Below are positions 1 through 64,000 of a stretch of 64,000 bases of DNA, one piece after another. A program made the position numbers and the translations under genes. The notes beneath the pieces were generated by a model that was not told the DNA's origin, did not search any database, and saw only the letters and a program-made list of their open reading frames with translations. How positions within the stretch are numbered: position 1 is the first letter of the stretch; every line of letters starts with the position of its first letter. Where the stretch lies: assembly GCA_023150915.1 (NCBI GenBank), contig JAKLKA010000035.1, positions 1 to 64,000 of the forward strand, read 5' to 3'. Source of the stretch: Polyangiaceae bacterium. Its GTDB lineage: Bacteria > Myxococcota_A > Polyangia > Polyangiales > Polyangiaceae.

Positions 1-1
1 A

Positions 2-79
2 ACTTGCAACAACCTTTACGCCCGCCAGGTCGCCATCTTCTGCCTCCACCGAAGCCGCCCGCGCGACTGGACCTCCTGA
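2..79 (+). CDS. C-terminal end of an unknown protein (partial, runs off the left edge)
   Basis: Twenty-five sense codons run in one frame to a TGA at 77-79, and 22 of the 25 end in G or C, which matches the codon use of the other genes here. The tail reads TCNNLYARQVAIFC and ends in RDWTS. Nothing in it identifies a family. A palindrome that could end its transcript begins 25 bases after the stop. The fragment is too short to exclude a chance frame. Confidence 0.45.
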   Translation, partial: TCNNLYARQVAIFCLHRSRPRDWTS

Positions 80-102
80 AGCCTGCAGCCTGAAGTCTGT
101 AG
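75..102. repeat. Four tandem heptamers
   Basis: Four 7-base units follow each other without a gap: CCTGAAG, CCTGCAG, CCTGAAG and TCTGTAG. The first spans the stop codon of the partial gene. The array leads straight into the palindrome at 104-135. Its role is unknown; replication slippage is a simple origin. Confidence 0.6.
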
Positions 103-103
103 C

Positions 104-135
104 CTCGGCTTTCGCCCGAAAGGGCGAAAGCCGAG
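104..135. terminator. Perfect 14-bp palindrome with GAAA loop, possible terminator
   Basis: CTCGGCTTTCGCCC at 104-117 pairs perfectly with 122-135 around the four bases GAAA, a very stable tetraloop. It lies 25 bases after the stop of the plus-strand partial gene and about 200 bases beyond the porin stop on the minus strand. No T-run follows on either strand, so it is not a textbook intrinsic terminator and may serve as an RNA 3' end stabiliser instead. Confidence 0.5.
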
Positions 136-256
136 TCAGACGAAAAGCGGATCCCAGAAAGCCGGGACCGAGGCACGAGTGCACCTCGATTGCGGCACCG
201 ACCAACCGGAGTACGAGCTCGTCGAGCTCCGCCGCCGGCTCTGCCAGCCCAAAGTT

Positions 257-282
257 CTTGGCGCCCTTGGCGCCCTTGGCGG
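257..282. repeat. Three tandem 9-mers in the 80-341 gene-free stretch
   Basis: CTTGGCGCC occurs twice in tandem at 257-265 and 266-274, followed by a near copy CTTGGCGG at 275-282. The gene-free stretch 80-341 holds this array, the heptamers and the 14-bp palindrome. I see no convincing gene or promoter in the rest of it. Confidence 0.55.
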
Positions 283-341
283 TTCACCCCCTGGCATCGG
301 CGCTTTGACCGGCCAAGGTGTCGTTGTTCGCCGGCCGCGTC

Positions 342-1634
342 TCAGTTCGTGGTCACCACCACGCCCAGCGTGGTGGTGAAGAGCTTGTCCGAGCCGTCGC
401 GGACCTTCTCGCGGAAGATCTGCTTGTCGCTTGCGTCGATCACGAAGTCGCCCCGGTTCTCGAGCCGGAGGATCAGGTTGTCGGTGGGCTTCGCCTCGAC
501 GGTGAAGGTGGCGCTGGCCAGCTCGGTGTCCTTCAGCCGTGCGCCGCCGGGCAGGGTATACGCGAGCGCCCGGCCGTCGGGATCCGCCAGGTATTCCCCG
601 CGCAGCGCCACGGCCCAGGTCTCGCTCAGCTGCATGCGGGTGAGCAGCGCCGCGCCGAACCACTTCTCGGCCTTCGGATCGGCGTCGATGCTGGTGTCGG
701 CGGGCCGAACGCCCTCGACCCCGTAGTCGGCGTTGAGCACGATGGCCAGAGTCTCCATCGGTTGCACCGCCAGGGTCAGGTCGAGCAGGTGGCGCCAGGC
801 GTCGAATTCGTTGGCGCCGCCGCGGTCGACCACGTGGGTCTGAGCCGGCGCGCCGGCCTTCACGGCGCACGTTCCGACCTTCGGGTCGTAGGCGGTGCCA
901 GTGGTGCACGCCACCTCGGCCGAGTCGTCTTGCTCGGGGCCGCCGATCCAGCCCAGGGTCGCGGCGAACGAGTCGCTGGGGTTCACGCTCAGCCCGAGCC
1001 CGAAGGTCTTGCCCACGTTGTTGTCCAGCGAACGATTGACCCCGTTCGCCACCATCGCCGTCAGGGTGAGCCCGTCGATCATCTCGGCGCTGGCGCGAAC
1101 GCCGGTGTGAAAGGCGGGCTGCGCGAAGGCGTGCAACAGGCCGCGGGTGTAGTTGAAGTTGTCCTGGCTCTCGGCGACCTCGGCTCCGACGAAGGTGTCG
1201 AACTTGCCCAGCTCGAGCGTGAAGCTGCCCGACCCCGGCTTCCACGCCACGAACGCCTGCTTCACGTACTCGAGGCCGCTGCCAGCGTCGCGCCCAGCAT
1301 GCAACGCCGCCGAAGGACCCCAGCGCAAGCTCAACGTGCCGCCCACGGGCTCCGGCGCGAACGATGCGTCGAGCCCCACCCAGGAGAGCCCGAAGCCCTG
1401 GGGCCCGTCGTAGAGTCGAGTCGCCGGCTGGTAGGTCGCGGGCTTGGGGAATGCCCAGTTGGCGCTGGCGTAGGCGTCGGCGAACGCACGCAGCTGAACC
1501 GCTTCGTACCAGGGCTCGGCCGGAGGCGGCGGTTCCGGCACCGAAGGCTGCGCGCCTGCGACGCTGGCCGAAAGGAGCACGACCGCCCCCACCCCACTCT
1601 TCACCCAACGCGTGTAGCCGTGATGCTGCGCCAT
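342..1634 (-). CDS. Outer-membrane beta-barrel porin, BBP2-like
   Basis: The 430-residue protein starts with a basic N-terminus, a hydrophobic stretch and a likely signal-peptidase site after AGA near residue 28, then a proline-rich linker and a region of alternating polar and apolar residues typical of a beta barrel. It ends in a run of beta-type residues (VVVTTN). The layout (RLYDGPQGFGLSW, FAKFDTFVGAE-like strands, DNFNYTRG) resembles the putative beta-barrel porin-2/OmpL-like family, which forms passive outer-membrane channels. A GGAGGA ribosome site lies just upstream of the ATG. It is in the same direction as pilB-pilT but separated by 64 bases, so a link to pili is not implied. The substrate is unknown. 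Confidence 0.75.
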   Translation of the reverse strand: MAQHHGYTRWVKSGVGAVVLLSASVAGAQPSVPEPPPPAEPWYEAVQLRAFADAYASANWAFPKPATYQPATRLYDGPQGFGLSWVGLDASFAPEPVGGTLSLRWGPSAALHAGRDAGSGLEYVKQAFVAWKPGSGSFTLELGKFDTFVGAEVAESQDNFNYTRGLLHAFAQPAFHTGVRASAEMIDGLTLTAMVANGVNRSLDNNVGKTFGLGLSVNPSDSFAATLGWIGGPEQDDSAEVACTTGTAYDPKVGTCAVKAGAPAQTHVVDRGGANEFDAWRHLLDLTLAVQPMETLAIVLNADYGVEGVRPADTSIDADPKAEKWFGAALLTRMQLSETWAVALRGEYLADPDGRALAYTLPGGARLKDTELASATFTVEAKPTDNLILRLENRGDFVIDASDKQIFREKVRDGSDKLFTTTLGVVVTTN

Positions 1635-1698
1635 GGTCCTCCGTCTCGACCGGGGTTACCTACCAGCTTTGCCGGGCCGGTGGCGCAAAAACTGGGGG

Positions 1699-2823
<1,125 letters not shown>

Positions 2824-2835
2824 CGTCGTCCTTCT

Positions 2836-4542
2836 TCAATCCGCCATGGTGACGCGGAGCACTTCTTCCGGGGTGGTCATGCCTTCGATCACTTTGCGGA
2901 TGCCTGCCATGCGCAGGCTCACCATGCCGCGTTTGATCGCGCCGACCTTCAGCTCGGTGGTCGAGGCCCCCTGCAGCACCATCTCCTTCAGCTCGTCGCG
3001 GAAGCGCATCACCTCGTAGAGGGCGATACGCCCCTTGTACCCGGTGCTGTTGCAGGTGTTGCAGCCCCGCCCCTTCATCACGCGCACGCCCTGGGCCATC
3101 TGCTCTTCGGTGACGCCCATGTCGATCAGCGTCTGGGGATCGGTCGGCACTTCGTAGCGACAGTCCATGCACACGCGGCGCGCCAGGCGCTGGGCCAGCA
3201 CCAGGTTGACGCTGGCGGTGATCAAGAAGGGCTCCACACCCATGTTCAGCAGGCGGCTGATGGTCGCCGGCGCGTCGTTGGTGTGCAGGGTCGAGAGCAC
3301 CATGTGGCCGGTGAGTGCTGCCTTGACGGCGATTTCCGCCGTCTCGAAGTCGCGGATCTCGCCCACCATGATGATGTCGGGGTCTTGGCGCAGAAACGCG
3401 CGCAAGCACATGGCGAAGTTCAGGCCGATCTCGTCGTGCATCTGCACTTGGTTGATGCCGTGCAGGTTGTACTCGACCGGATCTTCGGCGGTGCTGATGT
3501 TCACGCCGGGCTTGTTCAGATCCGACAGCGCCGAGTAGAGCGTGGTGGTCTTGCCGGACCCGGTGGGGCCGGTCACCAGCACCATGCCCCAGGGCTGATT
3601 GATGGCCCACTGGAAGTCGTCGAGCGGGCCCTGGTCGAAGCCCAGCTTGGTCATGTCGAGCTGCAGGTTGCCCTTGTCGAGCAAGCGCAACACCACCTTC
3701 TCGCCCCACATCGTGGGCAGCACCGAGACGCGGAAGTCCATCTCGCGGCCCTTGCCCAGCTTCAGCTTGATGCGCCCGTCTTGCGGCAAGCGGCGCTCGG
3801 CGATGTCGAGCTGGCTCATGATCTTGAGGCGGCTGACCAGCGCGGCCTTGAGCCGGATGGGCGGGCTCATCTCTTCGTGCAGCACGCCGTCGATGCGGTA
3901 GCGCACGCGCAGACGCTTCTCGTACGGCTCGACGTGGATGTCGCTGGCGCCCTTGCGGATGGCGTTGAGCAAGAGCACGTTGACCAGGCGCACCACCGGC
4001 GCGTCGGCACTCTGCTTCTCGAGCTCGAGGGCGTTGATGTCCTCTTCTTCGGCCGAGAAATCGATGTCCGTCTCGTCGAGCGAGAAGTCGCTCATCAGCT
4101 CTTCGTAGGAAGGGCCCGCCGAGTAGTAACGCTCGATGGCGTTGCTGACCGAGGTCTCGCTGGCGACGACCGGCTCGACGTTGTAGTTCGTCAGGAACTT
4201 GATGTCGTCGATGGCGTGCAGGTTGGTCGGATCGGCCATGGCCACGATCAGCGACTGGCCGGAGCGCGAAACCGGGATGATCTTGTGCTTTTCGCAGACG
4301 TCGCGGCTGACCAGCTTGATGATCTCGTTGTCGATCTCGTACTCGTCGAGGTTGATCGCGGGCAGGCGGTACTGCGACGACAGGAAGTTGGTGATCTCTC
4401 CGTCGGAGATGAAGCCGAGTTTCTGCAGCGTGTAGCCGAGGTTCTGGCCGGACTTTCGCTGCTCGTCTTGGGCGCGGCGGAGTTGCTGGAGGCTGATCAG
4501 CTTCTCGCGGACGAGGAGCTCTCCCAGTCGATTGGTGCTCAT
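2836..4542 (-). CDS. pilB: Type IV pilus extension ATPase PilB
   Basis: The 568-residue protein powers pilus assembly. Residues 1-140 hold an MshEN-like N-terminal domain with two tandem motifs (RLGELLVREKLIS..Q and LGYTLQKLGFIS..Q), a known c-di-GMP-binding signature in this family. The ATPase core carries Walker A GPTGSGKT at about 325-332, Walker B DIIMVGEIRD at about 389-398 and the His box GHMVLSTLHTND. Four zinc-binding cysteines sit at about 458, 461, 494 and 497, as in other PilB/GspE proteins. The acidic linker at about 145-175 is typical. It is the first gene of a pilB-pilT pair and is divergent from the FHA/kinase pair. c-di-GMP binding is inferred from the motif only. Confidence 0.97.
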   Translation of the reverse strand: MSTNRLGELLVREKLISLQQLRRAQDEQRKSGQNLGYTLQKLGFISDGEITNFLSSQYRLPAINLDEYEIDNEIIKLVSRDVCEKHKIIPVSRSGQSLIVAMADPTNLHAIDDIKFLTNYNVEPVVASETSVSNAIERYYSAGPSYEELMSDFSLDETDIDFSAEEEDINALELEKQSADAPVVRLVNVLLLNAIRKGASDIHVEPYEKRLRVRYRIDGVLHEEMSPPIRLKAALVSRLKIMSQLDIAERRLPQDGRIKLKLGKGREMDFRVSVLPTMWGEKVVLRLLDKGNLQLDMTKLGFDQGPLDDFQWAINQPWGMVLVTGPTGSGKTTTLYSALSDLNKPGVNISTAEDPVEYNLHGINQVQMHDEIGLNFAMCLRAFLRQDPDIIMVGEIRDFETAEIAVKAALTGHMVLSTLHTNDAPATISRLLNMGVEPFLITASVNLVLAQRLARRVCMDCRYEVPTDPQTLIDMGVTEEQMAQGVRVMKGRGCNTCNSTGYKGRIALYEVMRFRDELKEMVLQGASTTELKVGAIKRGMVSLRMAGIRKVIEGMTTPEEVLRVTMAD

Positions 4543-4684
4543 GGTCGGTGGCGTCTCCCTGGGGCGGGTTTCGGAGCAGAGAGAGCTTACCAGGATTCGC
4601 CCGGGCCCAAAGCACCAGAATCTCCCGATCTCGGTTCGTTCGCCTTGAATTCGCGGCGGGTTTGCGTTCAGCCTGGGGGCGGCG
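4543..4684. promoter_or_regulatory. Divergent intergenic region pilB / FHA gene
   Basis: These 142 bases must hold the start signals for pilB (minus) and the FHA gene (plus). An AGGGAGA ribosome site precedes pilB. I looked for a sigma-54 element (GG, ten bases, GC) and for sigma-70 hexamers and found no convincing match on either strand. Confidence 0.3.
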
Positions 4685-5833
4685 ATGGGTTTCTTCTCGC
4701 GCGTGGGTGAGATCTTCCGAGGCCGGCGCCGCGCCGGCCTGTCGCGCGCGCGCCGGCTCGAAGCGCTAGGTCAGCTCGAAGAGGCGACCGCGCCCTACGT
4801 GGAGCACGGCGAGGCGCCCCAAGCCGCACGCGTGCTCGCGCTCCGCGCCGACGCCAGCATCGACCCCGAGCGGAAGCGCTTGCTGCTCAGCCAGGCCGCG
4901 GGGTTCGCCAGCGGCGCGCTCTTGCGTGACCTCGAGGCGAAGCGCGCACGCCTCACCCTCGAGCTCTGCGCTGCGGGAAAGTACGCTCCCGGTCGCGCCG
5001 AGCTGCTCGACGTGGCCCAGCGGCTCGAGCGGGTGGGAGAGTCCGCGCTGGCGGCCGAGGTGTACGCGCGGGTGGGTGATCGGGATGCGGAGGCGCGGAT
5101 GCTGGTCGAGGCCGGGGCGATCGACCGCCTGGAGGCGGTGCTCGACTCGGAGCACGCGCGCGAGCGGGCGGAGCGCGAGCGTGCCGCGCTGCACGGTCGG
5201 GTGCGGGATCTGGTGCTGGCGGGGGCCCGGCGCGAGGCCATGGCCCTGGGGGCCGGTGCCCGGAAAGCGGACCCGCGGATCGCCGAGCTCTTGGCCGGCG
5301 TCGAGCAGAAGCGTCCGGCCTTGCCCCGCGTGGCGCTGATGCTCGACGGCGAGCGACTGGACGTGATCTTCGGCCGCGAGGTCATCATCGGTCGGGCCGA
5401 GGCGACCCTGGTGATCGCCTCGCCGGCGATCAGCCGAGCGCACCTCGAGCTGCGCCGTGGCGCGGCGGGGCCCGAGGCGGTCGATCGGGGCTCGCGCAAC
5501 GGCACGTTCGTCTCTGGCGCGCGGCTCGACGCGCCGCTGCGGGTGGGTGACGGCGTGGTGCTCGAGCTGGGCGGTGAGGTCCGTCTGGAGCTTTCCCCGT
5601 GGCACGACGGGGTGCGGATCGCGTATGCCTCGGGCGTGGTTCACGCCGCCCTGGGCCCGCTGGCGCTCGAGGGCTGGACGCTGGACGCGACCAAAGACGG
5701 GTGGCTCGAGCTCACGGCGAGCACGCCCGCGGTGCTCGATGGGCTGGCGGTGCAAGGCGCCGTGCAGTTGCTGAACGGTGACCGCGTGCGTCAGAGCATC
5801 GACGGTGCCGTCGTGCTGGAGGTCGTGGGGTGA
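4685..5833 (+). CDS. FHA-domain protein with helical N-terminal region
   Basis: FHA domains bind phosphothreonine peptides, so this 382-residue protein is likely a partner of the kinase encoded next. Residues 1-205 are Ala/Glu/Arg-rich and helical, resembling degenerate TPR repeats. The FHA domain lies at about 215-300 with its hallmark residues present: GR at about 236-237, SRAH at about 250-253 and NGT at about 272-274. The last 80 residues form a further beta-rich region. The stop codon overlaps the GTG of the kinase gene (GTGA), so the two are translationally coupled. No signal peptide or membrane span is visible, so it should be cytoplasmic. The target is unknown. Confidence 0.85.
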   Translation: MGFFSRVGEIFRGRRRAGLSRARRLEALGQLEEATAPYVEHGEAPQAARVLALRADASIDPERKRLLLSQAAGFASGALLRDLEAKRARLTLELCAAGKYAPGRAELLDVAQRLERVGESALAAEVYARVGDRDAEARMLVEAGAIDRLEAVLDSEHARERAERERAALHGRVRDLVLAGARREAMALGAGARKADPRIAELLAGVEQKRPALPRVALMLDGERLDVIFGREVIIGRAEATLVIASPAISRAHLELRRGAAGPEAVDRGSRNGTFVSGARLDAPLRVGDGVVLELGGEVRLELSPWHDGVRIAYASGVVHAALGPLALEGWTLDATKDGWLELTASTPAVLDGLAVQGAVQLLNGDRVRQSIDGAVVLEVVG

Positions 5834-7047
5834 GCTTCTGGGAACGATGGAAGGGCAAGGGCAGTGCCGAGCCCCCGCCGGCGCCGCCGCCGCCTGCCGC
5901 CGCCCCGCCGGCGCCGCGACCGGAGCCGCGCGTCGAACGCTCGCTGCTCGGGGCGCTGGCCGCCGGCGACCCGGTGGACGAGCGCGCGGTGCTCGACGAG
6001 CTGGGCCGTGCGCGCGGTACGGCCGCCGAGAAGCCCGCGCTCGCTGCCGTCGAGGCAGCGGCGGAACGGGGCCTGGCCAGCGAAGCGCTGCGCACCCGCG
6101 CCGCGGAGATCGCCCTGGCGCGCGGGGAGCCCGAGCGGGCGCTGGGCCTGCTCACCGAGGCGGCAGGCCCGGCGGCGCTGCTCTTGGCGGCCGATGCCTG
6201 CGCCGAAACGGGAGCGGTCGCGCGCGCCCTCACCTTGGTCGAGCGCGTGCTGGCTCGCGACATCGACGCGCCCGGCGCGCGCGAGCGGCACGAGCGCTGG
6301 CGGCGCGCGCTCGGCGAGCGCACTCCGGCGGCGGTCTCGGCCCTGAACGAGCCGACGCTGATCCGGGCCGACGCACCCGAGACGGCGCTCAGGATCGTCG
6401 GCGAAGCGGGGCGCGGCGGCGCGGGCACGGTGTTCGAGGCCGTGGACGACGCGCTGGCGCGTCGCGTGGCCCTCAAGATCTACCACCGGCCCGAGCGCGA
6501 GCGCGACAAGCTGGCCCGCGAAGCGCGGACCGCCGTCGCGCTGGCCGGCAGCGGGGTCGTGCGGGTCTACGACGTCGATCTGGACCATGGCTCGCTGGTG
6601 ATGGAGTGGCTCGCGGCCGGCTCGCTCAAGCAGGCGATCGTCCGGCGGGACACCGAGCTGCTGTTTCCGGTCGAGCGCTGGCTGCTCCCGCTGGCGCGCA
6701 CCCTTGCCCGAGTGCACCAAGCCGGGTGGGTTCACGCCGATCTCAAGCCCGCCAACGTCATGTTCCGCGCGCCCGGCCAACCGGTGCTGTCCGACTTCGG
6801 GCTGGCGCATCGCGGGGCTCGCGTGGTCGAGGGCGGCAGCGTCGGGTACATGAGCCCGGCGCGCGTCCGCGGCGAGGCCGTGAGCTTCGCCGAGGATCTG
6901 TACGGCTTCGGCCGGCTCGTCGAGGACGTGCTCGCGCTGGGTGACGCCCCAGAGCGGCTGCGCCGGTTGGTCGCCCGGCTGCTTGCCGCCGATCCCGGTC
7001 TGCCCGACGCGGGCGGTCTGGTCGCGCTGGTCGCGGGACCGGCTTGA
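5830..7047 (+). CDS. Ser/Thr protein kinase with Pro-rich and helical N-terminus
   Basis: The 405-residue protein starts at GTG inside the preceding stop codon. Residues 14-34 are proline/alanine-rich and 40-165 form an Ala-rich helical region like that of the FHA partner. The kinase domain covers about 187-400: a glycine-rich loop GEAGRGGAG, the ATP-binding lysine in VALK at about 216, the catalytic loop HADLKPAN at about 302-309 and DFG at about 322-324. The catalytic loop is of the non-RD type (Ala before Asp), and the usual APE triplet reads SPA. The C-lobe is shorter than usual but all ATP-handling residues remain, so activity is plausible. There is no transmembrane segment, unlike the kinase at 27798-29147. 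Confidence 0.88.
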   Translation: MSFWERWKGKGSAEPPPAPPPPAAAPPAPRPEPRVERSLLGALAAGDPVDERAVLDELGRARGTAAEKPALAAVEAAAERGLASEALRTRAAEIALARGEPERALGLLTEAAGPAALLLAADACAETGAVARALTLVERVLARDIDAPGARERHERWRRALGERTPAAVSALNEPTLIRADAPETALRIVGEAGRGGAGTVFEAVDDALARRVALKIYHRPERERDKLAREARTAVALAGSGVVRVYDVDLDHGSLVMEWLAAGSLKQAIVRRDTELLFPVERWLLPLARTLARVHQAGWVHADLKPANVMFRAPGQPVLSDFGLAHRGARVVEGGSVGYMSPARVRGEAVSFAEDLYGFGRLVEDVLALGDAPERLRRLVARLLAADPGLPDAGGLVALVAGPA

Positions 7048-7071
7048 CACCGGGCCGCGGACGCCAATACT
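7044..7071 (+). promoter_or_regulatory. Sigma-70-like promoter of the rhodanese-MoeB gene
   Basis: A perfect -35 hexamer TTGACA at 7044-7049 is followed after 16 bases by AATACT at 7066-7071, four of six matches to TATAAT. The -35 overlaps the stop codon of the kinase gene. Initiation near 7078 would leave a leader of about 50 bases before the ATG at 7127. Confidence 0.5.
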
Positions 7072-7126
7072 TGTGGCGTCAATTGGCACATCGGAATAGT
7101 GCGACAATTCACGGAGCCCCGGAAAA

Positions 7127-8296
7127 ATGCCGAAAACCTACAGCGACTTGTTCTCGGAAGTGCGCGCGTCGGTCCGCGTCCTGACGCTGGAACAGCTGCG
7201 GGCGAAGCTCGAAGAGCGCGCCGACTTCACCCTGCTCGACGTGCGCGAGAAGGACGAGGTCCGCGGCGGCTTCATCCCCGGCGCCCTGCATGTGCCGCGC
7301 GGGTTCCTCGAGATGCAGGCCGAGCAGAAGCTGCCCGACAAGTCGCGCGAGATCGTCGTGTACTGCGCCGCCGGCGTGCGCAGCGTCTTCGCCGCCAAGA
7401 CCCTGGCCGAGCTCGGCTACCAGAACGTGTGGAGCGCCAACCCGGGCTTCGTGCGCTGGAAGGACATGGCGTATCCGGTGGAGCACCCCGCCGACCTCAG
7501 CCAGGCCCAGCTCGATCGCTACTCGCGCCACATCTTGCTGCCCGAGGTCGGCGAGAAGGGGCAAGAGAAGCTGCTCGAGTCACGCGTGCTCTTGCTCGGT
7601 GCCGGCGGTCTGGGCGCGCCGGCCACGCTCTATCTGGCGGCCGCGGGCGTGGGCACCCTGGGGCTGGTGGACGCGGACGTGGTCGATGCGTCGAACCTGC
7701 AGCGCCAGGTGATCCACGCCACCAGTCGGATCGGCATGGCGAAGGTCGACAGCGCCGAGAAGACCATCAACGACCTCAACCCGGACGTGAAGGTGCTGAA
7801 GTATCAGGAGCGCCTCACCAGCGAGAACGTCGACCGGATCTTCGGTCAGGGCTGGGACGCGATCATCGACGGCTGCGACAACTTCCCCACGCGCTATCTG
7901 GTGAACGACGCCTCGCTGTTCCACAAGATCCCCGTGGTGCACGGCTCGATCTTCCGCTTCGACGGTCAGGTCACGACCTTCGCGCCGTTCACGGGCCCCT
8001 GCTATCGCTGCTTGTATCCCGAGCCGCCGCCGCCGCACCTGGCGCCGTCGTGCGCCGAGGCAGGGGTGCTGGGCATCTTGCCGGGCATCGTGGGGACCCT
8101 GCAGGCCACCGAAGCCATCAAGCTCATCCTGGGCCGGGGCGAGCCGCTGGTCGGCCGCCTGCTCACCTACGATTCCATGCGGATGACGTTCCGCACGCTG
8201 AAGCTGCGACGGGACAAAGGCTGCCCGGCCTGCGGCGAAAACCCGACGTTGAAGTCTTACGTGGACTACGAGGGGTTCTGCGCCAACGTACGCTGA
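7127..8296 (+). CDS. Rhodanese-MoeB/ThiF-like adenylyltransferase fusion
   Basis: E1-like enzymes of this family adenylate the C-terminal glycine of a sulfur carrier (MoaD, ThiS or similar), and rhodanese domains supply persulfide sulfur. Residues 15-118 are a rhodanese domain with the active-site loop CAAGVR at about 80-85. Residues 124-389 are the MoeB/ThiF part: RYSRHILLPEVG, the nucleotide loop GAGGLG at about 158-163, the ribose-binding acid in VDAD, and the zinc cysteine pairs CYRC at about 292-295 and CPAC at about 366-369. The domain order is the reverse of MOCS3/Uba4, where rhodanese is C-terminal. No carrier-protein gene lies nearby, so molybdopterin, thiamine and cysteine synthesis all remain possible. 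Confidence 0.88.
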   Translation: MPKTYSDLFSEVRASVRVLTLEQLRAKLEERADFTLLDVREKDEVRGGFIPGALHVPRGFLEMQAEQKLPDKSREIVVYCAAGVRSVFAAKTLAELGYQNVWSANPGFVRWKDMAYPVEHPADLSQAQLDRYSRHILLPEVGEKGQEKLLESRVLLLGAGGLGAPATLYLAAAGVGTLGLVDADVVDASNLQRQVIHATSRIGMAKVDSAEKTINDLNPDVKVLKYQERLTSENVDRIFGQGWDAIIDGCDNFPTRYLVNDASLFHKIPVVHGSIFRFDGQVTTFAPFTGPCYRCLYPEPPPPHLAPSCAEAGVLGILPGIVGTLQATEAIKLILGRGEPLVGRLLTYDSMRMTFRTLKLRRDKGCPACGENPTLKSYVDYEGFCANVR

Positions 8297-8304
8297 GCGT
8301 GTAA

Positions 8305-8322
8305 GCCGCGTCGGGGCGCGGC
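8305..8322 (+). terminator. Short GC hairpin after the rhodanese-MoeB gene
   Basis: GCCGCG at 8305-8310 pairs with CGCGGC at 8317-8322 and is followed by GTTTC. It sits 9 bases after the stop. The stem is short and the T-run weak, so this is only a possible terminator. Confidence 0.3.
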
Positions 8323-8347
8323 GTTTCATCCAGCGGAGGAGCCCGAA

Positions 8348-9004
8348 ATGTCGCGAATGCTTGGTCTTTGGACGCTTTCCGTGTGCGTGGCCGTGAGCCT
8401 TGGGGGCTGCAAGAAGAAGGGCGGTGAAGAGTCCAACGTCGGTCCCGGGCCCGGGCCCGGCTGTCCGCCGGGGCAGAGCTGGAACGGCCAGATGTGCGTG
8501 GCTGCCGCGCCGCCCCCGCCCACCGCCACGACCACCGCGACCACGCCGCCACCCCCACCGCCCGTCCCCACCGGGACCACGGGCCCGCGCGCGGCGCCGC
8601 TCGACGCGCAGAGCGCCGCGGTCGCGGGCCAGGCGCTGGACGCCCTGGCAAAGCAGAACGCCCCCGGGGCCAAGGCCGTGGGGGGCACGCTCTTGGCCGG
8701 TAACTTCCAGCAGGGGCAAACCCTCGAGACCACGTTCAACGCGCAACCCGGCAAGTGCTACACCCTGGTCGGGGCCGGGTTGCCCAACGTGCAGAACCTC
8801 GATCTTCAACTGATCGCCCAGAGCCCGCTGCCCGGCTTCGGCTCACCGGTGCTCGCCACCGATCAGACCGCGGCGCCGAACGCCGTGGTCGCGCCCCACC
8901 CGAACTGCTGGAAGTGGGCCGCGCCGATGGCCGCGCCGCTGAAGGTCGTGATGGTGGTTTCGGCCGGCTCGGGAATGGCGGCAGCCCAGGTGTACGAGAA
9001 GTAG
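8348..9004 (+). CDS. Small secreted lipoprotein, function unknown
   Basis: The 218-residue product has a type II signal peptide with lipobox SLGG before Cys21, followed by a Lys/Gly-rich start. A CPPGQSWNGQMC segment and a Thr/Pro-rich linker (about 60-85) lead to a C-terminal domain of about 120 residues with two cysteines (KCYTLVG and NCWKWAAP) that may form a disulfide. A GGAGGA ribosome site precedes the ATG. Lipoproteins of this build, with a CYTLVG-type domain, look familiar from myxobacteria, but I know of no function. It ends one base before the convergent PAP2 gene. Confidence 0.75.
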   Translation: MSRMLGLWTLSVCVAVSLGGCKKKGGEESNVGPGPGPGCPPGQSWNGQMCVAAAPPPPTATTTATTPPPPPPVPTGTTGPRAAPLDAQSAAVAGQALDALAKQNAPGAKAVGGTLLAGNFQQGQTLETTFNAQPGKCYTLVGAGLPNVQNLDLQLIAQSPLPGFGSPVLATDQTAAPNAVVAPHPNCWKWAAPMAAPLKVVMVVSAGSGMAAAQVYEK

Positions 9005-9005
9005 C

Positions 9006-10013
9006 TCAGGGCAGCGTGCCGCGCCGGAAGCGCGGCCACGACTCCGACAGCCGGGCCTCGGCGCGGCGCGCGAGCTCCCACTCGGTGCCGCGCACCGACA
9101 GCACGAACGCCACCGTGGCCAGGGTCAGGCCGGCGATCACGTCGATCACGTAGTGCCAGCGCAAGAACATCGTGGCCCCCACGATGTTCACCGCGCAAAA
9201 CGCGGTGACGGGCCAGCTGGCCTTGAACGGCAGCTTGTCGCGGTGGCGGAAGCTGAACAGCGCCAGGAAGGTCGGCGCGGCGGTGTGCAGCGAGGGGAAG
9301 ATGTCCATCTGCGAGCCGCCGGACGCGACCGTGGCCATCACCATGTCGCGCCACATGCCGTGGGGTAGCGGATTGTCGAACTCGCCGGCCAGCGCGCGGT
9401 AGGGCCCGTAACCGGGGACCAGCATGTAGACCAGGTGCCCGACGCAGAACACGGTGAGCATGCCGAGCGCAAACTCGCCGAGCAGGCGGGAGCTCTTGGC
9501 GAAGAGCAAGACGGGGATCACGTGGATCGCCAGGATGAAGAAGTAGTCGAAGTAGAAGAACGCAAACCACTCGGTGGTCGCGGGGGTCACGATCGCGTCC
9601 ATGGCGATCGCGGGCTCGAAGCCGAACAGGCGCAGGTCGAGGTGATAGAGCTCGAGATCCACGGTGGTCGGGTTGACCAGTGGAAGCAGCCGCGCCAAGA
9701 AGAAGTAGCTGAGCTGCACGGTGCCATACAGCGCGAAGCGATACATGAGCGGCGCCCAGAAGCCGTGCCTGAACACGCGGCCCCGCACCAAGACCAGCGT
9801 CACCACCTGAAACGCCAGCAGCGAGCCCATGCGGATGGCCGAGACGCGCTGATCGACCGACGGCTCGCAGCGCAGCGCGACGGTGGTCAAGATCGTCAGG
9901 AAGAGCAGCACCAACCAGTCGTGGGCGGCCATCTCGCGCAGCAATCGCCGCACGAATCCCGCCTCGGCTTCGTCGCTGCGGGTCAGGTACAGGCTCTGGT
10001 GATCGATCGCCAT
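9006..10013 (-). CDS. PAP2-superfamily membrane protein (Aur1/Ipt1-like)
   Basis: The 335-residue protein has about six hydrophobic spans. Phosphatase/transferase motifs of the PAP2 superfamily are present: FPSLHTA with His at about 243 and RWHYVIDV with His at about 287 and Asp at about 291. This arrangement matches the PAP2_3 group that includes inositol phosphorylceramide synthase (Aur1) and related phospholipid headgroup transferases. Myxobacteria make sphingolipids and inositol lipids, so a headgroup transferase is a reasonable idea but is inferred from family only. A plain lipid phosphatase is the alternative. The active site should face the periplasm. Confidence 0.8.
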   Translation of the reverse strand: MAIDHQSLYLTRSDEAEAGFVRRLLREMAAHDWLVLLFLTILTTVALRCEPSVDQRVSAIRMGSLLAFQVVTLVLVRGRVFRHGFWAPLMYRFALYGTVQLSYFFLARLLPLVNPTTVDLELYHLDLRLFGFEPAIAMDAIVTPATTEWFAFFYFDYFFILAIHVIPVLLFAKSSRLLGEFALGMLTVFCVGHLVYMLVPGYGPYRALAGEFDNPLPHGMWRDMVMATVASGGSQMDIFPSLHTAAPTFLALFSFRHRDKLPFKASWPVTAFCAVNIVGATMFLRWHYVIDVIAGLTLATVAFVLSVRGTEWELARRAEARLSESWPRFRRGTLP

Positions 10014-10087
10014 CGCTCGCCCAGCCGGCTTCTACTGCGGATCTCATACCACCCGCCAGTAGGCCGTGCCCGCGACGATTCTGCGCC

Positions 10088-10105
10088 CGGGCGCGCGTGC
10101 GCCCG
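10088..10105 (-). terminator. GC-rich hairpin after the zinc-ribbon gene
   Basis: CGGGCGC at 10088-10094 pairs perfectly with 10099-10105 around GCGT. It lies about 55 bases beyond the zinc-ribbon gene stop and 75 bases before the PAP2 start, in the 146-base gap 10014-10159. There is no T-run, so it may be structure without terminator function. Confidence 0.25.
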
Positions 10106-10159
10106 ACGGTGCAGCGCGAAATCCAGTTCGCACTCGGAAGCGCGCTACGCGGCGGCGGG

Positions 10160-10966
10160 TCAGGGCCCGGGCTTTGCGGCCTTGGCCTGCGCCAGCTCGG
10201 CGGCCTCGTCTTGCTCTGCCAGCTCGTCCACGGCCGGTTCGTCGCTGGCCGCCGCGACCCGCAGCTTCGACGCGCCGACGGAGTAGGCGAGGTCGCCCTC
10301 GTCGGTCACCCGGGCGTGCACCGAGTCGTGGACGCTGAGGTGCGCCAGGACGTGCTCGGCGCGAGCCAGATCGATGCGCATCACCTTGGCCAGGTCTTCC
10401 GCCTCGAGCTCCTTGCCGGCGTGGGCGAGCACGTCGGAGGCGACCAGCCCCCAGGCGTCGTCCAAGAGCTGGTCGCGGTGCCTGCCGTGCTGCTTCGACT
10501 TCCGCCACGCGAGCGCGGCGACCACGAAGGGCACCAGGTTCGCCGCGAGCAACGTGACCGACGCGAGCAGGCCCGGCCCGAAAGCGATCACCAGCAACGT
10601 CGTCAAGAGCGACAGCACGCCGAACCCCCCCAGCACGCCGGCGGCGACCGCCCACGCCGCGCGGGTCACGTGGGCCTTCTTGGCTTGCTTCAGCACCGGG
10701 ACCTCGCGCCCGGTCCGAACCACCTCGTGGTCGTCCACCGGGACGCGGGGGCCGCCGCACACCCGGCACCGGAACCGGAGCGGGTCAGCGGCTTCGATGT
10801 CAGCGATGGCCCGACAGTGTGGGCAGCGGTTCTTCACGCCGTAGGCGGCGCCGCACTGCTCGCAGCGTAGCGAGTCGGAGAGCGTTCCGCCGCACACCTT
10901 GCAGCGGCCGCCGGGCGCGGGCTCCCCCGACAGCACGGGGTTCGTGACTTTCGACTCGGGCTCCAT
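10160..10966 (-). CDS. Zinc-ribbon membrane protein with C-terminal winged-helix-like region
   Basis: The 268-residue product carries four CxxC pairs at about 22/25, 35/38, 48/51 and 67/70, which should bind two zinc ions. Two hydrophobic segments follow at about 103-129 and 132-153. Residues 160-240 contain a helix-rich stretch with a pattern (ADLAKVMRIDLARAEHVLAHLSV) that looks like a small winged-helix fold. The last residues are Ala/Glu/Lys-rich. Proteins of this type often sense or scaffold at the membrane, but I do not recognise a named family. It is divergent from the MopE-like lipoprotein gene. Confidence 0.7.
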   Translation of the reverse strand: MEPESKVTNPVLSGEPAPGGRCKVCGGTLSDSLRCEQCGAAYGVKNRCPHCRAIADIEAADPLRFRCRVCGGPRVPVDDHEVVRTGREVPVLKQAKKAHVTRAAWAVAAGVLGGFGVLSLLTTLLVIAFGPGLLASVTLLAANLVPFVVAALAWRKSKQHGRHRDQLLDDAWGLVASDVLAHAGKELEAEDLAKVMRIDLARAEHVLAHLSVHDSVHARVTDEGDLAYSVGASKLRVAAASDEPAVDELAEQDEAAELAQAKAAKPGP

Positions 10967-11034
10967 GAAGAACGGCGGGAGCCTAATTCAGCTCGACTCG
11001 TCCGGCGAGCGGCGCGGATCGAACGGCCACGTGT

Positions 11035-11063
11035 TTGACGGGTCAGTGCCCGGGGCCTATCCT
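11035..11063 (+). promoter_or_regulatory. Sigma-70-like promoter giving a near-leaderless transcript
   Basis: TTGACG at 11035-11040 (five of six) and TATCCT at 11058-11063 (four of six) are 17 bases apart, the ideal spacing. Initiation near 11070 would be only about three bases before the GTG at 11073. This favours the 11073 start over the GTG at 11046, which lies inside the promoter. Confidence 0.55.
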
Positions 11064-11072
11064 CGAAATCCG

Positions 11073-12566
11073 GTGGTCAGCGCCCGACACCTCTTCGCTT
11101 TCGCCCTGGGGACGGCGATGAGTTGGTTCGTCGGCTGCGCCGAAGAGGTCGGGGTCGACGATTCACCGGGGGGCGCCGGGGGCGGCGACGCATCGAGCGA
11201 CGGCAGCGGCGGTTCGGGCAACCAGGACGGCGGTGTGGCGGGCAACGACGGCGGGTGGCCCACCGGCAGCTTCGGCTCGCCGTGCAGCAACAACAGCGAC
11301 TGCGGCAGCGGGTTCTGTGGGGACATCGGTCAGGGCACGCCCAACAAGGTGTGCATCACGCTGTGCCCCACCTCGGGCGCCTGCCCGTCGGGCGGGTACT
11401 GCACGTTCCACGCCGACCACGGCTACGTGTGCGTCCCCGACGTCGGCAACCAGTGCAACAAGTGCACGGTGGACGCCGAGTGCCCGAACATCGGCGATCG
11501 CTGCACGCCGTCTCCCAAGATCGATCGCTTCTGCGCGCGCGACTGCTCGTGGGACTCGACCTGCCCTTCGGGCTTCGACTGCGTGGCGGTGGGCTCTTAC
11601 CCGCCGGGCATGCCGGTCAGCGACGGCGGCGTGCCCGACGCGGCGGCGGGCGAGGCCGGCTCACCCACCAAGCCGCTCAAGATGTGCGTGCCCAAGAACG
11701 GCGAGAGTTGCCCCTGCAACTCGGAGCGCAACGGGGTCAAGCGGAAGTGCACCAAGACCAACGGGTCGGTGACTTGCGAGGGCACCGAGGCGTGCAACGG
11801 CGCGTCGCAGAAATGGGAAGGCTGCACCGCGGGCACGCCCCAGGCCGAGGTGTGCGACGGCGCCGACAACGACTGCAACGGCACACCCGACGACGACACC
11901 GACGCCAAGCTGTGCGCGGGCCAGGGCACGCCGCCGAACGCCACCTGGAAGTGCAGCTTCGGCGCTTGTGTGATCGGCGCCTGCACCACCGGGTGGGCGG
12001 CGTATCCCCCCGGGCCAGGCAAGAACGGCTGCGCGTGCAAGCTCGACACGACCGAGCCGGCGAACGACACCTGCAGCGCCACTGCGCCGTCGGCGGGCAG
12101 CGTCACCGACGCCAACACCACGCCGCTGACGCTCTCGGGCACGCTCAGCTCGGACACCGACGTGGACTGGTGGCGGTTCAACACCGTGGACAGCGACGAG
12201 GGGACGACCAACAGCTACCACATCAAGATCCTGTTCACCGCCCCCGCCACCAACAGCGAGTTCTTGTTCGACGTGATCCGGGGCGGCGCGTGTGGCACCC
12301 CCGACTCGAAGCATTCGGGGCTCACTTCCTACGACTGGTGCGTCGACGGCACCGGCCCCGCGGGCTCGAAGATGGGCGAGAAGGCGTGCGGCCCCACGGC
12401 GGCCATTCACTGCGGGCCGCACACCAAGGCGTACGCCGTGCGGGTGCGGCGCAAGCCCGGCGCCACCGGCACCTGCTCGCAGTACACCCTGACCGTCACC
12501 GCCAAGGGCGGCGGCGTGTGCGACTTCACTCAGGCCTGTGATCCGCAGGTCAACGAAGCGCCGTGA
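11073..12566 (+). CDS. Cysteine-rich lipoprotein with MopE-type metal-binding motif
   Basis: With the GTG start the 497-residue protein begins with a lipoprotein signal peptide ending in the lipobox FVG before Cys22, then a Gly/Ser/Asp-rich linker. Several disulfide-type repeats follow (SPCSNNSDCGSGFC, CTVDAECPNIGDRC). Near the middle lies VCDGADNDCNGTPDDD, the motif of the putative metal-binding/MopE-like family. The C-terminal 150 residues resemble a beta-sandwich of the pre-peptidase type with an aspartate-rich segment. It is likely anchored on the outer membrane and may bind calcium or copper. Its 3' end overlaps the end of the convergent Nudix gene by 17 bases. Confidence 0.8.
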   Translation: MVSARHLFAFALGTAMSWFVGCAEEVGVDDSPGGAGGGDASSDGSGGSGNQDGGVAGNDGGWPTGSFGSPCSNNSDCGSGFCGDIGQGTPNKVCITLCPTSGACPSGGYCTFHADHGYVCVPDVGNQCNKCTVDAECPNIGDRCTPSPKIDRFCARDCSWDSTCPSGFDCVAVGSYPPGMPVSDGGVPDAAAGEAGSPTKPLKMCVPKNGESCPCNSERNGVKRKCTKTNGSVTCEGTEACNGASQKWEGCTAGTPQAEVCDGADNDCNGTPDDDTDAKLCAGQGTPPNATWKCSFGACVIGACTTGWAAYPPGPGKNGCACKLDTTEPANDTCSATAPSAGSVTDANTTPLTLSGTLSSDTDVDWWRFNTVDSDEGTTNSYHIKILFTAPATNSEFLFDVIRGGACGTPDSKHSGLTSYDWCVDGTGPAGSKMGEKACGPTAAIHCGPHTKAYAVRVRRKPGATGTCSQYTLTVTAKGGGVCDFTQACDPQVNEAP

Positions 12567-13140
12567 CCCGCTCGATCAGCGACACCAGCATACGGTAGGT
12601 CAGCCCCCACACCAGCCGGCCGTCGACGTTCCAGGCGGGCAGCTCCAGCTTCTGCCCCTCGTGCACGTAGCTGACCGTGCCGCGGCTCTCACCCCGCGCC
12701 AGCGCCGTCAGCGGCGCCCAGAGCACCTCTTCCACTTCGTGGTTCTGGCGAAGCTCGGGGGCCTCGGCCAGCTCGAACACGAAGGGGGCGATGGTCAGCC
12801 CCACGCGTCGCCCGCGGGCGACGGCGGGCAAGAGGTCCAGGGGCCCGAGCAGGCGCGCCTCGCGGGCCAGATCGAGCCCGACCTCTTCGCGCGTTTCGCG
12901 CACTGCGGTCGAGAGCAGATCGGCGTCGCTCGGATCGAAGCGGCCGCCGGGGAACGCCATGTGGCCCGACCACGGATCGTGCTCGTGCTCGGCCCGGCGG
13001 ATCAGCAGCACCTCGGCGCCCGTGGGCCCCGAGCGCAGCACCGCCGCCACCGCGGCGTATTGCCCCGCGTCACCCGGGCGCAACGACGGAGCGTCAGGGG
13101 ACAGGGCCCGGCGGATCCGCGGGAGATCGACGGCGGTCAC
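12550..13140 (-). CDS. Nudix hydrolase, CoA pyrophosphatase-like
   Basis: The 196-residue protein contains a complete Nudix box, GGRFDPSDADLLSTAVRE followed by TREEVGLD, preceded by SGHMAFPGG, a sequence typical of the CoA pyrophosphatase (NudL/YeaB) group that hydrolyses CoA and acyl-CoA to phosphopantetheine derivatives. It starts at GTG overlapping the stop of the acyl-CoA dehydrogenase gene (GTGA), so the two are translationally coupled. A CoA-directed hydrolase coupled to a CoA-ester enzyme fits. Other Nudix substrates cannot be excluded. Confidence 0.85.
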   Translation of the reverse strand: MTAVDLPRIRRALSPDAPSLRPGDAGQYAAVAAVLRSGPTGAEVLLIRRAEHEHDPWSGHMAFPGGRFDPSDADLLSTAVRETREEVGLDLAREARLLGPLDLLPAVARGRRVGLTIAPFVFELAEAPELRQNHEVEEVLWAPLTALARGESRGTVSYVHEGQKLELPAWNVDGRLVWGLTYRMLVSLIERVTALR

Positions 13141-14288
13141 GACAGGACGCTGCGGGCGATGACCATGCGCTGAATCTCGCTCGTGCCCTCGTAGATGGTG
13201 GTGATCCGCACGTCGCGCAAGTAGCGCTCGACCGGGAACTCGCGCGTGTAGCCGTAGCCGCCGTGGATCTGCACGGCCCGGTTGCACACCCGGTTGGCGG
13301 CCTCGCTGGAGAACAGCTTGGAGATCGAGGCCTCGCGGGTGAAGGCGGCGCCCCTCTCCTTGAGCGTGGCGGCCCGCAGGCAGAGCAGGCGCGCTGCCTC
13401 GAGCTCGGTGCGGCTGTCGGCGAGCATCCACTGAATCGCCTGAAAATCGGCGATCGGCCGGCCGAAGGCCTGACGGTCTTTGGCGTAGGCCACGGCGGCC
13501 TCGAGGGCCGCAGTGCCGATGCCGATGGCCTGCGCCGAGATGCCGATGCGCCCCCCGTCGAGCGCCATCATCGCGACACGGAAGCCCATGCCCTCTTCGC
13601 CGAGCAGCGCACTTTGCGGCACGCGGCACTCGTCGAAGGTGAGGGGCACGGTGTTCGAGCCGCGCAGCCCGTGCTTGTTCTCGGGGCGGCCGATGGTCAG
13701 GCCCGGGGTGCCCTTCTTCACCAGGAAAGTCGAAATTCCCTTGGCGCCCGGGCCGCCGGTGCGGGCCCAGACCACGAACAGCCCGGCGTAGCCGCCGTTG
13801 GTGATCCACTGCTTCTGCCCGTCGATCACCCAGCCATCGTCGGCCTTCTTCGCGACGGTGGTCAGGGCCGCGGCGTCGCTGCCGGCGCCGGGTTCACTGA
13901 GCGCAAAGGCCCCGGTCAGGTATTCACCGCCGGTCAGCTTGGGCAGGTGCTCTTCGCGCTGCGCCTCGCTCCCGAACGCCTGGACGACCTCGCCCACCAT
14001 GTTGGTGACCGCCATGGTCACCGCGGTCGAGGCGCAGGCCTTGGCGATCTCGGTCATGGCCAGCGCGTACGACACCACACCCGCTTCGGCGCCCCCCCAG
14101 CGGCTGGCGAGGTTCACCCCCAAGAGCCCCTGCTCGGCCAGGCCGCGCACCGTCTCGGTGGGGAAGGCGCCGGTCTTGTCCAGCTCGGCGGCGCGCGGCG
14201 CGACCACGCGCGCGGCGAAGTCCCGCGCCGAGTCGGCGATCAGCTGCTGCGTCTCGTTCAGCTCGAGGTCCATGGCGGGCGAGGTCAT
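13137..14288 (-). CDS. Acyl-CoA dehydrogenase
   Basis: The 383-residue flavoenzyme oxidises acyl-CoA to the 2-enoyl form in fatty-acid or branched-chain amino-acid breakdown, passing electrons to ETF. Family signatures are intact: ALSEPGAGSDAAAL for FAD/substrate binding, the YAKDRQAFGRPIADFQAIQ segment, QIHGGYGYTREFPVERYLRD, and the catalytic base Glu in IYEGTSE at about residue 367, the position of short/medium-chain enzymes. The length is standard. A second in-frame ATG five codons in is an alternative start. Chain-length preference cannot be told from sequence alone. Confidence 0.93.
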   Translation of the reverse strand: MTSPAMDLELNETQQLIADSARDFAARVVAPRAAELDKTGAFPTETVRGLAEQGLLGVNLASRWGGAEAGVVSYALAMTEIAKACASTAVTMAVTNMVGEVVQAFGSEAQREEHLPKLTGGEYLTGAFALSEPGAGSDAAALTTVAKKADDGWVIDGQKQWITNGGYAGLFVVWARTGGPGAKGISTFLVKKGTPGLTIGRPENKHGLRGSNTVPLTFDECRVPQSALLGEEGMGFRVAMMALDGGRIGISAQAIGIGTAALEAAVAYAKDRQAFGRPIADFQAIQWMLADSRTELEAARLLCLRAATLKERGAAFTREASISKLFSSEAANRVCNRAVQIHGGYGYTREFPVERYLRDVRITTIYEGTSEIQRMVIARSVLS

Positions 14289-14356
14289 AGCACGGCCGCG
14301 CCGGCCCCTCGAACCCTGTCGCCGAGCCGCCGCCGGTCGGCTAGTCTCCCCGCCCG

Positions 14357-16090
14357 ATGCAGAAGCACCTGACCCTTGCCGCCTCGTCGCTCCTGGCCAC
14401 TGCCCTCACCGCTCACGCCCCCGATGCCGGCGCATTCCCGGGTTTCTTCGTCGGCAAGAAGGACGGCGTCGGCAGCGCCCACGCGACCCATGTGGCGATC
14501 ATGCCGAAGGGCGACACCACCATCGTCAGCGTGATGCCCGACTACGAAGGCTCACTGGACCCCTTCGCGATCGTGATGCCAGTGCCGGCCGACGTGACCG
14601 CCGACAAGGTCAAGACGCTGAAGCGCGAGTTCCTGGACCGGCTCGAGATGCTCACCGCGCCGCGCTTCATGGAGTTCTGGGAGATGGATCCGTGTGATCC
14701 GGGTCCGCTCGAGCAAGAGTGGGAGCGCTCGAAGCTGGCCAGCGCGGACACCGCATTCCTCGGCGGCGGTCAGGTGGGCGGCGAGAAGAAGGTCCCGAAA
14801 GAGATGCTCTTGACGGTGGAGCCGGACTTCAAGGAAGGCGAGTACACCATCAGCGTGCTCGACAAAGACCAGGCGAAAGATCTGGCGGGCTTCCTCAAAG
14901 GGAAGGGTTACGTGCTGGGCGACAAGGCGGCGGCCGCGGTGAAGCCCTACGTGGACGCCGGAATGAACTTCATCGTGGCCGAGGTCGACACCAAGCGCAT
15001 CGAGCTGGTGGGCGGTGAGCGCGCGTCGCTGTCGCCGATTCGCTACTCGACCGCGACCGCGGTCAGCAAGATCCCCGCGAAGCTGGGCTTGCTCAACCTG
15101 GACAAGAAGCAAGAGCTGTTCGTCTACGTGCTGAGCACCGATCAGCGCTACGAGGTGAAGAACTACGGCAACCTCTTCCCGCCGACGAACATCACCGTCG
15201 ACTTCGCGGTCAAAGAGCGGATGGGCGAGTTCTACGGCGCCCTCCACGACATGATCCAAGAGAAAGACCCGAAGACCTTCCTGGTGGAATACGCCTGGCC
15301 CGCCGAGGGCTGCGGGCAGCCTTGCCAGAACGAGGCGCTCTTGCCCCACGAGCTGCTGACCCTGGGCGGTGACGTGCTCGAGCTGCTCGTGCCGGAAGCC
15401 GAACGCCTGCCGGCGCCTCCGGAGATGACGGAAGAAGAGAAGAAGAAGCAAGAGGCCGAGCTCAAGGAGCTGAAGCCCGCCGAGCGGCCCAAAGCCAAGA
15501 AGCAGATGGAGGCGGATCGCAAAGAGCTGGCGCGGCGCAAGGCGCTCTTGGCGCGTCAGAAGTACGTCGTGACCCGGCTGCACCACCGCTACGACGCCGC
15601 CAACCTGCCGGAAGACCCCGAGGTGGGGCCCGCCGGGCACGTGGCCGGCGGCGCCACCATCCCCAAGGGCGAGAAGATGGAGATCTCGAGCGAGGTGAAG
15701 CCGGCCGAGAAGAGCCAGCTGCAGACTCGGTACAACCACTTCCACCCGTGGAAGGGCATGATGAAGTGCGACAAGCCCGAGCGCTGGCGCTGGGGCAAGC
15801 CGCCGCGCGAGTATCGCGGGCTGCGCAAGACCTGGGTCGCGGCGGATCTGACCCGCAAAGATCGGAAGCAGATCGATCCGAAGAAGGTCGTGCAGACGCC
15901 AATCCCCACCTTGGGCCTCACCGGCGTGCCGCTGGTCGAAGACGCCGGGGCCGATGCCGGCACGGGCGGGCCGGCTCCCAAGAAGGGTTGCGGCTGCAGC
16001 ACCCCGGGCGCGCCGAACGGCGGTGCGTTCGTCGGCATCGTGCTGTCGCTGGCGGCCCTGACGGGCGCGTCGCGGCGGCGGCGCGGCTGA
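14357..16090 (+). CDS. DUF2330 protein with MYXO-CTERM surface-sorting tail
   Basis: The 577-residue protein has a signal peptide ending near residue 26 and a long DUF2330-type body of unknown function (FPGFFVGKKDG, IVMPVPADVT). A charged stretch at about 355-400 is rich in Glu and Lys and is likely a helix. The C-terminus is a MYXO-CTERM signal: GCGC at about 544-547, a hydrophobic span at about 556-572 and RRRR at about 573-576. In Myxococcota such tails are processed by myxosortase and the protein is displayed on the cell surface. A -10-like TAGTCT ends nine bases before the ATG. What DUF2330 does is unknown. Confidence 0.88.
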   Translation: MQKHLTLAASSLLATALTAHAPDAGAFPGFFVGKKDGVGSAHATHVAIMPKGDTTIVSVMPDYEGSLDPFAIVMPVPADVTADKVKTLKREFLDRLEMLTAPRFMEFWEMDPCDPGPLEQEWERSKLASADTAFLGGGQVGGEKKVPKEMLLTVEPDFKEGEYTISVLDKDQAKDLAGFLKGKGYVLGDKAAAAVKPYVDAGMNFIVAEVDTKRIELVGGERASLSPIRYSTATAVSKIPAKLGLLNLDKKQELFVYVLSTDQRYEVKNYGNLFPPTNITVDFAVKERMGEFYGALHDMIQEKDPKTFLVEYAWPAEGCGQPCQNEALLPHELLTLGGDVLELLVPEAERLPAPPEMTEEEKKKQEAELKELKPAERPKAKKQMEADRKELARRKALLARQKYVVTRLHHRYDAANLPEDPEVGPAGHVAGGATIPKGEKMEISSEVKPAEKSQLQTRYNHFHPWKGMMKCDKPERWRWGKPPREYRGLRKTWVAADLTRKDRKQIDPKKVVQTPIPTLGLTGVPLVEDAGADAGTGGPAPKKGCGCSTPGAPNGGAFVGIVLSLAALTGASRRRRG

Positions 16091-17323
16091 TCAGCGCCGG
16101 CCCAGATCGGCGCGGGCCACCGACGCGGGCTCTTCGAACGGGTCACTCACCCCGCGACGGCCCTGGGCGTGGAAGTAGGCGCGCAGCATGTCGCGCGCGA
16201 CCTCGTTGGCTTTGCGGCGCCAGGTGCCCCCGTTGACCAGCAGCACGCTGACCACCACCTCGGGCTTCTTGCTCGGGGCGAACCCGGTGAACCAGCTGGC
16301 GGTGGGCGCGTCGGCGCGCGGTTGAAGGGTGCCGGTCTTGCCCGCCACCCTCAGGTGCGGCAGGTAAGGTCGCCCGGTCGAATCGCTGAAGGCTTCGGCA
16401 GAGGTGCCTTCGCGCACCGTGACCTCCATCATCCGGGTGAGCCGGCTGGCGGTCCATTCGTCGGTGACCCGACCGAGCATCTCGCGCCCCTCGGGCGCCT
16501 CGAAATCGTCGCTGCGCGCCACGATGCGCACCCGCATCCGGCGTCCGCCGGTGGCCACGGCAAAGGCCAGCTGCGCGGCGCCCAGCGGGGACAGCGTGCT
16601 GCCCGAGAAGCCTGCGGCGGTGCGCGCAAAATCGAGATCGCCGTACGGGATGCTCAGCGTGCCCAGGGGCACCTTGGCGTCGAAGGGAAGGGACTGGTTG
16701 AAGCCGAAGCGGCGTGCGGTATCGGCCAGCTCGTCACGCGACAGGTGAGCGGTGGCGAGCTGCGCGTAGGTGGCGTTGCGGCTGTGACCCAGGGCCAGCC
16801 CGAAGGGTGAACAGATCACGCGGCCCGCGCGGGGCGGCTCGAGGTGGCGGCGCTCGATGCGATGGGTACCGCCGGCGGTGCACACCTCGGTCTTCGGGCT
16901 CACCACGCGCTGCTCGAGCAGCGCGGTGGTGGTCACCAGCTTGAAGATGCTGGCCGCGGGCTGGCGCGCCGAGGTGAGCACGCCGCTGCCCACTTCGGCG
17001 AAGGCGAGCAGGCGGCCGGTGCGCGCGTGGATCAGGGTGACGGCGCCCTCGCGCGGGCGAGCCTGCCCCAGCAGTCGTCGTGCGCCCTTCTGCAGCGCCG
17101 GATCGAGGGTGAGCGTGGCGGTGTGCCCGCTCTCGAGCGGCGCGGTCAGCGCGCCCCCGGCCTCGTGGATGCGCGACAGATCCACGCTCGGGCGTGCGCC
17201 GTCGTCCGCGCGCACTCCGCTTGGAAGCAGCACGACCAGCGCGGCGGCCGCGAGCGCGCTCGCGATGCCGGAAGAGAGCTCGCAGAGACGTCTCTGCACG
17301 CTGCCTTCGTACGATTCGCCCAT
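16091..17323 (-). CDS. Penicillin-binding transpeptidase without pedestal domain
   Basis: The 410-residue protein has an N-terminal hydrophobic segment (about 18-38) as signal peptide or anchor, then a transpeptidase domain. All three active-site motifs are present: SIFK (SxxK) at about 125-128, SRN (SxN) at about 181-183 and KTG at about 329-331. It resembles the catalytic half of class B penicillin-binding proteins such as PbpA/FtsI but lacks the large N-terminal dimerisation domain, with only about 80 residues before the catalytic region. It could cross-link peptidoglycan or act as a class D beta-lactamase-like relative, the former being favoured by length. I chose the ATG at 17323 over an upstream TTG. 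Confidence 0.85.
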   Translation of the reverse strand: MGESYEGSVQRRLCELSSGIASALAAAALVVLLPSGVRADDGARPSVDLSRIHEAGGALTAPLESGHTATLTLDPALQKGARRLLGQARPREGAVTLIHARTGRLLAFAEVGSGVLTSARQPAASIFKLVTTTALLEQRVVSPKTEVCTAGGTHRIERRHLEPPRAGRVICSPFGLALGHSRNATYAQLATAHLSRDELADTARRFGFNQSLPFDAKVPLGTLSIPYGDLDFARTAAGFSGSTLSPLGAAQLAFAVATGGRRMRVRIVARSDDFEAPEGREMLGRVTDEWTASRLTRMMEVTVREGTSAEAFSDSTGRPYLPHLRVAGKTGTLQPRADAPTASWFTGFAPSKKPEVVVSVLLVNGGTWRRKANEVARDMLRAYFHAQGRRGVSDPFEEPASVARADLGRR

Positions 17324-17449
17324 CGCAGGGGCCAAGTTGGCGGGTTAGCGAAGTCCTTCGATATCCCCGCGTGTGGGCCGATGTAGGTGCGAACTTGGCC
17401 CCGGATCGGCGGAGCCTCTTACGATCGCACCCGAGGACGGAGGTTTTTC

Positions 17450-17782
17450 ATGGAACGTCGCGTGGGCCTACGAGGCCGAACCGATTTCGGGGTCATCGCG
17501 CACGACGGCATCGCGATCTCGCGCTGCCGAGGGATCGAGATCTCGCCGACAGGCATCATCGTGGAGCGCGGGCGCACGGCCCTGGCAAGGGGCGAGTCGC
17601 TGCTGGTGAAGCTCGAGCTGAGCCTGCCCGAGCGCATCCACGCCATCACGGCCTGGGCGCGCCCGGTCTGGGTTCGCGGCAGCCAGCAGGCCTTTCGCTT
17701 CGTGCGGATGAGCGACCCCGATCGGCTGACCCTGGCCGAGCACCTGGACATCTTGACGCTGCGCGGCGCGCTGGTCGCCTGA
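17450..17782 (+). CDS. PilZ-domain protein (candidate c-di-GMP receptor)
   Basis: The 110-residue protein begins MERRVGLRGR, which provides the arginines of the PilZ RxxxR motif, and continues with a GIEISPTGIIVERG segment that matches the second PilZ motif (D/N-x-S-x-x-G) except that the first position is Glu. The whole protein is one domain. A GGAGG ribosome site six bases before the ATG decides the start. It is followed after 11 bases by a coiled-coil lipoprotein gene. The second PilZ protein here (53308-53664) starts with the same MERRV. c-di-GMP binding is inferred. Confidence 0.75.
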   Translation: MERRVGLRGRTDFGVIAHDGIAISRCRGIEISPTGIIVERGRTALARGESLLVKLELSLPERIHAITAWARPVWVRGSQQAFRFVRMSDPDRLTLAEHLDILTLRGALVA

Positions 17783-17793
17783 AGGAGAGTGCG

Positions 17794-18597
17794 ATGAAGG
17801 CCATCTGGATCGGGGTGTTCGCGGCGCTGGGGGCAGCGGGGTGCATGGTGCCGGCTTCGCGCTACGAAGAGGCGCGCTCGGCCATCGTGGTGGAGCAAGA
17901 GGCCCACCGGCGCACCCAGGACCGCCTGAGCCAGATCAGTCGCGATCTGGAGCGGCTACATGCCTCGCTCGCCGAGCGCGAGAAGAAGATCGCGACGCTG
18001 GAAGGCGATCTCTCGGAGGCGCAGCTCAGCGCGGACGTCGCGGGCACCGAGCGGCGCTTCGCCACCGAGATCGTCGAGCAGCTGCGCGGCGAGCTGTTGC
18101 GCACCGGTGACCACCTGCGCGACATGAGCGGCGAGAAGACCAAGCTCGCGCAGGCGCTGGACGCCGCCGAGGCCCGGGCGAAGAAGCTGGCCGCCTGCGA
18201 GGCGGCCGCCGCCGACAACGCTGCCATCGTGCGCGACCTGAGCGTCGCGCTGCACGCGCCCATCCACGCGGGCGAAGTCGAGCTGGTGGTGGTCGACGGG
18301 CGCGCGGTGTTGCGCGTGGCCTCGTCGGAGCTGGGCGGCGAGGTGATGCAAGAGACTGGCCGCAAGGTCGTCGCCGCCATCGCTGCCGTGACCCAGACCC
18401 GTGCCGACACCCGGGTCAGCATCCGCGAGGCCGGCGAGGGCGGCGGCAGCGAAGAGTCGGCCAAGCGCCTGCGCGCGGTGAGCGAGGCGCTGGTCAAGGC
18501 CGGGCTTGGCGCCGCCCGGGTCGAGCTGGCACCGGCCACCGCAGCGGGGAAGGGTGTGGCCACCCTCGAGCTCGGCGTCTGGGACGCCGGCGAGTGA
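17794..18597 (+). CDS. Coiled-coil envelope lipoprotein
   Basis: The 267-residue protein has a type II signal peptide (GAAG before Cys17). Residues 22-150 are almost entirely Glu/Arg/Lys/Ala/Leu in heptad pattern (QDRLSQISRDLERLHASLAE), predicting a long coiled coil. The last 110 residues form a compact alpha/beta domain (VELVVVDGRAVLRV, ATRVSIREAGEGG-like) that loosely recalls OmpA-type peptidoglycan-binding domains, without a clear match to their conserved residues. A GAAGGAGAG ribosome site is present. It may span from outer membrane to peptidoglycan. No specific function is claimed. Confidence 0.7.
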   Translation: MKAIWIGVFAALGAAGCMVPASRYEEARSAIVVEQEAHRRTQDRLSQISRDLERLHASLAEREKKIATLEGDLSEAQLSADVAGTERRFATEIVEQLRGELLRTGDHLRDMSGEKTKLAQALDAAEARAKKLAACEAAAADNAAIVRDLSVALHAPIHAGEVELVVVDGRAVLRVASSELGGEVMQETGRKVVAAIAAVTQTRADTRVSIREAGEGGGSEESAKRLRAVSEALVKAGLGAARVELAPATAAGKGVATLELGVWDAGE

Positions 18598-18849
18598 TCA
18601 GGCGCCGGCGCGAAAGCTGACGTCGATCTCGAGCGCCGACTCGGGGTCGCGACCGCGGGGCGCGGGCACCGCCGAGAAGCGCGGGTGCGCGCGCAGCGCC
18701 GCGAACAGCGCGCGCTCCAGCTCGGGTCGAAGCGTGCGCTCGAACTCGCCGAACCAGGCGTACCCGTCGTCGTCGCCCTGATAATCGGGGCCGAAGCGGG
18801 CCGACAGGTGCAGCGTGATGGTCAGCTCGCGCTCTTCTCGATGGTCCAT
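18598..18849 (-). CDS. Hypothetical protein, 83 residues
   Basis: The frame starts at an ATG and ends directly next to the stop of the convergent lipoprotein gene. The protein starts MDHREERELTITLHLSARFGPDY and alternates beta-type and charged residues, with WFGEFERTLRPELERALFAALRAHPRFSAVPAP in its centre, which suggests a small alpha/beta cytoplasmic protein. No motif is recognised. Codon use is like that of its neighbours, which supports coding. Confidence 0.55.
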   Translation of the reverse strand: MDHREERELTITLHLSARFGPDYQGDDDGYAWFGEFERTLRPELERALFAALRAHPRFSAVPAPRGRDPESALEIDVSFRAGA

Positions 18850-18887
18850 GTTCGGCTCATTTCGAGCCGGGCCGAGCGCTTGGCAAG

Positions 18888-19030
18888 TCAGAGCTCGACG
18901 CTGACCTTGGCCGGCCAGCTTCCGGGCGAGGGGAACTTGGTGCCTTCGATCACGCCGACCAGGCAGTCCACCGCGGCTTCCCCCGGCTCGTCGGGCGGGG
19001 CCACGCCTGCCGCCATCACCGAGCCTGTGC
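18888..19030 (-). pseudogene. Out-of-frame remnant: second AgmX-like C-terminal domain
   Basis: Just past the stop of the lipoprotein gene at 19016, a different frame reads VMAAGVAPPDEPGEAAVDC, then LVGVIEGTKFPSPGSWPAKV and a stop at 18888. This resembles the C-terminal half of AgmX/PglI-type repeats, where a cysteine is followed by a PSPGSWPAKV-like strand. The first half of such a repeat (about 35 residues with its own cysteine) is absent. The simplest reading is a deletion plus frameshift in the parent gene; an assembly or sequencing error is the alternative. Confidence 0.5.
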
Positions 19031-19501
19031 GCGTTCGCCGTCCCACTCGGTGGGCGGGCGGACGTCGTTCGGGGGGTCGAAGTCGAAGCCCTTCTTGGCG
19101 ATCCCCACCAGGCCGCCGACTGGCGCGGGCCACTCTTGCTTCTTGAGCGCGTCCAGCATGCACTTCTCGGTCTTGCGATCGCCGAGCGTCGACTTCTCGA
19201 GATGCGCGTGAGACACGCTGCCGCGCTGGTCGATCTTCACGAAGAACGCGACCTGCCCGCCGAGCAGCTCGACGCGCTTGGCGCCGTCCGAAAGGCAGCG
19301 GGTCAGGCCCTTCACGCTGGCCTGGAAGGCCTTGTCGACCTTCGCCTCGTCGAGGGCGCCGATCTCGGCCGAGACGTCGAGGCCCTTGCCGGGTTCCGAC
19401 TGAGGCTCGTCGTGCTTCGGCTCGGGGGCCTTGGGGGTGGGCTCGTTGCCGCCGCAGGCACCGAGGGCCAAGAGAGCGATGGCGATGACAGCGCTGCGCA
19501 T
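19016..19501 (-). CDS. AgmX-like lipoprotein, probably truncated by a frameshift
   Basis: The 161-residue product starts with a lipoprotein signal (ALGA before Cys16) and a Pro/Glu/Lys linker. Residues 60-150 match the AgmX/PglI C-terminal type of domain: one cysteine in TRCLSDG, a strand with QVAFFVKIDQRGSV, a second cysteine in EKCMLDALKKQEWPAP and a closing FDFDPP. It ends abruptly in GERAQAR and the reading continues in another frame (18888-19030). Such domains are common in myxobacterial envelope proteins linked to gliding and transport but their exact function is unclear. Confidence 0.65.
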   Translation of the reverse strand: MRSAVIAIALLALGACGGNEPTPKAPEPKHDEPQSEPGKGLDVSAEIGALDEAKVDKAFQASVKGLTRCLSDGAKRVELLGGQVAFFVKIDQRGSVSHAHLEKSTLGDRKTEKCMLDALKKQEWPAPVGGLVGIAKKGFDFDPPNDVRPPTEWDGERAQAR

Positions 19502-19549
19502 GGGCGAGAGGCGGTTAAAGCAGCTTTTTGCCCGGGCGAAAAGGGGAGC

Positions 19550-20302
19550 TCACGTCAGCCCCCAGCGGCGGCGGGTTCGCGCCTCGACGAAGCCCAGGAC
19601 GACGTTGTCGAAGACCAGCCCGAGCGCGGCGATGACCAGCATGGCGGCCATCACCCGCGCCATGTCGTTCAGCTCGCGTCCGACGTGCATCACCTGACCC
19701 AGGCCACCCGCCACGAACAGCAACTCGCCGGCCATCAGCGCGCGCCAGGCGAAGCTCCACCCCAGGCGCAGTGCGGTGATGGTCCCCGGCAGCGTTGCGG
19801 GCAAGACCACGCGCAGCCACAAGCTGAGGCCGCGCTCGCCCATGCTTCGTGCGGCGCGCAGCCAGAGCCGCGGCACCCCGAAGACGGCATCGCGCACCGC
19901 CAACGCCACCGTGCCGAGCGTGGCGATCACCACCACGAACAGGATGGCCTTCTCGTTCAGGCCGAACCACAAGAGCGCGAGCGGCATCCAGCAGATGCTG
20001 GGCAGCGACTGCAGACCGGTGAGCAGCGTGCCGAAGGCGCGCTCGACGGCGGGGACCCGCCCCATGGCGATGCCCAGCGCGATGCCCCCGCTGCTCGCCA
20101 GGCCGTAGCCCAGTGCGAGTCGCCCCAGGCTCTTCAGCACCGCCGCGGGCAGGACGCCGCTGGTCGTGCCCTCGATGGCCGACTCGAGCACCGCGATCGG
20201 GCCGGGGAGCACGTAGCTCGGCCAGCGCCCGAGACTCACGGCCAGCTGCCAGAGCACCAGCAACCCGACGATGGCGCCGGCGCGCTCGAGCCGGGCGCTC
20301 AT
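19550..20302 (-). CDS. ABC transporter permease, SsuC/TauC-like
   Basis: The 250-residue inner-membrane protein has about six spans and the cytoplasmic EAA-type loop (RAARSMGERGLSLWLRVVLP) that contacts the ATPase. Sequence style and partner gene place it with permeases for sulfonate, taurine, nitrate or pyrimidine-precursor uptake. Its ATG overlaps the stop of the binding-protein gene (ATGA). No ATPase gene follows; the next gene is the AgmX-like lipoprotein, so the energising subunit must come from elsewhere or is lost. Confidence 0.88.
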   Translation of the reverse strand: MSARLERAGAIVGLLVLWQLAVSLGRWPSYVLPGPIAVLESAIEGTTSGVLPAAVLKSLGRLALGYGLASSGGIALGIAMGRVPAVERAFGTLLTGLQSLPSICWMPLALLWFGLNEKAILFVVVIATLGTVALAVRDAVFGVPRLWLRAARSMGERGLSLWLRVVLPATLPGTITALRLGWSFAWRALMAGELLFVAGGLGQVMHVGRELNDMARVMAAMLVIAALGLVFDNVVLGFVEARTRRRWGLT

Positions 20303-21252
20303 GGGGTCACCACCAGCCCGGCCAGACTGGCGCCTCTCGGCAAGAAGTGGCTCTCTTCGGCGTCCCGCGCCAAACGGCCAAGGGCGGCCGGCATGGGGTC
20401 GGCCGAGAACGCGATCCGCTCGAACGCCATGTGGGCCACGCGGTCGGGCAGCGCGCGACCCAGGCGGCGCCCGATGCCCTGCTGGCACAGGCTCAGCGCA
20501 TCGTCACGGTGCGCCTCGATCCAGCGCGCCTCGGCGTCCAACGCCGTCACCAGCCGGCGCACGTGGTCGGGGTGTGCATCGAGGTAGCGCTGCCTCACCG
20601 CGAGCACGGTGGCCGGGTGCCGCCGGCCCGGCCACTCGTCGCGCTCGTCGAGCAGCAGGGTCGCGCCGGCGGTGAGGATCAACTCACTGGCGAACGGCTC
20701 GGGCGCGAACGCGCCGTCGATCTCGCCGCGGGCGAGCAAGAGCCGGGTCTCGGTCGAGCCCAAGGGCAGGACCGTCACGTCTCGGTCGGGCGTGAGCCCG
20801 TGGCGGCGCAGCAGTGCCCGTAGCGCGACGTCTTGGGTGCTTGCCACCTGCGGGGTGGCCACGCGTCGCCCGCGCAGATCGGCGGGGGTGGCGATGCCGG
20901 CGCCCGCGCGCACCACCAACGCGCTGCCGCCGCTGGCGATGCCCGAAACGATGCGCACGTCGCCGCGGGAACGTACGAACCCGTTGATCGCCGGGTTCGG
21001 GCCGAGCAACGCGACGTCCACGTCGCCGGCGAACATTGCCTCGATCACGGCGTTGCCGAACTCGAACAGCCGACCTTCGACCCGTGCGGTGGGCAGCGCC
21101 GCGGCAAGGCGCCCGCTGTCGAGCCCGGTCACGGCGGGCGCGTGGGTCAGGCGCGCCATGTAGGCGATGCGGATCCGCGTGCCGTCCTCGGGCGGAGCGT
21201 GGCAGGCCACCAGCAGGGCGAGCCCGAGCAGCAAGGCGAGTAAAACCCGCAT
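20299..21252 (-). CDS. ABC substrate-binding lipoprotein, SsuA/TauA/NMT1-like
   Basis: The 317-residue protein has a type II signal peptide (LLVA before Cys17) and the two-lobe fold pattern of NMT1/THI5-like binding proteins: IAYMARLTHAPAVTG at the start of lobe one, GDVDVALLGPNPAINGF, GSALVVRAG, and PADLRGRRVATPQVASTQDVA at the hinge. It captures a small anion such as a sulfonate in the periplasm and hands it to the coupled permease. The ligand cannot be told. It is the first gene of the pair and has a promoter-like sequence close upstream. Confidence 0.87.
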   Translation of the reverse strand: MRVLLALLLGLALLVACHAPPEDGTRIRIAYMARLTHAPAVTGLDSGRLAAALPTARVEGRLFEFGNAVIEAMFAGDVDVALLGPNPAINGFVRSRGDVRIVSGIASGGSALVVRAGAGIATPADLRGRRVATPQVASTQDVALRALLRRHGLTPDRDVTVLPLGSTETRLLLARGEIDGAFAPEPFASELILTAGATLLLDERDEWPGRRHPATVLAVRQRYLDAHPDHVRRLVTALDAEARWIEAHRDDALSLCQQGIGRRLGRALPDRVAHMAFERIAFSADPMPAALGRLARDAEESHFLPRGASLAGLVVTP

Positions 21253-21263
21253 CGGATATATGC

Positions 21264-21292
21264 GTGTATTGCACGTAAGTGCTCAAAGTCAA
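21264..21292 (-). promoter_or_regulatory. AT-rich promoter-like element before the ABC binding-protein gene
   Basis: On the minus strand TTGACT (21292-21287) and ATACAC (21269-21264) are 17 bases apart. Between them lies GCACTTACGTGC, an inverted repeat with GCAC/GTGC arms that could be an operator. The -10 match is poor. Initiation would fall about five bases before the ATG. The stretch is notably AT-rich for this sequence. Confidence 0.35.
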
Positions 21293-21364
21293 TGACGATT
21301 CGCTCGTCGCTCACGTGCCAGAACGCGGCCAGGGGCGCTGAACTCCCCAGGTTTTCGGCGCCGC

Positions 21365-22138
21365 TCACTCGCCCAGCACGACCGACCGGGGCAGTGCGGG
21401 CAGGGCCTCGAGCAGGGCTGGTTTGGGGCGGACCGCCACCGCCAGCTCGGCCGCCCCCAGCATGTCGAGGTCGAACGGGCTGTCGCCGAAGCTCGCCAGC
21501 CAGGCCGAGTCCTGGAACAGCTCGCGACCGAACACGACCTTGGTCGGCCCGTAGGGCACGGGCGTCGCCAGCCGCGGCAGCATGCGTCCGGACTCGATGG
21601 CCGGCGTGGTCGCCGCGATGTCGTGCGGGCCAACGTCCCAGCGACGCGCTGCCTCTTCGACGATGAAGCGGGGTGAGGCCGAGATGATCACCATGCGCAC
21701 GCGTTGGTTCTTGGCCCAGTCGACCACCGGGGCGAGAGCTCGGGTCACCCGTGCGTCGAGGCCGGTATCGTCGAGCGCTTGCCGGGCGAAGCGCCGCAGA
21801 TCGCCGAGCGCGTGGCCGGCGAAGCACCAGGCCATGATCTCGCACACCGCGCGCTCGGGGAAGGTGCCCGCCACGTACGCGGTGAACAGGCCCGCGGCCA
21901 CCTCGTTCGAGCTGCCCGAGAGCGTCAGACCATGGGCGCGGGCGATCGCCACCAAGGGCGCGGCGGGCACGCCGGTGAGCAGCTCTCGCTCGATGGCCCA
22001 GTGGAAGACGTCTTCGGCCACGTCGCCGCTCCACAGCGTGCCGTCGCCGTCGAAGGCCAGCACCGCCGGCGTGCGACCCCGGCGCAGCCGATCGAGTCGC
22101 AGGACCAACGCCTCGGCCGAGACGCGCTCCGGGGTCAC
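21365..22138 (-). CDS. HAD-family phosphatase, phosphoserine phosphatase-like
   Basis: The 257-residue protein has the HAD nucleophile motif FDGDGT with aspartates at about 30 and 32, the second motif serine in IISASPRF, and the acidic motif GDSPFDLDML near the end. The cap insertion and length resemble SerB-like phosphatases. It starts at GTG overlapping the stop of the nucleotidyltransferase gene (GTGA). Because of that coupling, a phosphatase for a headgroup or sugar-alcohol phosphate is as likely as phosphoserine. Confidence 0.82.
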   Translation of the reverse strand: MTPERVSAEALVLRLDRLRRGRTPAVLAFDGDGTLWSGDVAEDVFHWAIERELLTGVPAAPLVAIARAHGLTLSGSSNEVAAGLFTAYVAGTFPERAVCEIMAWCFAGHALGDLRRFARQALDDTGLDARVTRALAPVVDWAKNQRVRMVIISASPRFIVEEAARRWDVGPHDIAATTPAIESGRMLPRLATPVPYGPTKVVFGRELFQDSAWLASFGDSPFDLDMLGAAELAVAVRPKPALLEALPALPRSVVLGE

Positions 22139-22899
22139 GGGCGGCTTTCCCACCACTCTTGGGCGAGGGCCAGATCTTCGCGCGTATCGATCTCCATGTA
22201 GCCGCCGGGGGTGTCCTCGCGCTGCATCTCGCTCCCGCCCTCGAGCATGTGCTGCAAGAGGTCGATCAGGTACGCTTTCTCGAAAGAGCGCCCTTCGCGG
22301 AAGACCTTGCCCGCATAGGTTGCCTCGGCACGATCGAAGGCGTCGCAGAGCTCGTCGGCGCCGGTGGCGCTCAGCTTCATCACACCGATGAACTCGCCGC
22401 TCGCCTGCTCGCTGGGGATGTGGCGACTGATGCGCTGCACCCGCCGCCCGTCGGCGATCAGCTTCTCGGCGTCGGTCTCCGGGTGCTGCGAGCGACTGGA
22501 GTAGCGCCGACGCCACGCGGTGTCGCAGCCGACCACGATGGGCTCTGGCGCGTTCACCAGCTTTTGCACGATGGCGCCGTCGTACACGATGTCGGCGTAG
22601 GTCGAGAGGAAGCCGCCTTGCAGGTGCTCTCGCGCGCACAAGAGCGAGAGCAAGATGTTGTTGTGCTCCCAGCTCGCGTTGTGCACGAAGGTGAACTCCG
22701 GATAGCGCGCGCGCACCACGTCTTCGGCATAGCCGCACACGAACACCACGTCGCGGCGGGTGAAGCCGGCGGCGCCGAGCGCTTCGAGGATCCAGTCGAG
22801 CATCGGGCGCCCCATGACCTTCACCAGGGTCTTGGGGATCGCGTCGGTTTCGGGCCCGAGCCGGCTGCCGCGGCCGGCGCCGATGATCACGGGGCGCAT
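22135..22899 (-). CDS. Nucleotidyltransferase, phosphocholine cytidylyltransferase (LicC)-like
   Basis: The 254-residue enzyme has the nucleotide-binding motif IIGAGRGSRLGP near its start (usually AAGxGxRL; the second Ala is missing), IPKTLVKVMGRPMLDW, and a NASWEHNNILLSLLCAREHL segment close to that of LicC-type enzymes that activate phosphocholine or phosphonates with CTP. Together with the coupled HAD phosphatase it suggests a small pathway that builds a CMP-activated headgroup for lipids or surface glycans. NTP and acceptor are not determinable here. It is divergent from the M20 peptidase gene. Confidence 0.8.
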   Translation of the reverse strand: MRPVIIGAGRGSRLGPETDAIPKTLVKVMGRPMLDWILEALGAAGFTRRDVVFVCGYAEDVVRARYPEFTFVHNASWEHNNILLSLLCAREHLQGGFLSTYADIVYDGAIVQKLVNAPEPIVVGCDTAWRRRYSSRSQHPETDAEKLIADGRRVQRISRHIPSEQASGEFIGVMKLSATGADELCDAFDRAEATYAGKVFREGRSFEKAYLIDLLQHMLEGGSEMQREDTPGGYMEIDTREDLALAQEWWESRP

Positions 22900-22948
22900 G
22901 GCCCCGCAGCATAGCCGAGCGGCCTCGGGCCGTGGTATCTGCTGCCGT

Positions 22949-24238
22949 GTGGAGAAGCTGGCCCTCGATGAATCGCGCTTTCTGGGTCTGTTGTCGGAGC
23001 TGGTGGCCCTCGGGCCAAAGCTCGCGAACTCGCCGTCGGCGGGTTTGATCCCGGAAGAGAAGCTGGCCGCCGACGCGGTGCTGGCACGCCTTGCCCCGCA
23101 CATCGCCGCGGGCCGGGTGAAGGCCGAGCTGTCCGCCGCCCCGGGGCACGAACGGCGGCCGAACTTGATCCTGACGCTGCCCGGCGAGGGCCCGGGCAGC
23201 ATCGGCTTCGTCGGCGCGCATTTCGACGTGGTCCCGGCGGACCGCGAGGGCGAGGGCTGGAGCCACGATCCGTGGAAGCTCGCGGTCGAGGGCAACGTGC
23301 TCTATGGCCGCGGCGTGACCGACTGCCTGGGCCACGTCGCGGTCTTGACCGATCTGGTGGTGGCGCTGTGCGAGCGGGGCCTTCGCCCGCGGCGCACGCT
23401 GAAGGTGGTGCTGATCGCCAACGAAGAAGAGTCACCGATCCCCGAGATCGGGCTCGACTGGGCCGCGCAGAGCGGCGCGCTGGACGATCTGGCCGACGGC
23501 ACGATCTACTGGCTGGACAGTGCCGAGTTCGGCCCCACCGTGGGCACCGGCGGCATGGCTGCGTGGCAGCTCGAGGTCACCGGCGTGGGCGGGCACTCGG
23601 GCTTCACCCAGAACTGCGTGAACGCGCTCGAGCTGGCGAACGCCACGGCGCGCGCGCTGGTCGAGTGGTTCGAGCAGCGCTTCGCGGCGCACCCGGACGA
23701 GGCGCGTTGGGGCTTCCTCTCGGCGTCGTCGCTCAAGGCCACCCGCATGGTCGTGCCGAACGACAAGATCTCGAAGATCCCGTCGAGCGCAGTGGTCGAG
23801 GGCGACATTCGCCTCACGCCGTTTTACGAGATGAAGGACGCGATGGAGGGCGCGCGGGCGTTCGTGGCCGAGATCGACCGCCGGATCGAGGCGAACGACC
23901 CCCCGCGGGGCTTCCCCCGCACCCGCACCCAGGCGGGTGAGCGCGGCCGCGTGAAGCTCACGGCGCTGGGCCGCAGCATCGAAGGCATCGCCTGCAAGCT
24001 GGACTCTCCGGGCCTGGAAGCGCTGACCGCGGCGATTCGTGCCGCCCGCCCGGGCAGCGAGCCGAAGGCGTACAGCATGACCGGATCACTGCCGCTGGTG
24101 CGCGACCTGCAGCGCCGCGGCTTCGACGTGCAGATCACGGGCTTCGGCCGAGCGGCGTACTATCACGCGCCGAACGAGCAGGCCGAGCTCGAGCACTTCG
24201 AGCAGGGGTACCGCGTGCTGGTCGAGTTGCTCAGGTAG
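22949..24238 (+). CDS. M20-family metallopeptidase / deacylase
   Basis: The 429-residue enzyme has metal-binding residues of the M20 family: His91 and Asp93 in GAHFDVVP, Asp125 in YGRGVTDCLGH (this replaces the usual GRGxxDMKG), Glu-Glu at about 159-160 in ANEEE, and a C-terminal His in YYHAPNE. The family removes acyl groups or cleaves dipeptides, for example succinyl-diaminopimelate desuccinylase or acetylornithine deacetylase. The GTG start has no Shine-Dalgarno sequence but a -10-like TATCTG seven bases upstream. The exact substrate is open. Confidence 0.85.
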   Translation: MEKLALDESRFLGLLSELVALGPKLANSPSAGLIPEEKLAADAVLARLAPHIAAGRVKAELSAAPGHERRPNLILTLPGEGPGSIGFVGAHFDVVPADREGEGWSHDPWKLAVEGNVLYGRGVTDCLGHVAVLTDLVVALCERGLRPRRTLKVVLIANEEESPIPEIGLDWAAQSGALDDLADGTIYWLDSAEFGPTVGTGGMAAWQLEVTGVGGHSGFTQNCVNALELANATARALVEWFEQRFAAHPDEARWGFLSASSLKATRMVVPNDKISKIPSSAVVEGDIRLTPFYEMKDAMEGARAFVAEIDRRIEANDPPRGFPRTRTQAGERGRVKLTALGRSIEGIACKLDSPGLEALTAAIRAARPGSEPKAYSMTGSLPLVRDLQRRGFDVQITGFGRAAYYHAPNEQAELEHFEQGYRVLVELLR

Positions 24239-24244
24239 CCGCCC

Positions 24245-26206
<1,962 letters not shown>

Positions 26207-26295
26207 GCTCGTCCCCAAACGATGTGCTCGGCCGGGTCCGGAGGGCGGTGCCCGACGCGCAAGGGAACACCGTCTAGCACGAGGCTAGCGGTGGG

Positions 26296-27753
26296 TCAGC
26301 GCGGCTTCCACTCGGTCCAGCCCACGCGCAGGCCGATGCCGCCCATGATGAGGCCGCCGGTGTCCTCGAACGGAGTCCAGGTGCGACCATCGTCGCCGTT
26401 ACCCTTGGCGCTGCTGGCGCCGTCGATGAACACCAGGCCGCACAGCTCGAACACCACGTGGCTCAGGTTGTACTGTGCGCCGACCTCGACCAGAAAATAC
26501 GGGTCCCAGCCCTTGGCGTTGCCCCCCGGGACCTTGCTGACGCCGTCTTCGCTCGGCGGGTCCAGATCGATCTCGTGCCGCACCGCGCCGGCGCCCACCA
26601 CCGAGGTGAAGCGCAGCGACTCGCCGGCGCTCATGATCCGCAGGTTCGGTCCGAAGCGCAGCGAGTCGAGGGTGAACGAGCGCTCGAACGCGGTGGCCGT
26701 ACCGCACTTGTGGCCGGTGGCCGTGGTGTCGCAGGCCTTCTCGACTTTGTGGCTGCCGCCCTCGATCAAGAGCTCGACGCCGACCGGTGTCCACAAGCGG
26801 TAGCCGGCGCGGACCCCCACCGAGCTTCCCGAGATCTCGCTCTGATCGATCTCGAGCCCGCCGGGTGCGTTGCGCAGGCCCACGGCGCTGATCACGCCCA
26901 GGGCGTAGAAGCCGCGCTGGTCCACCGGCTTGGAGGGCGGCGGTCGCTCGTCTTTGGTGAGCGCGGCCTCGATCGCCACCGTCTTGCCCACCTCGACCAT
27001 GAAGTACTGCTCGAACTGCTTGAAGCCGTCGCGGTACACCTGCACGTAGTGCCGCCCCGGCTCGAGCGGGCCGCGCCAGGTGGAGAACGCCAGGGGCTTG
27101 CCGTCGATGGCGATGGCCGCTTTCGGATCTTTGCTGGTGACGGCCACCATGCCGGCGTTCTGGGACAGCGTCAGATCGACGGCGACGTCCTTCTGCCCGC
27201 CGGCCACCCGGATGGTCTTGGCCACGCGGGCGTGACCGGGGGCGTCGGCCGTGAGCACGTGCTCGCCGGTGTTGAGCCGGATGCTGGCGCCGAGCTCCGA
27301 GCGGTCGAGCGGGCGCCCATCGAGCTGCACCCGGGCGTCGGCCGGGACCACGCGCACCACGATGCTGCCCACCAGGGCGCCGAGCTCGGCGATGGCGTCC
27401 CGCACCGACTTCTGCTCGGCCTCGCTCATCTCGGCGGCGTGGCGGTCCAGCGCCTTCGTCAGGGTGTCGATGGCGTCGGTGTAGCGGAACAGCTCTTTCT
27501 GGCAGAGCGCGATGTTCTTCAGCGAGCTCGGCCCGGGCTTGAGCTTGTAGGCGGCGTCGAACTCGGCCAGCGCGCCCTGCCAGTTCTTGGCGCTGTACAG
27601 CTTCACGCCGTTCTGGAAGTGGCCGCGCGCCTCGACCGTCTTCGGGTCGTCGCCGCCGGGCGCGGGTCCGGGCTGTGCGTGGGCCGTGCCGACGGCTGCC
27701 ACCAGCACCAGCGCCGCACGGCATGCGAGCAGGGTCACGGCTTTCGCGGGCAC
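26296..27753 (-). CDS. TPR/PEGA-domain outer-membrane protein
   Basis: The 485-residue protein begins at GTG with a signal peptide ending AHA|QPG. Residues 40-105 are TPR-like (GVKLYSAKNWQGALAEFDAAYKL). Residues 130-290 hold PEGA-type modules, beta segments such as RVQLDGRPLDRSELG and GEHVLTADAPGH that recur. The last 190 residues read like a beta barrel (FGPNLRIMS, FLVEVGAQYNL). It lies 44 bases downstream of a Ser/Thr kinase gene in the same direction; this kinase plus TPR/PEGA pairing is frequent in myxobacteria. It probably sits in the outer membrane; its job is unknown. Confidence 0.75.
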   Translation of the reverse strand: MPAKAVTLLACRAALVLVAAVGTAHAQPGPAPGGDDPKTVEARGHFQNGVKLYSAKNWQGALAEFDAAYKLKPGPSSLKNIALCQKELFRYTDAIDTLTKALDRHAAEMSEAEQKSVRDAIAELGALVGSIVVRVVPADARVQLDGRPLDRSELGASIRLNTGEHVLTADAPGHARVAKTIRVAGGQKDVAVDLTLSQNAGMVAVTSKDPKAAIAIDGKPLAFSTWRGPLEPGRHYVQVYRDGFKQFEQYFMVEVGKTVAIEAALTKDERPPPSKPVDQRGFYALGVISAVGLRNAPGGLEIDQSEISGSSVGVRAGYRLWTPVGVELLIEGGSHKVEKACDTTATGHKCGTATAFERSFTLDSLRFGPNLRIMSAGESLRFTSVVGAGAVRHEIDLDPPSEDGVSKVPGGNAKGWDPYFLVEVGAQYNLSHVVFELCGLVFIDGASSAKGNGDDGRTWTPFEDTGGLIMGGIGLRVGWTEWKPR

Positions 27754-27797
27754 CGCCCGAGTTTTTGCCCCATCACCCCCGCGGGGTCACGTTGATT

Positions 27798-29147
27798 CTA
27801 CGGGCCCTTGGTATCCAGCGTCAGCCCCGTGGCGACGCCCGGTGGGCTCGTCTTCACGGGCTCGGCGGGCGCCGAGGGCGCGGGCTTGCCGCTCGGCTTG
27901 CCGGGGCGAAGGGGCTTGGCCGCGGCGGCCCCCGCGTCGGCGGGCGGCGCAGCCGAAGCCTCGGGCGCCGGTGGCTCGGTCGCCGAGCGGGTGGGGACCG
28001 CGGCGGCAGGGCGCGCGCTCGCGGCGCTTTCCTCGGGCTCGGCGTGCCCGCTCGGCCGCGTCATGACCAGCGCCGTGAGCACGAACGCGGCGAGCGCGGC
28101 CACCACCACCGCGACCAGCGTGCGTCGGGTCTGGGCGCGGGCGTCGCTCGGAGCGCTGGGCCGGACTGCGGTGCCCTCGGCGGTGATCACCCGGGGCTCG
28201 CTCGGCGCCGCGTCGGCGCCGCTCGACAGCCGGGCGCGCGGCGCCCCGAGGCCCCCGGTGCGCAAGAGGCCCGGGCTGGCCACCGCGAGCGCATCGTAGA
28301 AGTCGTTGGCGTCCTGGAACCGCGCCAGGCGCTCGCGCCGCAGCGCCCGCGCGATGACCTGGGCCAGGGCCTCGGGCACCTCGGGCACCAGGCTGCGAAT
28401 GTCGGGGGCGTCCTGGGTGCAGATGTCGATCAGCACCGCCTCGTAGACCGTGCCCATGTGGGGCGGGCGCCCGGCGAGCATCTCGAACAAGATGGCGCCG
28501 ACGCTGAACAGATCCGAGCGCCCGTCGACGTCGCGGTGTGCCTGCGCCTGCTCGGGTGACATGTAGAAGGCCGTGCCGAGCACCATGCCCTTGTGGGTCA
28601 GCGTGTCGGCTGTGATCTCGCGGCGCGTGATCTTCGAGATGCCGAAGTCGACGATCTTGACGAACATCGCGTCGTCATCGCGCCGGCACAGGAACACGTT
28701 GTCGGGTTTCAGATCGCGGTGCACGATGCCCGCCACGTGGGCTCGGGCCAGGGCGCGCAGCACCTGACCGGTCACGTGGATGGCGTCGGCCACCGGCATG
28801 CGGCCCTCGCGCTTCAAGTAAGCGCGCAGGTCTTCGCCGCCGAGCAGCTCCATCACCAAGAACGGCCGACCGTCGTCCGACGTGCCCGAGTCGAAGATGT
28901 GGACGATGTGCGCGCTCTCGACCACCCCGGCGGCTTCCGCTTCGCGCTGGAAGCGCGCCACGGCGTCGGCGTCTTTGGCGGCGTCGCGATCGAGGAACTT
29001 CAGGGCGACGCGCTTGCCGATCGAGACGTTGGTCGCCTCGTACACCGCGCCCATGCCGCCGCGCCCGATCAGGCGCTCGATACGGTACTTGTCAGCGACG
29101 ACGCTGCCGCAGCGCTGGTCGTCGTCCTCCTGCTCGGCGCGGCTCAT
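27798..29147 (-). CDS. Membrane-bound Ser/Thr protein kinase (Pkn type)
   Basis: The 449-residue kinase has every Hanks motif: glycine loop GRGGMGAVY at about 28-36, ATP lysine in VALK at about 50, HRDLKPDN at about 143-150, DFG at about 167-169 and SPEQ at about 197-200. The domain ends near 290. A transmembrane helix lies at about 343-363, followed by an 85-residue Pro/Ala-rich extracytoplasmic tail without a recognisable sensor fold. This is the usual design of myxobacterial Pkn kinases. The likely partner is the TPR/PEGA protein encoded downstream. Confidence 0.95.
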   Translation of the reverse strand: MSRAEQEDDDQRCGSVVADKYRIERLIGRGGMGAVYEATNVSIGKRVALKFLDRDAAKDADAVARFQREAEAAGVVESAHIVHIFDSGTSDDGRPFLVMELLGGEDLRAYLKREGRMPVADAIHVTGQVLRALARAHVAGIVHRDLKPDNVFLCRRDDDAMFVKIVDFGISKITRREITADTLTHKGMVLGTAFYMSPEQAQAHRDVDGRSDLFSVGAILFEMLAGRPPHMGTVYEAVLIDICTQDAPDIRSLVPEVPEALAQVIARALRRERLARFQDANDFYDALAVASPGLLRTGGLGAPRARLSSGADAAPSEPRVITAEGTAVRPSAPSDARAQTRRTLVAVVVAALAAFVLTALVMTRPSGHAEPEESAASARPAAAVPTRSATEPPAPEASAAPPADAGAAAAKPLRPGKPSGKPAPSAPAEPVKTSPPGVATGLTLDTKGP

Positions 29148-29199
29148 GCGACTTCACCGGCCGCCCGTACGACGGCACAGCGCGATGGTAGCACGCACG

Positions 29200-29219
29200 G
29201 CGAGAACGCGGATTCTCGC
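29200..29219 (-). terminator. Hairpin downstream of rpsT
   Basis: GCGAGAA at 29200-29206 pairs with TTCTCGC at 29213-29219 around six bases. It lies 21-40 bases after the rpsT stop, where a terminator would be expected, and 50 bases before the kinase start. No T-run follows on the minus strand, so it is only a candidate. Confidence 0.35.
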
Positions 29220-29239
29220 GGCTCAGGCCGCGGCCGGGC

Positions 29240-29503
29240 TCAGCCCAGCTTGGCGAGCGCCGACTGGATGCGGGAGGTGACCCGCGACGCGGCGTTCTTG
29301 TGCAGGACGCCCTTCTTGGCGGCCTTCGCCAGGGCCGTGCTGGCGGTGGCGACGGTTTCCTTGGCGGCGGCCTTGTCGCCGGCGGCGATGGCGCTGCGCG
29401 CCTTCTTCACCGCGGAACGCACGCTGCTCTTGGCGGCGCGGTTGCGCTCGGTACGGACGACACGCTGACGGTTACGCTTCTGTGCGGAGGGGTGGTTCGC
29501 CAT
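29240..29503 (-). CDS. rpsT: 30S ribosomal protein S20
   Basis: The 87-residue basic protein starts MANHPSAQKRNRQRVVRTERN and continues with Ala/Lys-rich helices ending HKNAASRVTSRIQSALAKL, the standard S20 pattern in which the HKNxAxRxKSRL segment is conserved. It binds 16S rRNA early in 30S assembly. Length is normal. It follows the 54-residue basic protein gene by nine bases and very likely shares its promoter at 29725-29753. Confidence 0.97.
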   Translation of the reverse strand: MANHPSAQKRNRQRVVRTERNRAAKSSVRSAVKKARSAIAAGDKAAAKETVATASTALAKAAKKGVLHKNAASRVTSRIQSALAKLG

Positions 29504-29512
29504 GGCTCTCTC

Positions 29513-29677
29513 TCAGGCGCTCTTCTTCTTGGCGTCCGCCGCGTTCGCGTCGTAGCCCTCGGGGTGGATGGGAAACGCAGGCGTCGTCGCCTTGGCGCGG
29601 GCGCGCTTCTGCGAGCGACCATTGCGTGCGGTGTTGATGGCGCGACGGCGCTCACTCTGCTTGGTGGACGAAACCAT
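29513..29677 (-). CDS. Small basic protein co-transcribed with rpsT
   Basis: The ATG at 29677 is preceded at eight bases by GAGGA, a good ribosome site, and the frame encodes 54 residues. The sequence starts MVSSTKQSERRRAINTARN and continues with a second basic patch (RSQKRARAKA), an aromatic segment FPIHPEGYD and a Lys-rich end. The N-terminal third loosely recalls the start of S20 itself (KQSERRRxxN). Gene order and charge suggest an RNA- or ribosome-binding protein. I know of no named family; this is inference from context. Confidence 0.7.
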   Translation of the reverse strand: MVSSTKQSERRRAINTARNGRSQKRARAKATTPAFPIHPEGYDANAADAKKKSA

Positions 29678-29691
29678 CTGACGAATCCTCG

Positions 29692-29714
29692 AAAAAACCG
29701 CGGCCGACCGGCCG
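29692..29714 (-). terminator. Hairpin plus six T between promoter and start of the rpsT operon
   Basis: On the minus strand CGGCC pairs with GGCCG around a four-base loop (29714-29701), and after three bases comes TTTTTT (29697-29692), directly before the GAGGA ribosome site. It looks like the intrinsic terminator of the upstream gene (stop at 29776). Yet the promoter for the rpsT operon lies upstream of it, so the same hairpin would form the 5' end of the rpsT mRNA. Confidence 0.5.
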
Positions 29715-29724
29715 AGGGGGCGGG

Positions 29725-29753
29725 AATATGCGGGACGGGGGGCCACTTGTCAA
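29725..29753 (-). promoter_or_regulatory. Sigma-70-like promoter of the small basic protein-rpsT operon
   Basis: On the minus strand TTGACA (29753-29748) is perfect and CATATT (29730-29725) matches four of six, with 17 bases between them. Initiation near 29718 gives a leader of about 40 bases that starts with the hairpin at 29714-29701. It is the best promoter match in the window. Confidence 0.65.
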
Positions 29754-29775
29754 CGCGGCCCCGGCCGGCCCGGAA

Positions 29776-30894
29776 CTAGGGCCGGATGGTGGTCCCGACG
29801 CTGAAGCTCGGCCGGGCGAAGGGCTGGACCCGGGCCTTGCCGAGGGCCGCCTTGATGCACGCCTCGGCCGGGGTCCCGGCGGCCTTGCCCGAGACTGCGA
29901 CCGACTGAACCCGCCCGTCGGAGCCGAAGGTGAGGGTCGCCCGAGAGGCCTCGTCGTGACCCGCCACGCACGCCCGCGCCGAGCCCATCACCGAGCCGAT
30001 GGCCGCCTGGACTGCCCCCGTGGACGGCTTGTCGGGCAACTCACCGGCGGTGGCCGCGGGTTTCATCTGCTTGGCCGCTTCGTCGTCCTTCTTCTCGTCG
30101 ACCTTCGCCACCGGCTCGGGCAAGGCCTCGGGTTTCGCCTCGGGGGCTGTCGGGGCCTCTGCCGCCTTGGGCTCGGGTCCGCCGCCCTTGAGCGCCAGCT
30201 TCTCGCCGCCCGGGCGCGCGGCGGGCGAGGCGCCCCCAGCCGTGGGCGCGAGATCGTTGATGCTGACCACGCTCTCGCCGGGTGCCGAGGCCGCGGGCGC
30301 CACGGCCTCGGCCGGCGTCGCGGAGGGTGCCGCGGCGACGGGCCCGGGCGTGGCCTTCTGCTGGGCGCGCACCACGATCACGGCGGCTGCGGCGAGGCCC
30401 AAGAGCCCGATGCCAGCCATGAGCAACGGCCCGGCACCGCTACGCGCGGGTGCCGGTCGCGCTGGCAGCGGGTGCACGGACGCTTCGGCTGCGGCGGGCG
30501 CTGGCGCAGGCGGCGCGACGAGCTCTGCGGCGCTGGCCCGCGCCTCGTCCGCGATCATCGGCGCGCTGGCGCGCGCGCTCTGCGACAGCGACAGGCTGGC
30601 CTTGATCCAGTCCGACGACTCGGGCTTCGAGTCTTCGGCGGCCAGGCTGCGGGCGAGATCCGCCAGGCTGCGGGGCGGGGGTTCGTCGGCCTTCGACTCG
30701 AACCCCGGCTCACCCGCCGCGGGCGGCAGGGGTGCCGCAAGCAGCGCGGGATCCAGCTGGGCGGTCGCCAGGCGCTCTGCCACCTTCTCGGCGCTTTCGT
30801 CCCAGAAGGCGTCGTCGCGGGGCGCCACGGGCCAGTCCTTCAACAGGTCTTCGAAGGGCCCCGGGAGCCGTTCCTTTCGGTCTTGCTCGCTCAT
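29776..30894 (-). CDS. Single-span membrane protein with AgmX-like C-terminus, candidate anti-sigma factor
   Basis: The 372-residue protein has a cytoplasmic N-terminal region of about 150 residues (FEDLLKDWPVAPRDDAFWDESAEKVAERL), one transmembrane helix at about 154-176, a long Pro/Ala/Lys-rich linker and a C-terminal domain from about 293 with two cysteines (SARACVAGHDE and EACIKAALGKARVQPF) in the AgmX-like pattern. Its ATG overlaps the stop of an ECF sigma factor gene (ATGA). Coupling and topology fit an anti-sigma factor, although no zinc-type anti-sigma motif is visible. A TonB-like energy or gliding role is the alternative. Confidence 0.7.
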   Translation of the reverse strand: MSEQDRKERLPGPFEDLLKDWPVAPRDDAFWDESAEKVAERLATAQLDPALLAAPLPPAAGEPGFESKADEPPPRSLADLARSLAAEDSKPESSDWIKASLSLSQSARASAPMIADEARASAAELVAPPAPAPAAAEASVHPLPARPAPARSGAGPLLMAGIGLLGLAAAAVIVVRAQQKATPGPVAAAPSATPAEAVAPAASAPGESVVSINDLAPTAGGASPAARPGGEKLALKGGGPEPKAAEAPTAPEAKPEALPEPVAKVDEKKDDEAAKQMKPAATAGELPDKPSTGAVQAAIGSVMGSARACVAGHDEASRATLTFGSDGRVQSVAVSGKAAGTPAEACIKAALGKARVQPFARPSFSVGTTIRP

Positions 30895-31481
30895 GACTTG
30901 CCCGATTCGTCAGGGTAACCAGCTTGCTCGAGGTGGACACGCAGCTTCTTGCGTGCCTCGTGGACGCGCCAGGCCACCGTGCCCTCGGGGCAGCCGAGCA
31001 CCTGTGCGGCCTCGGCGTGGGAAAGGCCGTCGATCCCCACCAAGATCAACGTGGTGCGCAGCGTCTCGCTCAGCTGATCGATGCCTTCGGCCAGGGCGTG
31101 CGCGGCCTGTCGGTCCGCTGCCAGCCGGGCCGGATCGGCCTCGACGCTCTTCTGATCGGCCAAGAGCCCCTCGATGCGCGGGTCGTCCGGGGTGGTGGCT
31201 TTGCGCCCGGTCTTGCGAGAGCGAATGGCATTGAGCGAGAGGTTCACGGCGATCCGATACATCCAAGTGAAGGGCTCGCTGCGGCCGTCGAAGCGGTCGA
31301 GCGCGCCATATGCACGCACGAAGGTGTCCTGAGTCACGTCTTCTGCTTCCGCTCCATCGCGCAGCAAGTGCGCCGCGAGCCGGTAGATCCGCTTCTGATG
31401 GCGTCGAACCAGGACGCCGAACGCTTCGGCGTCGCCCTTTCGGGCCGCATCCACCAGCTCACGGTCGCTCTTCTGAGACAT
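30891..31481 (-). CDS. ECF-type RNA polymerase sigma factor
   Basis: The 196-residue protein has region 2 at about 10-80 (FGVLVRRHQKRIYRLAAHLL, then DAEDVTQDTF-like EAEDVTQDTFVRAY for -10 recognition) and region 4 at about 130-185 with the helix-turn-helix GLSHAEAAQVLGCPEGTVAWRVHEARKKLR. Regions 1.1 and 3 are missing, which defines the extracytoplasmic-function class. It is translationally coupled to the membrane protein downstream. It is divergent from the exporter adaptor gene, with 235 bases between. Confidence 0.93.
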   Translation of the reverse strand: MSQKSDRELVDAARKGDAEAFGVLVRRHQKRIYRLAAHLLRDGAEAEDVTQDTFVRAYGALDRFDGRSEPFTWMYRIAVNLSLNAIRSRKTGRKATTPDDPRIEGLLADQKSVEADPARLAADRQAAHALAEGIDQLSETLRTTLILVGIDGLSHAEAAQVLGCPEGTVAWRVHEARKKLRVHLEQAGYPDESGKS

Positions 31482-31526
31482 GCCGGTCCCGGCGTGCGGC
31501 CCTGACCGAGCAGACAGCCGGGCGGG

Positions 31527-31538
31527 GTCGAATTCGAC
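31527..31538. promoter_or_regulatory. Palindrome in the sigma factor / exporter divergent region
   Basis: GTCGAATTCGAC is a perfect 12-base palindrome 46 bases upstream of the sigma factor start. It could be an operator. The gap 31482-31716 also has TTGTCC and TATCGT on the minus strand 18 bases apart, a weak promoter match for the sigma gene. I see no gene in the gap. Confidence 0.3.
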
Positions 31539-31716
31539 GGGTCACGATAGTTCAACACCGAGCCCTTGGACAAACCGCCGGCGGCCGGCCTTGGCCCCCC
31601 CGGGCACTTCCTTCAAACCTTCGAGATCACGAGGGAAAAACTCGGGGCACAGGCCGCCCGGGCGAGCTTTGGCGCCGTTCGCACGAAAGCAGCGCTATAC
31701 CCTGGGCGCCTCAACC

Positions 31717-33015
31717 ATGAGCGAACCCGCCGAAAATGGCACGCAGCCCGGGGTCGTGACGGACGCGGTCCGCGACCTCGAGAAAAAGCTCCGCGCCGAA
31801 GGCGCTCGCCGCTGGCTCCGCCGCGGCCTGGTGGTCGCGGCGCTGGTGGCGCTGGTCGTCGGCTACGGCAGCTATCGCCGCGCCACCCGCCCGCCGCCGG
31901 CGCCACGCTTCACTACCGAGGTGGTCGAGACGCGCGACGTGGTCGAACAAGTGCAGTCCACCGGCAGCGTGAAGCCGCTCACCGAGGTTCAAGTGGGTGC
32001 GCAGGTGTCGGGGCGCATGGTCAAGGTGCACGTCGACTTCAACAGCAAGGTCAAGAAGGGCGATCTGCTGGCCGAGATCGATCCCACGCTGTACGGCGCT
32101 CAGGTGAGCCAGAGCGGCGCGCAGCTCAAGGCGGCCGAGGCCAGCGCGAAGCGCGCGCAGGCAAGGCTCACGACCGCCAAGGCCGGGCTCAAGCGTCTGC
32201 AGGGGCTCAAGGCCGAGGGGATCGCCACCCCGGCGGATGTCGAGCAGGCGCAGGGCGAGCACGACGTGGCAGAGGCCGATCTCGCCGCATCGAGCGCGCA
32301 GATCTCACAGATCCGCGCGCAGCTCTCGGGGGCGCGGACCACGCTGGCGTATGCGCGCATCTTCTCGCCGATCGACGGCATCGTGGTAAACCGGGCGGTC
32401 GACCCCGGCCAGACCGTGGCGGCCAGCTTCGCCGCACCGGTGCTGTTCGTGATCGCCCAAGACCTGTCGAAGATGCAGGTTCTGGCCGAGATCGACGAGG
32501 CTGACGTCGGCAAGATCCGCGAGCAGATGAAGGCCGATGTGGTGGTCGACGCGTTCGTCGGACAGAAGTTCCAGGGCACGGTCACTCAGGTGCGCTTCAG
32601 CCCGAACAACGTGCAGGGCGTGGTCACCTATTCGGCCGTGATCGAGGTGGGGAACCCCGAGCTGAAGCTTCGCCCGGGGATGACCGCCACCGTGACCATC
32701 AAGACCCGCGAGGCCAAGGGCGCGCTGGCGATGCGCAACGCCGCGCTGCGCTTCCGTCCGTTGCCGGACAAAGACGAAGACGGCAAGCCCAAGCCCGTGA
32801 AGCCCCCGCCGCCGCTCGACCCCGGCAAGGGGCGTGTTTACCTGATGACCGGTGGCGCCCGCGGCGCCGAGACGGTCGAAGATCGGGTGGTCGGCGTGGG
32901 CATCACCGACGGCATCTGGACCGAGCTCACCGACCCAGCCGGGCTCGTTACCGGGCAGGCGGTGGTGGTGGAACAGCGCGACGAGAAGAAGCAGAAGCGC
33001 TTCGGCATGTTCTAG
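31717..33015 (+). CDS. MacA/HlyD-type periplasmic adaptor of an efflux system
   Basis: The 432-residue protein has an N-terminal membrane anchor at about 37-51, the lipoyl-like half-motif region (QVSGRMVKVHVDFNSKVKKGDLLAEIDP), an alpha-helical hairpin at about 125-215 rich in Ala, Lys and Gln, the second lipoyl half (ARIFSPIDGIVVNRAVDPGQTV) and beta-barrel and membrane-proximal domains. This is the plan of MacA, which links a MacB-type ABC transporter to an outer-membrane channel. A proline-rich insert (KPVKPPPPLDP) near 355 is unusual. The ATPase and permeases follow after a 243-base gap; no TolC-like gene is present. Confidence 0.92.
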   Translation: MSEPAENGTQPGVVTDAVRDLEKKLRAEGARRWLRRGLVVAALVALVVGYGSYRRATRPPPAPRFTTEVVETRDVVEQVQSTGSVKPLTEVQVGAQVSGRMVKVHVDFNSKVKKGDLLAEIDPTLYGAQVSQSGAQLKAAEASAKRAQARLTTAKAGLKRLQGLKAEGIATPADVEQAQGEHDVAEADLAASSAQISQIRAQLSGARTTLAYARIFSPIDGIVVNRAVDPGQTVAASFAAPVLFVIAQDLSKMQVLAEIDEADVGKIREQMKADVVVDAFVGQKFQGTVTQVRFSPNNVQGVVTYSAVIEVGNPELKLRPGMTATVTIKTREAKGALAMRNAALRFRPLPDKDEDGKPKPVKPPPPLDPGKGRVYLMTGGARGAETVEDRVVGVGITDGIWTELTDPAGLVTGQAVVVEQRDEKKQKRFGMF

Positions 33016-33082
33016 CCTCGACTTGGGCAGCCTTGCCGTGATCAGACGACCAAAGGAAGCACTCTGGAGTGTCGCGATCGTC

Positions 33083-33148
33083 ATGAGCCGAAGAAAACCC
33101 ACGGAAACTACCGGCGAGGCCGGCGGATGCTCCTCATGCCGGGGATGA
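33083..33148 (+). CDS. Possible 21-residue cysteine peptide inside the exporter operon
   Basis: In the 243-base gap between adaptor and ATPase genes an ATG opens 21 codons encoding MSRRKPTETTGEAGG followed by CSSCRG and a stop. It ends in a CxxC. There is no good Shine-Dalgarno sequence, and a frame this short can arise by chance. It is listed because the place, next to a peptide-exporter-like transporter, is suggestive. Confidence 0.2.
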   Translation: MSRRKPTETTGEAGGCSSCRG

Positions 33149-33167
33149 GTCGCAATTTCATGGCTGG

Positions 33168-33182
33168 TCGCGCTCCGCGCGA
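33168..33182. other. Short hairpin in the adaptor-ATPase gap
   Basis: TCGCGC at 33168-33173 pairs perfectly with GCGCGA at 33177-33182 around TCC. No T-run follows. It could slow RNA decay or transcription between the adaptor and the ATPase, which would explain the unusually wide spacing in an otherwise overlapping operon. Confidence 0.3.
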
Positions 33183-33258
33183 AGACTCGATGAAGCTGGC
33201 TCACGGCGGGCTTTCCGGGGCGCCGACGCGCGCCAGCTGGGTCTAGCTGGAACCCGCC

Positions 33259-33981
33259 ATGTCCGCGCTGATCCGGCTCCGTGGGGTGTGCAAGGACTAC
33301 ATGAGTGGTCCCGAGGTGGTGCATGCCCTGGTGGACGTGGAGCTCGAGATCGGGGCGGGCGAGCTGGTGGCCGTGGTGGGTGCGAGCGGCAGCGGCAAGA
33401 GCACGCTGATGAACATCTTGGGCTGTCTCGACCGGCCCACCCGCGGGCGTTACGAGCTGGCCGGAATCGACGTCACCGAGCGGTCGACCGATCAGCGCGC
33501 GCTGGTGCGCAATCGCCTGATCGGCTTCGTGTTCCAGGGGTTCAACCTGCTGCCGCGCACCACTGCCCTCGAGAACGTGGAGCTGCCGCTGGTCTACCGC
33601 GGCGTGAGCACCCGCGAGCGCTTTCGCCGTGCGGCCCACGCGCTGGCGCAGGTGGGCTTGGCCGATCGCGCGCACCACACCCCGGCGCAGCTCTCGGGCG
33701 GGCAGCAGCAGCGCGTGGCCATCGCCCGCGCGCTGGTCACGAACCCCCCGCTCTTGCTGGCCGACGAGCCCACCGGGAACCTGGACACGCGCACCAGCCA
33801 CGAGGTCTTGGGGCTGCTGCAAGAGCTCTCGGAGCAGCACGGCATCACGGTGATGATCGTCACCCACGAGACCGACATCGCTGCCTGCACGCGGCGTATC
33901 ATCACGGTGCGTGACGGCCGGATCTTCCGCGACGAGCCGAACGCGGCGCGCCCCGCGGCGGCGGTCGAGAGCCGGCCATGA
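33259..33981 (+). CDS. ABC transporter ATPase, MacB/LolD type
   Basis: The 240-residue ATPase has Walker A GASGSGKST at about 41-49, the Q-loop FQGFNLLPRTTALENVELPL, signature LSGGQQQR at about 145-152, Walker B LLLADEPTGNLD and the His switch in MIVTHE. The QxFNLLP and ENVxLPL style is that of MacB, LolD and FtsE. Its stop overlaps the ATG of the first permease (ATGA). It energises the two FtsX-type permeases that follow. Confidence 0.95.
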   Translation: MSALIRLRGVCKDYMSGPEVVHALVDVELEIGAGELVAVVGASGSGKSTLMNILGCLDRPTRGRYELAGIDVTERSTDQRALVRNRLIGFVFQGFNLLPRTTALENVELPLVYRGVSTRERFRRAAHALAQVGLADRAHHTPAQLSGGQQQRVAIARALVTNPPLLLADEPTGNLDTRTSHEVLGLLQELSEQHGITVMIVTHETDIAACTRRIITVRDGRIFRDEPNAARPAAAVESRP

Positions 33982-35201
33982 ACGCGCTCGCCACCTCGCT
34001 CCGCATGGCCGTGACGGCCATGCTCCGCCAGCGCCTGCGGTCGATGCTGACTTCGGTCGGGATCTCGATCGGCGTGGCAGCCGTGGTGCTGGTGGCCGCC
34101 CTGGGCACCGGCGCCCGCGGCGAGATCGACAAGCAGATCCAGAGCCTGGGCTCCAACGTGATCTTCGTCTTCTCGCAGCCCGCCACCAAGAGCGGCGCCA
34201 AGTCTCGAGCCAACATGGGCATGGGCCTGACCGAGCGCGACGCCGAAGCCATTCGGCGCGAGGCCACGGCGGTGACGGCCGTGACGGTTTATTCCGAGGT
34301 CAGCGCCCAGGTGATGAGCGAGCTGGGCAACGGAAAGATCGGCGTGATGGGGGTGGACGAGAGCTACTTCGAGGTGCGCGGCTACGAGGTGGCCAGCGGG
34401 CGCCGCTTCAACGAGAGCGAGGCGCAGACCAAGGCGAAGGTGGCGCTGATTGCCCCGACGGCGCAGCAGAAGCTTTTCGGTAACCAAGATCCGGTCGGGC
34501 GCTGGGTGCGGGTGGGCAAGCACCCGTTTCGAGTGATTGGCACGCTGCGCTCGAAGGGGCAGTCACCTTTCGAAGATCAAGACGATCGCATCTTGATCCC
34601 CATCGGGACCTGGCGGTCGCGGGTGGTCCCCACGCTCGGCGATCGGGTCCAGCTGGTGATGGCCTCGGCCAAGAGCGCCGAGCACTCGGGCGAGGCCGAG
34701 CGGCAGGTGAAGCAGATCCTGATGCAGCGCCACCAGATCGCCGAGGGTGAAGAGCCGGACTTTCGCGTCGGCACTCAGCAAGAGTTCCAGAAGATGCAGG
34801 AGGGGATCTTCACCGTGCTCACTGTGCTCTTGCTCTCGGTGGCGGCGATCTCGCTCTTGGTGGGCGGCGTGGGCGTGATGAACATCATGCTGGTGGGCGT
34901 GACCGAGCGCACCCGCGAGATCGGCATCCGGATGGCGATCGGCGCCAAGCCCGCCGACATCCAGGCCCAGTTCCTGCTCGAGTCGATCGCGCTCACACTG
35001 TTCGGCGGGCTGGCGGGCATCGCCCTCGCCACCGGCTTGATGCTGGCCTTCGCCAAAGACCTGGGCTTTCCGATGCAGCTCAGTGGGCAGGCGGTGGCGG
35101 TGGCCCTGGGCACCAGCGCGGCCATCGGGCTCACCTTCGGTTTCTGGCCGGCGCGGCGCGCGGCGCACCTGGATCCGATCGAGGCCCTGCGCCATGAATA
35201 G
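33978..35201 (+). CDS. MacB-like FtsX-type permease, first of two
   Basis: The 407-residue protein has a first transmembrane helix near residues 20-45, a periplasmic domain of about 220 residues (MacB_PCD type, ending with a QKMQEGIF segment) and three C-terminal helices with GGVGVMNIMLVGVTERTREIGIRMAIGA, the FtsX signature that couples to the ATPase. Unlike MacB of E. coli the ATPase is a separate gene. Its last eight bases overlap the start of the second permease gene. Confidence 0.92.
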   Translation: MNALATSLRMAVTAMLRQRLRSMLTSVGISIGVAAVVLVAALGTGARGEIDKQIQSLGSNVIFVFSQPATKSGAKSRANMGMGLTERDAEAIRREATAVTAVTVYSEVSAQVMSELGNGKIGVMGVDESYFEVRGYEVASGRRFNESEAQTKAKVALIAPTAQQKLFGNQDPVGRWVRVGKHPFRVIGTLRSKGQSPFEDQDDRILIPIGTWRSRVVPTLGDRVQLVMASAKSAEHSGEAERQVKQILMQRHQIAEGEEPDFRVGTQQEFQKMQEGIFTVLTVLLLSVAAISLLVGGVGVMNIMLVGVTERTREIGIRMAIGAKPADIQAQFLLESIALTLFGGLAGIALATGLMLAFAKDLGFPMQLSGQAVAVALGTSAAIGLTFGFWPARRAAHLDPIEALRHE

Positions 35202-36429
35202 GATCTTCGGTGCGGCCTGGACGGCGCTGGTCTTGGCCCTGGGGGCGCTGCGGCGGAGCCCCCTGCGCGCCAGCCTGACGGCGTTCGGCATTCTGATCGG
35301 CGTGGCCGCCGTGACCATCGTGGTGGCGCTGGGCGAGGGCGCCACGCAGCAGGTGTCGGGGCGGATCGACAGCATGGGCGAGAACGCGCTGATGGTGATG
35401 CCCGCCGAGACGCTGAAGAGCGGCGTGCGGGACGAGCGCGCAGTGGGGATCTTGACCGAAGGCGACGCCGACGCGCTGGCCGAAGAAGCGCCCGCCATCG
35501 AGAAGGCCGCGCCGCTCTTGTTCAGCTCGGCGCAGGTGGCCTGGCGAGACGCCAACACCCCCACGATGATCGTGGGCAGCAAGCGCGCGTTCTTCGACAT
35601 TCGCCGCTGGAAGCTCGCCTCGGGCTCGGTGTGGAACGTCAGCAGCGAGACCCTGGGGGAGAAGGTGTGCGTGGTCGGCGTCACCGTGCAGCAGAACCTG
35701 TTCGGCGCCGAAGATCCGGTGGGCCAGGTCCTGCGCATCGGGCGCCACCCGTTTCGAATCGTGGGCGTCCTCGAGCCGAAGGGGCAGGGGCCCTTCGGCA
35801 ACGATCAAGACGACGTGGTCGTGATGCCGGTCTCGACCCTGCGCGCCAAGCTGCTCTCGACCCTGCCCGGACAGGTCGGCCGCATTCTGCTGCAGGGCGC
35901 GACGCCCGACTCGGCCGCCGAGGTAGAGCGGCAGGCCGCAGCCATCTTGCGCCAGCGGCACGGCTTGACCGAGGGCGCCGAGAACGACTTCCGCATCCGT
36001 AGCCAAGAGGACTTCCGCCGGCGGCAAGAGGGGATCTTGGGGACGCTGCGCACCCTGCTCCTCTCCATTGCGCTGGTCAGCCTCATCGTGGGCGGGATCG
36101 GGGTGATGAACATCATGCTGGTCAGCGTCACCGAGCGCACCCGCGAGATCGGCATCCGGCTCGCGATTGGCGCTCGCGAGATCGACATCTTGTTCCAGTT
36201 CTTGGTCGAGGCGGTGGTGCTCTCGCTCTTCGGCGGCGCCGCCGGCGCGCTCTTGGCGACCCTGGCCGTGCGCAGCATTGCCAGCGCCCTGAGCTGGGAG
36301 ATGGGGGTGTCGACGGATGCGCTGGTGGTGGCGTTGCTCACCAGCACCACGCTGGGCGTGACGTTCGGCTTCTTCCCGGCGCGGCGCGCGGCGCGGCTCG
36401 ATCCGATCGTGGCGCTCAGGCGCGAGTGA
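35194..36429 (+). CDS. MacB-like FtsX-type permease, second of two
   Basis: The 411-residue protein mirrors its upstream neighbour: N-terminal helix, periplasmic domain and the GGIGVMNIMLVSVTERTREIGIRLAIGA signature. The pair therefore looks like the product of a tandem duplication and probably forms a heterodimeric channel served by one ATPase. The start overlaps the previous gene by eight bases. It ends 18 bases before the 52-bp repeat array. Confidence 0.92.
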   Translation: MNRIFGAAWTALVLALGALRRSPLRASLTAFGILIGVAAVTIVVALGEGATQQVSGRIDSMGENALMVMPAETLKSGVRDERAVGILTEGDADALAEEAPAIEKAAPLLFSSAQVAWRDANTPTMIVGSKRAFFDIRRWKLASGSVWNVSSETLGEKVCVVGVTVQQNLFGAEDPVGQVLRIGRHPFRIVGVLEPKGQGPFGNDQDDVVVMPVSTLRAKLLSTLPGQVGRILLQGATPDSAAEVERQAAAILRQRHGLTEGAENDFRIRSQEDFRRRQEGILGTLRTLLLSIALVSLIVGGIGVMNIMLVSVTERTREIGIRLAIGAREIDILFQFLVEAVVLSLFGGAAGALLATLAVRSIASALSWEMGVSTDALVVALLTSTTLGVTFGFFPARRAARLDPIVALRRE

Positions 36430-36446
36430 GCATCGAAGAAGAACGT

Positions 36447-36572
36447 GGCGCCACGCGGTGGGTGCCAGTTGTCCGCGGGGCGGTCAGGTTGGTGCGTCGG
36501 CGCCACGCGGTGGGTGCCAGATGTCCGCGGGGCGGTCAGGTCGCGGGGTTCGCGCCACGCGGTGGGTGCCAG
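36447..36572. repeat. 52-bp tandem repeat, two full copies and a partial third
   Basis: Units start at 36447, 36499 and 36551, exactly 52 bases apart; the third is conserved only to about 36572. Each full unit contains two small inverted repeats, CCACGCGGTGG and CCGCGGGGCGG. The array fills the space between the convergent permease and S1-domain genes, so it may help end transcription from both sides. There is no CRISPR-like spacer diversity. Confidence 0.8.
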
Positions 36573-36581
36573 CGCCGGGCG

Positions 36582-38384
36582 TCAGCCGCCTTCGAGCTTC
36601 TTCTTCAAGAGATCGCCCAGGGTGCCGAAGCCGCCCTCGCGCGCCAGCTGCTGGCGGTACTCGCGGTGTGCCTTGCGCTCTTCGTCCTCGTGCATGGCCT
36701 TCACGCTGAGCTTGGGCTCGCCGCGACGTGGATCGACCTCGAGCACCTTGACCTCGATCACGGAGCCCATCTTGAACGTCTTGCGTAGATCGGTGCCGCG
36801 GGGCGTGCCGGTCTGCCCGGCAGGCAAGAAGCCGCGAGCGCTGCGCCCGGTGGCGCCCAAGATACGCACGATCACACCCGAGGCCTCGTGCTTGATGACC
36901 TCGACCTTGACCACCGCACCGCGCCCGACCTTCTGTGGCTCTTCGTGGGCGCGCTCGGGCGGCGGGGCCGGGTGGAGCGCGATCTTCTTGGTGCGGGGGT
37001 CGAAGTTCGCGACCACCACGTCGATGTCTTGCCCCTCTTTCACCACCTCGTTCGAGTGCTCGATGCGGGTCATCGACAGATCCACGATGTGGATCAGACC
37101 TTCGACGCCCGGTTCGAGCTCGACGAACGCGCCGAAGTCGAGGGTCTTCAGCACTTTGCCCGAGTGGCGCGAGCCTGGGGCGTACTTCTCGCGCGCCGCG
37201 GCCCACGGGTCCTCGATCAATGCCTTGCGGCTCAGCCAGATCTTTCCCTTTTCGTCGATCTTGAGGATCTTCACCTCGAGCTCTTCGCCCGGGCGGACCA
37301 AGTCGACCATTTTCGCGCGGGCGTCGTGGCTGGCCTCGGAGACGTGCACCAACCCTTCGAGGTTCTCGGCCTCGGGCAGCGCGACGAAGGCGCCCCACTC
37401 GACCACGGTGCGGACCACGCCCTTCAGCACCTGGCCTTCGGTCAGCAGCGTGAGCGCGTGCTTGCGGCGTTCGTGGGCCTCGGCCTCGAGCATGGGCCGG
37501 CGAGACACGACCACGTCGCGGCCCGCGTTCTTGTACTGCACCACCTTGAACTCGAGGCGCTGACCCACCAGGCCAGAGAAGTTGGCGTTCTGCGGGTGCA
37601 GGTCCAGGCCCGACGCGGGAGCGAAGGCCCGCAGGCCCGAGATGTCGACCTCGACGCCGCCCTTGATCACGCCGGTGATGAGTCCGGTGATCAGCGAACC
37701 GTCCTTCGAGGCTGCCTCGATGGCGGGCTTGATCTCTTCTTCGCGCAGAGGCTTGCGGGTGAGCACCACCAGGCCGCCACGCACGCCGTCGTTGTGGATG
37801 CGGGCGACGAAGCGGTCACCGACGCTCGGCACCAGATCGTCCGCCTCCATCTCGGTGCGGTCGAAGATGGCCAGGGCCTTGCCCGACAGATCGACCATGA
37901 CCGCAGTGTCGAGCACCGCGGTGACCTTGCCAAAGACCTCTTCGCCCACGTGGAACGGCGCGCGCTCGGTGGCGGGGCGATGGTGCTGGCGCGGACGGTC
38001 GCCGCCCGGGGCGCCCTCGGCACCCTCGGCGCCTTCGGCGCCGGGCTTCTTCTTCTTGCGCTTGCGGCGCTTCTTCTTCTTGCCCGGCTCGCCCGGCGTG
38101 GCGTCGGCAGATGCTGCGTCGGCGGGCTCGCCCTCGTCGCCTTCACCGGTGTCGCCACCGTCGCCATCGCCCTCGCCCGCGTCGTCGCCGTCGCCTTCGC
38201 TGCCCTCGGGCGCCGCGTCGCCGCTGGGGGCGTCAGGGGCAGCTTCGACCGAGCCCGCAGCGCTGCCGGCCGCGCCGGCGTCGTGCGCGCCTTCCGCCGG
38301 AGCTGTCGGTGCGGATCCGGAGGTGTTCGACTCGTCACCGTTCGGCGCCGACTCGATCGCGGGGGTTTCGTTCTCGGAGGACAT
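36582..38384 (-). CDS. S1-domain RNA-binding protein with acidic/basic N-terminal extension
   Basis: Residues 145-600 contain five S1 (OB-fold) domains, recognisable by repeats such as GVVRTVVEWGAFVAL and GKVLKTLDFGAFVELEPGVEGLIH, as in ribosomal protein S1, which binds mRNA on the 30S subunit. The first 100 residues are acidic and low in complexity (Asp, Glu, Gly, Ala), followed by a block KKKKRRKRKKKK at about 102-113. Such a charged extension is not part of ordinary S1. It may be an accessory S1-like protein; whether another rpsA exists cannot be seen here. Confidence 0.85.
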   Translation of the reverse strand: MSSENETPAIESAPNGDESNTSGSAPTAPAEGAHDAGAAGSAAGSVEAAPDAPSGDAAPEGSEGDGDDAGEGDGDGGDTGEGDEGEPADAASADATPGEPGKKKKRRKRKKKKPGAEGAEGAEGAPGGDRPRQHHRPATERAPFHVGEEVFGKVTAVLDTAVMVDLSGKALAIFDRTEMEADDLVPSVGDRFVARIHNDGVRGGLVVLTRKPLREEEIKPAIEAASKDGSLITGLITGVIKGGVEVDISGLRAFAPASGLDLHPQNANFSGLVGQRLEFKVVQYKNAGRDVVVSRRPMLEAEAHERRKHALTLLTEGQVLKGVVRTVVEWGAFVALPEAENLEGLVHVSEASHDARAKMVDLVRPGEELEVKILKIDEKGKIWLSRKALIEDPWAAAREKYAPGSRHSGKVLKTLDFGAFVELEPGVEGLIHIVDLSMTRIEHSNEVVKEGQDIDVVVANFDPRTKKIALHPAPPPERAHEEPQKVGRGAVVKVEVIKHEASGVIVRILGATGRSARGFLPAGQTGTPRGTDLRKTFKMGSVIEVKVLEVDPRRGEPKLSVKAMHEDEERKAHREYRQQLAREGGFGTLGDLLKKKLEGG

Positions 38385-38448
38385 GCGGGTACCCGGAAGG
38401 GACCGGCCCTATAACGCGCCTTGCGGCGCCTGCCAATGACGGGCTGAA

Positions 38449-39339
38449 TCAGCGCGTGATGGGCAAATGCCGGTTCACCCCGCCGCTGCGGTCGATCACC
38501 AGGCCCCCCGCGGCCGCGCGGTTGTCGTCGTCGAGCCGCTCGATCAGCCGATCGGCCACCTCGACGAAGGCCTTGGCCATGGCCGAGCCGGGGGAGGCCT
38601 GGACCAGCGGGGTGCCGGCGTCGCCCCACTCGCGCACGCTGGGGTGCATGGGGATCTGGCCGAGCAGCGGGGCGCCCGCCATCTCGGCCACCTTGGCGCC
38701 GCCGCCCGAGCCGAAGAGCTCATGGCGCTTGTCGCAGCCGTCGCAGACGAAATAGCTCTCGTTTTCGACCACGCCAGTGATGGGGATCCCCACCTTCTGG
38801 CACATGCTGACCGACTTGTAGACGTCTTGCAGGGCCACTTCTTGCGGGGTGGTGACGATCACCGCGCCGCTGGTGCGCAGCTGCTGCGACAGGGTGAGGG
38901 CCACGTCGCCGGTGCCCGGCGGCAGGTCCAGGAGCAGGTAGTCGAGCTCGCCCCAGTCGACGTCTTTGAGGAACTGCAGCAGCGCGCCGTGCAGCATGGG
39001 GCCGCGCCAGACGATGGCGCTCTTCGGGTCGTCGAGCAGAAAGCCGATGCTCATCAGCTTCACCCCGAACCGCTCGAGCGGCTGAATGCGCTTGCCATCG
39101 GTCATGGGCTGGCCGGTGATGCCGAACATGGTGGGCACGCTCGGGCCGTACATGTCGGCGTCGAGCAGGCCCACGCGGTACCCGCGGCGCGACAGCGCGA
39201 GCGTCAGGTTGGCGGCGACGGTGCTCTTGCCCACGCCGCCCTTGCCGCTCATCACCAAGACGACGTTCTTCACTCCCGGGACCGGATCGCCGGGGGCGAT
39301 GGTGCGGGTGGTTGCGGAGGGGGCAGCGCTCTCGGTCAT
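38449..39339 (-). CDS. Mrp/NBP35-family P-loop ATPase (Fe-S carrier)
   Basis: The 296-residue protein has the deviant Walker A SGKGGVGKST at about 31-40, DADMYGPSVP, and LLLDLPPGTGD. A CDGC pair in YFVCDGCDKRHELFG corresponds to the conserved CxxC that bridges a 4Fe-4S cluster between two subunits. Mrp proteins deliver Fe-S clusters to apoproteins. The usual N-terminal DUF59 domain is absent. The ATG at 39339 gives the proper start just before the ATPase core. Confidence 0.93.
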   Translation of the reverse strand: MTESAAPSATTRTIAPGDPVPGVKNVVLVMSGKGGVGKSTVAANLTLALSRRGYRVGLLDADMYGPSVPTMFGITGQPMTDGKRIQPLERFGVKLMSIGFLLDDPKSAIVWRGPMLHGALLQFLKDVDWGELDYLLLDLPPGTGDVALTLSQQLRTSGAVIVTTPQEVALQDVYKSVSMCQKVGIPITGVVENESYFVCDGCDKRHELFGSGGGAKVAEMAGAPLLGQIPMHPSVREWGDAGTPLVQASPGSAMAKAFVEVADRLIERLDDDNRAAAGGLVIDRSGGVNRHLPITR

Positions 39340-39391
39340 GATCGGCGCTCTCGTAGGGCCTCGGGGGGCGGTCGTCAAACCGGCGTGGCCA

Positions 39392-39435
39392 CAAAACACC
39401 ACCGGCGCGCGTTCCCGCCGGGGAACACGCGCCGG
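39392..39435 (-). terminator. Intrinsic terminator of the cysteine-rich gene
   Basis: A 15-base stem (39402-39416 with 39421-39435, loop GCCG) is complete in the minus-strand RNA with one G-U wobble at 39410/39427; in plus-strand RNA that pair would be a C-A mismatch. On the minus strand it is followed by GGTGGTGTTTTG. This matches a terminator for the gene that stops at 39453. Confidence 0.75.
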
Positions 39436-39452
39436 AGTGTGTGGGGACGCGC

Positions 39453-40682
39453 TTACTTGGTCGAGACCGAGCCGGCGATGCTCGCCGTGACGGTCACCGA
39501 CTCGCTGACGTCCTCGGCGGCGTCGCCGGCGGCGGCGATGATCGCCGGGATGCACGCGGCCTTGATGTCGGTCACGGCGTCCACGTTGCCCGAGAGCTGC
39601 GCCGCGATCTTGCCCATGCCCTCGAGGCGCGCCTTGAAGGCGTAGACCACGCCCAGGTTGGCCTTCAGGGTCCCTTGGAGCTTGCCTGCCGCCTGAACGT
39701 CGGCCGCGCCGGCGAACACCACCGAGACCTCGGGCGGACGGCACTCGGCCTTGGCCTGCACGCTGGCGTCGCAGTTGGCGTCGCACTTGGCCTCGACCTG
39801 GCAGCCGCCCTTCAGCTCGCCGCCGGTGCACTTGATGGGCTCGTAGTCGCCCTTGCACTCGCCGTCGCACTTGACCGACGCCGTGGCCGAGCCCTTGCAG
39901 CTGGCGCTGCAGCTGCCCTTGCAGCTACCGGTGCAGGTTGCCTTCGGCGCGGTGGCCGAGCAGGTGCCCTTGCAGGTGCCCTTGCAGGCGCCATTGGCTT
40001 GCGGACCCGTGCCGCCCGCCGACGCTTCGCAGGTGCCTTCGCACTTGCCGTCGCACTCCACGCCGCCTTCGGCGGTGCAGGCGCCGGTGCACTCGCCGGT
40101 GCACTCGCCCTCGCAGCTGAGCGAAGCGCTGCCCTTGGCCGTGCACTCGCCCTTGCAGGAAAGCTCGAGCTTGCCGCCATCGCAGGTGGGCGGGGTGGCC
40201 TTGAGGTCGCACTTGCCGTCTGCCGAGCACTTGGCCTGGCAGTTGGCCTTGGCGCTGAGCGACGCTTCGCAGACCGGCGGCTTGACCGTCACGGTCAGCG
40301 TGCCCGAGGCCTGCGCCTTGAACTTGCCGATGGCGGTGGTGGCGGCGGTGCACCAGGCCTTCATCTTGGCGCGCTTGTCGTCGTTCTTCTCGGCGGCCTC
40401 TTGGGTGGCCTTGTCCACGTCCAGATCCACCGCGATGGACCGGCAGGCGCCGGTCAAGTCGGTGACCGCGGCCGACGCGATGCCGGCGAAGTCGGCCACG
40501 GCCTGGGCCGCGACCTGGGCGCTGGCGCTGCCCCCGATGTCCCCGGTGATGCTGGCGCCCACCTGGAACTCGGTGCAGCACACGCTGTCCTGCGCCTCTT
40601 TCACCTTGTCGCACGCGCTCATGGTGCTGAGCAGGCCTCCGCCGAGCAGAAGGGCGGCGCCAAAAACGGTGGATTTTCTCAT
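39453..40682 (-). CDS. Cysteine-repeat lipoprotein (CxGxC arrays)
   Basis: The 409-residue product has a type II signal peptide (TMSA before Cys24). Residues 25-130 are helical. The middle third, about 130-290, is a low-complexity array where cysteines recur every four residues (CKGECTAKG, CEGECTGECTGAC, CKGTCKGTC, CTGSCKGSCSASC). The last 90 residues are again helical and apolar. Closely spaced cysteines of this kind suggest metal binding or a disulfide-cross-linked surface layer; I know no family. The ATG at 40682 with GGAGAG upstream is preferred to a TTG two codons earlier. A strong terminator follows. Confidence 0.75.
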   Translation of the reverse strand: MRKSTVFGAALLLGGGLLSTMSACDKVKEAQDSVCCTEFQVGASITGDIGGSASAQVAAQAVADFAGIASAAVTDLTGACRSIAVDLDVDKATQEAAEKNDDKRAKMKAWCTAATTAIGKFKAQASGTLTVTVKPPVCEASLSAKANCQAKCSADGKCDLKATPPTCDGGKLELSCKGECTAKGSASLSCEGECTGECTGACTAEGGVECDGKCEGTCEASAGGTGPQANGACKGTCKGTCSATAPKATCTGSCKGSCSASCKGSATASVKCDGECKGDYEPIKCTGGELKGGCQVEAKCDANCDASVQAKAECRPPEVSVVFAGAADVQAAGKLQGTLKANLGVVYAFKARLEGMGKIAAQLSGNVDAVTDIKAACIPAIIAAAGDAAEDVSESVTVTASIAGSVSTK

Positions 40683-40688
40683 GATCAA

Positions 40689-40847
40689 GCTCTCCCTAGT
40701 AGTTCAGGCCATGGGCGAACGCCGATGGATCCCCGCGGCGCAGGCCGGGCCCACGCCGTTGGACGAGGGCCTGATGCAACGCATGCAAACCCACGCCACC
40801 GGCCGGCTCGTACGACGAAATCGGCGCGGTGGCAAATCGAGGCCGGC
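40689..40847. other. Gap between the two cysteine-rich lipoprotein genes
   Basis: These 159 bases hold the GGGAGAG ribosome site of the downstream gene and, near 40780-40800, a repeated ATGCAAC/ATGCAAA. I see no gene and no convincing promoter hexamers. Confidence 0.3.
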
Positions 40848-42416
40848 TCACTCTGGCCAGCAGCCGGGCTTGGTGTAAGGCGCCTTCTTGCCCTCGAAGC
40901 TGTCGCCCCCGACGCACTTCTTGTAGAGCGGGCTGGTGGCGGCCTTCGGGCCCCCGTAGCAGTTGAGCACGATGCCGCTGGGCGACTTCGGGCAGCCGCC
41001 GTTCACGCACAGCAGGTCTTGCGTGAGCGGCAGGCCGGTGCAGTCGCAGCTGGGCGTGAGGTCGATGCAATAGCGCTCGCCGCTGTAGTCCGAGCCGCCG
41101 CACAGGCCGGTGGGGCAGTCCGCGTCGTCCACGCAGGGCTCGCAGCTCTTGCCGGTGCCCTTGCAGGCGCCGAAGCGGTGCGCGCAGGTGGGCTTGCCCA
41201 GGGCGGTGTCGTGCACCGCGCACTCGGCGGCGCTGCCCCACACGCAGGCGTTCGACTGGTTCGGCTCGCACAGCACGGTGCAGTATTTGTGGCCCTTGCC
41301 GTCGCTGGCGCACACCTGGTTCGGCTTGGCGCGGCAGTCGTCGTCGGTCTTGCACTCGCTGCAGAACTCACGCTTGATGCACATGTTGCGCAGAAGGCCG
41401 AGGGGGCCGCACGAATAGGCCTTGCCCGCGCCGATCTCGCCTGCCGGGATGCAGCCGGTGATGTTAGAACCGGTCAGGCCGCACATGTCGGTGCAGGGCT
41501 TCTTGCCGGTGCGCAGGGTCTGGCACTCGTAGCCGGCGGCGCAGTCGCTGTCGGCCAGGCACGAGGTCTTGGTGCAGTAAGCGTCGTAGTCGCCGGGGCC
41601 GACGCCCACGCAGGCGAAGCCCGCCGCCTCGTCGCACTCCTTCGCGGCGGCGCCGCCCGGGCAGGCGGTGCCGAACTGCCCCTTCGGGTAGACGGTGCCC
41701 TTGGCGCAGGCCAGCACGTCTTGCCCCTCGGCGTTCTTCGCCGGCTTGCACTCGCCGACGGTGGCGCAGTCGCCGTTGGTCTTGCAGCCGACGTACGCGC
41801 AGGCCCCAGACACGCAGCCCAGGTTCTGATCGGCGTCGCACTCGGTGGACTTCTGGCAGGCTTCACCCAGCCCCAGGATTTTCACGCCCTTCTCGCAGTA
41901 CGTGCTGCCAGGCGCCTTCGGATCCGGGAGGCAAGCCGCGTCGACGCCGGCGCAGTCGGAGTTGGTCTTGCAGCCGGTCAGCTTGCACACGCCGGCCAGG
42001 CACTTGAAACCGCGCATCCCGTCGCACTGGTCGTCGGCGGCGCACTCGGTGTCGTATTGGCCGGTGACCTGGCCGTGCTTCGAGAACGGTGCCCACGCGC
42101 AGAACTGGCCGGGGGTGCCGTCGTCGGCGGGGCCGCCGTAGCAGTACTTCCCGGCGGGGCAGTCGTTGGTGGGGTGAGCGCAGGGCTGGCCGCAGGCGTT
42201 ACCCGCGCACTTCATCCCGGCAGTGCACTCGGCGTCGACGCACTTCTTCTCGCACAGGCCGTCGATGACCACGCCTTCGCAGGCCTTGACCTCTTCGTCG
42301 CCGCTGCACGCCGTGAGCCCCAGGGCCGTCAGCGCGAACACCCCCAGCACCGCTCCCAGCGTGCGCTTCGCCACGCGACGCAGCCCGCTATCCGCTCCCA
42401 GTCTGGACCCGATCAT
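40848..42416 (-). CDS. Large cysteine-rich lipoprotein with DC repeats
   Basis: The 522-residue protein has a long N-terminal arm and a lipobox GLTA before Cys37. The rest is a chain of about a dozen disulfide-type modules with the recurring pattern C-x-x-D-x-D-C (CKTNSDCAGVDAAC, CLADSDCAAGYEC, CKTDDDCRAKPNQVC, CVDDADCPTGLC). This type is abundant in Polyangia and is thought to be surface-exposed; the role is unknown. The ATG at 42416 is chosen because the arginine-rich stretch and hydrophobic core follow directly. It is divergent from the thioredoxin-like gene at 42584. Confidence 0.8.
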   Translation of the reverse strand: MIGSRLGADSGLRRVAKRTLGAVLGVFALTALGLTACSGDEEVKACEGVVIDGLCEKKCVDAECTAGMKCAGNACGQPCAHPTNDCPAGKYCYGGPADDGTPGQFCAWAPFSKHGQVTGQYDTECAADDQCDGMRGFKCLAGVCKLTGCKTNSDCAGVDAACLPDPKAPGSTYCEKGVKILGLGEACQKSTECDADQNLGCVSGACAYVGCKTNGDCATVGECKPAKNAEGQDVLACAKGTVYPKGQFGTACPGGAAAKECDEAAGFACVGVGPGDYDAYCTKTSCLADSDCAAGYECQTLRTGKKPCTDMCGLTGSNITGCIPAGEIGAGKAYSCGPLGLLRNMCIKREFCSECKTDDDCRAKPNQVCASDGKGHKYCTVLCEPNQSNACVWGSAAECAVHDTALGKPTCAHRFGACKGTGKSCEPCVDDADCPTGLCGGSDYSGERYCIDLTPSCDCTGLPLTQDLLCVNGGCPKSPSGIVLNCYGGPKAATSPLYKKCVGGDSFEGKKAPYTKPGCWPE

Positions 42417-42520
42417 GCTGACCTTCCGATTTGCCCCGACCTTCTGGTCGGAATTCCAAGGATGCCCGAGGGGCTCGCCCATAGCGCGGCGCGGCGGGCG
42501 AGGAAAGCCTGCCGCGCTGC

Positions 42521-42548
42521 TTGACGGGATCACCGGCCCCGCTATGCT
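42521..42548 (+). promoter_or_regulatory. Sigma-70-like promoter of the thioredoxin-like lipoprotein pair
   Basis: TTGACG at 42521-42526 (five of six) and TATGCT at 42543-42548 (four of six) are 16 bases apart. Initiation near 42555 gives a leader of about 29 bases with a GGGAGG ribosome site before the ATG at 42584. Confidence 0.6.
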
Positions 42549-42583
42549 CCCGGCGGGTCTAGCACAATCCCGGGAGGCTACCC

Positions 42584-43297
42584 ATGAAGACGGTGCTCAC
42601 CAGCGTCGGCGTTCTCGCCCTCACCAGTTTGACGGCCTGTGGTTCCGAGGCCGGCGATCCGCCTGCCCAGCAAGACTTCGACCACGGCACGGTGGTGAAC
42701 ACCGGCACCGGCGGGGGTGGCAACGTCACCGAGCCGCCGTTCTTGCAGTACGCCTATCCCACCGCGCCCTTCGGCTCGCAGATCGACTCGGTGATCGCGC
42801 CGCTGACCTTGCTGGGTTGGAAGGCGCCCATCGACGCGCAGTTCGACACCGCGGCGCTCGAGCCGGTCACCATCGCCGACTTCTACAACCCCGACGGCAA
42901 GAAGCCCTGGAAGCTGATCTGGGTGAACTCGTCGGCCGTGTGGTGTGGCCCGTGCAACAAGGAATACGCCGAGATGCGTGACAGCGACACCTTCAAGCAG
43001 GTGCTCGAGCCCAAGGGCGTCGCGGTCATCGGCACGCTGATGGAGAACATCAGCGCCGGCCCTGCCGCGCCCAGCGATCTGAAGAACTGGGGCGACAAGT
43101 ACAAGGTGCCGTTCCCGCTGGCGCTCGATCCGGCATTCAAGATGGGGCAGTACTTCGAGCAGGCCACGGTGCCGGGCGCGATCTTGGTGGACGCCAAGAC
43201 CATGAAGATCGTCGCCAAGCTTTCGGGTGGCGCCGTTGCCGGTCCAGGGGGCGTGCTCGAAGAGATCGACGCCGCGCTGGCCAACCTTCCCCAATGA
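42584..43297 (+). CDS. Thioredoxin-like lipoprotein, WCGPC type
   Basis: The 237-residue lipoprotein (SLTA before Cys19) has a Gly-rich linker, about 50 residues of unknown type and a thioredoxin fold with WCGPC at about 120-124 and the cis-proline segment ATVPGAILVD. It should act in the periplasm as a disulfide reductase or oxidase. The segment IADFYNPDGKK before the active site recurs as ALSDFYDPDGEK in the lipoprotein at 47132-47812, so the two are paralogues. The stop overlaps the start of the next gene (ATGA). Confidence 0.88.
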   Translation: MKTVLTSVGVLALTSLTACGSEAGDPPAQQDFDHGTVVNTGTGGGGNVTEPPFLQYAYPTAPFGSQIDSVIAPLTLLGWKAPIDAQFDTAALEPVTIADFYNPDGKKPWKLIWVNSSAVWCGPCNKEYAEMRDSDTFKQVLEPKGVAVIGTLMENISAGPAAPSDLKNWGDKYKVPFPLALDPAFKMGQYFEQATVPGAILVDAKTMKIVAKLSGGAVAGPGGVLEEIDAALANLPQ

Positions 43298-43833
43298 AGT
43301 GCGCCGGCATCGTGCTCGGCGCCGCGGTGGCGCTGGCCGCGCTGGGTTGCAGCGGCGGTGGCAGCACGGGTCCCGGTGCCACGGGCGCCGAGGGCAGCGG
43401 CGCGCGGCCGCCTGATTTCGAGCTCTCGACCATCGACGGCAAGACGGTGCGGCTGTCGGATCATCTGGGCAAAGACGTCATCTTGATCGACTTCTGGGCG
43501 ACGTTCTGCGACCCGTGCATGGCCTCGATGCCGCACCTGGACGAGCTCTACAAGAAGCACAAAGACAAGGGCTTCGTGGTGCTTGGCGTCAGCATCGACG
43601 GGCCCGACTCGGTGGCGCAGGTGAAGAGCACGGTCTCCAAGCTCGGCGTCTCGTTCCCGATCTTGCTCGACCAAGAGACCAGCGTGGTCGCCCTCTACAA
43701 CCCCAAGACCAGCGCGCCGTTCAGCGTGCTGATCGGCCGGGACGGCAGCATCATCGCCAAGAAAGAGGGCTACACCACCGGCGACGGCACCGCCGTCGAC
43801 CGCGACGTGGAAGCCGCGCTGGCGAAGAAGTAG
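43294..43833 (+). CDS. TlpA-like thioredoxin lipoprotein, CDPC type
   Basis: The 179-residue lipoprotein (AALG before Cys19) is a TlpA/ResA-type thioredoxin: PPDFELSTIDGKTVRLSDHLGKDVILIDFWATFCDPCMASMP with cysteines at about 72 and 75 and the later LGVSIDGPDSVAQV. The active site is CDPC rather than CEPC or CGPC, which shifts redox potential in other family members. TlpA-like proteins reduce cytochrome c or copper-binding apoproteins. It is translationally coupled to the preceding thioredoxin-like gene. Confidence 0.93.
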   Translation: MKCAGIVLGAAVALAALGCSGGGSTGPGATGAEGSGARPPDFELSTIDGKTVRLSDHLGKDVILIDFWATFCDPCMASMPHLDELYKKHKDKGFVVLGVSIDGPDSVAQVKSTVSKLGVSFPILLDQETSVVALYNPKTSAPFSVLIGRDGSIIAKKEGYTTGDGTAVDRDVEAALAKK

Positions 43834-43834
43834 C

Positions 43835-43895
43835 GGGGCGAAGCCCCCCCTCGCGAAGCCCCAGCCCGCGGAGACACATGGGTCTTGGAAGACCC
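43835..43895. terminator. Two hairpins between convergent genes
   Basis: GGGGC (43835-43839) pairs with GCCCC (43843-43847) around GAA directly after the TlpA-like stop. GGGTCT (43880-43885) pairs with AGACCC (43890-43895). They occupy the 73-base gap before the convergent MATE gene and may end transcripts from both sides. No long T-runs are present. Confidence 0.45.
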
Positions 43896-43906
43896 GAGGA
43901 ACTGGC

Positions 43907-45241
43907 TCAGCGCGGCGGGGCCGACACACGCAAGAAGCGCGAGGCGAGGAGCAGCGCCGCCACCGTCAGGCCCACGATCAGCCCGATCCACATGCCCTTC
44001 GGCCCGAGCCCCGCGCCAAGCGCGAGCCAGCCCCCGAGTGGGATACCGATCAGCCAATACGCGATCAACGCGAGCAGCATCGGCACCCGGGTGTCCTTCA
44101 GGCCGCGCAGCGCGCCGTTCGACAGCACCTGCGCGCCGTCGGGGAACTGGAACGCCGCGGCGTAGGCAATCAGGCTGGTGGCCAGGGCGCCGACCACCGC
44201 GTCGTTCGAGTACAGGCGGACCACGGCGCCGCGACCCAGCACCAGCGCGGTACCCGTGGCGGCCTGGGTGCCGAGCATCAGCACGAAGCCCGCGAAGGCC
44301 GCGCGGCGAATGCCGGGGAGGTTGCCCGAGCCGACGGCATGGCCCACCCGCACCGTGGTGGCTTCTGCCAGGCCCAGCGGGATCATGAAGCACAAGCTGG
44401 CGACGTTGATGGCGATCTGATGGGCTGCGGCGGGGATTTCGCCCAGTCGGCCGATGAGCAGCGACGCGAAGATGAACAGGCTGCCCTCCATCAGCACGGT
44501 GAAGCCAATCGGCGCCCCCACCGCGAGCAGCGCACGGATCTCGCCCAGCCGGGGTGGGTCGAACCGACCGAAGAGCGCGAGATCGCGGAAGCGACGCGCA
44601 CGCGCCAGGTAGAGCCCGAGGGCGATGGCCTGCAGCCACATCACCGTTGCCGAAGCGAGTCCCAGCCCCTTCGCGCCCAGCTCGGGCAGCCCGAAGGCGC
44701 CGAAGGTGAGGGCGTACCCCAGCGGCACCAACAGACACAGGCCGGCGAACGCCAGCAACATCGACGGCACCGTGAAGTGCAGGCCGTCGGCCAGGTAGCG
44801 CAGGCACAGGAACACGGCGAAGGCCGGCAGGCCCCAGCGGACGCCGTGCAAGAAGCCGGTGGTCCCCGGCGCGATCTCGGGCGCGATGCCGATGGGCCCG
44901 AGGGCGTGCGGCACGAAGGTCATGTACGCGAACAAGAGCGGGCCGAGGGCCAGCGACACCCACAGCGCCTGGCGCAAGAGCGGGCCGATCTCGTTCCGCC
45001 GGCCGGCACCAGAGAGTTGCGAGACCGCCGGCGGCACGCTCATCAGCGTGCCCAGCACCACCGTCAGCGGCAGCCACATCAGCGCGGTGCCGATGGTGAC
45101 CGAGGCCAGGGTGCGCGTACCGTGGTGCCCCGCGATCACGTTGTCGACGAAGCCGACCAGGCCCGTGGACAGGTGACCGACCACCAGCGGGCCGGCGAGC
45201 GTGGCGGTGGTGCGTAGCTCCGAGCGGAACGAAGCCGTCAA
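43907..45241 (-). CDS. MATE-family multidrug/metabolite efflux transporter
   Basis: The 444-residue inner-membrane protein has about 12 hydrophobic helices in two halves. MATE-style segments include GHLSTGLVGFVDNVIAG in helix 1, PPAVSQLSGAGR, and in the second half AAHQIAINVASLCFMIPLGLAEATTVRVGH, which is highly typical. It exports organic cations or metabolites in exchange for sodium or protons. The start is TTG overlapping the stop of the outer-membrane gene (TTGA); a later start would cut helix 1. It is the last gene of a four-gene operon. Confidence 0.93.
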   Translation of the reverse strand: MTASFRSELRTTATLAGPLVVGHLSTGLVGFVDNVIAGHHGTRTLASVTIGTALMWLPLTVVLGTLMSVPPAVSQLSGAGRRNEIGPLLRQALWVSLALGPLLFAYMTFVPHALGPIGIAPEIAPGTTGFLHGVRWGLPAFAVFLCLRYLADGLHFTVPSMLLAFAGLCLLVPLGYALTFGAFGLPELGAKGLGLASATVMWLQAIALGLYLARARRFRDLALFGRFDPPRLGEIRALLAVGAPIGFTVLMEGSLFIFASLLIGRLGEIPAAAHQIAINVASLCFMIPLGLAEATTVRVGHAVGSGNLPGIRRAAFAGFVLMLGTQAATGTALVLGRGAVVRLYSNDAVVGALATSLIAYAAAFQFPDGAQVLSNGALRGLKDTRVPMLLALIAYWLIGIPLGGWLALGAGLGPKGMWIGLIVGLTVAALLLASRFLRVSAPPR

Positions 45242-47127
45242 AACCTCACGGTCGCGTCGAGCCGCGCGCCCTCGAACGCCGGGTACTTCCGACACACGCC
45301 GCCCACGCAGCGCAGCGACCCGCGGCGCTGACCGACGAAGGCGCTGACGCTGGACGACGACGTGATCTTGTAGCTGACCTGGCCGTTGAAATACGTGTCG
45401 GGCACGCCGGGATCGGTGCTGTATTCCGCGCCGAAGGCCGCCGAGAGGTGCGGCGCCCAGTCGACGCCGGTCAGGTGCTGGCCCTCGAACCACGGCGCCT
45501 CGGGCCCGCCCGCCACCTGGTGGCGGCGACGGTGCCACCCCTGAAGCTGGAGCGAGAAGGGGCCGCCCAGGTGGCGGATCACGTCGTAGCGCGCGTAGCT
45601 CTCTTGATAATAGAGGTGGGTCTGGGCGCCGCTGGCGATCGAGATCTCTTCTTCGGCCTGGTCGATGCGGGCGCCGACCGTGAGGTTCGCGCGGCTCTTG
45701 CGCTTCTGGCTGGTGATTTCCATGCCGGTGGCCAGATCCCACACCCGGTTCAGGTTGGCGTTCGAGGTCTCGCAGCTCTCGTTCAGCGAACGCTCGGCCC
45801 AGGTTCGATAGTGACCGACCCAGGCGAACACGCTCTCGTCTTTGCCCAGGTGCACGTCGCCCTTCAGCCGCCCGCCAGTGACGCAGGTGTTGAAGCCCTC
45901 GAACTCGGTGTCGACCCAGAAGGCCTCGGTGGTGGGCGGGGCGCTGTACTGCACCAGCGCGAACTCGGGCGCGCGCGCGGTGTTCACGTTGGCGCTGAGC
46001 GCGAAGAACCGGCGATAGTGCTTGCCCTCGAAGGTGAGGGTGAGCGGATCTTGGATCAAGGTCAGGGCGCCGTACACCGCGTAGCCCCGCTTACCGCCGA
46101 GCAGCTCGCGGTCCGAGCTCGAGCCGTCACGATCGGCGTCGTCCAGGCTCTGCAGCGCGACCTCGACATAGCCGTCGCCGTGCCCGCCGAAGTCGGCGAC
46201 CTCGATCGACTGACTGCCGGTCAAGACCGTGTCGGCCTGGCGAACCACGTCGACGTTGAGGGGATCTTGCCGGCGCAGGAACGACGCCTGCGTCCCGAGC
46301 TTGAACCCCTTGGGCGCGATCTCGATCTGCGCCGCGCCCAGCCGATCGGGGGCGTAGGTCGGGGTGCGGGGTACGAAGTCGGTCTCGACGGCGCGCGGCA
46401 TGCCAGCCTCGGTGGCGGCCAGCCAGCTGGGGGTGACCGTAGAGTCCACTCCCAGGTAGCGGCCGCTGGCCTCGTCGATGCGCAGCGGGTTCATCTCGCC
46501 GCCCAGGGCCGTGAGCCGCAGCTTGACCGGCCCGGCGTTCACGCGCCCGGTGATCCGCGCGCCGCGCACCGTGGTGTCGCTCGCCAGCTCGTCCATCTTG
46601 CGCACGCTGAGCACGAACCCGCGGCCGAGGGCCGCGTAGAAGTCGCCGGCGGTCAGCTCGACGTCGCGCGTGGTGTAGCCCACGTAGTATTTCGACGGAT
46701 AGACCCAGTTGATGTAGCGGTTCGACAGCTCGGCGCCGGCCTCGTCGAACTTCTGGCGGAAGAGCTGCGCGTCGGAGATGCCGCCGCCGGCCGGGCGCGT
46801 CTCGACCACGTCGAGCGCGATGGCCTCGGGGTAGGGGGAGCGATAAAACCAGGCGTTGTCGACGCGAACGCCGAGGGTGAGCTTGCCCCACGACGCCTGC
46901 AGGTTGAGCCGGTTGTACCACATGCCCCACTCGTCGTTGGCGCGGGTGGGCACCTCGAGCGGGCGCGTGTCGCGGTTGTCGAAGTTGTAGAGCACGCTCG
47001 AGGCGTTGGTCACGTCCACGTGCACCGCGTCGCTGCCCAGCTTGCCCGGCTCGAGCGCGCGAGCCGGCGCGGCCAGCGTGAGCCCCAGCGCTGCCGCCCG
47101 CGCAGCCCTTCCGACCCTCACCCGCAT
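45238..47127 (-). CDS. Outer-membrane beta-barrel protein, DUF6029-like
   Basis: The 629-residue protein has a signal peptide ending near ARA|LEP and then many short amphipathic strands with aromatic girdles (YNRLNLQASWGKLTLGVRVDNAW, YYVGYTTRDVELTAGDFYAALGRGFVLSV), ending in ARLDATVRF with the C-terminal Phe needed for barrel insertion. It resembles the DUF6029 family of unknown function. Two cysteine pairs occur in loops (NTCVTG, RCVGGVC). It is four bases after the thioredoxin-like gene and overlaps the MATE start, so a shared role is likely. Confidence 0.8.
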   Translation of the reverse strand: MRVRVGRAARAAALGLTLAAPARALEPGKLGSDAVHVDVTNASSVLYNFDNRDTRPLEVPTRANDEWGMWYNRLNLQASWGKLTLGVRVDNAWFYRSPYPEAIALDVVETRPAGGGISDAQLFRQKFDEAGAELSNRYINWVYPSKYYVGYTTRDVELTAGDFYAALGRGFVLSVRKMDELASDTTVRGARITGRVNAGPVKLRLTALGGEMNPLRIDEASGRYLGVDSTVTPSWLAATEAGMPRAVETDFVPRTPTYAPDRLGAAQIEIAPKGFKLGTQASFLRRQDPLNVDVVRQADTVLTGSQSIEVADFGGHGDGYVEVALQSLDDADRDGSSSDRELLGGKRGYAVYGALTLIQDPLTLTFEGKHYRRFFALSANVNTARAPEFALVQYSAPPTTEAFWVDTEFEGFNTCVTGGRLKGDVHLGKDESVFAWVGHYRTWAERSLNESCETSNANLNRVWDLATGMEITSQKRKSRANLTVGARIDQAEEEISIASGAQTHLYYQESYARYDVIRHLGGPFSLQLQGWHRRRHQVAGGPEAPWFEGQHLTGVDWAPHLSAAFGAEYSTDPGVPDTYFNGQVSYKITSSSSVSAFVGQRRGSLRCVGGVCRKYPAFEGARLDATVRF

Positions 47128-47131
47128 CCGG

Positions 47132-47812
47132 CTACTTTCCGCGTTTGTCGAGCTCGCCCTCGACGAAGGGCCAGATGACCTCGCTCTGGTCGCCGGTGGT
47201 GCCGAACAGCACCTTCATGGTCTTGGCCTCGATCACCAGGTTGAGCGGCGCGAGCTTGGTGACGTTGAACGTTCCGCCGAGCTGGTTCTCGGGGTCGAGC
47301 ACGAAAGGGAAGTTCGTCTCGTAGGTCTTGGCCCAGCTCACCAGGTGCTTCTCTTGGGCTGGATTGGACTGGCCGTCCTGGAACAGCGCGCTCAGCACGC
47401 GAAACCCGCGAGGCGCAAGCTCGGCCGCGTGCTCGCCCAGCGAGGGGTTCGAGCCGGTGCCCGCGTGCTCGTTCTTGCAGGCGCCGCACCAGCCTGCGGC
47501 GGTGTTGAGCAAGACCAGCTCGATGCCCTTCTCCCCGTCCGGATCGTAGAAGTCCGAGAGCGCGATCGGGACGAGCTTCGCCGGGTCGTAGCCGTCGGCC
47601 TTGGGGTTCATCCAGCCCTTCGCGAACTGGATGTCCGCGACCGGGTCGTTGCTCTGGATGTCTTTCGCGTACGGCCCGCTCGGGTAGCCCGCCTTGGTGC
47701 CCGAGTCGTCCTTCAAGAGATAGTCGGGAATGTCTGGCCGGTTGGTGCCGCACGCCGCCCCACCCAGCGCCAGCGCCAGCACCACCCCCCGAGAGCGGGC
47801 ACGGATAGGCAT
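47132..47812 (-). CDS. Thioredoxin-like lipoprotein, WCGAC type
   Basis: The 226-residue lipoprotein (GGAA before Cys21) carries a thioredoxin-like domain from about 80 with active site GWCGAC at about 107-112 and the typical QLGGTFNVTKLAPLNLVIEAKTM, where the cis-proline equivalent follows. ALSDFYDPDGEKG before the active site matches its paralogue at 42584-43297. It would work in the periplasm or on the outer membrane. Start and preceding stop share one base (TGATG), which couples it to the lipoprotein gene upstream. Confidence 0.88.
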   Translation of the reverse strand: MPIRARSRGVVLALALGGAACGTNRPDIPDYLLKDDSGTKAGYPSGPYAKDIQSNDPVADIQFAKGWMNPKADGYDPAKLVPIALSDFYDPDGEKGIELVLLNTAAGWCGACKNEHAGTGSNPSLGEHAAELAPRGFRVLSALFQDGQSNPAQEKHLVSWAKTYETNFPFVLDPENQLGGTFNVTKLAPLNLVIEAKTMKVLFGTTGDQSEVIWPFVEGELDKRGK

Positions 47813-48789
47813 CACTTCTTCTTGATGCCGAACATGCCGAGGACCGGGATCCCCTCGCCGTCGTTCGTGATCACGGACTTGCCGTCGGCGCTGACCTTGC
47901 CCCCGCTGACCTTGGCCCAGCCGCCGTAGGGCGCCCACTCTTGGCCCACCGAGACACCGTGCAGCCAGATCTCGACCTCGGTGCCGGCCGCCCAGGCCGG
48001 CGTGTTGGGGACGCTGAGCTTGGCGTGCGGGCAGAAGTGGGTGTCGATCGGCGTGGTGCCCACCAACATCTCGAAGCCGGCGGCCTTGTCCACCGCCGGC
48101 GGCGCCTTCGCCATCGGGATCTCGACCGCCCGGAACTTCTTCAGCTCGGGCGAGTCGTAGAGCACCTCGTCGATCTCGATGGTGGCGCCGGACGCCAGGG
48201 TCACCATCACGTTGCTGCTGGTCGCGGCCGCGCCGGCCACCAGCGGCGCGCCCTGGCTCGGATCCGGAAGCTTCGCGGTCGTCACGGTGCCCATGTCGTA
48301 CTTGGCGGCGTTGGTCGGCAAGAGCTGGGCGAACTCGACGTAGACGGTGCCATCGCCGTACTTGAATGCGGGGCGCTTCAGCTCGACGCCTGGCAGCGTG
48401 CCGGCCAAGCACAGGCCGCTGGTCTGGTCCTTCTGGCAGACCACGCCTTGGTCGTCGGTCGTGGCGGGTGGAGCACAGATGTCGGTCCCGCACACGAACA
48501 CCGGCACGCCTGCGGCGGGCGCGCCCGCGGCGTCCACGATCTTCGCTTTCAGCTCGTCCACCTTGTGAGCCGGGTCACTCGATGGGTAGCCGGGGCCATC
48601 GGCGCACGACGGACCGCCGCCGCTGCCCGCGCCGCCGCCACCACTTCCGCCGGTAGACGAACCGCCGGCGCCACCGGCGCCGCCCCCCGAGCTGCCGCCG
48701 CTGCCGGCGGCGGCGTCGTCGCCCCCGCAACCCGTGACCCCGACCATCGACACCAACAAGAACGCAGAAGCGAGATGCAGCGCTGTCAT
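47812..48789 (-). CDS. Lipoprotein with Gly/Ser-rich linker, first gene of the redox operon
   Basis: The 325-residue lipoprotein has a signal peptide ending VTG before Cys21, then a 40-residue Gly/Ser linker and a globular part with about seven cysteines (VFVCGTDIC, GVVCQKDQTSGLC, HFCPHAKL). Beta-type residues dominate the second half (GAAATSSNVMVTLASGATIEIDE). AGGTGA upstream of the ATG at 48789 supports this start over a GTG three codons earlier. It heads the operon with thioredoxin-like, barrel and MATE genes, so its cysteines may be the redox target. No family is recognised. Confidence 0.75.
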   Translation of the reverse strand: MTALHLASAFLLVSMVGVTGCGGDDAAAGSGGSSGGGAGGAGGSSTGGSGGGGAGSGGGPSCADGPGYPSSDPAHKVDELKAKIVDAAGAPAAGVPVFVCGTDICAPPATTDDQGVVCQKDQTSGLCLAGTLPGVELKRPAFKYGDGTVYVEFAQLLPTNAAKYDMGTVTTAKLPDPSQGAPLVAGAAATSSNVMVTLASGATIEIDEVLYDSPELKKFRAVEIPMAKAPPAVDKAAGFEMLVGTTPIDTHFCPHAKLSVPNTPAWAAGTEVEIWLHGVSVGQEWAPYGGWAKVSGGKVSADGKSVITNDGEGIPVLGMFGIKKK

Positions 48790-48883
48790 GATGATCACCT
48801 AGATGCCGCCGCGCGCCCTGCCTTGCGCGCCCGGCGACAGGGATCTTTACCAGCTCGGCCGGCGTTGACCAGGGATTGTCGGT

Positions 48884-48911
48884 GGCTCAGCGGGGAAATG
48901 CCGCTGGAGCC
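48884..48911. other. Imperfect hairpin in the 48790-48998 divergent gap
   Basis: GGCTCAGCGG at 48884-48893 pairs with CCGCTGGAGCC at 48901-48911, with one bulged G and a seven-base loop. It lies in the 209-base divergent region between the lipoprotein and the DUF2378-like gene. It may be a regulator site; no clear promoter was found around it. Confidence 0.35.
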
Positions 48912-48998
48912 TCCGCGGCGCAGGGCGACACCGCTGCCCGGGGGTGGCCTCTGCCTCGGGGTGGCAGCTGCGTTCTCGCCAAGGTACCTTGCTGATTG

Positions 48999-49589
48999 AT
49001 GCTCAGACCGTCGATGGCTCCGAAGCGTCCCGCGCGCGTCCAGGCGACGACGGTGCGGGTGCGCGAGGCCTTCGTGGCCGAGCGTTTCGGTTCGAGCGCC
49101 GTGCAACGTGTGCGCAGCCTGGCCTCGCCCGAGCTGCGCGAGCTCTTGCTCGCGGCCGGCCCGCCACCGGGGGGCTGGGTGCCGTTCTCGCTGTTCGTCG
49201 AGATGAACCAGCTGCTCGACCGCACCTTGGGCAAAGGGGACGGCGAGCTGGTCTGGGAGAGCGGGCGGTTTGCGGCCTCGCACAACGCCGGTGTCTGGAA
49301 GAGCCTGATCATGCGCCACGTCACGCCCGCCATGCTGGTGAGCCTGGCCAGCAGTCTGTGGAGCAAGCACTACGACGGCGGCCGGCTGGTGAGCCGCCCG
49401 GGCGGCGGCTCGTGCGTGATGGTCAGCATCGTCGACTTCCCCGAGCCCGACCTGGCGCACTGCAGGGCCGTTGGCGGGTGGATGCAGGGCTCGCTCGAAA
49501 TGGGGCCGCGCAAGAACCCCAAGGTGAAAGAAGTCGCGTGCCGCAGCGCTGGCGCTGCCATCTGCGAGTTCCGGCTGACCTGGGACTGA
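48999..49589 (+). CDS. DUF2378-like / V4R-related protein
   Basis: The 196-residue protein resembles the DUF2378 family (TIGR02265), a group expanded in myxobacteria, and more distantly the heme-NO-binding/V4R fold. Visible features are RELLLAAGPPPGGWVPFSLFVEMNQLLDR, the GRFAASHNAG segment and a C-terminal CRSAGAAICEFRLTW that matches the V4R-like CxxGxxxCxFxxxW ending. It lacks a signal peptide and is likely a cytoplasmic small-molecule sensor. ATG at 48999 is taken; an ATG at 49014 is also possible. Confidence 0.65.
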   Translation: MLRPSMAPKRPARVQATTVRVREAFVAERFGSSAVQRVRSLASPELRELLLAAGPPPGGWVPFSLFVEMNQLLDRTLGKGDGELVWESGRFAASHNAGVWKSLIMRHVTPAMLVSLASSLWSKHYDGGRLVSRPGGGSCVMVSIVDFPEPDLAHCRAVGGWMQGSLEMGPRKNPKVKEVACRSAGAAICEFRLTWD

Positions 49590-49639
49590 TCTGCAATTGT
49601 GGATTGGTTGGCCCGGCGTAACGTGGTACCTCGGCGCCC

Positions 49640-50188
49640 GTGAAACCCTCGGTCGCGACCGCGCTTGGCCTGCTTCTGGGCTCGACGCTCTTGCCCCGCT
49701 CGGCGCTCGCGGACGTTTCATCGTGGCTCTACGTCGGCCCCGGCTACTCTTGGACCAAGCAGGGCGATCAGGCGACACACGCGCAGCCGGCGCTCTCGCT
49801 CGACACCGGCATGGGTACGCCGCCCAAGTATGCCGTGATCGTCGGCGGGCTCTTGCACTGGCAGACCCACTTCGGCCGCGGCAGCGACCTGGGGCTCTTG
49901 GTGCGCACCGCCACCCACGGCTTCGTCAACGGGGGCTGGGGCGCCGCCATCGACCTCGGTGGCTACGAGCGCTGGTGGGAGCTGGGCTCGGCCGGCGGCA
50001 TGGGCCAGCTGGTGCTGGGCGCGCCCTGGGGCATCACGCTGGCGGGCGGCGCGGGCACCGGAACCAACGACGGCCGTCACTACAGCGTGACGGCCGGCAT
50101 CGATCTGGCCCGGCTGACGGTCTACCGGCGCACGGGCGACACCTGGTGGAAGAACACGTTCCCGGCGTACCGCCCCGAAGAAGAGTGA
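49640..50188 (+). CDS. Small secreted envelope protein, probable beta barrel
   Basis: The 182-residue protein starts at GTG and has a signal peptide cut near ALA|DVS. The rest is rich in Gly, aromatic and alternating residues (WLYVGPGYSW, YAVIVGGLLHWQTHFGRGSDLGLLVRT, GIDLARLTVYRR), typical of a small outer-membrane barrel of about eight strands. The N- and C-terminal aromatic pairs (YERWWE, DTWWKN) are notable. No family is recognised. It follows the DUF2378-like gene by 50 bases in the same direction. Confidence 0.65.
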   Translation: MKPSVATALGLLLGSTLLPRSALADVSSWLYVGPGYSWTKQGDQATHAQPALSLDTGMGTPPKYAVIVGGLLHWQTHFGRGSDLGLLVRTATHGFVNGGWGAAIDLGGYERWWELGSAGGMGQLVLGAPWGITLAGGAGTGTNDGRHYSVTAGIDLARLTVYRRTGDTWWKNTFPAYRPEEE

Positions 50189-50218
50189 GCGGGGCGGCGA
50201 GGGAGAGGGGAGTGGGCC

Positions 50219-50497
50219 ATGGGTTCGGTGATGTCACGGGTGGTGGGGGTTGCGTTACTGGCTGCGCTGGCGTCTCTGGCCGCGTGTCACGCCACCGAGA
50301 AACAACTGCGAGCCCGGGCAGCGTTCGACCTGAACTGCCCTGAGGATCAGATCCAGATCACCAAGATCGACTTCCGTACGCGCGGGGTCCGCGCTTGCGG
50401 CGAGCAGGCCACGTACGTCGAGGCGTGCGGCGGCTCCAGCCAGTCGAGCTGCACCTGGGTGCTCAACACGGACAGCCGTCGTCACTTCGAGCCGTGA
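50219..50497 (+). CDS. Small lipoprotein with conserved cysteines
   Basis: The 92-residue protein has a lipobox SLAA before Cys23 and a mature part of about 70 residues with LNCPEDQIQITKID, VRACGEQATYVEAC and SSCTWVLNTD. Very similar small lipoproteins are common in Polyangia and Myxococcia as far as I recall, always with these cysteines, and are of unknown function. A GGGAGAGGGG stretch serves as ribosome site. It follows the barrel-type gene by 30 bases and may share its transcript. Confidence 0.8.
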   Translation: MGSVMSRVVGVALLAALASLAACHATEKQLRARAAFDLNCPEDQIQITKIDFRTRGVRACGEQATYVEACGGSSQSSCTWVLNTDSRRHFEP

Positions 50498-50570
50498 GCA
50501 CATCGATCGCGTGGGCGTCTGGGGGGCCGGGCCGCGCCCTGGGCGCCCCCGGGCGCGCAGCCCCCGCGCC

Positions 50571-50602
50571 TTGACGCGGCTCGAATTAGAACATAAGTTC
50601 TA
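50571..50602 (+). promoter_or_regulatory. TetR operon promoter with palindromic operator
   Basis: TTGACG at 50571-50576 and TAAGTT at 50594-50599 are 17 bases apart. The -10 lies within the palindrome TAGAACATAAGTTCTA (50587-50602, arms of six bases around ATAA), with a further half-site GAAC right after it. This is the expected operator of the TetR-type gene that starts at 50608, so autorepression is likely. The mRNA would be nearly leaderless. Confidence 0.65.
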
Positions 50603-50607
50603 GAACC

Positions 50608-51204
50608 ATGGGTCGCATTGCGAAATTCGGCCGGGAAGACATGGCGCGCGCGGCCCTGGAGCTGGCGGCCGAGCGCGGACCCCAGGCGGTGACCGTCGCT
50701 GCCATTGCCGCGGCGATCGGCGCGCCCACGGGCAGCATCTACCACCGCTTCGACAGTCGCGAAGAGCTCTTGGCCGAGATCTGGATGGACGTGGTCGAGA
50801 GCTTCCAGCGCGGATTCATCGAGCGGCTGGCGACCGCGAGCGACATCGACGGCGCGGCAGCAGCGGCCTGCTTCATGGCCGAGTGGGTGCGGGGGCACCT
50901 GCGCGAAGCTCGGCTCTTGCTCTTGCACCACCGCCGAGATTTCGTCAGCGGGAAGTGGCCGCCGTCGCTGGTGGAGCGCGCCGCCACGCTCGAGCCGGCA
51001 ATGGGTGCGGCACTCGGCGGGTTCGCGAAGCGGGCGTTCGGCCGAGCGGATCGGGAGATCATCGCCCGGGTGCGCTTTGCCCTGCTCGACGCCCCCTTCG
51101 GTGGGATCAAACCGTACGTGCAAGAGAACAAGGCTGCGCCGCGCGAGCTCGACGCCATGGTATCGGCCACGGTCCGCGCCGTCCTCGGAGGGATTGCCCG
51201 ATGA
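50608..51204 (+). CDS. TetR-family transcriptional regulator
   Basis: The 198-residue protein has the TetR DNA-binding domain at about 8-55: MARAALELAAERGPQAVTVAAIAAAIGAPTGSIYHRFDSREELLAEI, with the YHRF helix-3 end. The remaining 140 residues are the ligand and dimer domain. An inverted repeat covers its own promoter. It is translationally coupled to a MaoC-like gene (ATGA overlap), so it likely controls that operon in response to an acyl or lipid ligand. The ligand is not known. Confidence 0.94.
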   Translation: MGRIAKFGREDMARAALELAAERGPQAVTVAAIAAAIGAPTGSIYHRFDSREELLAEIWMDVVESFQRGFIERLATASDIDGAAAAACFMAEWVRGHLREARLLLLHHRRDFVSGKWPPSLVERAATLEPAMGAALGGFAKRAFGRADREIIARVRFALLDAPFGGIKPYVQENKAAPRELDAMVSATVRAVLGGIAR

Positions 51205-52106
51205 CCGCGAGCGCGACGCTGGAGTTCGACGGCCGGCCGTCGGCGGCGCGCTACATGCTGCGCGGCGCGTGGCCGGTGCGTCGTACACGGGGCCTTGCCC
51301 CGCAGATCGTGGCGCGCTGGCGTGGGCACCGCGCCGATCCGGAAGATCTGGGGGCATTCGCCCGGGCCACGGGCCTCCCCGCCGGCCGCTGCCTGTCGAT
51401 TCTCTACCCCCACGTCGTCGGCTTTCGGTTGTCGATGGCCGTGCTGACCCACCCGGCGTTCCCGGTGCCGATCTGGGGCGTGGTCCAGACGCGCAACCAC
51501 TTGCTCTGCCGGCGACCCATCGACGCGGGCGAGCGCCTCGACTTCGAGACCTGCGTGGTGGCGAGCCGGGTGCTCGACAAGGGGCTCGAGGTCGATCTCG
51601 GGTGCACCGTCCGCGCCGGCAGCGAGCCGGTCTGGAGCGGGCTGACCACGTTCTACGCGCGGGGTCGGTTCGGTGCGCCGGGTGACCCGTCCCCGCTGGC
51701 GCGGCCCGTGGGCGAAGCGGGCGAGCCGGGCACGCCGGTAGCGAGCTGGGCGATGAGCGACGAGGCTCACTACCGCTTCGGGCGGCTCACCGGCGACTAC
51801 AACGGCATCCACTTCTGGGACTGGTACGCTCGCCGCTTTCGCCTCCGGCGCGCGCTGTATCACCCGCCCCGCGTGCTGGGCCAGTGCCTGGCCCGGCTGG
51901 CCGAGCCGCCCCCCGCGATGCAGCGCCTCGATGCCTGGCTGAAGGGCCCGGTGGCGCACGGCGCGAGCGTCGAGCTCAGCGCGCGTCGCGCGGACGACGG
52001 CGCGACCGACTTCTGGTTGTTCGCCGGCGAGCCGCGCCCCTGCATGATTGGGCGATGGGGCACCGCGAGCGCGGCGGATCTGTCCACCGTCTGGAAGGGA
52101 GCATGA
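51201..52106 (+). CDS. MaoC-like (hotdog) acyl dehydratase
   Basis: The 301-residue protein seems to contain two hotdog halves; the C-terminal half has the hydratase-type motif YRFGRLTGDYNGIHFWDWY, where Asp and His correspond to the catalytic pair of MaoC/R-hydratases. A helix with LYHPPRVLGQCLARL follows, as in MaoC. Such enzymes add water to enoyl-CoA or remove it from hydroxyacyl thioesters. It is part of the TetR operon and is followed by a SnoaL-like gene after four bases. Confidence 0.75.
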   Translation: MTASATLEFDGRPSAARYMLRGAWPVRRTRGLAPQIVARWRGHRADPEDLGAFARATGLPAGRCLSILYPHVVGFRLSMAVLTHPAFPVPIWGVVQTRNHLLCRRPIDAGERLDFETCVVASRVLDKGLEVDLGCTVRAGSEPVWSGLTTFYARGRFGAPGDPSPLARPVGEAGEPGTPVASWAMSDEAHYRFGRLTGDYNGIHFWDWYARRFRLRRALYHPPRVLGQCLARLAEPPPAMQRLDAWLKGPVAHGASVELSARRADDGATDFWLFAGEPRPCMIGRWGTASAADLSTVWKGA

Positions 52107-52110
52107 GCAC

Positions 52111-52506
52111 ATGGACCGAGCAGAGCGTGACCAGTTGATCGAGCGGTTTCTCTCGGCATGGACGGCGCAGGACGTCGACCGAGTGCTCGACTGCTACACG
52201 GCGGATCTTCGCTATCGCGATCCGAATACGCGCGGCGCCGTGGAGGGGCGCGACGCCATGCGGCGCTACCTGACCAAGCTGTTCGCGGCGTGGCAGATGA
52301 CCTGGGCGCGCCGCGAGGTCTTCGACCTTGCCGGGGGCGAGGGGGTCGCGTTCCTGTGGCGCGCGACCTTCCGCCGGCCCCGGGGGGGCCAGGTGATCGA
52401 GGCCGACGGCATGGATCTGGCAGTGCTCAGCGGCGATCGCCTGGCGCGGAACGACGTGTACTTCGACCGGGCCGTGCTGGCCCCGCTGCTCATGCAGGGC
52501 GGGTGA
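52111..52506 (+). CDS. SnoaL-like (NTF2-fold) protein
   Basis: The 131-residue protein has the SnoaL-like pattern: LIERFLSAWTAQDVDRVLDCYTADLRYRDPN, GRDAMRRYLTKLFAAW, WRATFR and a final GDRLARNDVYFDRAVL. This cone-shaped fold binds small hydrophobic ligands and may be an isomerase, cyclase or binding protein. Together with the MaoC-like enzyme and the TetR regulator it suggests a small lipid or polyketide-like modification unit. Confidence 0.85.
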   Translation: MDRAERDQLIERFLSAWTAQDVDRVLDCYTADLRYRDPNTRGAVEGRDAMRRYLTKLFAAWQMTWARREVFDLAGGEGVAFLWRATFRRPRGGQVIEADGMDLAVLSGDRLARNDVYFDRAVLAPLLMQGG

Positions 52507-52541
52507 AGGAAACGCGCCGGCCGCGTGGTATCGTGACCGGC

Positions 52542-53288
52542 ATGCGTGCCGTGTTCTTGGTTCTGGGTCTGGCGCTCGTGGGCTGCAGCGACGACTCGGG
52601 GGCGGCCGACGCAGAAGCCGGGCAGTGTCTTCCCGGTGAGCAGGTCGCCTGCGCATGCCCGGGTGGGGGCTTGACCGGGGCGCAGGTGTGCGCCGACGAC
52701 GGCAAGAGCTTCGGCGCGTGCACCGGCTGCAGCAGCGCGGGCGGCAGCGGCGGGGGCGGCTGGCCCGACGGCGGCGGCAGCGGTGGCAGCGGTGGCGCGG
52801 GGGCTACCGGTGGCGCCTCGGGCGGCACCGGCGGCGGCGCCGGCGGAAGCGTGGGCGGCAGCGGGGGCTCGGGCGCGGTGGCGGGCGCGCCCAGTGGTCC
52901 GCCCCAGGCGAAACCTCCGGCGCCCCCGCCCGACGGCTTCGCGGTGGTGAAACAAGTTGCCACCGAGCACCCCGATTGGCTCGCGGGCTCGTGCCTCGAT
53001 CAGGGCGGGAACAACCAGTTCTTGTTCGAGGTGGTGAAGCGCTTGCGCAAGCTGGACAACCGCTGGGGCCTGAACTGGAAGCGCGGCAAGGTGGGGGACC
53101 TGTCACAAGACGTGGTCGACTATCACTATGGCGAGGGCGTGAGCGAAGGCAGCACCGACGTGTACATCATCGACATGATCGGTGGCCACTGCGGCCCGTC
53201 GCCGACGGCGGGCTGGCTCGACGTGACCCAGGCCACGCTCGCCAAGAACGAGATCGGCCGCTGGACGCTGGCGGGCCAGAATCTGTGA
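52542..53288 (+). CDS. Lipoprotein with Gly-rich linker and C-terminal domain
   Basis: The 248-residue lipoprotein (ALVG before Cys15) has CLPGEQVACACPGGGLTGAQVC, a 60-residue Gly/Ser linker and a 120-residue domain with FEVVKRLRKLDNRWGLNWKRGKVGDLSQDVVDYHYG, DVYIIDMIGGHCG and WLDVTQAT. The latter has the look of a small enzyme-like fold with conserved Asp, His and Cys, but I do not recognise a family. A -10-like TATCGT ends seven bases before the ATG, so it may be transcribed separately from the TetR operon. Confidence 0.7.
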   Translation: MRAVFLVLGLALVGCSDDSGAADAEAGQCLPGEQVACACPGGGLTGAQVCADDGKSFGACTGCSSAGGSGGGGWPDGGGSGGSGGAGATGGASGGTGGGAGGSVGGSGGSGAVAGAPSGPPQAKPPAPPPDGFAVVKQVATEHPDWLAGSCLDQGGNNQFLFEVVKRLRKLDNRWGLNWKRGKVGDLSQDVVDYHYGEGVSEGSTDVYIIDMIGGHCGPSPTAGWLDVTQATLAKNEIGRWTLAGQNL

Positions 53289-53307
53289 TTCGAACCCCGA
53301 GAACCCC

Positions 53308-53664
53308 TCAGGCTGCGACGGGCGGCTTCTTGGTCCGAGCCAGCGCCGGCGGCAGCGCCGAGTGCAGCTGGTCGAACAGATACTCGGTGAGCAGGCTCTG
53401 CGACTTGTCGTCGATGTCGACGATGCGATAGGCCACGAGCTCGTTCTTCAGGCGGATGCGACGCAACAGCACGCCCACTACCCCGCCGTCGAGCAGCAGG
53501 CTGGCGGACACGTACTCGAAGGCGCTGTCGCGGATCCCCTTGGGCATGATGGCCAAGAGGCCGCTCTGCGAGAGCTCGACGCAGCGGGCCAGATACCGGG
53601 TCTTTCCGCGGCAAACGGCGATGGGGATGCTGGTCTTGGTGCGGGGGCTGACGCGACGCTCCAT
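53308..53664 (-). CDS. PilZ-domain protein (second)
   Basis: The 118-residue protein starts MERRVSPRTKTSIPIAV with the PilZ arginine motif and continues with LARCVELSQSGLLAIMP, corresponding to the D/N-x-S-x-x-G motif (here ELSQSG). It ends with a helix and a Pro/Lys tail. A GGAGGA ribosome site six bases before the ATG is strong. It lies downstream of gcvPA on the same strand and convergent with the lipoprotein gene. It is probably a c-di-GMP receptor linked to motility or surface functions. Confidence 0.78.
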   Translation of the reverse strand: MERRVSPRTKTSIPIAVCRGKTRYLARCVELSQSGLLAIMPKGIRDSAFEYVSASLLLDGGVVGVLLRRIRLKNELVAYRIVDIDDKSQSLLTEYLFDQLHSALPPALARTKKPPVAA

Positions 53665-53720
53665 GGTGTTCCTCCGGGGCTCACCTGGATCGACACACCG
53701 GCGTGCAGCCCTTGCACGGA

Positions 53721-55076
53721 TCAGGCGCCGGCGAGTGCGCCCACGAAGCGGTCGAGATCGGCCCGGGGGTGCAGCTCGGTCACGGCGATCAGCAGGCGGT
53801 TCTTCCACGCCGGGTTCACCCGGCCCAGGTCGAACCCGGCCAGGATGCCCTGGGCCTCGAGCTTCTGGCAGAGCTCGGCGGCGGTGCCACGGCGGAGCTC
53901 GATGGCGAACTCGTTGAAGAACGGTGCGTCGGCAAAGCCCGGCCCGTAGGCGCCGAGCTCGAGGATGCGGCCGCGCAGGTAGGTGGCCTTGGCCAGGCAC
54001 TGCTCGGCCACCCGGATGAAGCCGGTCTTTCCCAGCAGGCTGGTGCGAATCGCCAGCGACAGCGCCACCAGACCCTGGTTCGTGCAGATGTTGCTGGTCG
54101 CGCGGTCGCGCCGGATGTGCTGCTCGCGCGTCGAGAGCGTGAGCACGTAGCCACGGCGCCCGGCGGCGTCGACGGTCTCACCTGCCACGCGCCCGGGGAG
54201 CTGCTGCAAGTAGTTGCGGTCTTGACGGCATGCCAAGAGGCCCACACCGGGGCCGCCGAAGTTCGGCGTGCACGCCAGGGGTTGACCCTCGCCGACCACG
54301 ATGTCGGCGCCCTGCGCCCCCGGCGACTCGGCGACGGCCAGCGCATAGGGCTCGGGGCACGTCACGACCAGCAGCGCGCCGTGGGCGTGCGCGGCCTCGG
54401 CGATGGGGCCGAGCTCGGTGAGCGGCCCCAGGAAGCTCGGGTAGCCGACGATCACGGCGGCGACCTGATCGGTGATCGACGCGCTGAGCGCGGTCAGGCT
54501 CGCGCGCCCGTCGCTGCCCACCGGCACGTCGACCCAGCCCTGAGTGGCGTCCCCCGACAGATAGGTCGCGGTGGTGGCCCGGTAGTCCGGGTGCACGCAG
54601 CCCGAGAGCAGGATCTTGCTGCGTCGCGTGAGCCGGCGAGCCATCAGCGCGGCTTCGGCGGTGGCGCTGGCGCCGTCGTACAGGCTGGCGTTGGCCAGCG
54701 GCAGACCGTAGATCTCGCTGACCATGGTCTGAAACTCCCAGATCGCCTGCAGCGTGCCCTGGGCGACCTCGGGCTGGTACGGCGTGTAGGCGGTGTAGAA
54801 CTCGCTGCGGAGCAGCAGCTGATCGACCGCCGGCGGAATGTGATGGCTGTAGGCGCCGGCGCCCAGGAACGAGAGCATGCGCGCGCCCGGGTTCTTGGCC
54901 TCGAGCGCGGACAGGTGGGCCATCAGCGCCGGCTCGTCCAGAGCTGCCGGCACCGTCAGTGCGGATTTCAGCCGCGCCTCGTCCGGGATGGTGGAAAACA
55001 GCTCGTCGAGGTCCTTCTTGCCGATCACCGCGAGCATCTGCTCGATCTCGGCGGCCGTGTGCGGCAGATAGCGCAT
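53721..55076 (-). CDS. gcvPA: Glycine dehydrogenase (decarboxylating) subunit 1
   Basis: The 451-residue protein is the N-terminal half of a split glycine cleavage P-protein. It starts MRYLPHTAAEIEQML, with later FLGAGAYSHHIPPAVDQLLLRSEFYTAYTPYQPEVAQGTLQAIWEFQ and TNQGLVALSLAI, as in other GcvPA. With GcvPB it binds pyridoxal phosphate and decarboxylates glycine. The start shares one base with the gcvH stop (TGATG). gcvPB, which carries the PLP lysine, is not downstream; a PilZ gene stands there instead. Confidence 0.96.
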   Translation of the reverse strand: MRYLPHTAAEIEQMLAVIGKKDLDELFSTIPDEARLKSALTVPAALDEPALMAHLSALEAKNPGARMLSFLGAGAYSHHIPPAVDQLLLRSEFYTAYTPYQPEVAQGTLQAIWEFQTMVSEIYGLPLANASLYDGASATAEAALMARRLTRRSKILLSGCVHPDYRATTATYLSGDATQGWVDVPVGSDGRASLTALSASITDQVAAVIVGYPSFLGPLTELGPIAEAAHAHGALLVVTCPEPYALAVAESPGAQGADIVVGEGQPLACTPNFGGPGVGLLACRQDRNYLQQLPGRVAGETVDAAGRRGYVLTLSTREQHIRRDRATSNICTNQGLVALSLAIRTSLLGKTGFIRVAEQCLAKATYLRGRILELGAYGPGFADAPFFNEFAIELRRGTAAELCQKLEAQGILAGFDLGRVNPAWKNRLLIAVTELHPRADLDRFVGALAGA

Positions 55077-55480
55077 CAGTGCGCGGACTCCGCGACGTGC
55101 TTGGCGTAGGCCGCTGCGTCGAGCAGGGTGCCGCCCTCGGCGTCCCAGGCGCTGGGCTCGATGGCGATCATCCAGCCCTTGCCCCAGCAGTCTTCGTTCA
55201 CCAGCTCGGGCCTGTTCTCGAGCTCGGCGTTGACCCGGGTGATCTTGCCGCTGATCGGCGCAAACAGGTCGCTCAGGGTCTTGACGCTCTCGATGGTGCC
55301 GAAGCCCTTGTGGGCCGCCACCACGTCACCCGGCTTCAAGTCGACGTTGACCAGGGTGATGTCACCGAGCTGCTCGACGGCGAAGGCCGTGATCCCGATC
55401 AGCACCTCGCCGCCCTCGCGCTTCGCCCACTCGTGATCCTTGGTGTACTTGCGGTCGTCCTTGACGTCGTTGTCGCTCAT
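55076..55480 (-). CDS. gcvH: Glycine cleavage system H protein
   Basis: The 134-residue lipoyl protein carries the aminomethyl group between P, T and L proteins. The lipoylated lysine lies in GFGTIESVKTLSDL at about residue 67, with the usual KYTKDHEW start and VNEDCWGKGWMIAIEP near the end. GGAG five bases before the ATG at 55480 decides the start over a GTG one codon upstream. It lies 15 bases after gcvT and overlaps gcvPA by one base. Confidence 0.97.
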   Translation of the reverse strand: MSDNDVKDDRKYTKDHEWAKREGGEVLIGITAFAVEQLGDITLVNVDLKPGDVVAAHKGFGTIESVKTLSDLFAPISGKITRVNAELENRPELVNEDCWGKGWMIAIEPSAWDAEGGTLLDAAAYAKHVAESAH

Positions 55481-55495
55481 CACATCTCCGTTGAA

Positions 55496-56611
<1,116 letters not shown>

Positions 56612-56673
56612 GGCCGGGGGCGTACCGCGAACGCACGGAGGCGGCTAGACCTCGCGTGCTTCGCCCGGCTTTT

Positions 56674-57033
56674 TCAGCTGCACTTGACGGTGACGTTGTG
56701 CGTGTGGCCGGCGCCCCCGTCGCTGGACTCGACGAACACGCTCTTGCCCGCCTTCAGGCTGGCAAAGTGGTTCGCGGTCAGCATCACCTCGTGATCGTGC
56801 GGGCTCGCCCCCTTGATGCTGAAGGTCTTCTGCTGAGCCGCCTCGAGATCGGCCGCCGACACGCTCAGCGAGTGCTTGTGGTTGTTGGTGATGGACGAGC
56901 TGCAGCTGCCGGTCGAGCCGCCGCCGCCGCCGCCGTCGTCGTCGCCGCCACAGCCGCTGTTGGTGGCGCCCAGGCCGAGCGCGGCGCCCGCGGCTGCCAG
57001 CGCCGAGCGCAGGAAATCCTTGCGTGAGAGCAT
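56674..57033 (-). CDS. Histidine-rich secreted protein, possible metal binder
   Basis: The 119-residue protein starts MLSRKDFLRSALAAAGA, a signal sequence with an SRKDFL core like a weak twin-arginine motif (Arg-Lys), and a lipobox-like NSGC at Cys28. After a Gly/Asp linker it has histidines in NNHKHS, HDHEV, ANHF and HTHNVTVKC. Such spacing suggests copper, zinc or iron binding in the envelope. AGGAGG before the ATG confirms the start. It follows a lipoprotein gene downstream of pilY1. No named family. Confidence 0.7.
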   Translation of the reverse strand: MLSRKDFLRSALAAAGAALGLGATNSGCGGDDDGGGGGGSTGSCSSSITNNHKHSLSVSAADLEAAQQKTFSIKGASPHDHEVMLTANHFASLKAGKSVFVESSDGGAGHTHNVTVKCS

Positions 57034-57077
57034 GATCCCGTCCTCCTGCCCGTCACGATACCAGCAGAGCCGACGGC

Positions 57078-57581
57078 TTACTCCAGCTTCTTCGGATCGA
57101 TTGGTTTGCCGTCGGGGGTGAGCCCCGCCTTCTTCCAGCGCTCTTCGTCGGTGAGCCCCGGCTCGAGGGGCGGCGGGGTGATGTCTTTGATCACCAGGCG
57201 TGCCCCCGCGCCCTCTTTCAGCACCTCGATGCGAAAGGTGCGGTCCGGCTTGCCGGCCTTGACGCGCACCGCGGGGAAGACGGTGCGCGCGGCGCCAATC
57301 TCGACGCGATCGGCCTCGACGCGCTCGCGCACGTAGTTGGCCACGGCCTCGGGGGCGACCGCGCCCACGAAGAACGCCTCGGCGGGGAAGCGCTGCGCGA
57401 GGCGCATCTCGCGGGGGGCGACGAAGCCCCACACCTCTTCGGTGCCCGGCGAGAGCTCGCCGGGGGCGAGGCGGTCCATCGGTTTGGCGGAGCTGGGGGT
57501 GCCGGGCCCGAATTCGAGGCGGCGCCCCTCGCAGCCCCAGAGCAGGGCCAGAGCCAACCCGATGGCAGTCGATCGCTTCAC
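57078..57581 (-). CDS. Lipoprotein downstream of pilY1
   Basis: With the GTG at 57581 the 167-residue product has a short lipoprotein signal (LLWG before Cys17) and a soluble part with EEVWGFVAPREMRLAQRFPAEAFF, a helical VAPEAVANYVRERVEADRVEIGAARTVFP and a C-terminal DEERWKKAGLTPDGKPIDPKKL. No motif is recognised. It starts 13 bases after the pilY1 stop on the same strand and may be co-transcribed with the minor pilin operon. Confidence 0.65.
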   Translation of the reverse strand: MKRSTAIGLALALLWGCEGRRLEFGPGTPSSAKPMDRLAPGELSPGTEEVWGFVAPREMRLAQRFPAEAFFVGAVAPEAVANYVRERVEADRVEIGAARTVFPAVRVKAGKPDRTFRIEVLKEGAGARLVIKDITPPPLEPGLTDEERWKKAGLTPDGKPIDPKKLE

Positions 57582-57594
57582 TGTGCCGAGCCGA

Positions 57595-60500
57595 TTACTC
57601 CACCAACGCCGCCCAGGAATCAATCCGGCTGGTCGAGGGCGGGGTCGGGAGGTCGATCTCGATGCGCTTGGTCTGCGACCCGTCGTTCACGTTGCTGGAG
57701 CCCGAGGCGTGCATCACCAGCTGGAACTTGCCGGGCGTGACGCTGGTGATCGAGGTGTGGGTGCCCGAGCCGAAGAAGCTGTCGGTCACGCCCTGCTCGG
57801 CGGTGCACGACGGCATCTGGGTCACGCCGACGCCGAAGATGATGCCGGCGTTGGCCAGCGTGGCCGAGGTGTTGTCGATGTACTGCACCAGGTTGCCGGC
57901 GTCGGGCAGGCGCGGCTTGCCGCCGTCGTCCAGGTCGCTGACCGCGTTGCCGGCGGTCTTGGGCACCAGGTAGTCCATGCCCCAGACCCGGCTCGTGCCC
58001 GCGCCGCAGGCGGTGCCCGAGTTGGCGGGCTCGGGCTTGTAGCTGGTCAAGAACAGCGCGCCGTTGAAGAGCGACATCGGGCCGGTGACGCGCTCGCCGT
58101 CGTCGAGCTGCACGAACCAGTTGGCGCGCGACTCGTAGGCCGTCCCGCCGGCGTTGGGCTTCTCGATCAGCGAGTAGAGGAAGTTCTTCACGCCGTTCTG
58201 CGCCAAGAGGGTGTCCTGCTCGCCGGTCGAGAAGGCGAGGCTGACGTTGCCCATCAGATCGACCGAGATCACCGGAGCCGTCTCGATGGGCTTACCGGCG
58301 TCCCAGGCCAGGCCCGCGTAGGCGTCGAAGAACATGTCCATCTTCCAGTTGTCCGGATCGATGGCCGACAGATCCACCCGCCACAGCGTGCCGTCGCGGT
58401 CGCCGACGAACACCCGGTCGGTGACCGCGCCCGTGGTACCGGGGAACGCCACCGGAATGCCGGTGATGGGCGAGTCGATGTCGACCTCGAGCACCCGGCC
58501 GTTGTCCTTGAGCTTGCCGGCCTTGTCCTTCTTCGCGCGGAAGGTGCGGATCACCTCGCCGGTGTCCAGGCGAACCACGGTGAGCGCGAGCGCCGCGTGG
58601 TTCTTCTCGTCGTCCTCGTACTCGGGGATCTGCGTCCGCGGCGTGAACCGGTTGTCCACGTTGGCCGGGGTCTGGTTCTTGCGGTTCTTCGCGTTGTTCT
58701 TCGGAGGGTCGGGCGAGTCGCCGCCGGGAAGAATGGCCACGGCCACCTCTTTCGGATCGCCCGCACCCTCTTTGTAGAAGATGGTGGTGATGAGCGGCGT
58801 CGCACCGCCGCGGCCGAAGAGCGGCTTTCCGTCGTCGTACTCGGTGAGCTGCCACAGGAACTGCGGGCCCTTCTTGGGGTCGACGTTCGGCACCGGGTCG
58901 GTGATGTCGATGGCGAAATACCCGCCGCGATTGCCGCCGAAGCTCTGCACCATCACGGATCGCCACTGGCCCTGGCCGCCTTGCGCCGCAGTGGCCGTGC
59001 GTTCGAATTTGTACTTGCTGCTGTTCGGCGGGTCCTCGAAGGCGACCACGTCTTGAACCACCGGCACCCCGTCGAGCAAGGTCTGGTGGGCCGGCGGGTA
59101 CTCGCTCTTGACCGCGGGCAGCACCGCCGGCGGCATGAAGGCCCAGAGCTCGTTGTTCTCGTCCTTGTCGACCTTCAGCGGGTCGTTCGCCGGGTCCCCC
59201 GAGGCCACCTTGAACCCGTGCAAGAAGCCGTCGTTGGTCGAGGCGTAGAGCACCGTGTGACGCTTCGCCAGCTTGAGCGCGTGGATTTGATACGACTCGT
59301 CGCGGAGCAGCTCGTCGGGGCGGCCGATTACCCGCGGCGTGGAGTGAAAGACGTCGCCAATCAGGCTGCAGTCGGCGGCGCCGGGCACCTTGCAGCGGGA
59401 GTACGATGACGTGTTGTCCAGACCGGTCAGCCACTTCAGGTGGCGATCGCGGCACTGGGCAGCCGTCAGGAACGACGGCGGCGGACCGGAGACCTTGCAC
59501 GTGGTGCCGTCGATCTCCATCGCCTCGGGGGGCGTGTTGTTGTTCCAGTTGAGCGCGTCCCCCCAGACCGAGGCGCCGCTGTAGGTCCCGATGCCGTCCA
59601 GATCGCTCGGGATGTTCGGACGGATGCTGCGCTCGGAGTGGCGCTTGCCCGCGTCGTCGTCGCCGACGACCGTCCAGAACTGCCGCGCCGGGCCCTTGCC
59701 CGAGTTGACGTTGAACACGAAGTCGTCGCCCTTGGTGTTGTCCAGCGGCTGGGGCTTCGGATCGACCGTGCCCGTGTTCACATCGGGCACGCACAAGATG
59801 CGCTGGCGCTCGAGGATGCCGCGCCACAAGCCGAACTGACTGGGCTTGAACGAGCTGTAGAAGCGGAAGCCCGCCGGGCCCGCGCCCGACGCCCCACCGG
59901 GGACCGAGGCGAAGACCGGCAGCGTGCGGCTCGAGGCCGATGCCGCGATGCCAGAGAGAATCGACGACAGCGCCGCGCGGAGCTCGTCTTTGTCGTTGGC
60001 GAAGTAGGCGCGGGTGGTGCCGCCGTTGTAGGCGATGCGGTTCAGCGCGCAGCAGGCCTGCAGCTTCGAGTCGCCTGGGTTCTTGGCGCACCAGCCGTTG
60101 GCATTGCTGAGGTTGAACGCCGTCATCGTCTTGCAGTCGACGGCGGTGCCGCTGTCGGGGCCGACCGAGATGGTCAGGTTCGCGACCGCGAAGCCGATCA
60201 CGAACACCGGCACGGGGTTGGTCGCGTCGCTGGCCAGGGTGAGCGCGGTGTCCTCGGGCTTGGGGTAGGGGCAGTTGCCGCCGCCCTCGCACCAGGGCCG
60301 CAGATCCATGTTCGGCTCGCCGTCCGAGAGCAGAATGATGTGGTTCTTGCGGCACCCGCCGCCGACGAACGGATCGTTCTTCGGGCCCAGCTCCTTGGTG
60401 GGGTTCAGCGGGTCGGGCGTGGTGTCGTTCCAGATGAACTCACGGGCGTCGTCCAGCATGCCGGCGATGGGCGTGGCGCCGTACGGGCGGGTCCCGAGCA

Positions 60501-61290
60501 GCACCTGCTGAATGCGGTCGTTCTGCGTCTCGGGGTTGTCCGTGGGCTGGCCGAAGGTCATCAGCCGACCTTCCCACGGGGGGGCCGCGTTGTTGCGGGC
60601 ACCCACTTCCATGTCCGAGTCCACGTTGCAGCCGTTGGGCTTGCCCTTCTTGGAGTTGCCCAGGAAGTAGCTCCACGCGCCGTCGCGGCCGTTCGGATAG
60701 TTGGGGACGTTGCCGGCGTGCCCGCGGTTCGGATCCGCGTGGGTGTCGAAGGTCATCAGCCCGAAGCGCACGCTCTTACGGAAGGCGCCGTCGTCGAGCA
60801 GACCGTCCTTGTCCTGCTTGAAGTCGCAGTTCTTGTTGATGTCGTCGTACTCGCGGAAGCGGATGTCCGCCCAGTCGAAGGCGGTGGCGGGCAGCGTGCC
60901 CGGCCCCGGCGCGCACTTCTTGTGCATCGGCCGGTGGTACGGGTTCGAGTAGTAGCGGTCTGGCGAATCGGTGCCCGAGATGCTGTACTCGGTGTTGAAG
61001 CCGTTCCCGTTGCGATCGATCGCCTCGCAGCGATAGTCCTCGATGCTGCCGGTCATCACCTCGACCAGCTCGACCCAGCGGCTCTTCTCGCTGACGTTGT
61101 CCTGCGTGGGGTCGCAGCTGGGGAAGGCGGCGCTCGACGACTTGTACTCCATCGACCCCGAGGTATCGACCAGGAGCATGACGTTCGGCGGGGGTGGGTT
61201 GACGTCGACCTGAGCGCCCACGCGCGGTGCGGCGAGCACCGCCCCCAGCGCCAGCGCCGAACCGAGCAAAAGCCGAGAAGACTGCCTCAT
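57595..61290 (-). CDS. pilY1: PilY1-type pilus tip adhesin
   Basis: The 1231-residue protein has a signal peptide ending VGA|QVD, then a von Willebrand factor A domain at about 35-440 with MIDAS motif DTSGS at about 42-46, and a C-terminal beta-propeller at about 640-1200 (SLIGDVFHSTPRVIGRP, VLYASTNDGFLHGF, RVFVGDRDGTLWRVDLSAI). PilY1 sits at the pilus tip, promotes assembly and acts in adhesion. A DKDENNE loop near residue 740 may be the calcium site that regulates retraction in other species. It ends the minor pilin cluster, as in Myxococcus. Confidence 0.96.
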   Translation of the reverse strand: MRQSSRLLLGSALALGAVLAAPRVGAQVDVNPPPPNVMLLVDTSGSMEYKSSSAAFPSCDPTQDNVSEKSRWVELVEVMTGSIEDYRCEAIDRNGNGFNTEYSISGTDSPDRYYSNPYHRPMHKKCAPGPGTLPATAFDWADIRFREYDDINKNCDFKQDKDGLLDDGAFRKSVRFGLMTFDTHADPNRGHAGNVPNYPNGRDGAWSYFLGNSKKGKPNGCNVDSDMEVGARNNAAPPWEGRLMTFGQPTDNPETQNDRIQQVLLGTRPYGATPIAGMLDDAREFIWNDTTPDPLNPTKELGPKNDPFVGGGCRKNHIILLSDGEPNMDLRPWCEGGGNCPYPKPEDTALTLASDATNPVPVFVIGFAVANLTISVGPDSGTAVDCKTMTAFNLSNANGWCAKNPGDSKLQACCALNRIAYNGGTTRAYFANDKDELRAALSSILSGIAASASSRTLPVFASVPGGASGAGPAGFRFYSSFKPSQFGLWRGILERQRILCVPDVNTGTVDPKPQPLDNTKGDDFVFNVNSGKGPARQFWTVVGDDDAGKRHSERSIRPNIPSDLDGIGTYSGASVWGDALNWNNNTPPEAMEIDGTTCKVSGPPPSFLTAAQCRDRHLKWLTGLDNTSSYSRCKVPGAADCSLIGDVFHSTPRVIGRPDELLRDESYQIHALKLAKRHTVLYASTNDGFLHGFKVASGDPANDPLKVDKDENNELWAFMPPAVLPAVKSEYPPAHQTLLDGVPVVQDVVAFEDPPNSSKYKFERTATAAQGGQGQWRSVMVQSFGGNRGGYFAIDITDPVPNVDPKKGPQFLWQLTEYDDGKPLFGRGGATPLITTIFYKEGAGDPKEVAVAILPGGDSPDPPKNNAKNRKNQTPANVDNRFTPRTQIPEYEDDEKNHAALALTVVRLDTGEVIRTFRAKKDKAGKLKDNGRVLEVDIDSPITGIPVAFPGTTGAVTDRVFVGDRDGTLWRVDLSAIDPDNWKMDMFFDAYAGLAWDAGKPIETAPVISVDLMGNVSLAFSTGEQDTLLAQNGVKNFLYSLIEKPNAGGTAYESRANWFVQLDDGERVTGPMSLFNGALFLTSYKPEPANSGTACGAGTSRVWGMDYLVPKTAGNAVSDLDDGGKPRLPDAGNLVQYIDNTSATLANAGIIFGVGVTQMPSCTAEQGVTDSFFGSGTHTSITSVTPGKFQLVMHASGSSNVNDGSQTKRIEIDLPTPPSTSRIDSWAALVE

Positions 61291-61300
61291 CGTTCTCTCC

Positions 61301-62002
61301 TCACCGCGGTACGTTTCTCAGAGTGACGTGTGAGCGCAGCGAGGTGACGCTGGCGGACGTCGAAAGGGATGCGTTCGAGCACCAGGGATCGCCCGGATTG
61401 GGATCCACTCGGCGCACTTGAGCGAAAGCCGTGAACGTGACCTGCACGTCGCGGAAGGTGTTGGCGGGGTTGTTCCCGCCCACCGCCGAGCCGGGGGTGG
61501 GCGTGCTCTCGGCCGGATCCGTCATCTCGACCACGAACACGCCCTCGGTCGCGTCCACGCCGACCGGCAACTTCGGCCCCAGGCTGCCGGCGTTGGCACC
61601 CCCGTGCGCGTCGAGCACCTTGTTGCCGGGGAAGTGCTTGTCCACCCGCTGCTCGATGTCGGTGTAAAAGAGCTTGTAGCAGGGCAGATAGGTGATGTTC
61701 GGGTCGAGCGCGTTCGCGTCGAGCTGGTTGTTGGCGTAGCAGGTGTCGGTGCCGGTCGCGACCTTGTCGATGTAGGTGCGCGCCGCGCCCGAGCCGACCT
61801 CGGCCGCCACGGAACGGGCGGCGTACTCGCTGAGGTAGAGCGTCTGCGAGGCCTGTCGGTCGTAGCCCGCTGCCTGCTCGACCAGGCTGGCGTTGCGCAG
61901 CGCGAACACGCCGATGGCCGTGAGCAGGGTGATGGCGAGCACCACCACGAACACGGCGGCGCCGCGCTCGCCCGACCGTCTGCGAAGCCTGCGCCAAGCC
62001 AT
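61301..62002 (-). CDS. pilX: Minor pilin assembly protein PilX
   Basis: The 233-residue protein begins with an arginine-rich leader RRLRRRSGERG, then a hydrophobic helix AAVFVVVLAITLLTAIGVFAL at about 15-35, and continues as a pilin-like globular domain with SLVEQAAGYDRQASQTLYLSEYAARSVA, a typical PilX stretch. The Glu-5 of class III leaders is absent, as in other PilX. Two cysteines (DTCYANNQ, LPCYKLF) may bond. It lies between pilW and pilY1; the start shares a base with the pilW stop (TGATG). Confidence 0.9.
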   Translation of the reverse strand: MAWRRLRRRSGERGAAVFVVVLAITLLTAIGVFALRNASLVEQAAGYDRQASQTLYLSEYAARSVAAEVGSGAARTYIDKVATGTDTCYANNQLDANALDPNITYLPCYKLFYTDIEQRVDKHFPGNKVLDAHGGANAGSLGPKLPVGVDATEGVFVVEMTDPAESTPTPGSAVGGNNPANTFRDVQVTFTAFAQVRRVDPNPGDPWCSNASLSTSASVTSLRSHVTLRNVPR

Positions 62003-63279
62003 CAGTAGAACACCGCCGTCTGGTTGTTGAGGGCCACGTCGGCTTGAATGGTGCGCACCCGAGCGAAGGGCGCCCCGGCGCTGGGCCCCAGGCCCACCCG
62101 GAAGAGCTGGCCGGGCAAGGGGGTGGGGGGGCTGGTGTCGCGATCCGGCTCTTGCGAGCGGACCGCCAGCCGAATGCGCACCGCGCGCACGCGCTGCGGG
62201 CCATTGCTCGGGTTGGCGACGTCGCCCACCAGATCGCCCGCGCGGGCAACGATCGCCGCGGCGTTGGTCTCGGGGAAGACTTGCAGGGTCTGATCGGTGA
62301 TCGAGGGCACGGCGTTGTCGGCGTGGGTGATGCCCAGCTTGAAGTCCACGGCGTACTCGCTGATCAACTCTTCGGTGCCAGCGATCAGGGTGCCGGCGGT
62401 GTCGACCTCGGCCCGGACCAGATCGAAGCGCGTGGTCGAGTCATAGGGGTGGCCGCCGGAGGTGTAGGCGGTGGCGTAGGCGGCGTTCGCCTGGATGTTC
62501 CGCAGGTCGTAGCGCACGAAGTTCACCACGTTGACCACCGCGCCGGTCACGTTGCCCTTCAGCCCACACAGGTTGCCCGCACCCTGCCGAAACAGCAGGG
62601 AAGGCTGGTTTTCGAGGATCACCTGCGGGCTGACGGCCGTTGCGACCCGGTTGATGGTGCCGTACTGCACCTCGCCCGATTGATCTTGAATGCGCAAGCC
62701 GCGACCCCGGACGCTGCCGAAGATCCCCTCGAGCATGGCCTGCTTGTTGGCTGATGCGGCATACCCCATCCGGCCCAGCGGACCGGTCAGCGACTGGAGG
62801 TGCACCACGTACTCGTTGCCCACCACCTCGACGTTCCAGATCGGGAACACCTCGGCGCCGGTGTAGCTGCCCATGATCATCAGCTCGTCGGGCGCCCGAC
62901 CGTTGTCGATCATGTGCTGGGCCAGCGCGGCCGGGGACTGCCCGGGTCGAATGCGCACCGAGGCCAGGCGGCGCAGCATGTTCGGGTAGGCCGTGGGGGT
63001 GCCGCACAGGTTGGGGTCTGCAGCCACGTTGGGGCTCGACAGGAACCCGGCGCGGGCCACGTCGGCCTTGAGCCGCTCGAACCCCACCAGCGCGCCCAGT
63101 GTGGCGTCCGACACGCGCGACTCGCGGGTGTAGAAGCGCCCGCTCTGGCGCGAGATGGCGAACACCGCCAGCGCGACGAACAGGCCGCCGGTGACGGCCA
63201 CCATCAGCTCGACCAGGGTGAAGCCCCGCCGGCGCCGGCGGCGAGCGAATGCGGGTTGGAGCAAAGGTACGGAGGCCAT
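62002..63279 (-). CDS. pilW: Minor pilin PilW
   Basis: The 425-residue protein has a prepilin leader with RRRRRRG|FTLVELMVAVTGG; cleavage after Gly19 gives a new N-terminal Phe and Glu-5 at about 24. The rest is a large beta-type domain. It is longer than PilW of Pseudomonas (about 270-280) and has a 150-residue extension. It is translationally coupled to pilV upstream (TGATG). Minor pilins prime pilus assembly and carry PilY1 to the tip. Confidence 0.92.
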   Translation of the reverse strand: MASVPLLQPAFARRRRRRGFTLVELMVAVTGGLFVALAVFAISRQSGRFYTRESRVSDATLGALVGFERLKADVARAGFLSSPNVAADPNLCGTPTAYPNMLRRLASVRIRPGQSPAALAQHMIDNGRAPDELMIMGSYTGAEVFPIWNVEVVGNEYVVHLQSLTGPLGRMGYAASANKQAMLEGIFGSVRGRGLRIQDQSGEVQYGTINRVATAVSPQVILENQPSLLFRQGAGNLCGLKGNVTGAVVNVVNFVRYDLRNIQANAAYATAYTSGGHPYDSTTRFDLVRAEVDTAGTLIAGTEELISEYAVDFKLGITHADNAVPSITDQTLQVFPETNAAAIVARAGDLVGDVANPSNGPQRVRAVRIRLAVRSQEPDRDTSPPTPLPGQLFRVGLGPSAGAPFARVRTIQADVALNNQTAVFY

Positions 63280-63875
63280 CACGGTGCGGTGTTCTGCTTC
63301 GCGGCCGAAGCCTGGTGGACGAAGTGGTACTTGAGCCCGGCGCCTTCGACGGCGGCGGGCGCGGTGGCCGGAGCGCAGACGGGCTGGTTGCCGATCGGCG
63401 CGCCCTGCCCGTCGCGCAGCCAGAAGACCCGCACCTCGGTGCGGATCAGGCCGTTGCCGGACGCTTCCGGGTAGAGCCACGACAGCCGGATGTGCGCGCA
63501 GAACACCGCATCGCCCGGGTTCGCGTCCGACACCGGATTGCCCAGCGCGTCGAAACCCGCACCGAACACCCGCGCGCCGCTATATGCCGGCCTAACCCAA
63601 CCCGCGCCCACCTGCTGCAGCCAGGTGGTCTGGTTCAGATCCGACGTGGTGGCCTTGGGCGACGGGTGGTTCCAGGCGGCCGCGTCGGCCGAGAGTTGCT
63701 CGAGCCAGGCCTGGGCGATGTGCGTGGCGATGGCCAGGTCGCGCGCGTGCTTGTTGGCGCCGACGGTCACCTTCTGCATCGCGATGATGCCCGAGACGCC
63801 GATGGCGAAGATGCTGATGGCCATCAGCAGCTCGACGGCGGTGTAGCCGCGGCGGCCCGTTGCCCGGACGCTCAC
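63279..63875 (-). CDS. pilV: Minor pilin PilV
   Basis: The 198-residue protein starts at GTG with TGRRG|YTAVELLMAISIFAIGVSGII; the mature N-terminus is Tyr rather than Phe, and Glu-5 is at about 15. The C-terminal part contains two cysteines (AVFCAHIRL, QPVCAPAT). Its start overlaps the stop of the upstream pseudopilin gene (GTGA). Confidence 0.9.
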   Translation of the reverse strand: MSVRATGRRGYTAVELLMAISIFAIGVSGIIAMQKVTVGANKHARDLAIATHIAQAWLEQLSADAAAWNHPSPKATTSDLNQTTWLQQVGAGWVRPAYSGARVFGAGFDALGNPVSDANPGDAVFCAHIRLSWLYPEASGNGLIRTEVRVFWLRDGQGAPIGNQPVCAPATAPAAVEGAGLKYHFVHQASAAKQNTAP

Positions 63876-64000
63876 AGGGTTGCCTCCACGGTGGCGGTGC
63901 CGAGCCGTGCGCTGCCGTTCGGCAGCACCAGCACCCAGCGCGCGGGGCCAACGGGGACATTGGTGCTGGTGTCGACCCGCGTCACCATCAGGCGCGGCAC
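63872..64000 (-). CDS. C-terminal part of a minor pilin, FimU/GspH-like (partial)
   Basis: Forty-two codons run from the right edge to a TGA overlapping the pilV start (GTGA). They encode VPRLMVTRVDTSTNVPVG, PARWVLVLPNGSARLG and TATVEATL, the beta-rich C-terminus of a GspH/FimU-like pseudopilin, which usually stands first in the cluster. The start and prepilin leader are outside the window, so the family call rests mainly on gene order. Confidence 0.7.
   Translation of the reverse strand: MPRLMVTRVDTSTNVPVGPARWVLVLPNGSARLGTATVEATL

Follow-up and report, generated by a model that had tools for sequence, protein, structure and literature searches.

Mirror-symmetric cysteine spacing in a predicted myxobacterial lipoprotein points to a nested disulfide ladder

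The window analysed here is the whole 64,000-nucleotide stretch at the start of contig JAKLKA010000035.1 from a Polyangiaceae bacterium, and its reverse strand carries at 39453..40682 (ATG at 40682) a gene for a protein of 409 aa with 34 Cys. What kind of molecule is built with so many regularly placed cysteines? The initial annotation described a lipoprotein with a cysteine at every fourth residue, and likened it, by pattern only, to a metallothionein or a cross-linked coat design. The arrays it quoted (CEGECTGECTGAC, CKGTCKGTC and CTGSCKGSC) are all present in the window protein, and the regular step is far from chance. A Cys-Cys spacing of four occurs 14 times, compared with a mean of 2.9 and a maximum of 9 in 5000 shuffles of the mature protein, and with a mean of 4.2 and a maximum of 11 in stricter shuffles of residues 138-314 alone. 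The CxGxC unit occurs 11 times, against shuffle maxima of 3 (mature protein) and 5 (residues 138-314). The array proves to be palindromic in its spacing, centred on residue 226, rather than a simple repeat, and this palindrome had been missed.

The predicted lipoprotein and its family

A signal peptide (residues 1-23) and a predicted lipidated Cys24 (LSTMSAC) were recognised by pattern at 40611..40682, on the reverse strand like all other parts of the gene. The lipoprotein call for the window protein is based on this lipobox pattern, and the evidence on it is divided. The lipobox column is a Cys in all 29 homologues with an N-terminus, and the close homologues have LSVSGC or LPLSGC; position -3 of a lipobox is usually L, V or I, from which the Met of LSTMSAC departs. 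Outside the array the protein contains C24, C35, C36, C80, C111 and C377. The N-terminal helices cover residues 53-125 (40308..40526, including C80 and C111; AlphaFold2, block pLDDT 81-95), and the C-terminal helices lie within residues 329-406 (39465..39698, including C377; AlphaFold2). The ends are thus helical and poor in cysteine, as had been proposed, though not free of it. One Cys of C35-C36 is an extra residue, which is present in 29 of 120 homologues; which of the two is the extra one depends on the alignment, since either aligns with the conserved column. The gene's own terminator could also be found as a pattern, an intrinsic-terminator-like hairpin at 39402..39435 on the reverse strand with a 15-pair stem (12 G-C) and the tail TGGTGTTTTG.

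The ladder family, as the homologues are called here, has matches in 225 of the 289 genomes sampled from the same class. Among the relatives, the window genome included, 56 of 59 genomes hold matches and 41 of 59 have 2-5 each, where one ladder gene can yield two matches. In a sample of the phylum, 89 of 377 genomes matched a 30-row profile, 83 from the same class and six from outside it with marginal E-values. The six were not counted, as their matches are partial, covering 24-111 of the 419 profile positions with E-values of 8e-6 or weaker. Two genera were without the family among the genomes listed, g13 of family f1 (3 genomes) and g39 of family f5 (12 genomes). Other phyla were covered by a single pattern scan for close relatives, which returned 12 loci, all myxobacterial, and more distant members may exist there; the named relatives are 12 MAG loci called Polyangiaceae, Labilithrix, Polyangia or Myxococcales bacterium. 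No family match was found on plasmids. Ladder genes also occur in tandem: four in L071 (G011:C330, ~36.4-43.1 kb), four in L046 (a Labilithrix MAG), three in L123 and two in several other loci.

The alignment includes 120 of the 122 distinct family sequences, the two under 330 aa being omitted; the fused ORF L049 was trimmed to its last 400 residues before alignment. In this Labilithrix MAG (L049:3650-6019) the ladder domain stands behind a long extra N-terminal region in a 789-aa ORF. Cysteine is the most conserved residue type, with 96% identity to the window compared with 17-58% for the other types, and the poor conservation of cysteines that would have told against the initial annotation was not seen.

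A known family of defined role was also looked for, and none was found for the window protein. No family in Pfam, NCBIfam or PHROGs exceeded its cut-off, and PDB sequence searches gave no credible solved relative (only weak matches, the lowest E being 0.096 for the protein query and 0.11 for the profile query). The Bactofilin profile (PF04519) matched 11 of 30 members at E <= 0.01 (best E 1.7e-5). The window protein scored 16.6 bits, and the homologues 15.7-23.9 where bits were given, against a gathering cut-off of 27.9; the matches shifted among members (142-238, 150-244, 185-255, 197-282, 229-316 and 318-393). Bactofilin was rejected because the scores seen were below threshold and the matches fell on different parts of the members. 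This weak likeness probably comes from alternating small residues, and a solenoid would not give the mirrored pairs of the ladder.

Mirror symmetry and covariation of the array

The array of the window protein includes 28 Cys, from C138 to C314. The left arm (residues 138-218, 40029..40271) and the right arm (residues 233-314, 39741..39986) have 14 Cys each, and between them is a tip loop (residues 219-232, EASAGGTGPQANGA, 39987..40028). The arms were delimited by spacing and covariation, and the spacing of the right arm mirrors that of the left. The successive gaps are 10 4 6 9 9 4 10 4 4 4 8 4 4 (15) 4 4 9 4 4 4 10 4 9 9 6 4 10. Of the mirrored Cys pairs, eleven have i+j = 452, and the three nearest the tip have i+j = 451. 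Twelve of the 13 mirrored gaps are equal, which was reached by 0 of 200000 same-gap shuffles.

The mirror is a property of the whole family. Exact equality holds for 1475 of the 1527 mirrored gaps in the 120 homologues, and 1508 agree to within one residue, whereas 2000 shuffles gave a mean of 527 equal gaps and a maximum of 576. Pairs of gaps not both of length 4 are also equal in 595 of 647 cases. The Cys count is even in 118 of 120 arrays and odd in two, and the homologues have 10-17 putative rungs. There are 48 distinct arm patterns, and only 26 of them are perfect palindromes. The lengths of the left and right arms are closely correlated (r 0.989), being equal in 84 of 118 arrays and differing by at most one residue in 112. 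The ladder loci contain 47 other Cys-rich ORF entries, several of them copies or fragments of one gene, which served as a control; their exact mirror runs are at most 2, versus a median of 12 for the 111 ladder-like entries. The Cys-rich neighbour of the window gene, which the initial annotation had set apart from it, is indeed unlike it, with a longest exact mirror run of 2. Three ladder proteins (L127, L125) have tip gaps of 3-5-11, where an extra loop Cys pair breaks the mirror.

The palindrome concerns the spacing. A residue-level palindrome was not found in the longer gaps, where mirrored residues are identical at 914 of 4963 positions, compared with 1106 of 4963 read forward. At the DNA level, no inverted repeat was detected in the array at a minimum length of 16; the only repeats are direct ones from the CxGxC codons. 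Across the mirrored 4-residue steps, opposite charges face each other 139 times (106 expected) and acid faces acid 53 times (80.5 expected); base faces base about as expected (37 versus 32.5).

The cysteines of the array are also gained and lost together. The presence and absence of Cys in the column pairs 148/304, 158/294, 176/276 and 194/258 are perfectly correlated (r = 1.0), and these pairs are nested. Two nested pairs absent from the window protein gave r = 1.0 (171/280) and r = 0.98 (184/268). The correlations count sequences, not events; one split of 18 sequences lies under both the loss of 148/304 and the gain of 171/280. Those 18 sequences are also without C111 and C80, and C80 is missing in one further sequence. 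Because they share several Cys changes, these columns correlate outside the nested pairs too, perfectly for 111/148 and 111/304, at 0.97 for C80 and at 0.84 for other pairs. The pair 202/254 (r = 0.89) is off register by four, which we take to be alignment slippage.

The gaps behave in the same manner. In the 25 sequences that share the arm type of the window protein, four gap positions vary. Indels in the mirrored gaps are coupled with r = 1.0 at three of them, of which one varies in a single sequence only, and with r = 0.88 at the fourth. Changes of the arms were also placed on a tree built from non-ladder columns only (118 of 120 sequences, the two odd arrays being omitted). There are 46 changes on the left and 42 on the right, and 36 share a branch, compared with 8.3 expected. 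An identical inferred change is carried by 12 of these 36 two-arm branches; lone changes number 10 in the left arm and 6 in the right. Mutual information between non-Cys columns points to the same register: with gaps excluded, 25 of the top 60 cross-arm pairs lie at i+j = 450-454 (3.5 expected) and 35 are off register, and with gaps as a state 31 of the top 60 pairs are in register (3.2 expected). The nested disulfide-ladder pairing is, on this reading of the sequences, well supported by evolution. As the array Cys covary in nested pairs and the mirrored gaps change together, the word 'cross-linked' appears to be the better half of the original guess.

The proposed ribbon and alternative readings

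Spacing and covariation give the pairing strong support, and we infer that its chemistry is that of disulfides. A single-chain hairpin is likely. The protein is probably a lipid-anchored rod, in which a two-stranded ribbon would be held by 14 cross-strand disulfides above a helical base, with TlpA-like proteins as candidate helpers. C24 would carry the lipid and 28 Cys would form the ladder. The N- and C-terminal helices may bundle at the base, and the chain between them would form one long antiparallel beta ribbon of two strands, running out to the tip and returning. The putative rungs are C138-C314, C148-C304, C152-C300, C158-C294 and C167-C285 on the base side, C176-C276, C180-C272, C190-C262, C194-C258 and C198-C254 in the middle, and C202-C250, C210-C241, C214-C237 and C218-C233 on the tip side, where a Gly-rich turn (219-232) would follow. 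Antiparallel beta ribbons have alternate residues on opposite faces. Within the CxGxC stretches, one face of the ribbon would show Cys and Gly in turn, and polar residues would occupy the opposite face; where two Cys of a homologue array are four apart, the residue midway is Gly in 1465 of 1773 cases and Ala in 292. Outside the ladder, C80 might pair with C111, and C377 with one of C35 and C36, and the remaining Cys of C35-C36 may be free or joined to another molecule, an assignment that would explain the parity of the Cys count. The length of the rod would be set by the number of rungs (10-17), and might reach at most ~26 nm here if fully extended, taking 80 residues per arm at 0.33 nm.

The structure models are consistent with this arrangement at middling confidence (pLDDT 76.5 and pTM 0.63 for the full model, 68.7 and 0.46 for the ladder alone, from a 16-sequence input). 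The full AlphaFold2 model has strands in the ladder arms in addition to the terminal helices. Two of the five ladder-only models dropped to 41 and 37. The secondary structure of the ladder-only model is most symmetric exactly at the predicted centre, with 68 of 100 positions matching, while the 81 centres that were compared average 43%. For the full model the highest symmetry is one residue off the prediction, at 451 (62 of 98), and 452 comes next (61 of 98). Foldseek gave no match to the full model below E 0.54, and VIA-align 2 matched it unspecifically to helical proteins, bundles among them (Z <=7.9). The ladder alone gave nothing below E 2.1 in Foldseek and, among 44 chains, nothing with Z >=2 in VIA; an absent fold match to models of middling confidence does not prove a new fold.

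The same i to 452-i pairs could also be formed between two molecules. In such an antiparallel homodimer, the array would be an extended strand of ~180 residues per chain (a domain swap). The spacing palindrome and the coevolution cannot tell the same chain from a partner chain, and the mirror pattern, blind to chain identity, fits the dimer equally well; the extra Cys of C35-C36 could even add an intermolecular link. The difference lies at the tip. Its composition is 25% Gly, and its gap varies from 5 to 18 across the family. Tip loops of 8 residues occur in 55 of 118 arrays, of which 51 have Gly at position 7 and 40 the pattern [DNEGS]xxG. A turn signature of this kind is unneeded in a straight strand, and the hairpin is favoured over the dimer, which we regard as unlikely. 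Slightly less probable is a redox device, in which the ladder would be a disulfide reservoir cycled by TlpA-like partners as a redox buffer for the envelope. In its favour, the ladder gene has two thioredoxin-fold genes and a gene for a second Cys-rich protein beside it. A reservoir needs no exact pairing or matched arms, yet these are kept over 48 arm patterns, and 81 of the 91 ladder loci of at least 5 kb are without a TlpA-like match, although many of these loci have only ~4 kb of flank.

The other half of the original guess was a metallothionein, with the array Cys holding Cu, Zn, Cd or similar. The 34 strongly conserved Cys in 409 residues could suggest it. Metallothioneins are defined by clustered CxC or CxxC motifs, and no such motif occurs in the window array (the CC at 35-36 lies outside it); gaps of 2 or 3 make up 6 of 3172 array gaps in the 120 homologues. 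The Cys pairs are spaced singly along the chain rather than in clusters, and on an extended ribbon they would stand ~13 A apart, too far for a shared tetrathiolate site. The predicted lipobox would place the protein outside the cytoplasm, and its neighbours have thioredoxin folds. The missing motifs and the predicted envelope location make the metal reading very improbable. The weakest of the alternatives, which we find scarcely credible, is a ribosomal peptide precursor of the CXXX-repeat kind, modified by a radical-SAM enzyme. The 18-residue repeat model TIGR04114 reached 20.1 bits in the homologue L019 (cut-off 20) and 14.6-17.2 bits in four more of 20 homologues scanned singly; among 30 ladder members, two matched at E <= 0.01 (L019 with 20.1 and L020 with 17.2 bits). 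The window protein has no TIGR04114 match, the maturase TIGR04115 is over its cut-off in 0 of 20 genomes, the window genome included, and radical-SAM matches are sub-threshold in 14 of 20. The predicted lipobox and a large folded protein also speak against such a precursor. TIGR04114 proteins likewise have Cys at every fourth residue, but this is a match at the level of pattern only; the ladder array is a palindrome, unlike theirs.

The zipped hairpin ribbon has partial parallels in known proteins. The theta-defensins consist of two antiparallel beta strands joined by three parallel disulfides (PMC10096437), and they resemble the proposed ladder in principle. They are cyclic primate peptides of 18 residues with 3 rungs, and no homology to them was seen; the ladder protein has 10-17 putative rungs in the family, a linear 409-aa ORF, a predicted lipid anchor and helical ends. 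The ultralong CDR of bovine antibodies has a stalk that is a two-stranded beta ribbon. This long stalk with a tip resembles the proposed rod, but its disulfides are reported to be in the knob and not along the stalk (PMC8602281). It is an antibody loop, and no homology to the ladder protein is claimed.

There is perhaps an even chance that the family represents an undescribed kind of protein, namely a lipid-anchored zipped ribbon of 10-17 rungs with arm indels matched like those of an RNA stem, and with thioredoxin-like lipoprotein folders encoded nearby. The architecture is called new because searches of families, folds and the open-access literature found none alike; in the open-access literature no paper on the ladder family or on a palindromic cysteine array was recognised. 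As its most likely role, we tentatively suggest that the protein serves the cell envelope or surface as a strut or spacer that is rigid and resists proteases. A real ladder would have several times the length of the 3-rung theta-defensin one, and would pose a folding problem in which 28 Cys have to find one exact nested order outside the cytoplasm. It would also be a striking protein example of compensatory indel evolution, visible by eye in the Cys spacing. With its natural range of 10-17 rungs, its tandem paralogues and its candidate folding helpers, the family opens rod length, disulfide order and helper function to testing. The ladder pairing may also help in the design of rigid, covalently zipped struts.

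Neighbouring genes and candidate folding helpers

Upstream of the ladder gene and in the same direction, a Cys-rich predicted lipoprotein with 61 Cys is encoded at 40848..42533 (reverse strand); by eye, its true start is inside the ORF, ahead of an LGLTAC lipobox. TIGR04201 (Myxo_Cys_RPT) describes Cys-rich myxobacterial envelope proteins. This family has no match in the ladder protein, and only a sub-threshold one in the neighbour (15.1 bits, cut-off 25). Beyond it are two genes for TlpA-like thioredoxin-fold proteins on the forward strand, divergent from the ladder gene. The first (42584..43297) has a WCGPC motif, a lipobox LTAC recognised by eye and an AhpC-TSA match of 31.1 bits (cut-off 26). 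The second (43294..43833) has FCDPC, a lipobox ALGC by eye and 83 bits for AhpC-TSA (cut-off 26), and is also over the cut-offs of Redoxin, Thioredoxin_8 and Thioredoxin. Downstream of the ladder gene, a gene for an Mrp-type ATPase was recognised by eye.

TlpA-like homologues adjoin ladder genes in 10 of the 91 loci of at least 5 kb, from 9 genomes. A Cys-rich gene is present in all 10 of these loci, and the divergent layout is the same except in L116. Going by the ladder matches listed, whose number is a lower bound, an FCDPC TlpA-like gene lies within 6 kb of a ladder gene in at least 12 of 33 genomes, where 0.13 would be expected assuming 8-Mb genomes; on the same listing the other 21 of the 33 strong FCDPC homologues are elsewhere. 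The nearby TlpA-like gene is thus a candidate folding helper for the ladder protein, and the TlpA-like pair probably oxidise or proofread its disulfides.

Another group of ladder paralogues is found among genes of the PGM/PMM (glmM-like), FtsX-like, GH3, transketolase and YceG-like types, and the gene order from the glmM-like to the YceG-like gene is kept in four genomes. A short paralogue with 10 putative rungs occurs in G000:C7 (L054), L058 and L064. In these three loci, a conserved gene of cluster c24, biotin-carboxylase-like by eye, is located a few kb away. Directly after the ladder gene, three loci encode a small Cys-rich protein with 17-19 Cys (L047:7223-7789, L060:9782-10273 and L067:7614-8042); these proteins are not palindromic, and the L047 copy has no Pfam match. 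The reverse strand of the window also encodes, at 45238-47127, a large protein that matches DUF6029 with 60.2 bits (cut-off 27), and its gene adjoins the ladder module in four loci of three genomes. Moreover, a serpin gene (329 bits) was found near a ladder gene at L043:1583-2881, with relatives in two more ladder loci.

Follow-up and report, generated by a model that had tools for sequence, protein, structure and literature searches.

A phylum-wide association of a ResA-like thioredoxin with a DUF6029 outer-membrane barrel suggests an envelope thiol–disulphide module in Myxococcota

Studies of thiol–disulphide chemistry have covered the inner membrane and the periplasm well, and the outer membrane little. 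The thioredoxin-like proteins ResA, TlpA and CcmG act at the inner membrane, in cytochrome maturation. At the outer membrane, LptD needs both DsbA and DsbC (PMC3526765). Export of polysaccharide has been proposed for DUF6029-like barrels in the one paper that names DUF6029 in the literature searched (PMC9603273). Here we analyse a window of 64,000 nucleotides from a Polyangiaceae bacterium (contig JAKLKA010000035.1), in which a preliminary description had reported six envelope genes at positions 42584–48789, two of them on the plus strand facing a minus-strand run. All six genes are present in that arrangement (Table 1), and with their relatives they bear out a real envelope thiol module that includes an outer-membrane barrel. 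The component folds are known and their combination appears to be undescribed: in the literature searched (mostly without subscription papers), including that on Omp28/TlpA and on myxobacterial thiol systems, we found no account of R, T, B and C together.

Table 1. Genes of the thiol–disulphide locus and its neighbours in the window.
Feature	Positions	Strand	Description
K (P0008)	39453..40688	-	second Cys-rich lipoprotein adjoining C; optional member
C (P0007)	40848..42416	-	Cys-rich lipoprotein, candidate client or partner; divergent from T
C–T gap	42417..42583	.	167 nt, divergent
T (P0001)	42584..43297	+	WCGPC thioredoxin-like lipoprotein; Pfam AhpC-TSA above cut-off, ResA profile match, invariant WCxxC
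R (P0002)	43294..43833	+	CDPC ResA-like thioredoxin lipoprotein; Pfam 83 bits, ResA E=3e-22
MATE (P0006)	43907..45241	-	MatE 158 bits; local neighbour, outside the conserved unit
B (P0005)	45238..47127	-	predicted DUF6029 outer-membrane barrel, ~24 strands; Cys 415, 452, 607, 612
T' (P0004)	47132..47812	-	WCGAC thioredoxin-like lipoprotein, paralogue of T
I (P0003)	47812..48789	-	lipoprotein 5' of T' in the window's clade

T and R overlap by 4 nt and converge on the tightly packed run of I, T', B and MATE. That run had been called fully overlapping; the tight packing holds, and the full overlap does not, because T' and B lie 4 nt apart. For C we used the ATG ahead of the signal peptide as the start (the open frame extends to 42533), and the true start of K may lie a few codons downstream of the translated one. 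The gap between C and T is likely to be a shared promoter region, and the divergent C< T> pair is kept in most loci.

Searching with the barrel alignment, we obtained 77 myxobacterial and deltaproteobacterial loci, including Sorangium, Polyangium, Minicystis and Labilithrix, and we read their neighbourhoods by ORF clustering and profile mapping. The usual order in Polyangiaceae is C< T> R> B>. The window's subclade has a derived order, in which C< T> R> is followed by an inverted block (B< T'< I<) with a duplicated WCxxC gene; the barrel is inverted in 12 loci, window included. Among the 50 loci with at least 4.5 kb on each side, T and R each occur near B in 45, C in 41, K in 19 and I in 14, with some of the missing genes attributable to overlong ORF calls. 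Lipoprotein I matched no family in Pfam or NCBIfam profile searches; profile mapping of the Polyangiaceae-type loci placed it in 15 loci, it lies within 5 kb of B in 15 of the 78 loci read elsewhere in the phylum, and its relatives stand upstream of T–R–B in family f36. The neighbourhood is kept in Polyangiaceae and across the phylum, and its absence from related genomes, one of two outcomes that the preliminary description had named as refuting, did not occur; its edges differ from those first drawn: the divergent lipoprotein C had been missed, and the MATE gene does not belong. Of 78 loci (a set distinct from the 78 phylum loci), only two, those of the window and of L050, a close relative, have MATE beside B, and the gene is not in the retrieved flank of a genome of the same genus (G001, locus L014); many apparent MATE neighbours in relatives were overlapping shadow ORFs that disappeared in a strict search. 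We therefore rejected MATE as a module member, and the earlier suggestion that it exports a small partner gains no support.

The gene tied most tightly to B is R, which adjoins it or is fused to it across the phylum. Of 282 genomes sampled from the whole phylum, 118 carry DUF6029; the 14 controls gave no match. In the 78 DUF6029 loci that we read outside Polyangiaceae, R and B are separated by at most 1.5 kb in 62 (same strand in 60), and T and B by at most 2.5 kb in 39 (same strand in 38). Four further loci among the 78, additional to those 60, carry R and B fused in one open frame: L132, L141 and L171 of family f46, and L207 of family f55. The fusions consist of a thioredoxin domain, a short linker and the barrel; L141 and L207 start with a signal-like segment, and Pfam detects both domains in L141. 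Because barrel N-termini face the periplasm, the fused thioredoxin would sit at the periplasmic mouth, and R would act on the periplasmic side of B. Taken together, these sequence comparisons indicate that R and B constitute an evolutionary unit, and the fusions, which are the best evidence on this point, lead us to infer that the two work in contact. Clustering revealed no neighbours other than T, R and B common to most distant loci; the next cluster, from 29 loci, resembles ORFs antisense to the barrel, and the conserved neighbour clusters within ~8–10 kb of the barrel hold no polysaccharide genes of the kind expected beside an OPX-linked DUF6029-like porin. When the fused R–B protein was used as a tblastn query, one Prevotella record (Bacteroidota) was recovered, carrying in a row a ResA-like gene (WCKPC), a full-length DUF6029 gene (613 bits) and an Omp28 gene (182 bits), the first two overlapping. 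The barrel in this record ends in NCAGGVCRYVP and the last strand, keeping the CX4C motif. A second search in a plasmid collection returned the same record only, and we found no description of such a ResA-like/DUF6029/Omp28 run in the literature searched.

The DUF6029 assignment of B (PF19494) is borne out at 60.2 bits, against a gathering cut-off of 27, as is the MatE assignment of its neighbour; no solved relative of B was found by sequence search. Its AlphaFold2 model, built from 51 sequences, is confident (pLDDT 90.9, pTM 0.86) and predicts ~24 membrane strands, joined by short turns at one end of the barrel and by long loops at the other; strand count and cysteine sidedness were read off the secondary-structure string of this model. 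The signal peptide, the predicted closed barrel, the last residue (Phe) and structural matches that are all barrels fit an outer-membrane beta-barrel. Barrels end on the periplasmic side in a strand with a terminal Phe; B ends in such a strand, so its long loops are expected to lie outside. C607 and C612 form a CX4C hairpin ahead of the last strand, and this motif, together with C415 and C452, falls in predicted outer loops. All 116 aligned barrels, among them a few genes retrieved in duplicate, carry CX4C, as do 78 of 78 phylum loci; the two sets overlap. In many barrels this pair supplies the sole cysteines. C415 and C452 occur in most barrels of the first, Polyangiaceae-type set and in family f8, and in none of the 32 other distant barrels. 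A link between this pair and C was considered and dropped, the pair being missing from distant barrels that adjoin a C gene (L131 and L135). The best-conserved stretch of B, GDxYAQxGRGLVLSVRKxDEL, maps to short strands that follow strand 4, and may reach into the lumen. The top structural matches of the model are ushers and MtrB (Z 15–16), tied with porins, TonB receptors, AlgE, OprD-type porins and LptD; they point to a large barrel and indicate no function.

T and T' probably share the thioredoxin fold, as judged by WCxxC, a conserved proline and profile matches to solved thioredoxins; failure of this fold in either paralogue, the other outcome named beforehand as refuting, did not arise. 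The T-family profile matches ResA structures (E=2e-12), and both WCxxC and a likely cis-Pro are invariant in the family. Against an AhpC-TSA cut-off of 26 bits, T scores 31.1 and R 83; T' alone, at 24.5, is slightly under. The preliminary description had also taken the WCGPC and WCGAC lipoproteins for paralogues, and this agrees with our comparison: T and T' are 30% identical (E=1e-29), and in a tree of 109 T proteins their groups are sisters, with joint support of 91/85 and 100/97 for the T' group, consistent with a duplication inside the window's subclade. Its further idea, that the dipeptides GP, DP and GA imply different redox potentials, is undercut by drift of the WCxxC dipeptide among relatives of T (GP, SV, AA, PP, TY and VY); the dipeptide is steady only in the CxPC of R. 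R itself is a ResA/TlpA-like thioredoxin by its CxxC site and AhpC-TSA score, with CxPC in nearly all relatives; its best solved relative is ResA, to which it is closer than T is. R scores below the ResA equivalog cut-off (NCBIfam NF002854; 101.5 bits against 170) and also misses the TlpA and DsbE equivalog cut-offs. A third T-like gene of the genome (C234, L167), considered as a second module, has neither barrel nor C nearby and was set aside.

C has 35–73 cysteines in 56 relatives; Cys makes up at least 90% of 35 alignment columns and is invariant in 23 of them. It matched no Pfam family, no PA14 or MYXO-CTERM profile and no solved relative by sequence search; for the myxobacterial Cys repeat TIGR04201 it scores 15.1 bits against a cut-off of 25, and 3 of 42 relatives match, marginally. 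AlphaFold predicts small domains with short strands (pLDDT 80), for which Foldseek gave no significant match; the best structural match, the Dickkopf N-terminal domain (VIA Z 3.0), was not taken as an identification. K follows C in 21 loci and has 30–39 cysteines. In Polyangiaceae genomes C and B occur together: 42 have both, 4 the barrel only, none C only and 14 neither (Fisher P=1.8e-10, uncorrected for phylogeny and therefore too small, as the genomes are related). Joint absence is spread over many genera, and in genomes G009, G011, G016, G017 and G030 C shares a contig with a T gene while B is on another. Elsewhere in the phylum, only 2 of 78 loci have C close to B, so C cannot be a general client. 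C is therefore a partner in Polyangia and not phylum-wide, and is the strongest candidate client of the module.

These observations suggest that the module manages the disulphide bonds of surface proteins, and our tentative preference, which we consider possible rather than probable, is for a thiol–disulphide station on an outer-membrane channel that serves disulphide-rich surface proteins. R would bind B on its periplasmic side, or be fused to it there, with T as a second enzyme. Both would target the cysteines of surface proteins rich in disulphides, which in Polyangiaceae means mainly C, and clients would be held reduced or reshuffled while docking at, or passing through, the wide barrel. 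Disulphides would form afterwards at the surface, where the CX4C loop on the predicted outer face could be either a structural disulphide or the final exchange partner. Electrons might come from a DsbD-type protein and oxidation from a VKOR-type protein: the genome encodes one of each and has no DsbB match, so that reducing and oxidising inputs both exist. The station reading draws on the R–B linkage with its fusions, the Prevotella run and the C< T> R> B> order; on the co-occurrence of C and B, the contigs that pair C with T away from B, and the invariant cysteine columns of C; and on CX4C in every barrel, a confidently predicted wide barrel with ushers among its nearest folds, and the DsbD and VKOR inputs. 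Several observations sit uneasily with such a station. B has its conserved cysteines on the predicted outer face, opposite R; in roughly half of the distant loci no T was found close to B; R resembles the reducing ResA, yet C would finish oxidised; the fold matches of B are tied among many barrels; and C is rarely near the barrel outside Polyangiaceae. The locus belongs in kind with envelope thiol–disulphide systems that have dedicated clients, and a new translocation machine is the minority case. A machine of this type, present in Myxococcota and, in the ResA–DUF6029–Omp28 form, in Bacteroidota, would use a thioredoxin docked on or joined to the periplasmic end of a wide barrel to keep disulphide-rich proteins reduced and pass them to the surface; we regard it as unlikely.

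The main rival, somewhat doubtful in our estimate, makes the barrel itself the client: R and T would be dedicated disulphide catalysts for B, in the manner of DsbA and DsbC for LptD, forming or proofreading CX4C (and C415–C452 in Polyangiaceae) before insertion, and the later job of B would be unrelated to thiols. CX4C is indeed found in every barrel wherever R occurs, LptD offers a precedent in its dependence on DsbA and DsbC (PMC3526765), and outside Polyangia no extra client would be required. A CX4C hairpin is, however, a simple disulphide that hardly requires two private enzymes, and a permanent enzyme–client fusion and co-loss with C are better matched by a lasting function. Next, and slightly more doubtful, comes a channel for other cargo (polysaccharide, a metal complex or a small thiol compound), with R and T modifying the cargo or protecting the channel and C acting as a surface receptor or accessory. 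The polysaccharide export suggested for DUF6029-like barrels (PMC9603273), the presence of AlgE, OprD-type porins and TonB receptors among the tied fold matches, and the lack of C in most of the phylum all lean this way; against it, the conserved neighbour clusters across the phylum, within ~8–10 kb, are T, R and B, without polysaccharide genes, and a polysaccharide pore leaves the fused thioredoxin unexplained.

The preliminary description had instead envisaged a thiol-based electron relay serving a secreted or surface substrate; crossing the outer membrane, such a relay would lead from thioredoxins in the periplasm to that substrate by way of the barrel cysteines. The fusions that place a thioredoxin at the periplasmic mouth, the invariant dithiol predicted to face outwards and C as a Cys-rich surface candidate would suit a relay, which is nevertheless very improbable: no chain of cysteines runs through the barrel, many barrels have only the CX4C pair, predicted on the far side from R, and no precedent is known. 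That ordinary envelope genes lie together by chance, without joint function, is barely credible; the window's arrangement is rearranged and holds the unrelated MATE gene, as chance would allow, but phylum-wide R–B linkage, fusion in two families and joint absence with C already contradict it.

The station that we prefer would bear on how very Cys-rich proteins are correctly folded onto the myxobacterial surface. More generally, a thioredoxin linked or fused across the phylum and an invariant CX4C on the predicted surface provide DUF6029, which has no known function, with a concrete partner and with a role that can be tested.

Among known systems, the ushers FimD and PapC and the barrel MtrB resemble B as wide barrels of 24–26 strands and as its top model matches, although the conserved set lacks an usher plug, chaperone genes and cytochrome genes; the matches concern shape only and are shared with other barrels, and the predicted likeness of B to protein translocons is a similarity of shape alone. 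The TraA/TraB system of outer-membrane exchange likewise joins a Cys-rich surface protein of myxobacteria to the gene of an outer-membrane partner (PMC3325183), whereas C is a lipoprotein without PA14 or MYXO-CTERM, and TraB is OmpA-like where B is DUF6029. The Prevotella run shares the R–B order with overlap and the CX4C loop; unlike the myxobacterial loci, it is a single record in which Omp28 replaces T and C is absent. ResA, TlpA and CcmG share the fold and the CxPC active site, and ResA is the best solved relative of R and is also matched by the T profile; by contrast, R falls under the equivalog cut-offs, and R and T are predicted lipoproteins tied to an outer-membrane barrel. LptD, which is among the tied fold matches, is also a large outer-membrane barrel with disulphides that depend on periplasmic oxidoreductases (PMC3526765). 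B, however, has no solved relative, and whereas the enzymes of LptD are general and encoded elsewhere, those of B are encoded in its operon or fused to it.

An RNA-binding protein with an S1 domain and an ATPase of the Mrp/NUBPL type are encoded beside the module. Of 78 loci, 23 have the former near the DUF6029 outer-membrane barrel and 25 the latter, and this recurrence probably reflects old chromosomal synteny. The Cys-rich lipoprotein that is divergent from the WCxxC thioredoxin-like lipoprotein T adjoins another Cys-rich lipoprotein, which carries CxGxC-type repeats and is kept at this place in 21 loci. Directly past the minus-strand run of lipoprotein, barrel and MATE genes lies a gene whose product weakly matches the V4R domain (24 bits against a cut-off of 31).

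In several loci, the barrel is accompanied, a few kilobases away, by a long T-like protein with three CxxC motifs (WCGTC, SCATC and GCxQC). The host genome encodes a VKOR-type disulphide-forming protein, and a search of the same genome for DsbB gave no match.

Coordinates of the features described (L, barrel loci outside the window; G000:C260, host-genome contig)
Feature	Location	Strand	Remark
DUF2330 protein	window 14357-16090	+	function unknown
S1-domain RNA-binding protein	window 36582-38384	-	adjoins module
Mrp/NUBPL-type ATPase	window 38449-39870	-	adjoins module
Second Cys-rich lipoprotein	window 39453-40688	-	
Weak V4R match	window 48996-49589	+	
Long T-like proteins	L097:14326-16053; L148:16645-18531; L121:17295-19181		
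VKOR-type protein	G000:C260:11650-11988		
Prevotella run	L211:5905-10958		

A Bacteroidota counterpart of the module is a same-strand run in Prevotella sp. oral taxon 299, which comprises genes for a ResA-like protein, DUF6029, Omp28, an unknown product and a second Omp28-like protein, the last carrying FTGMWCPYC.
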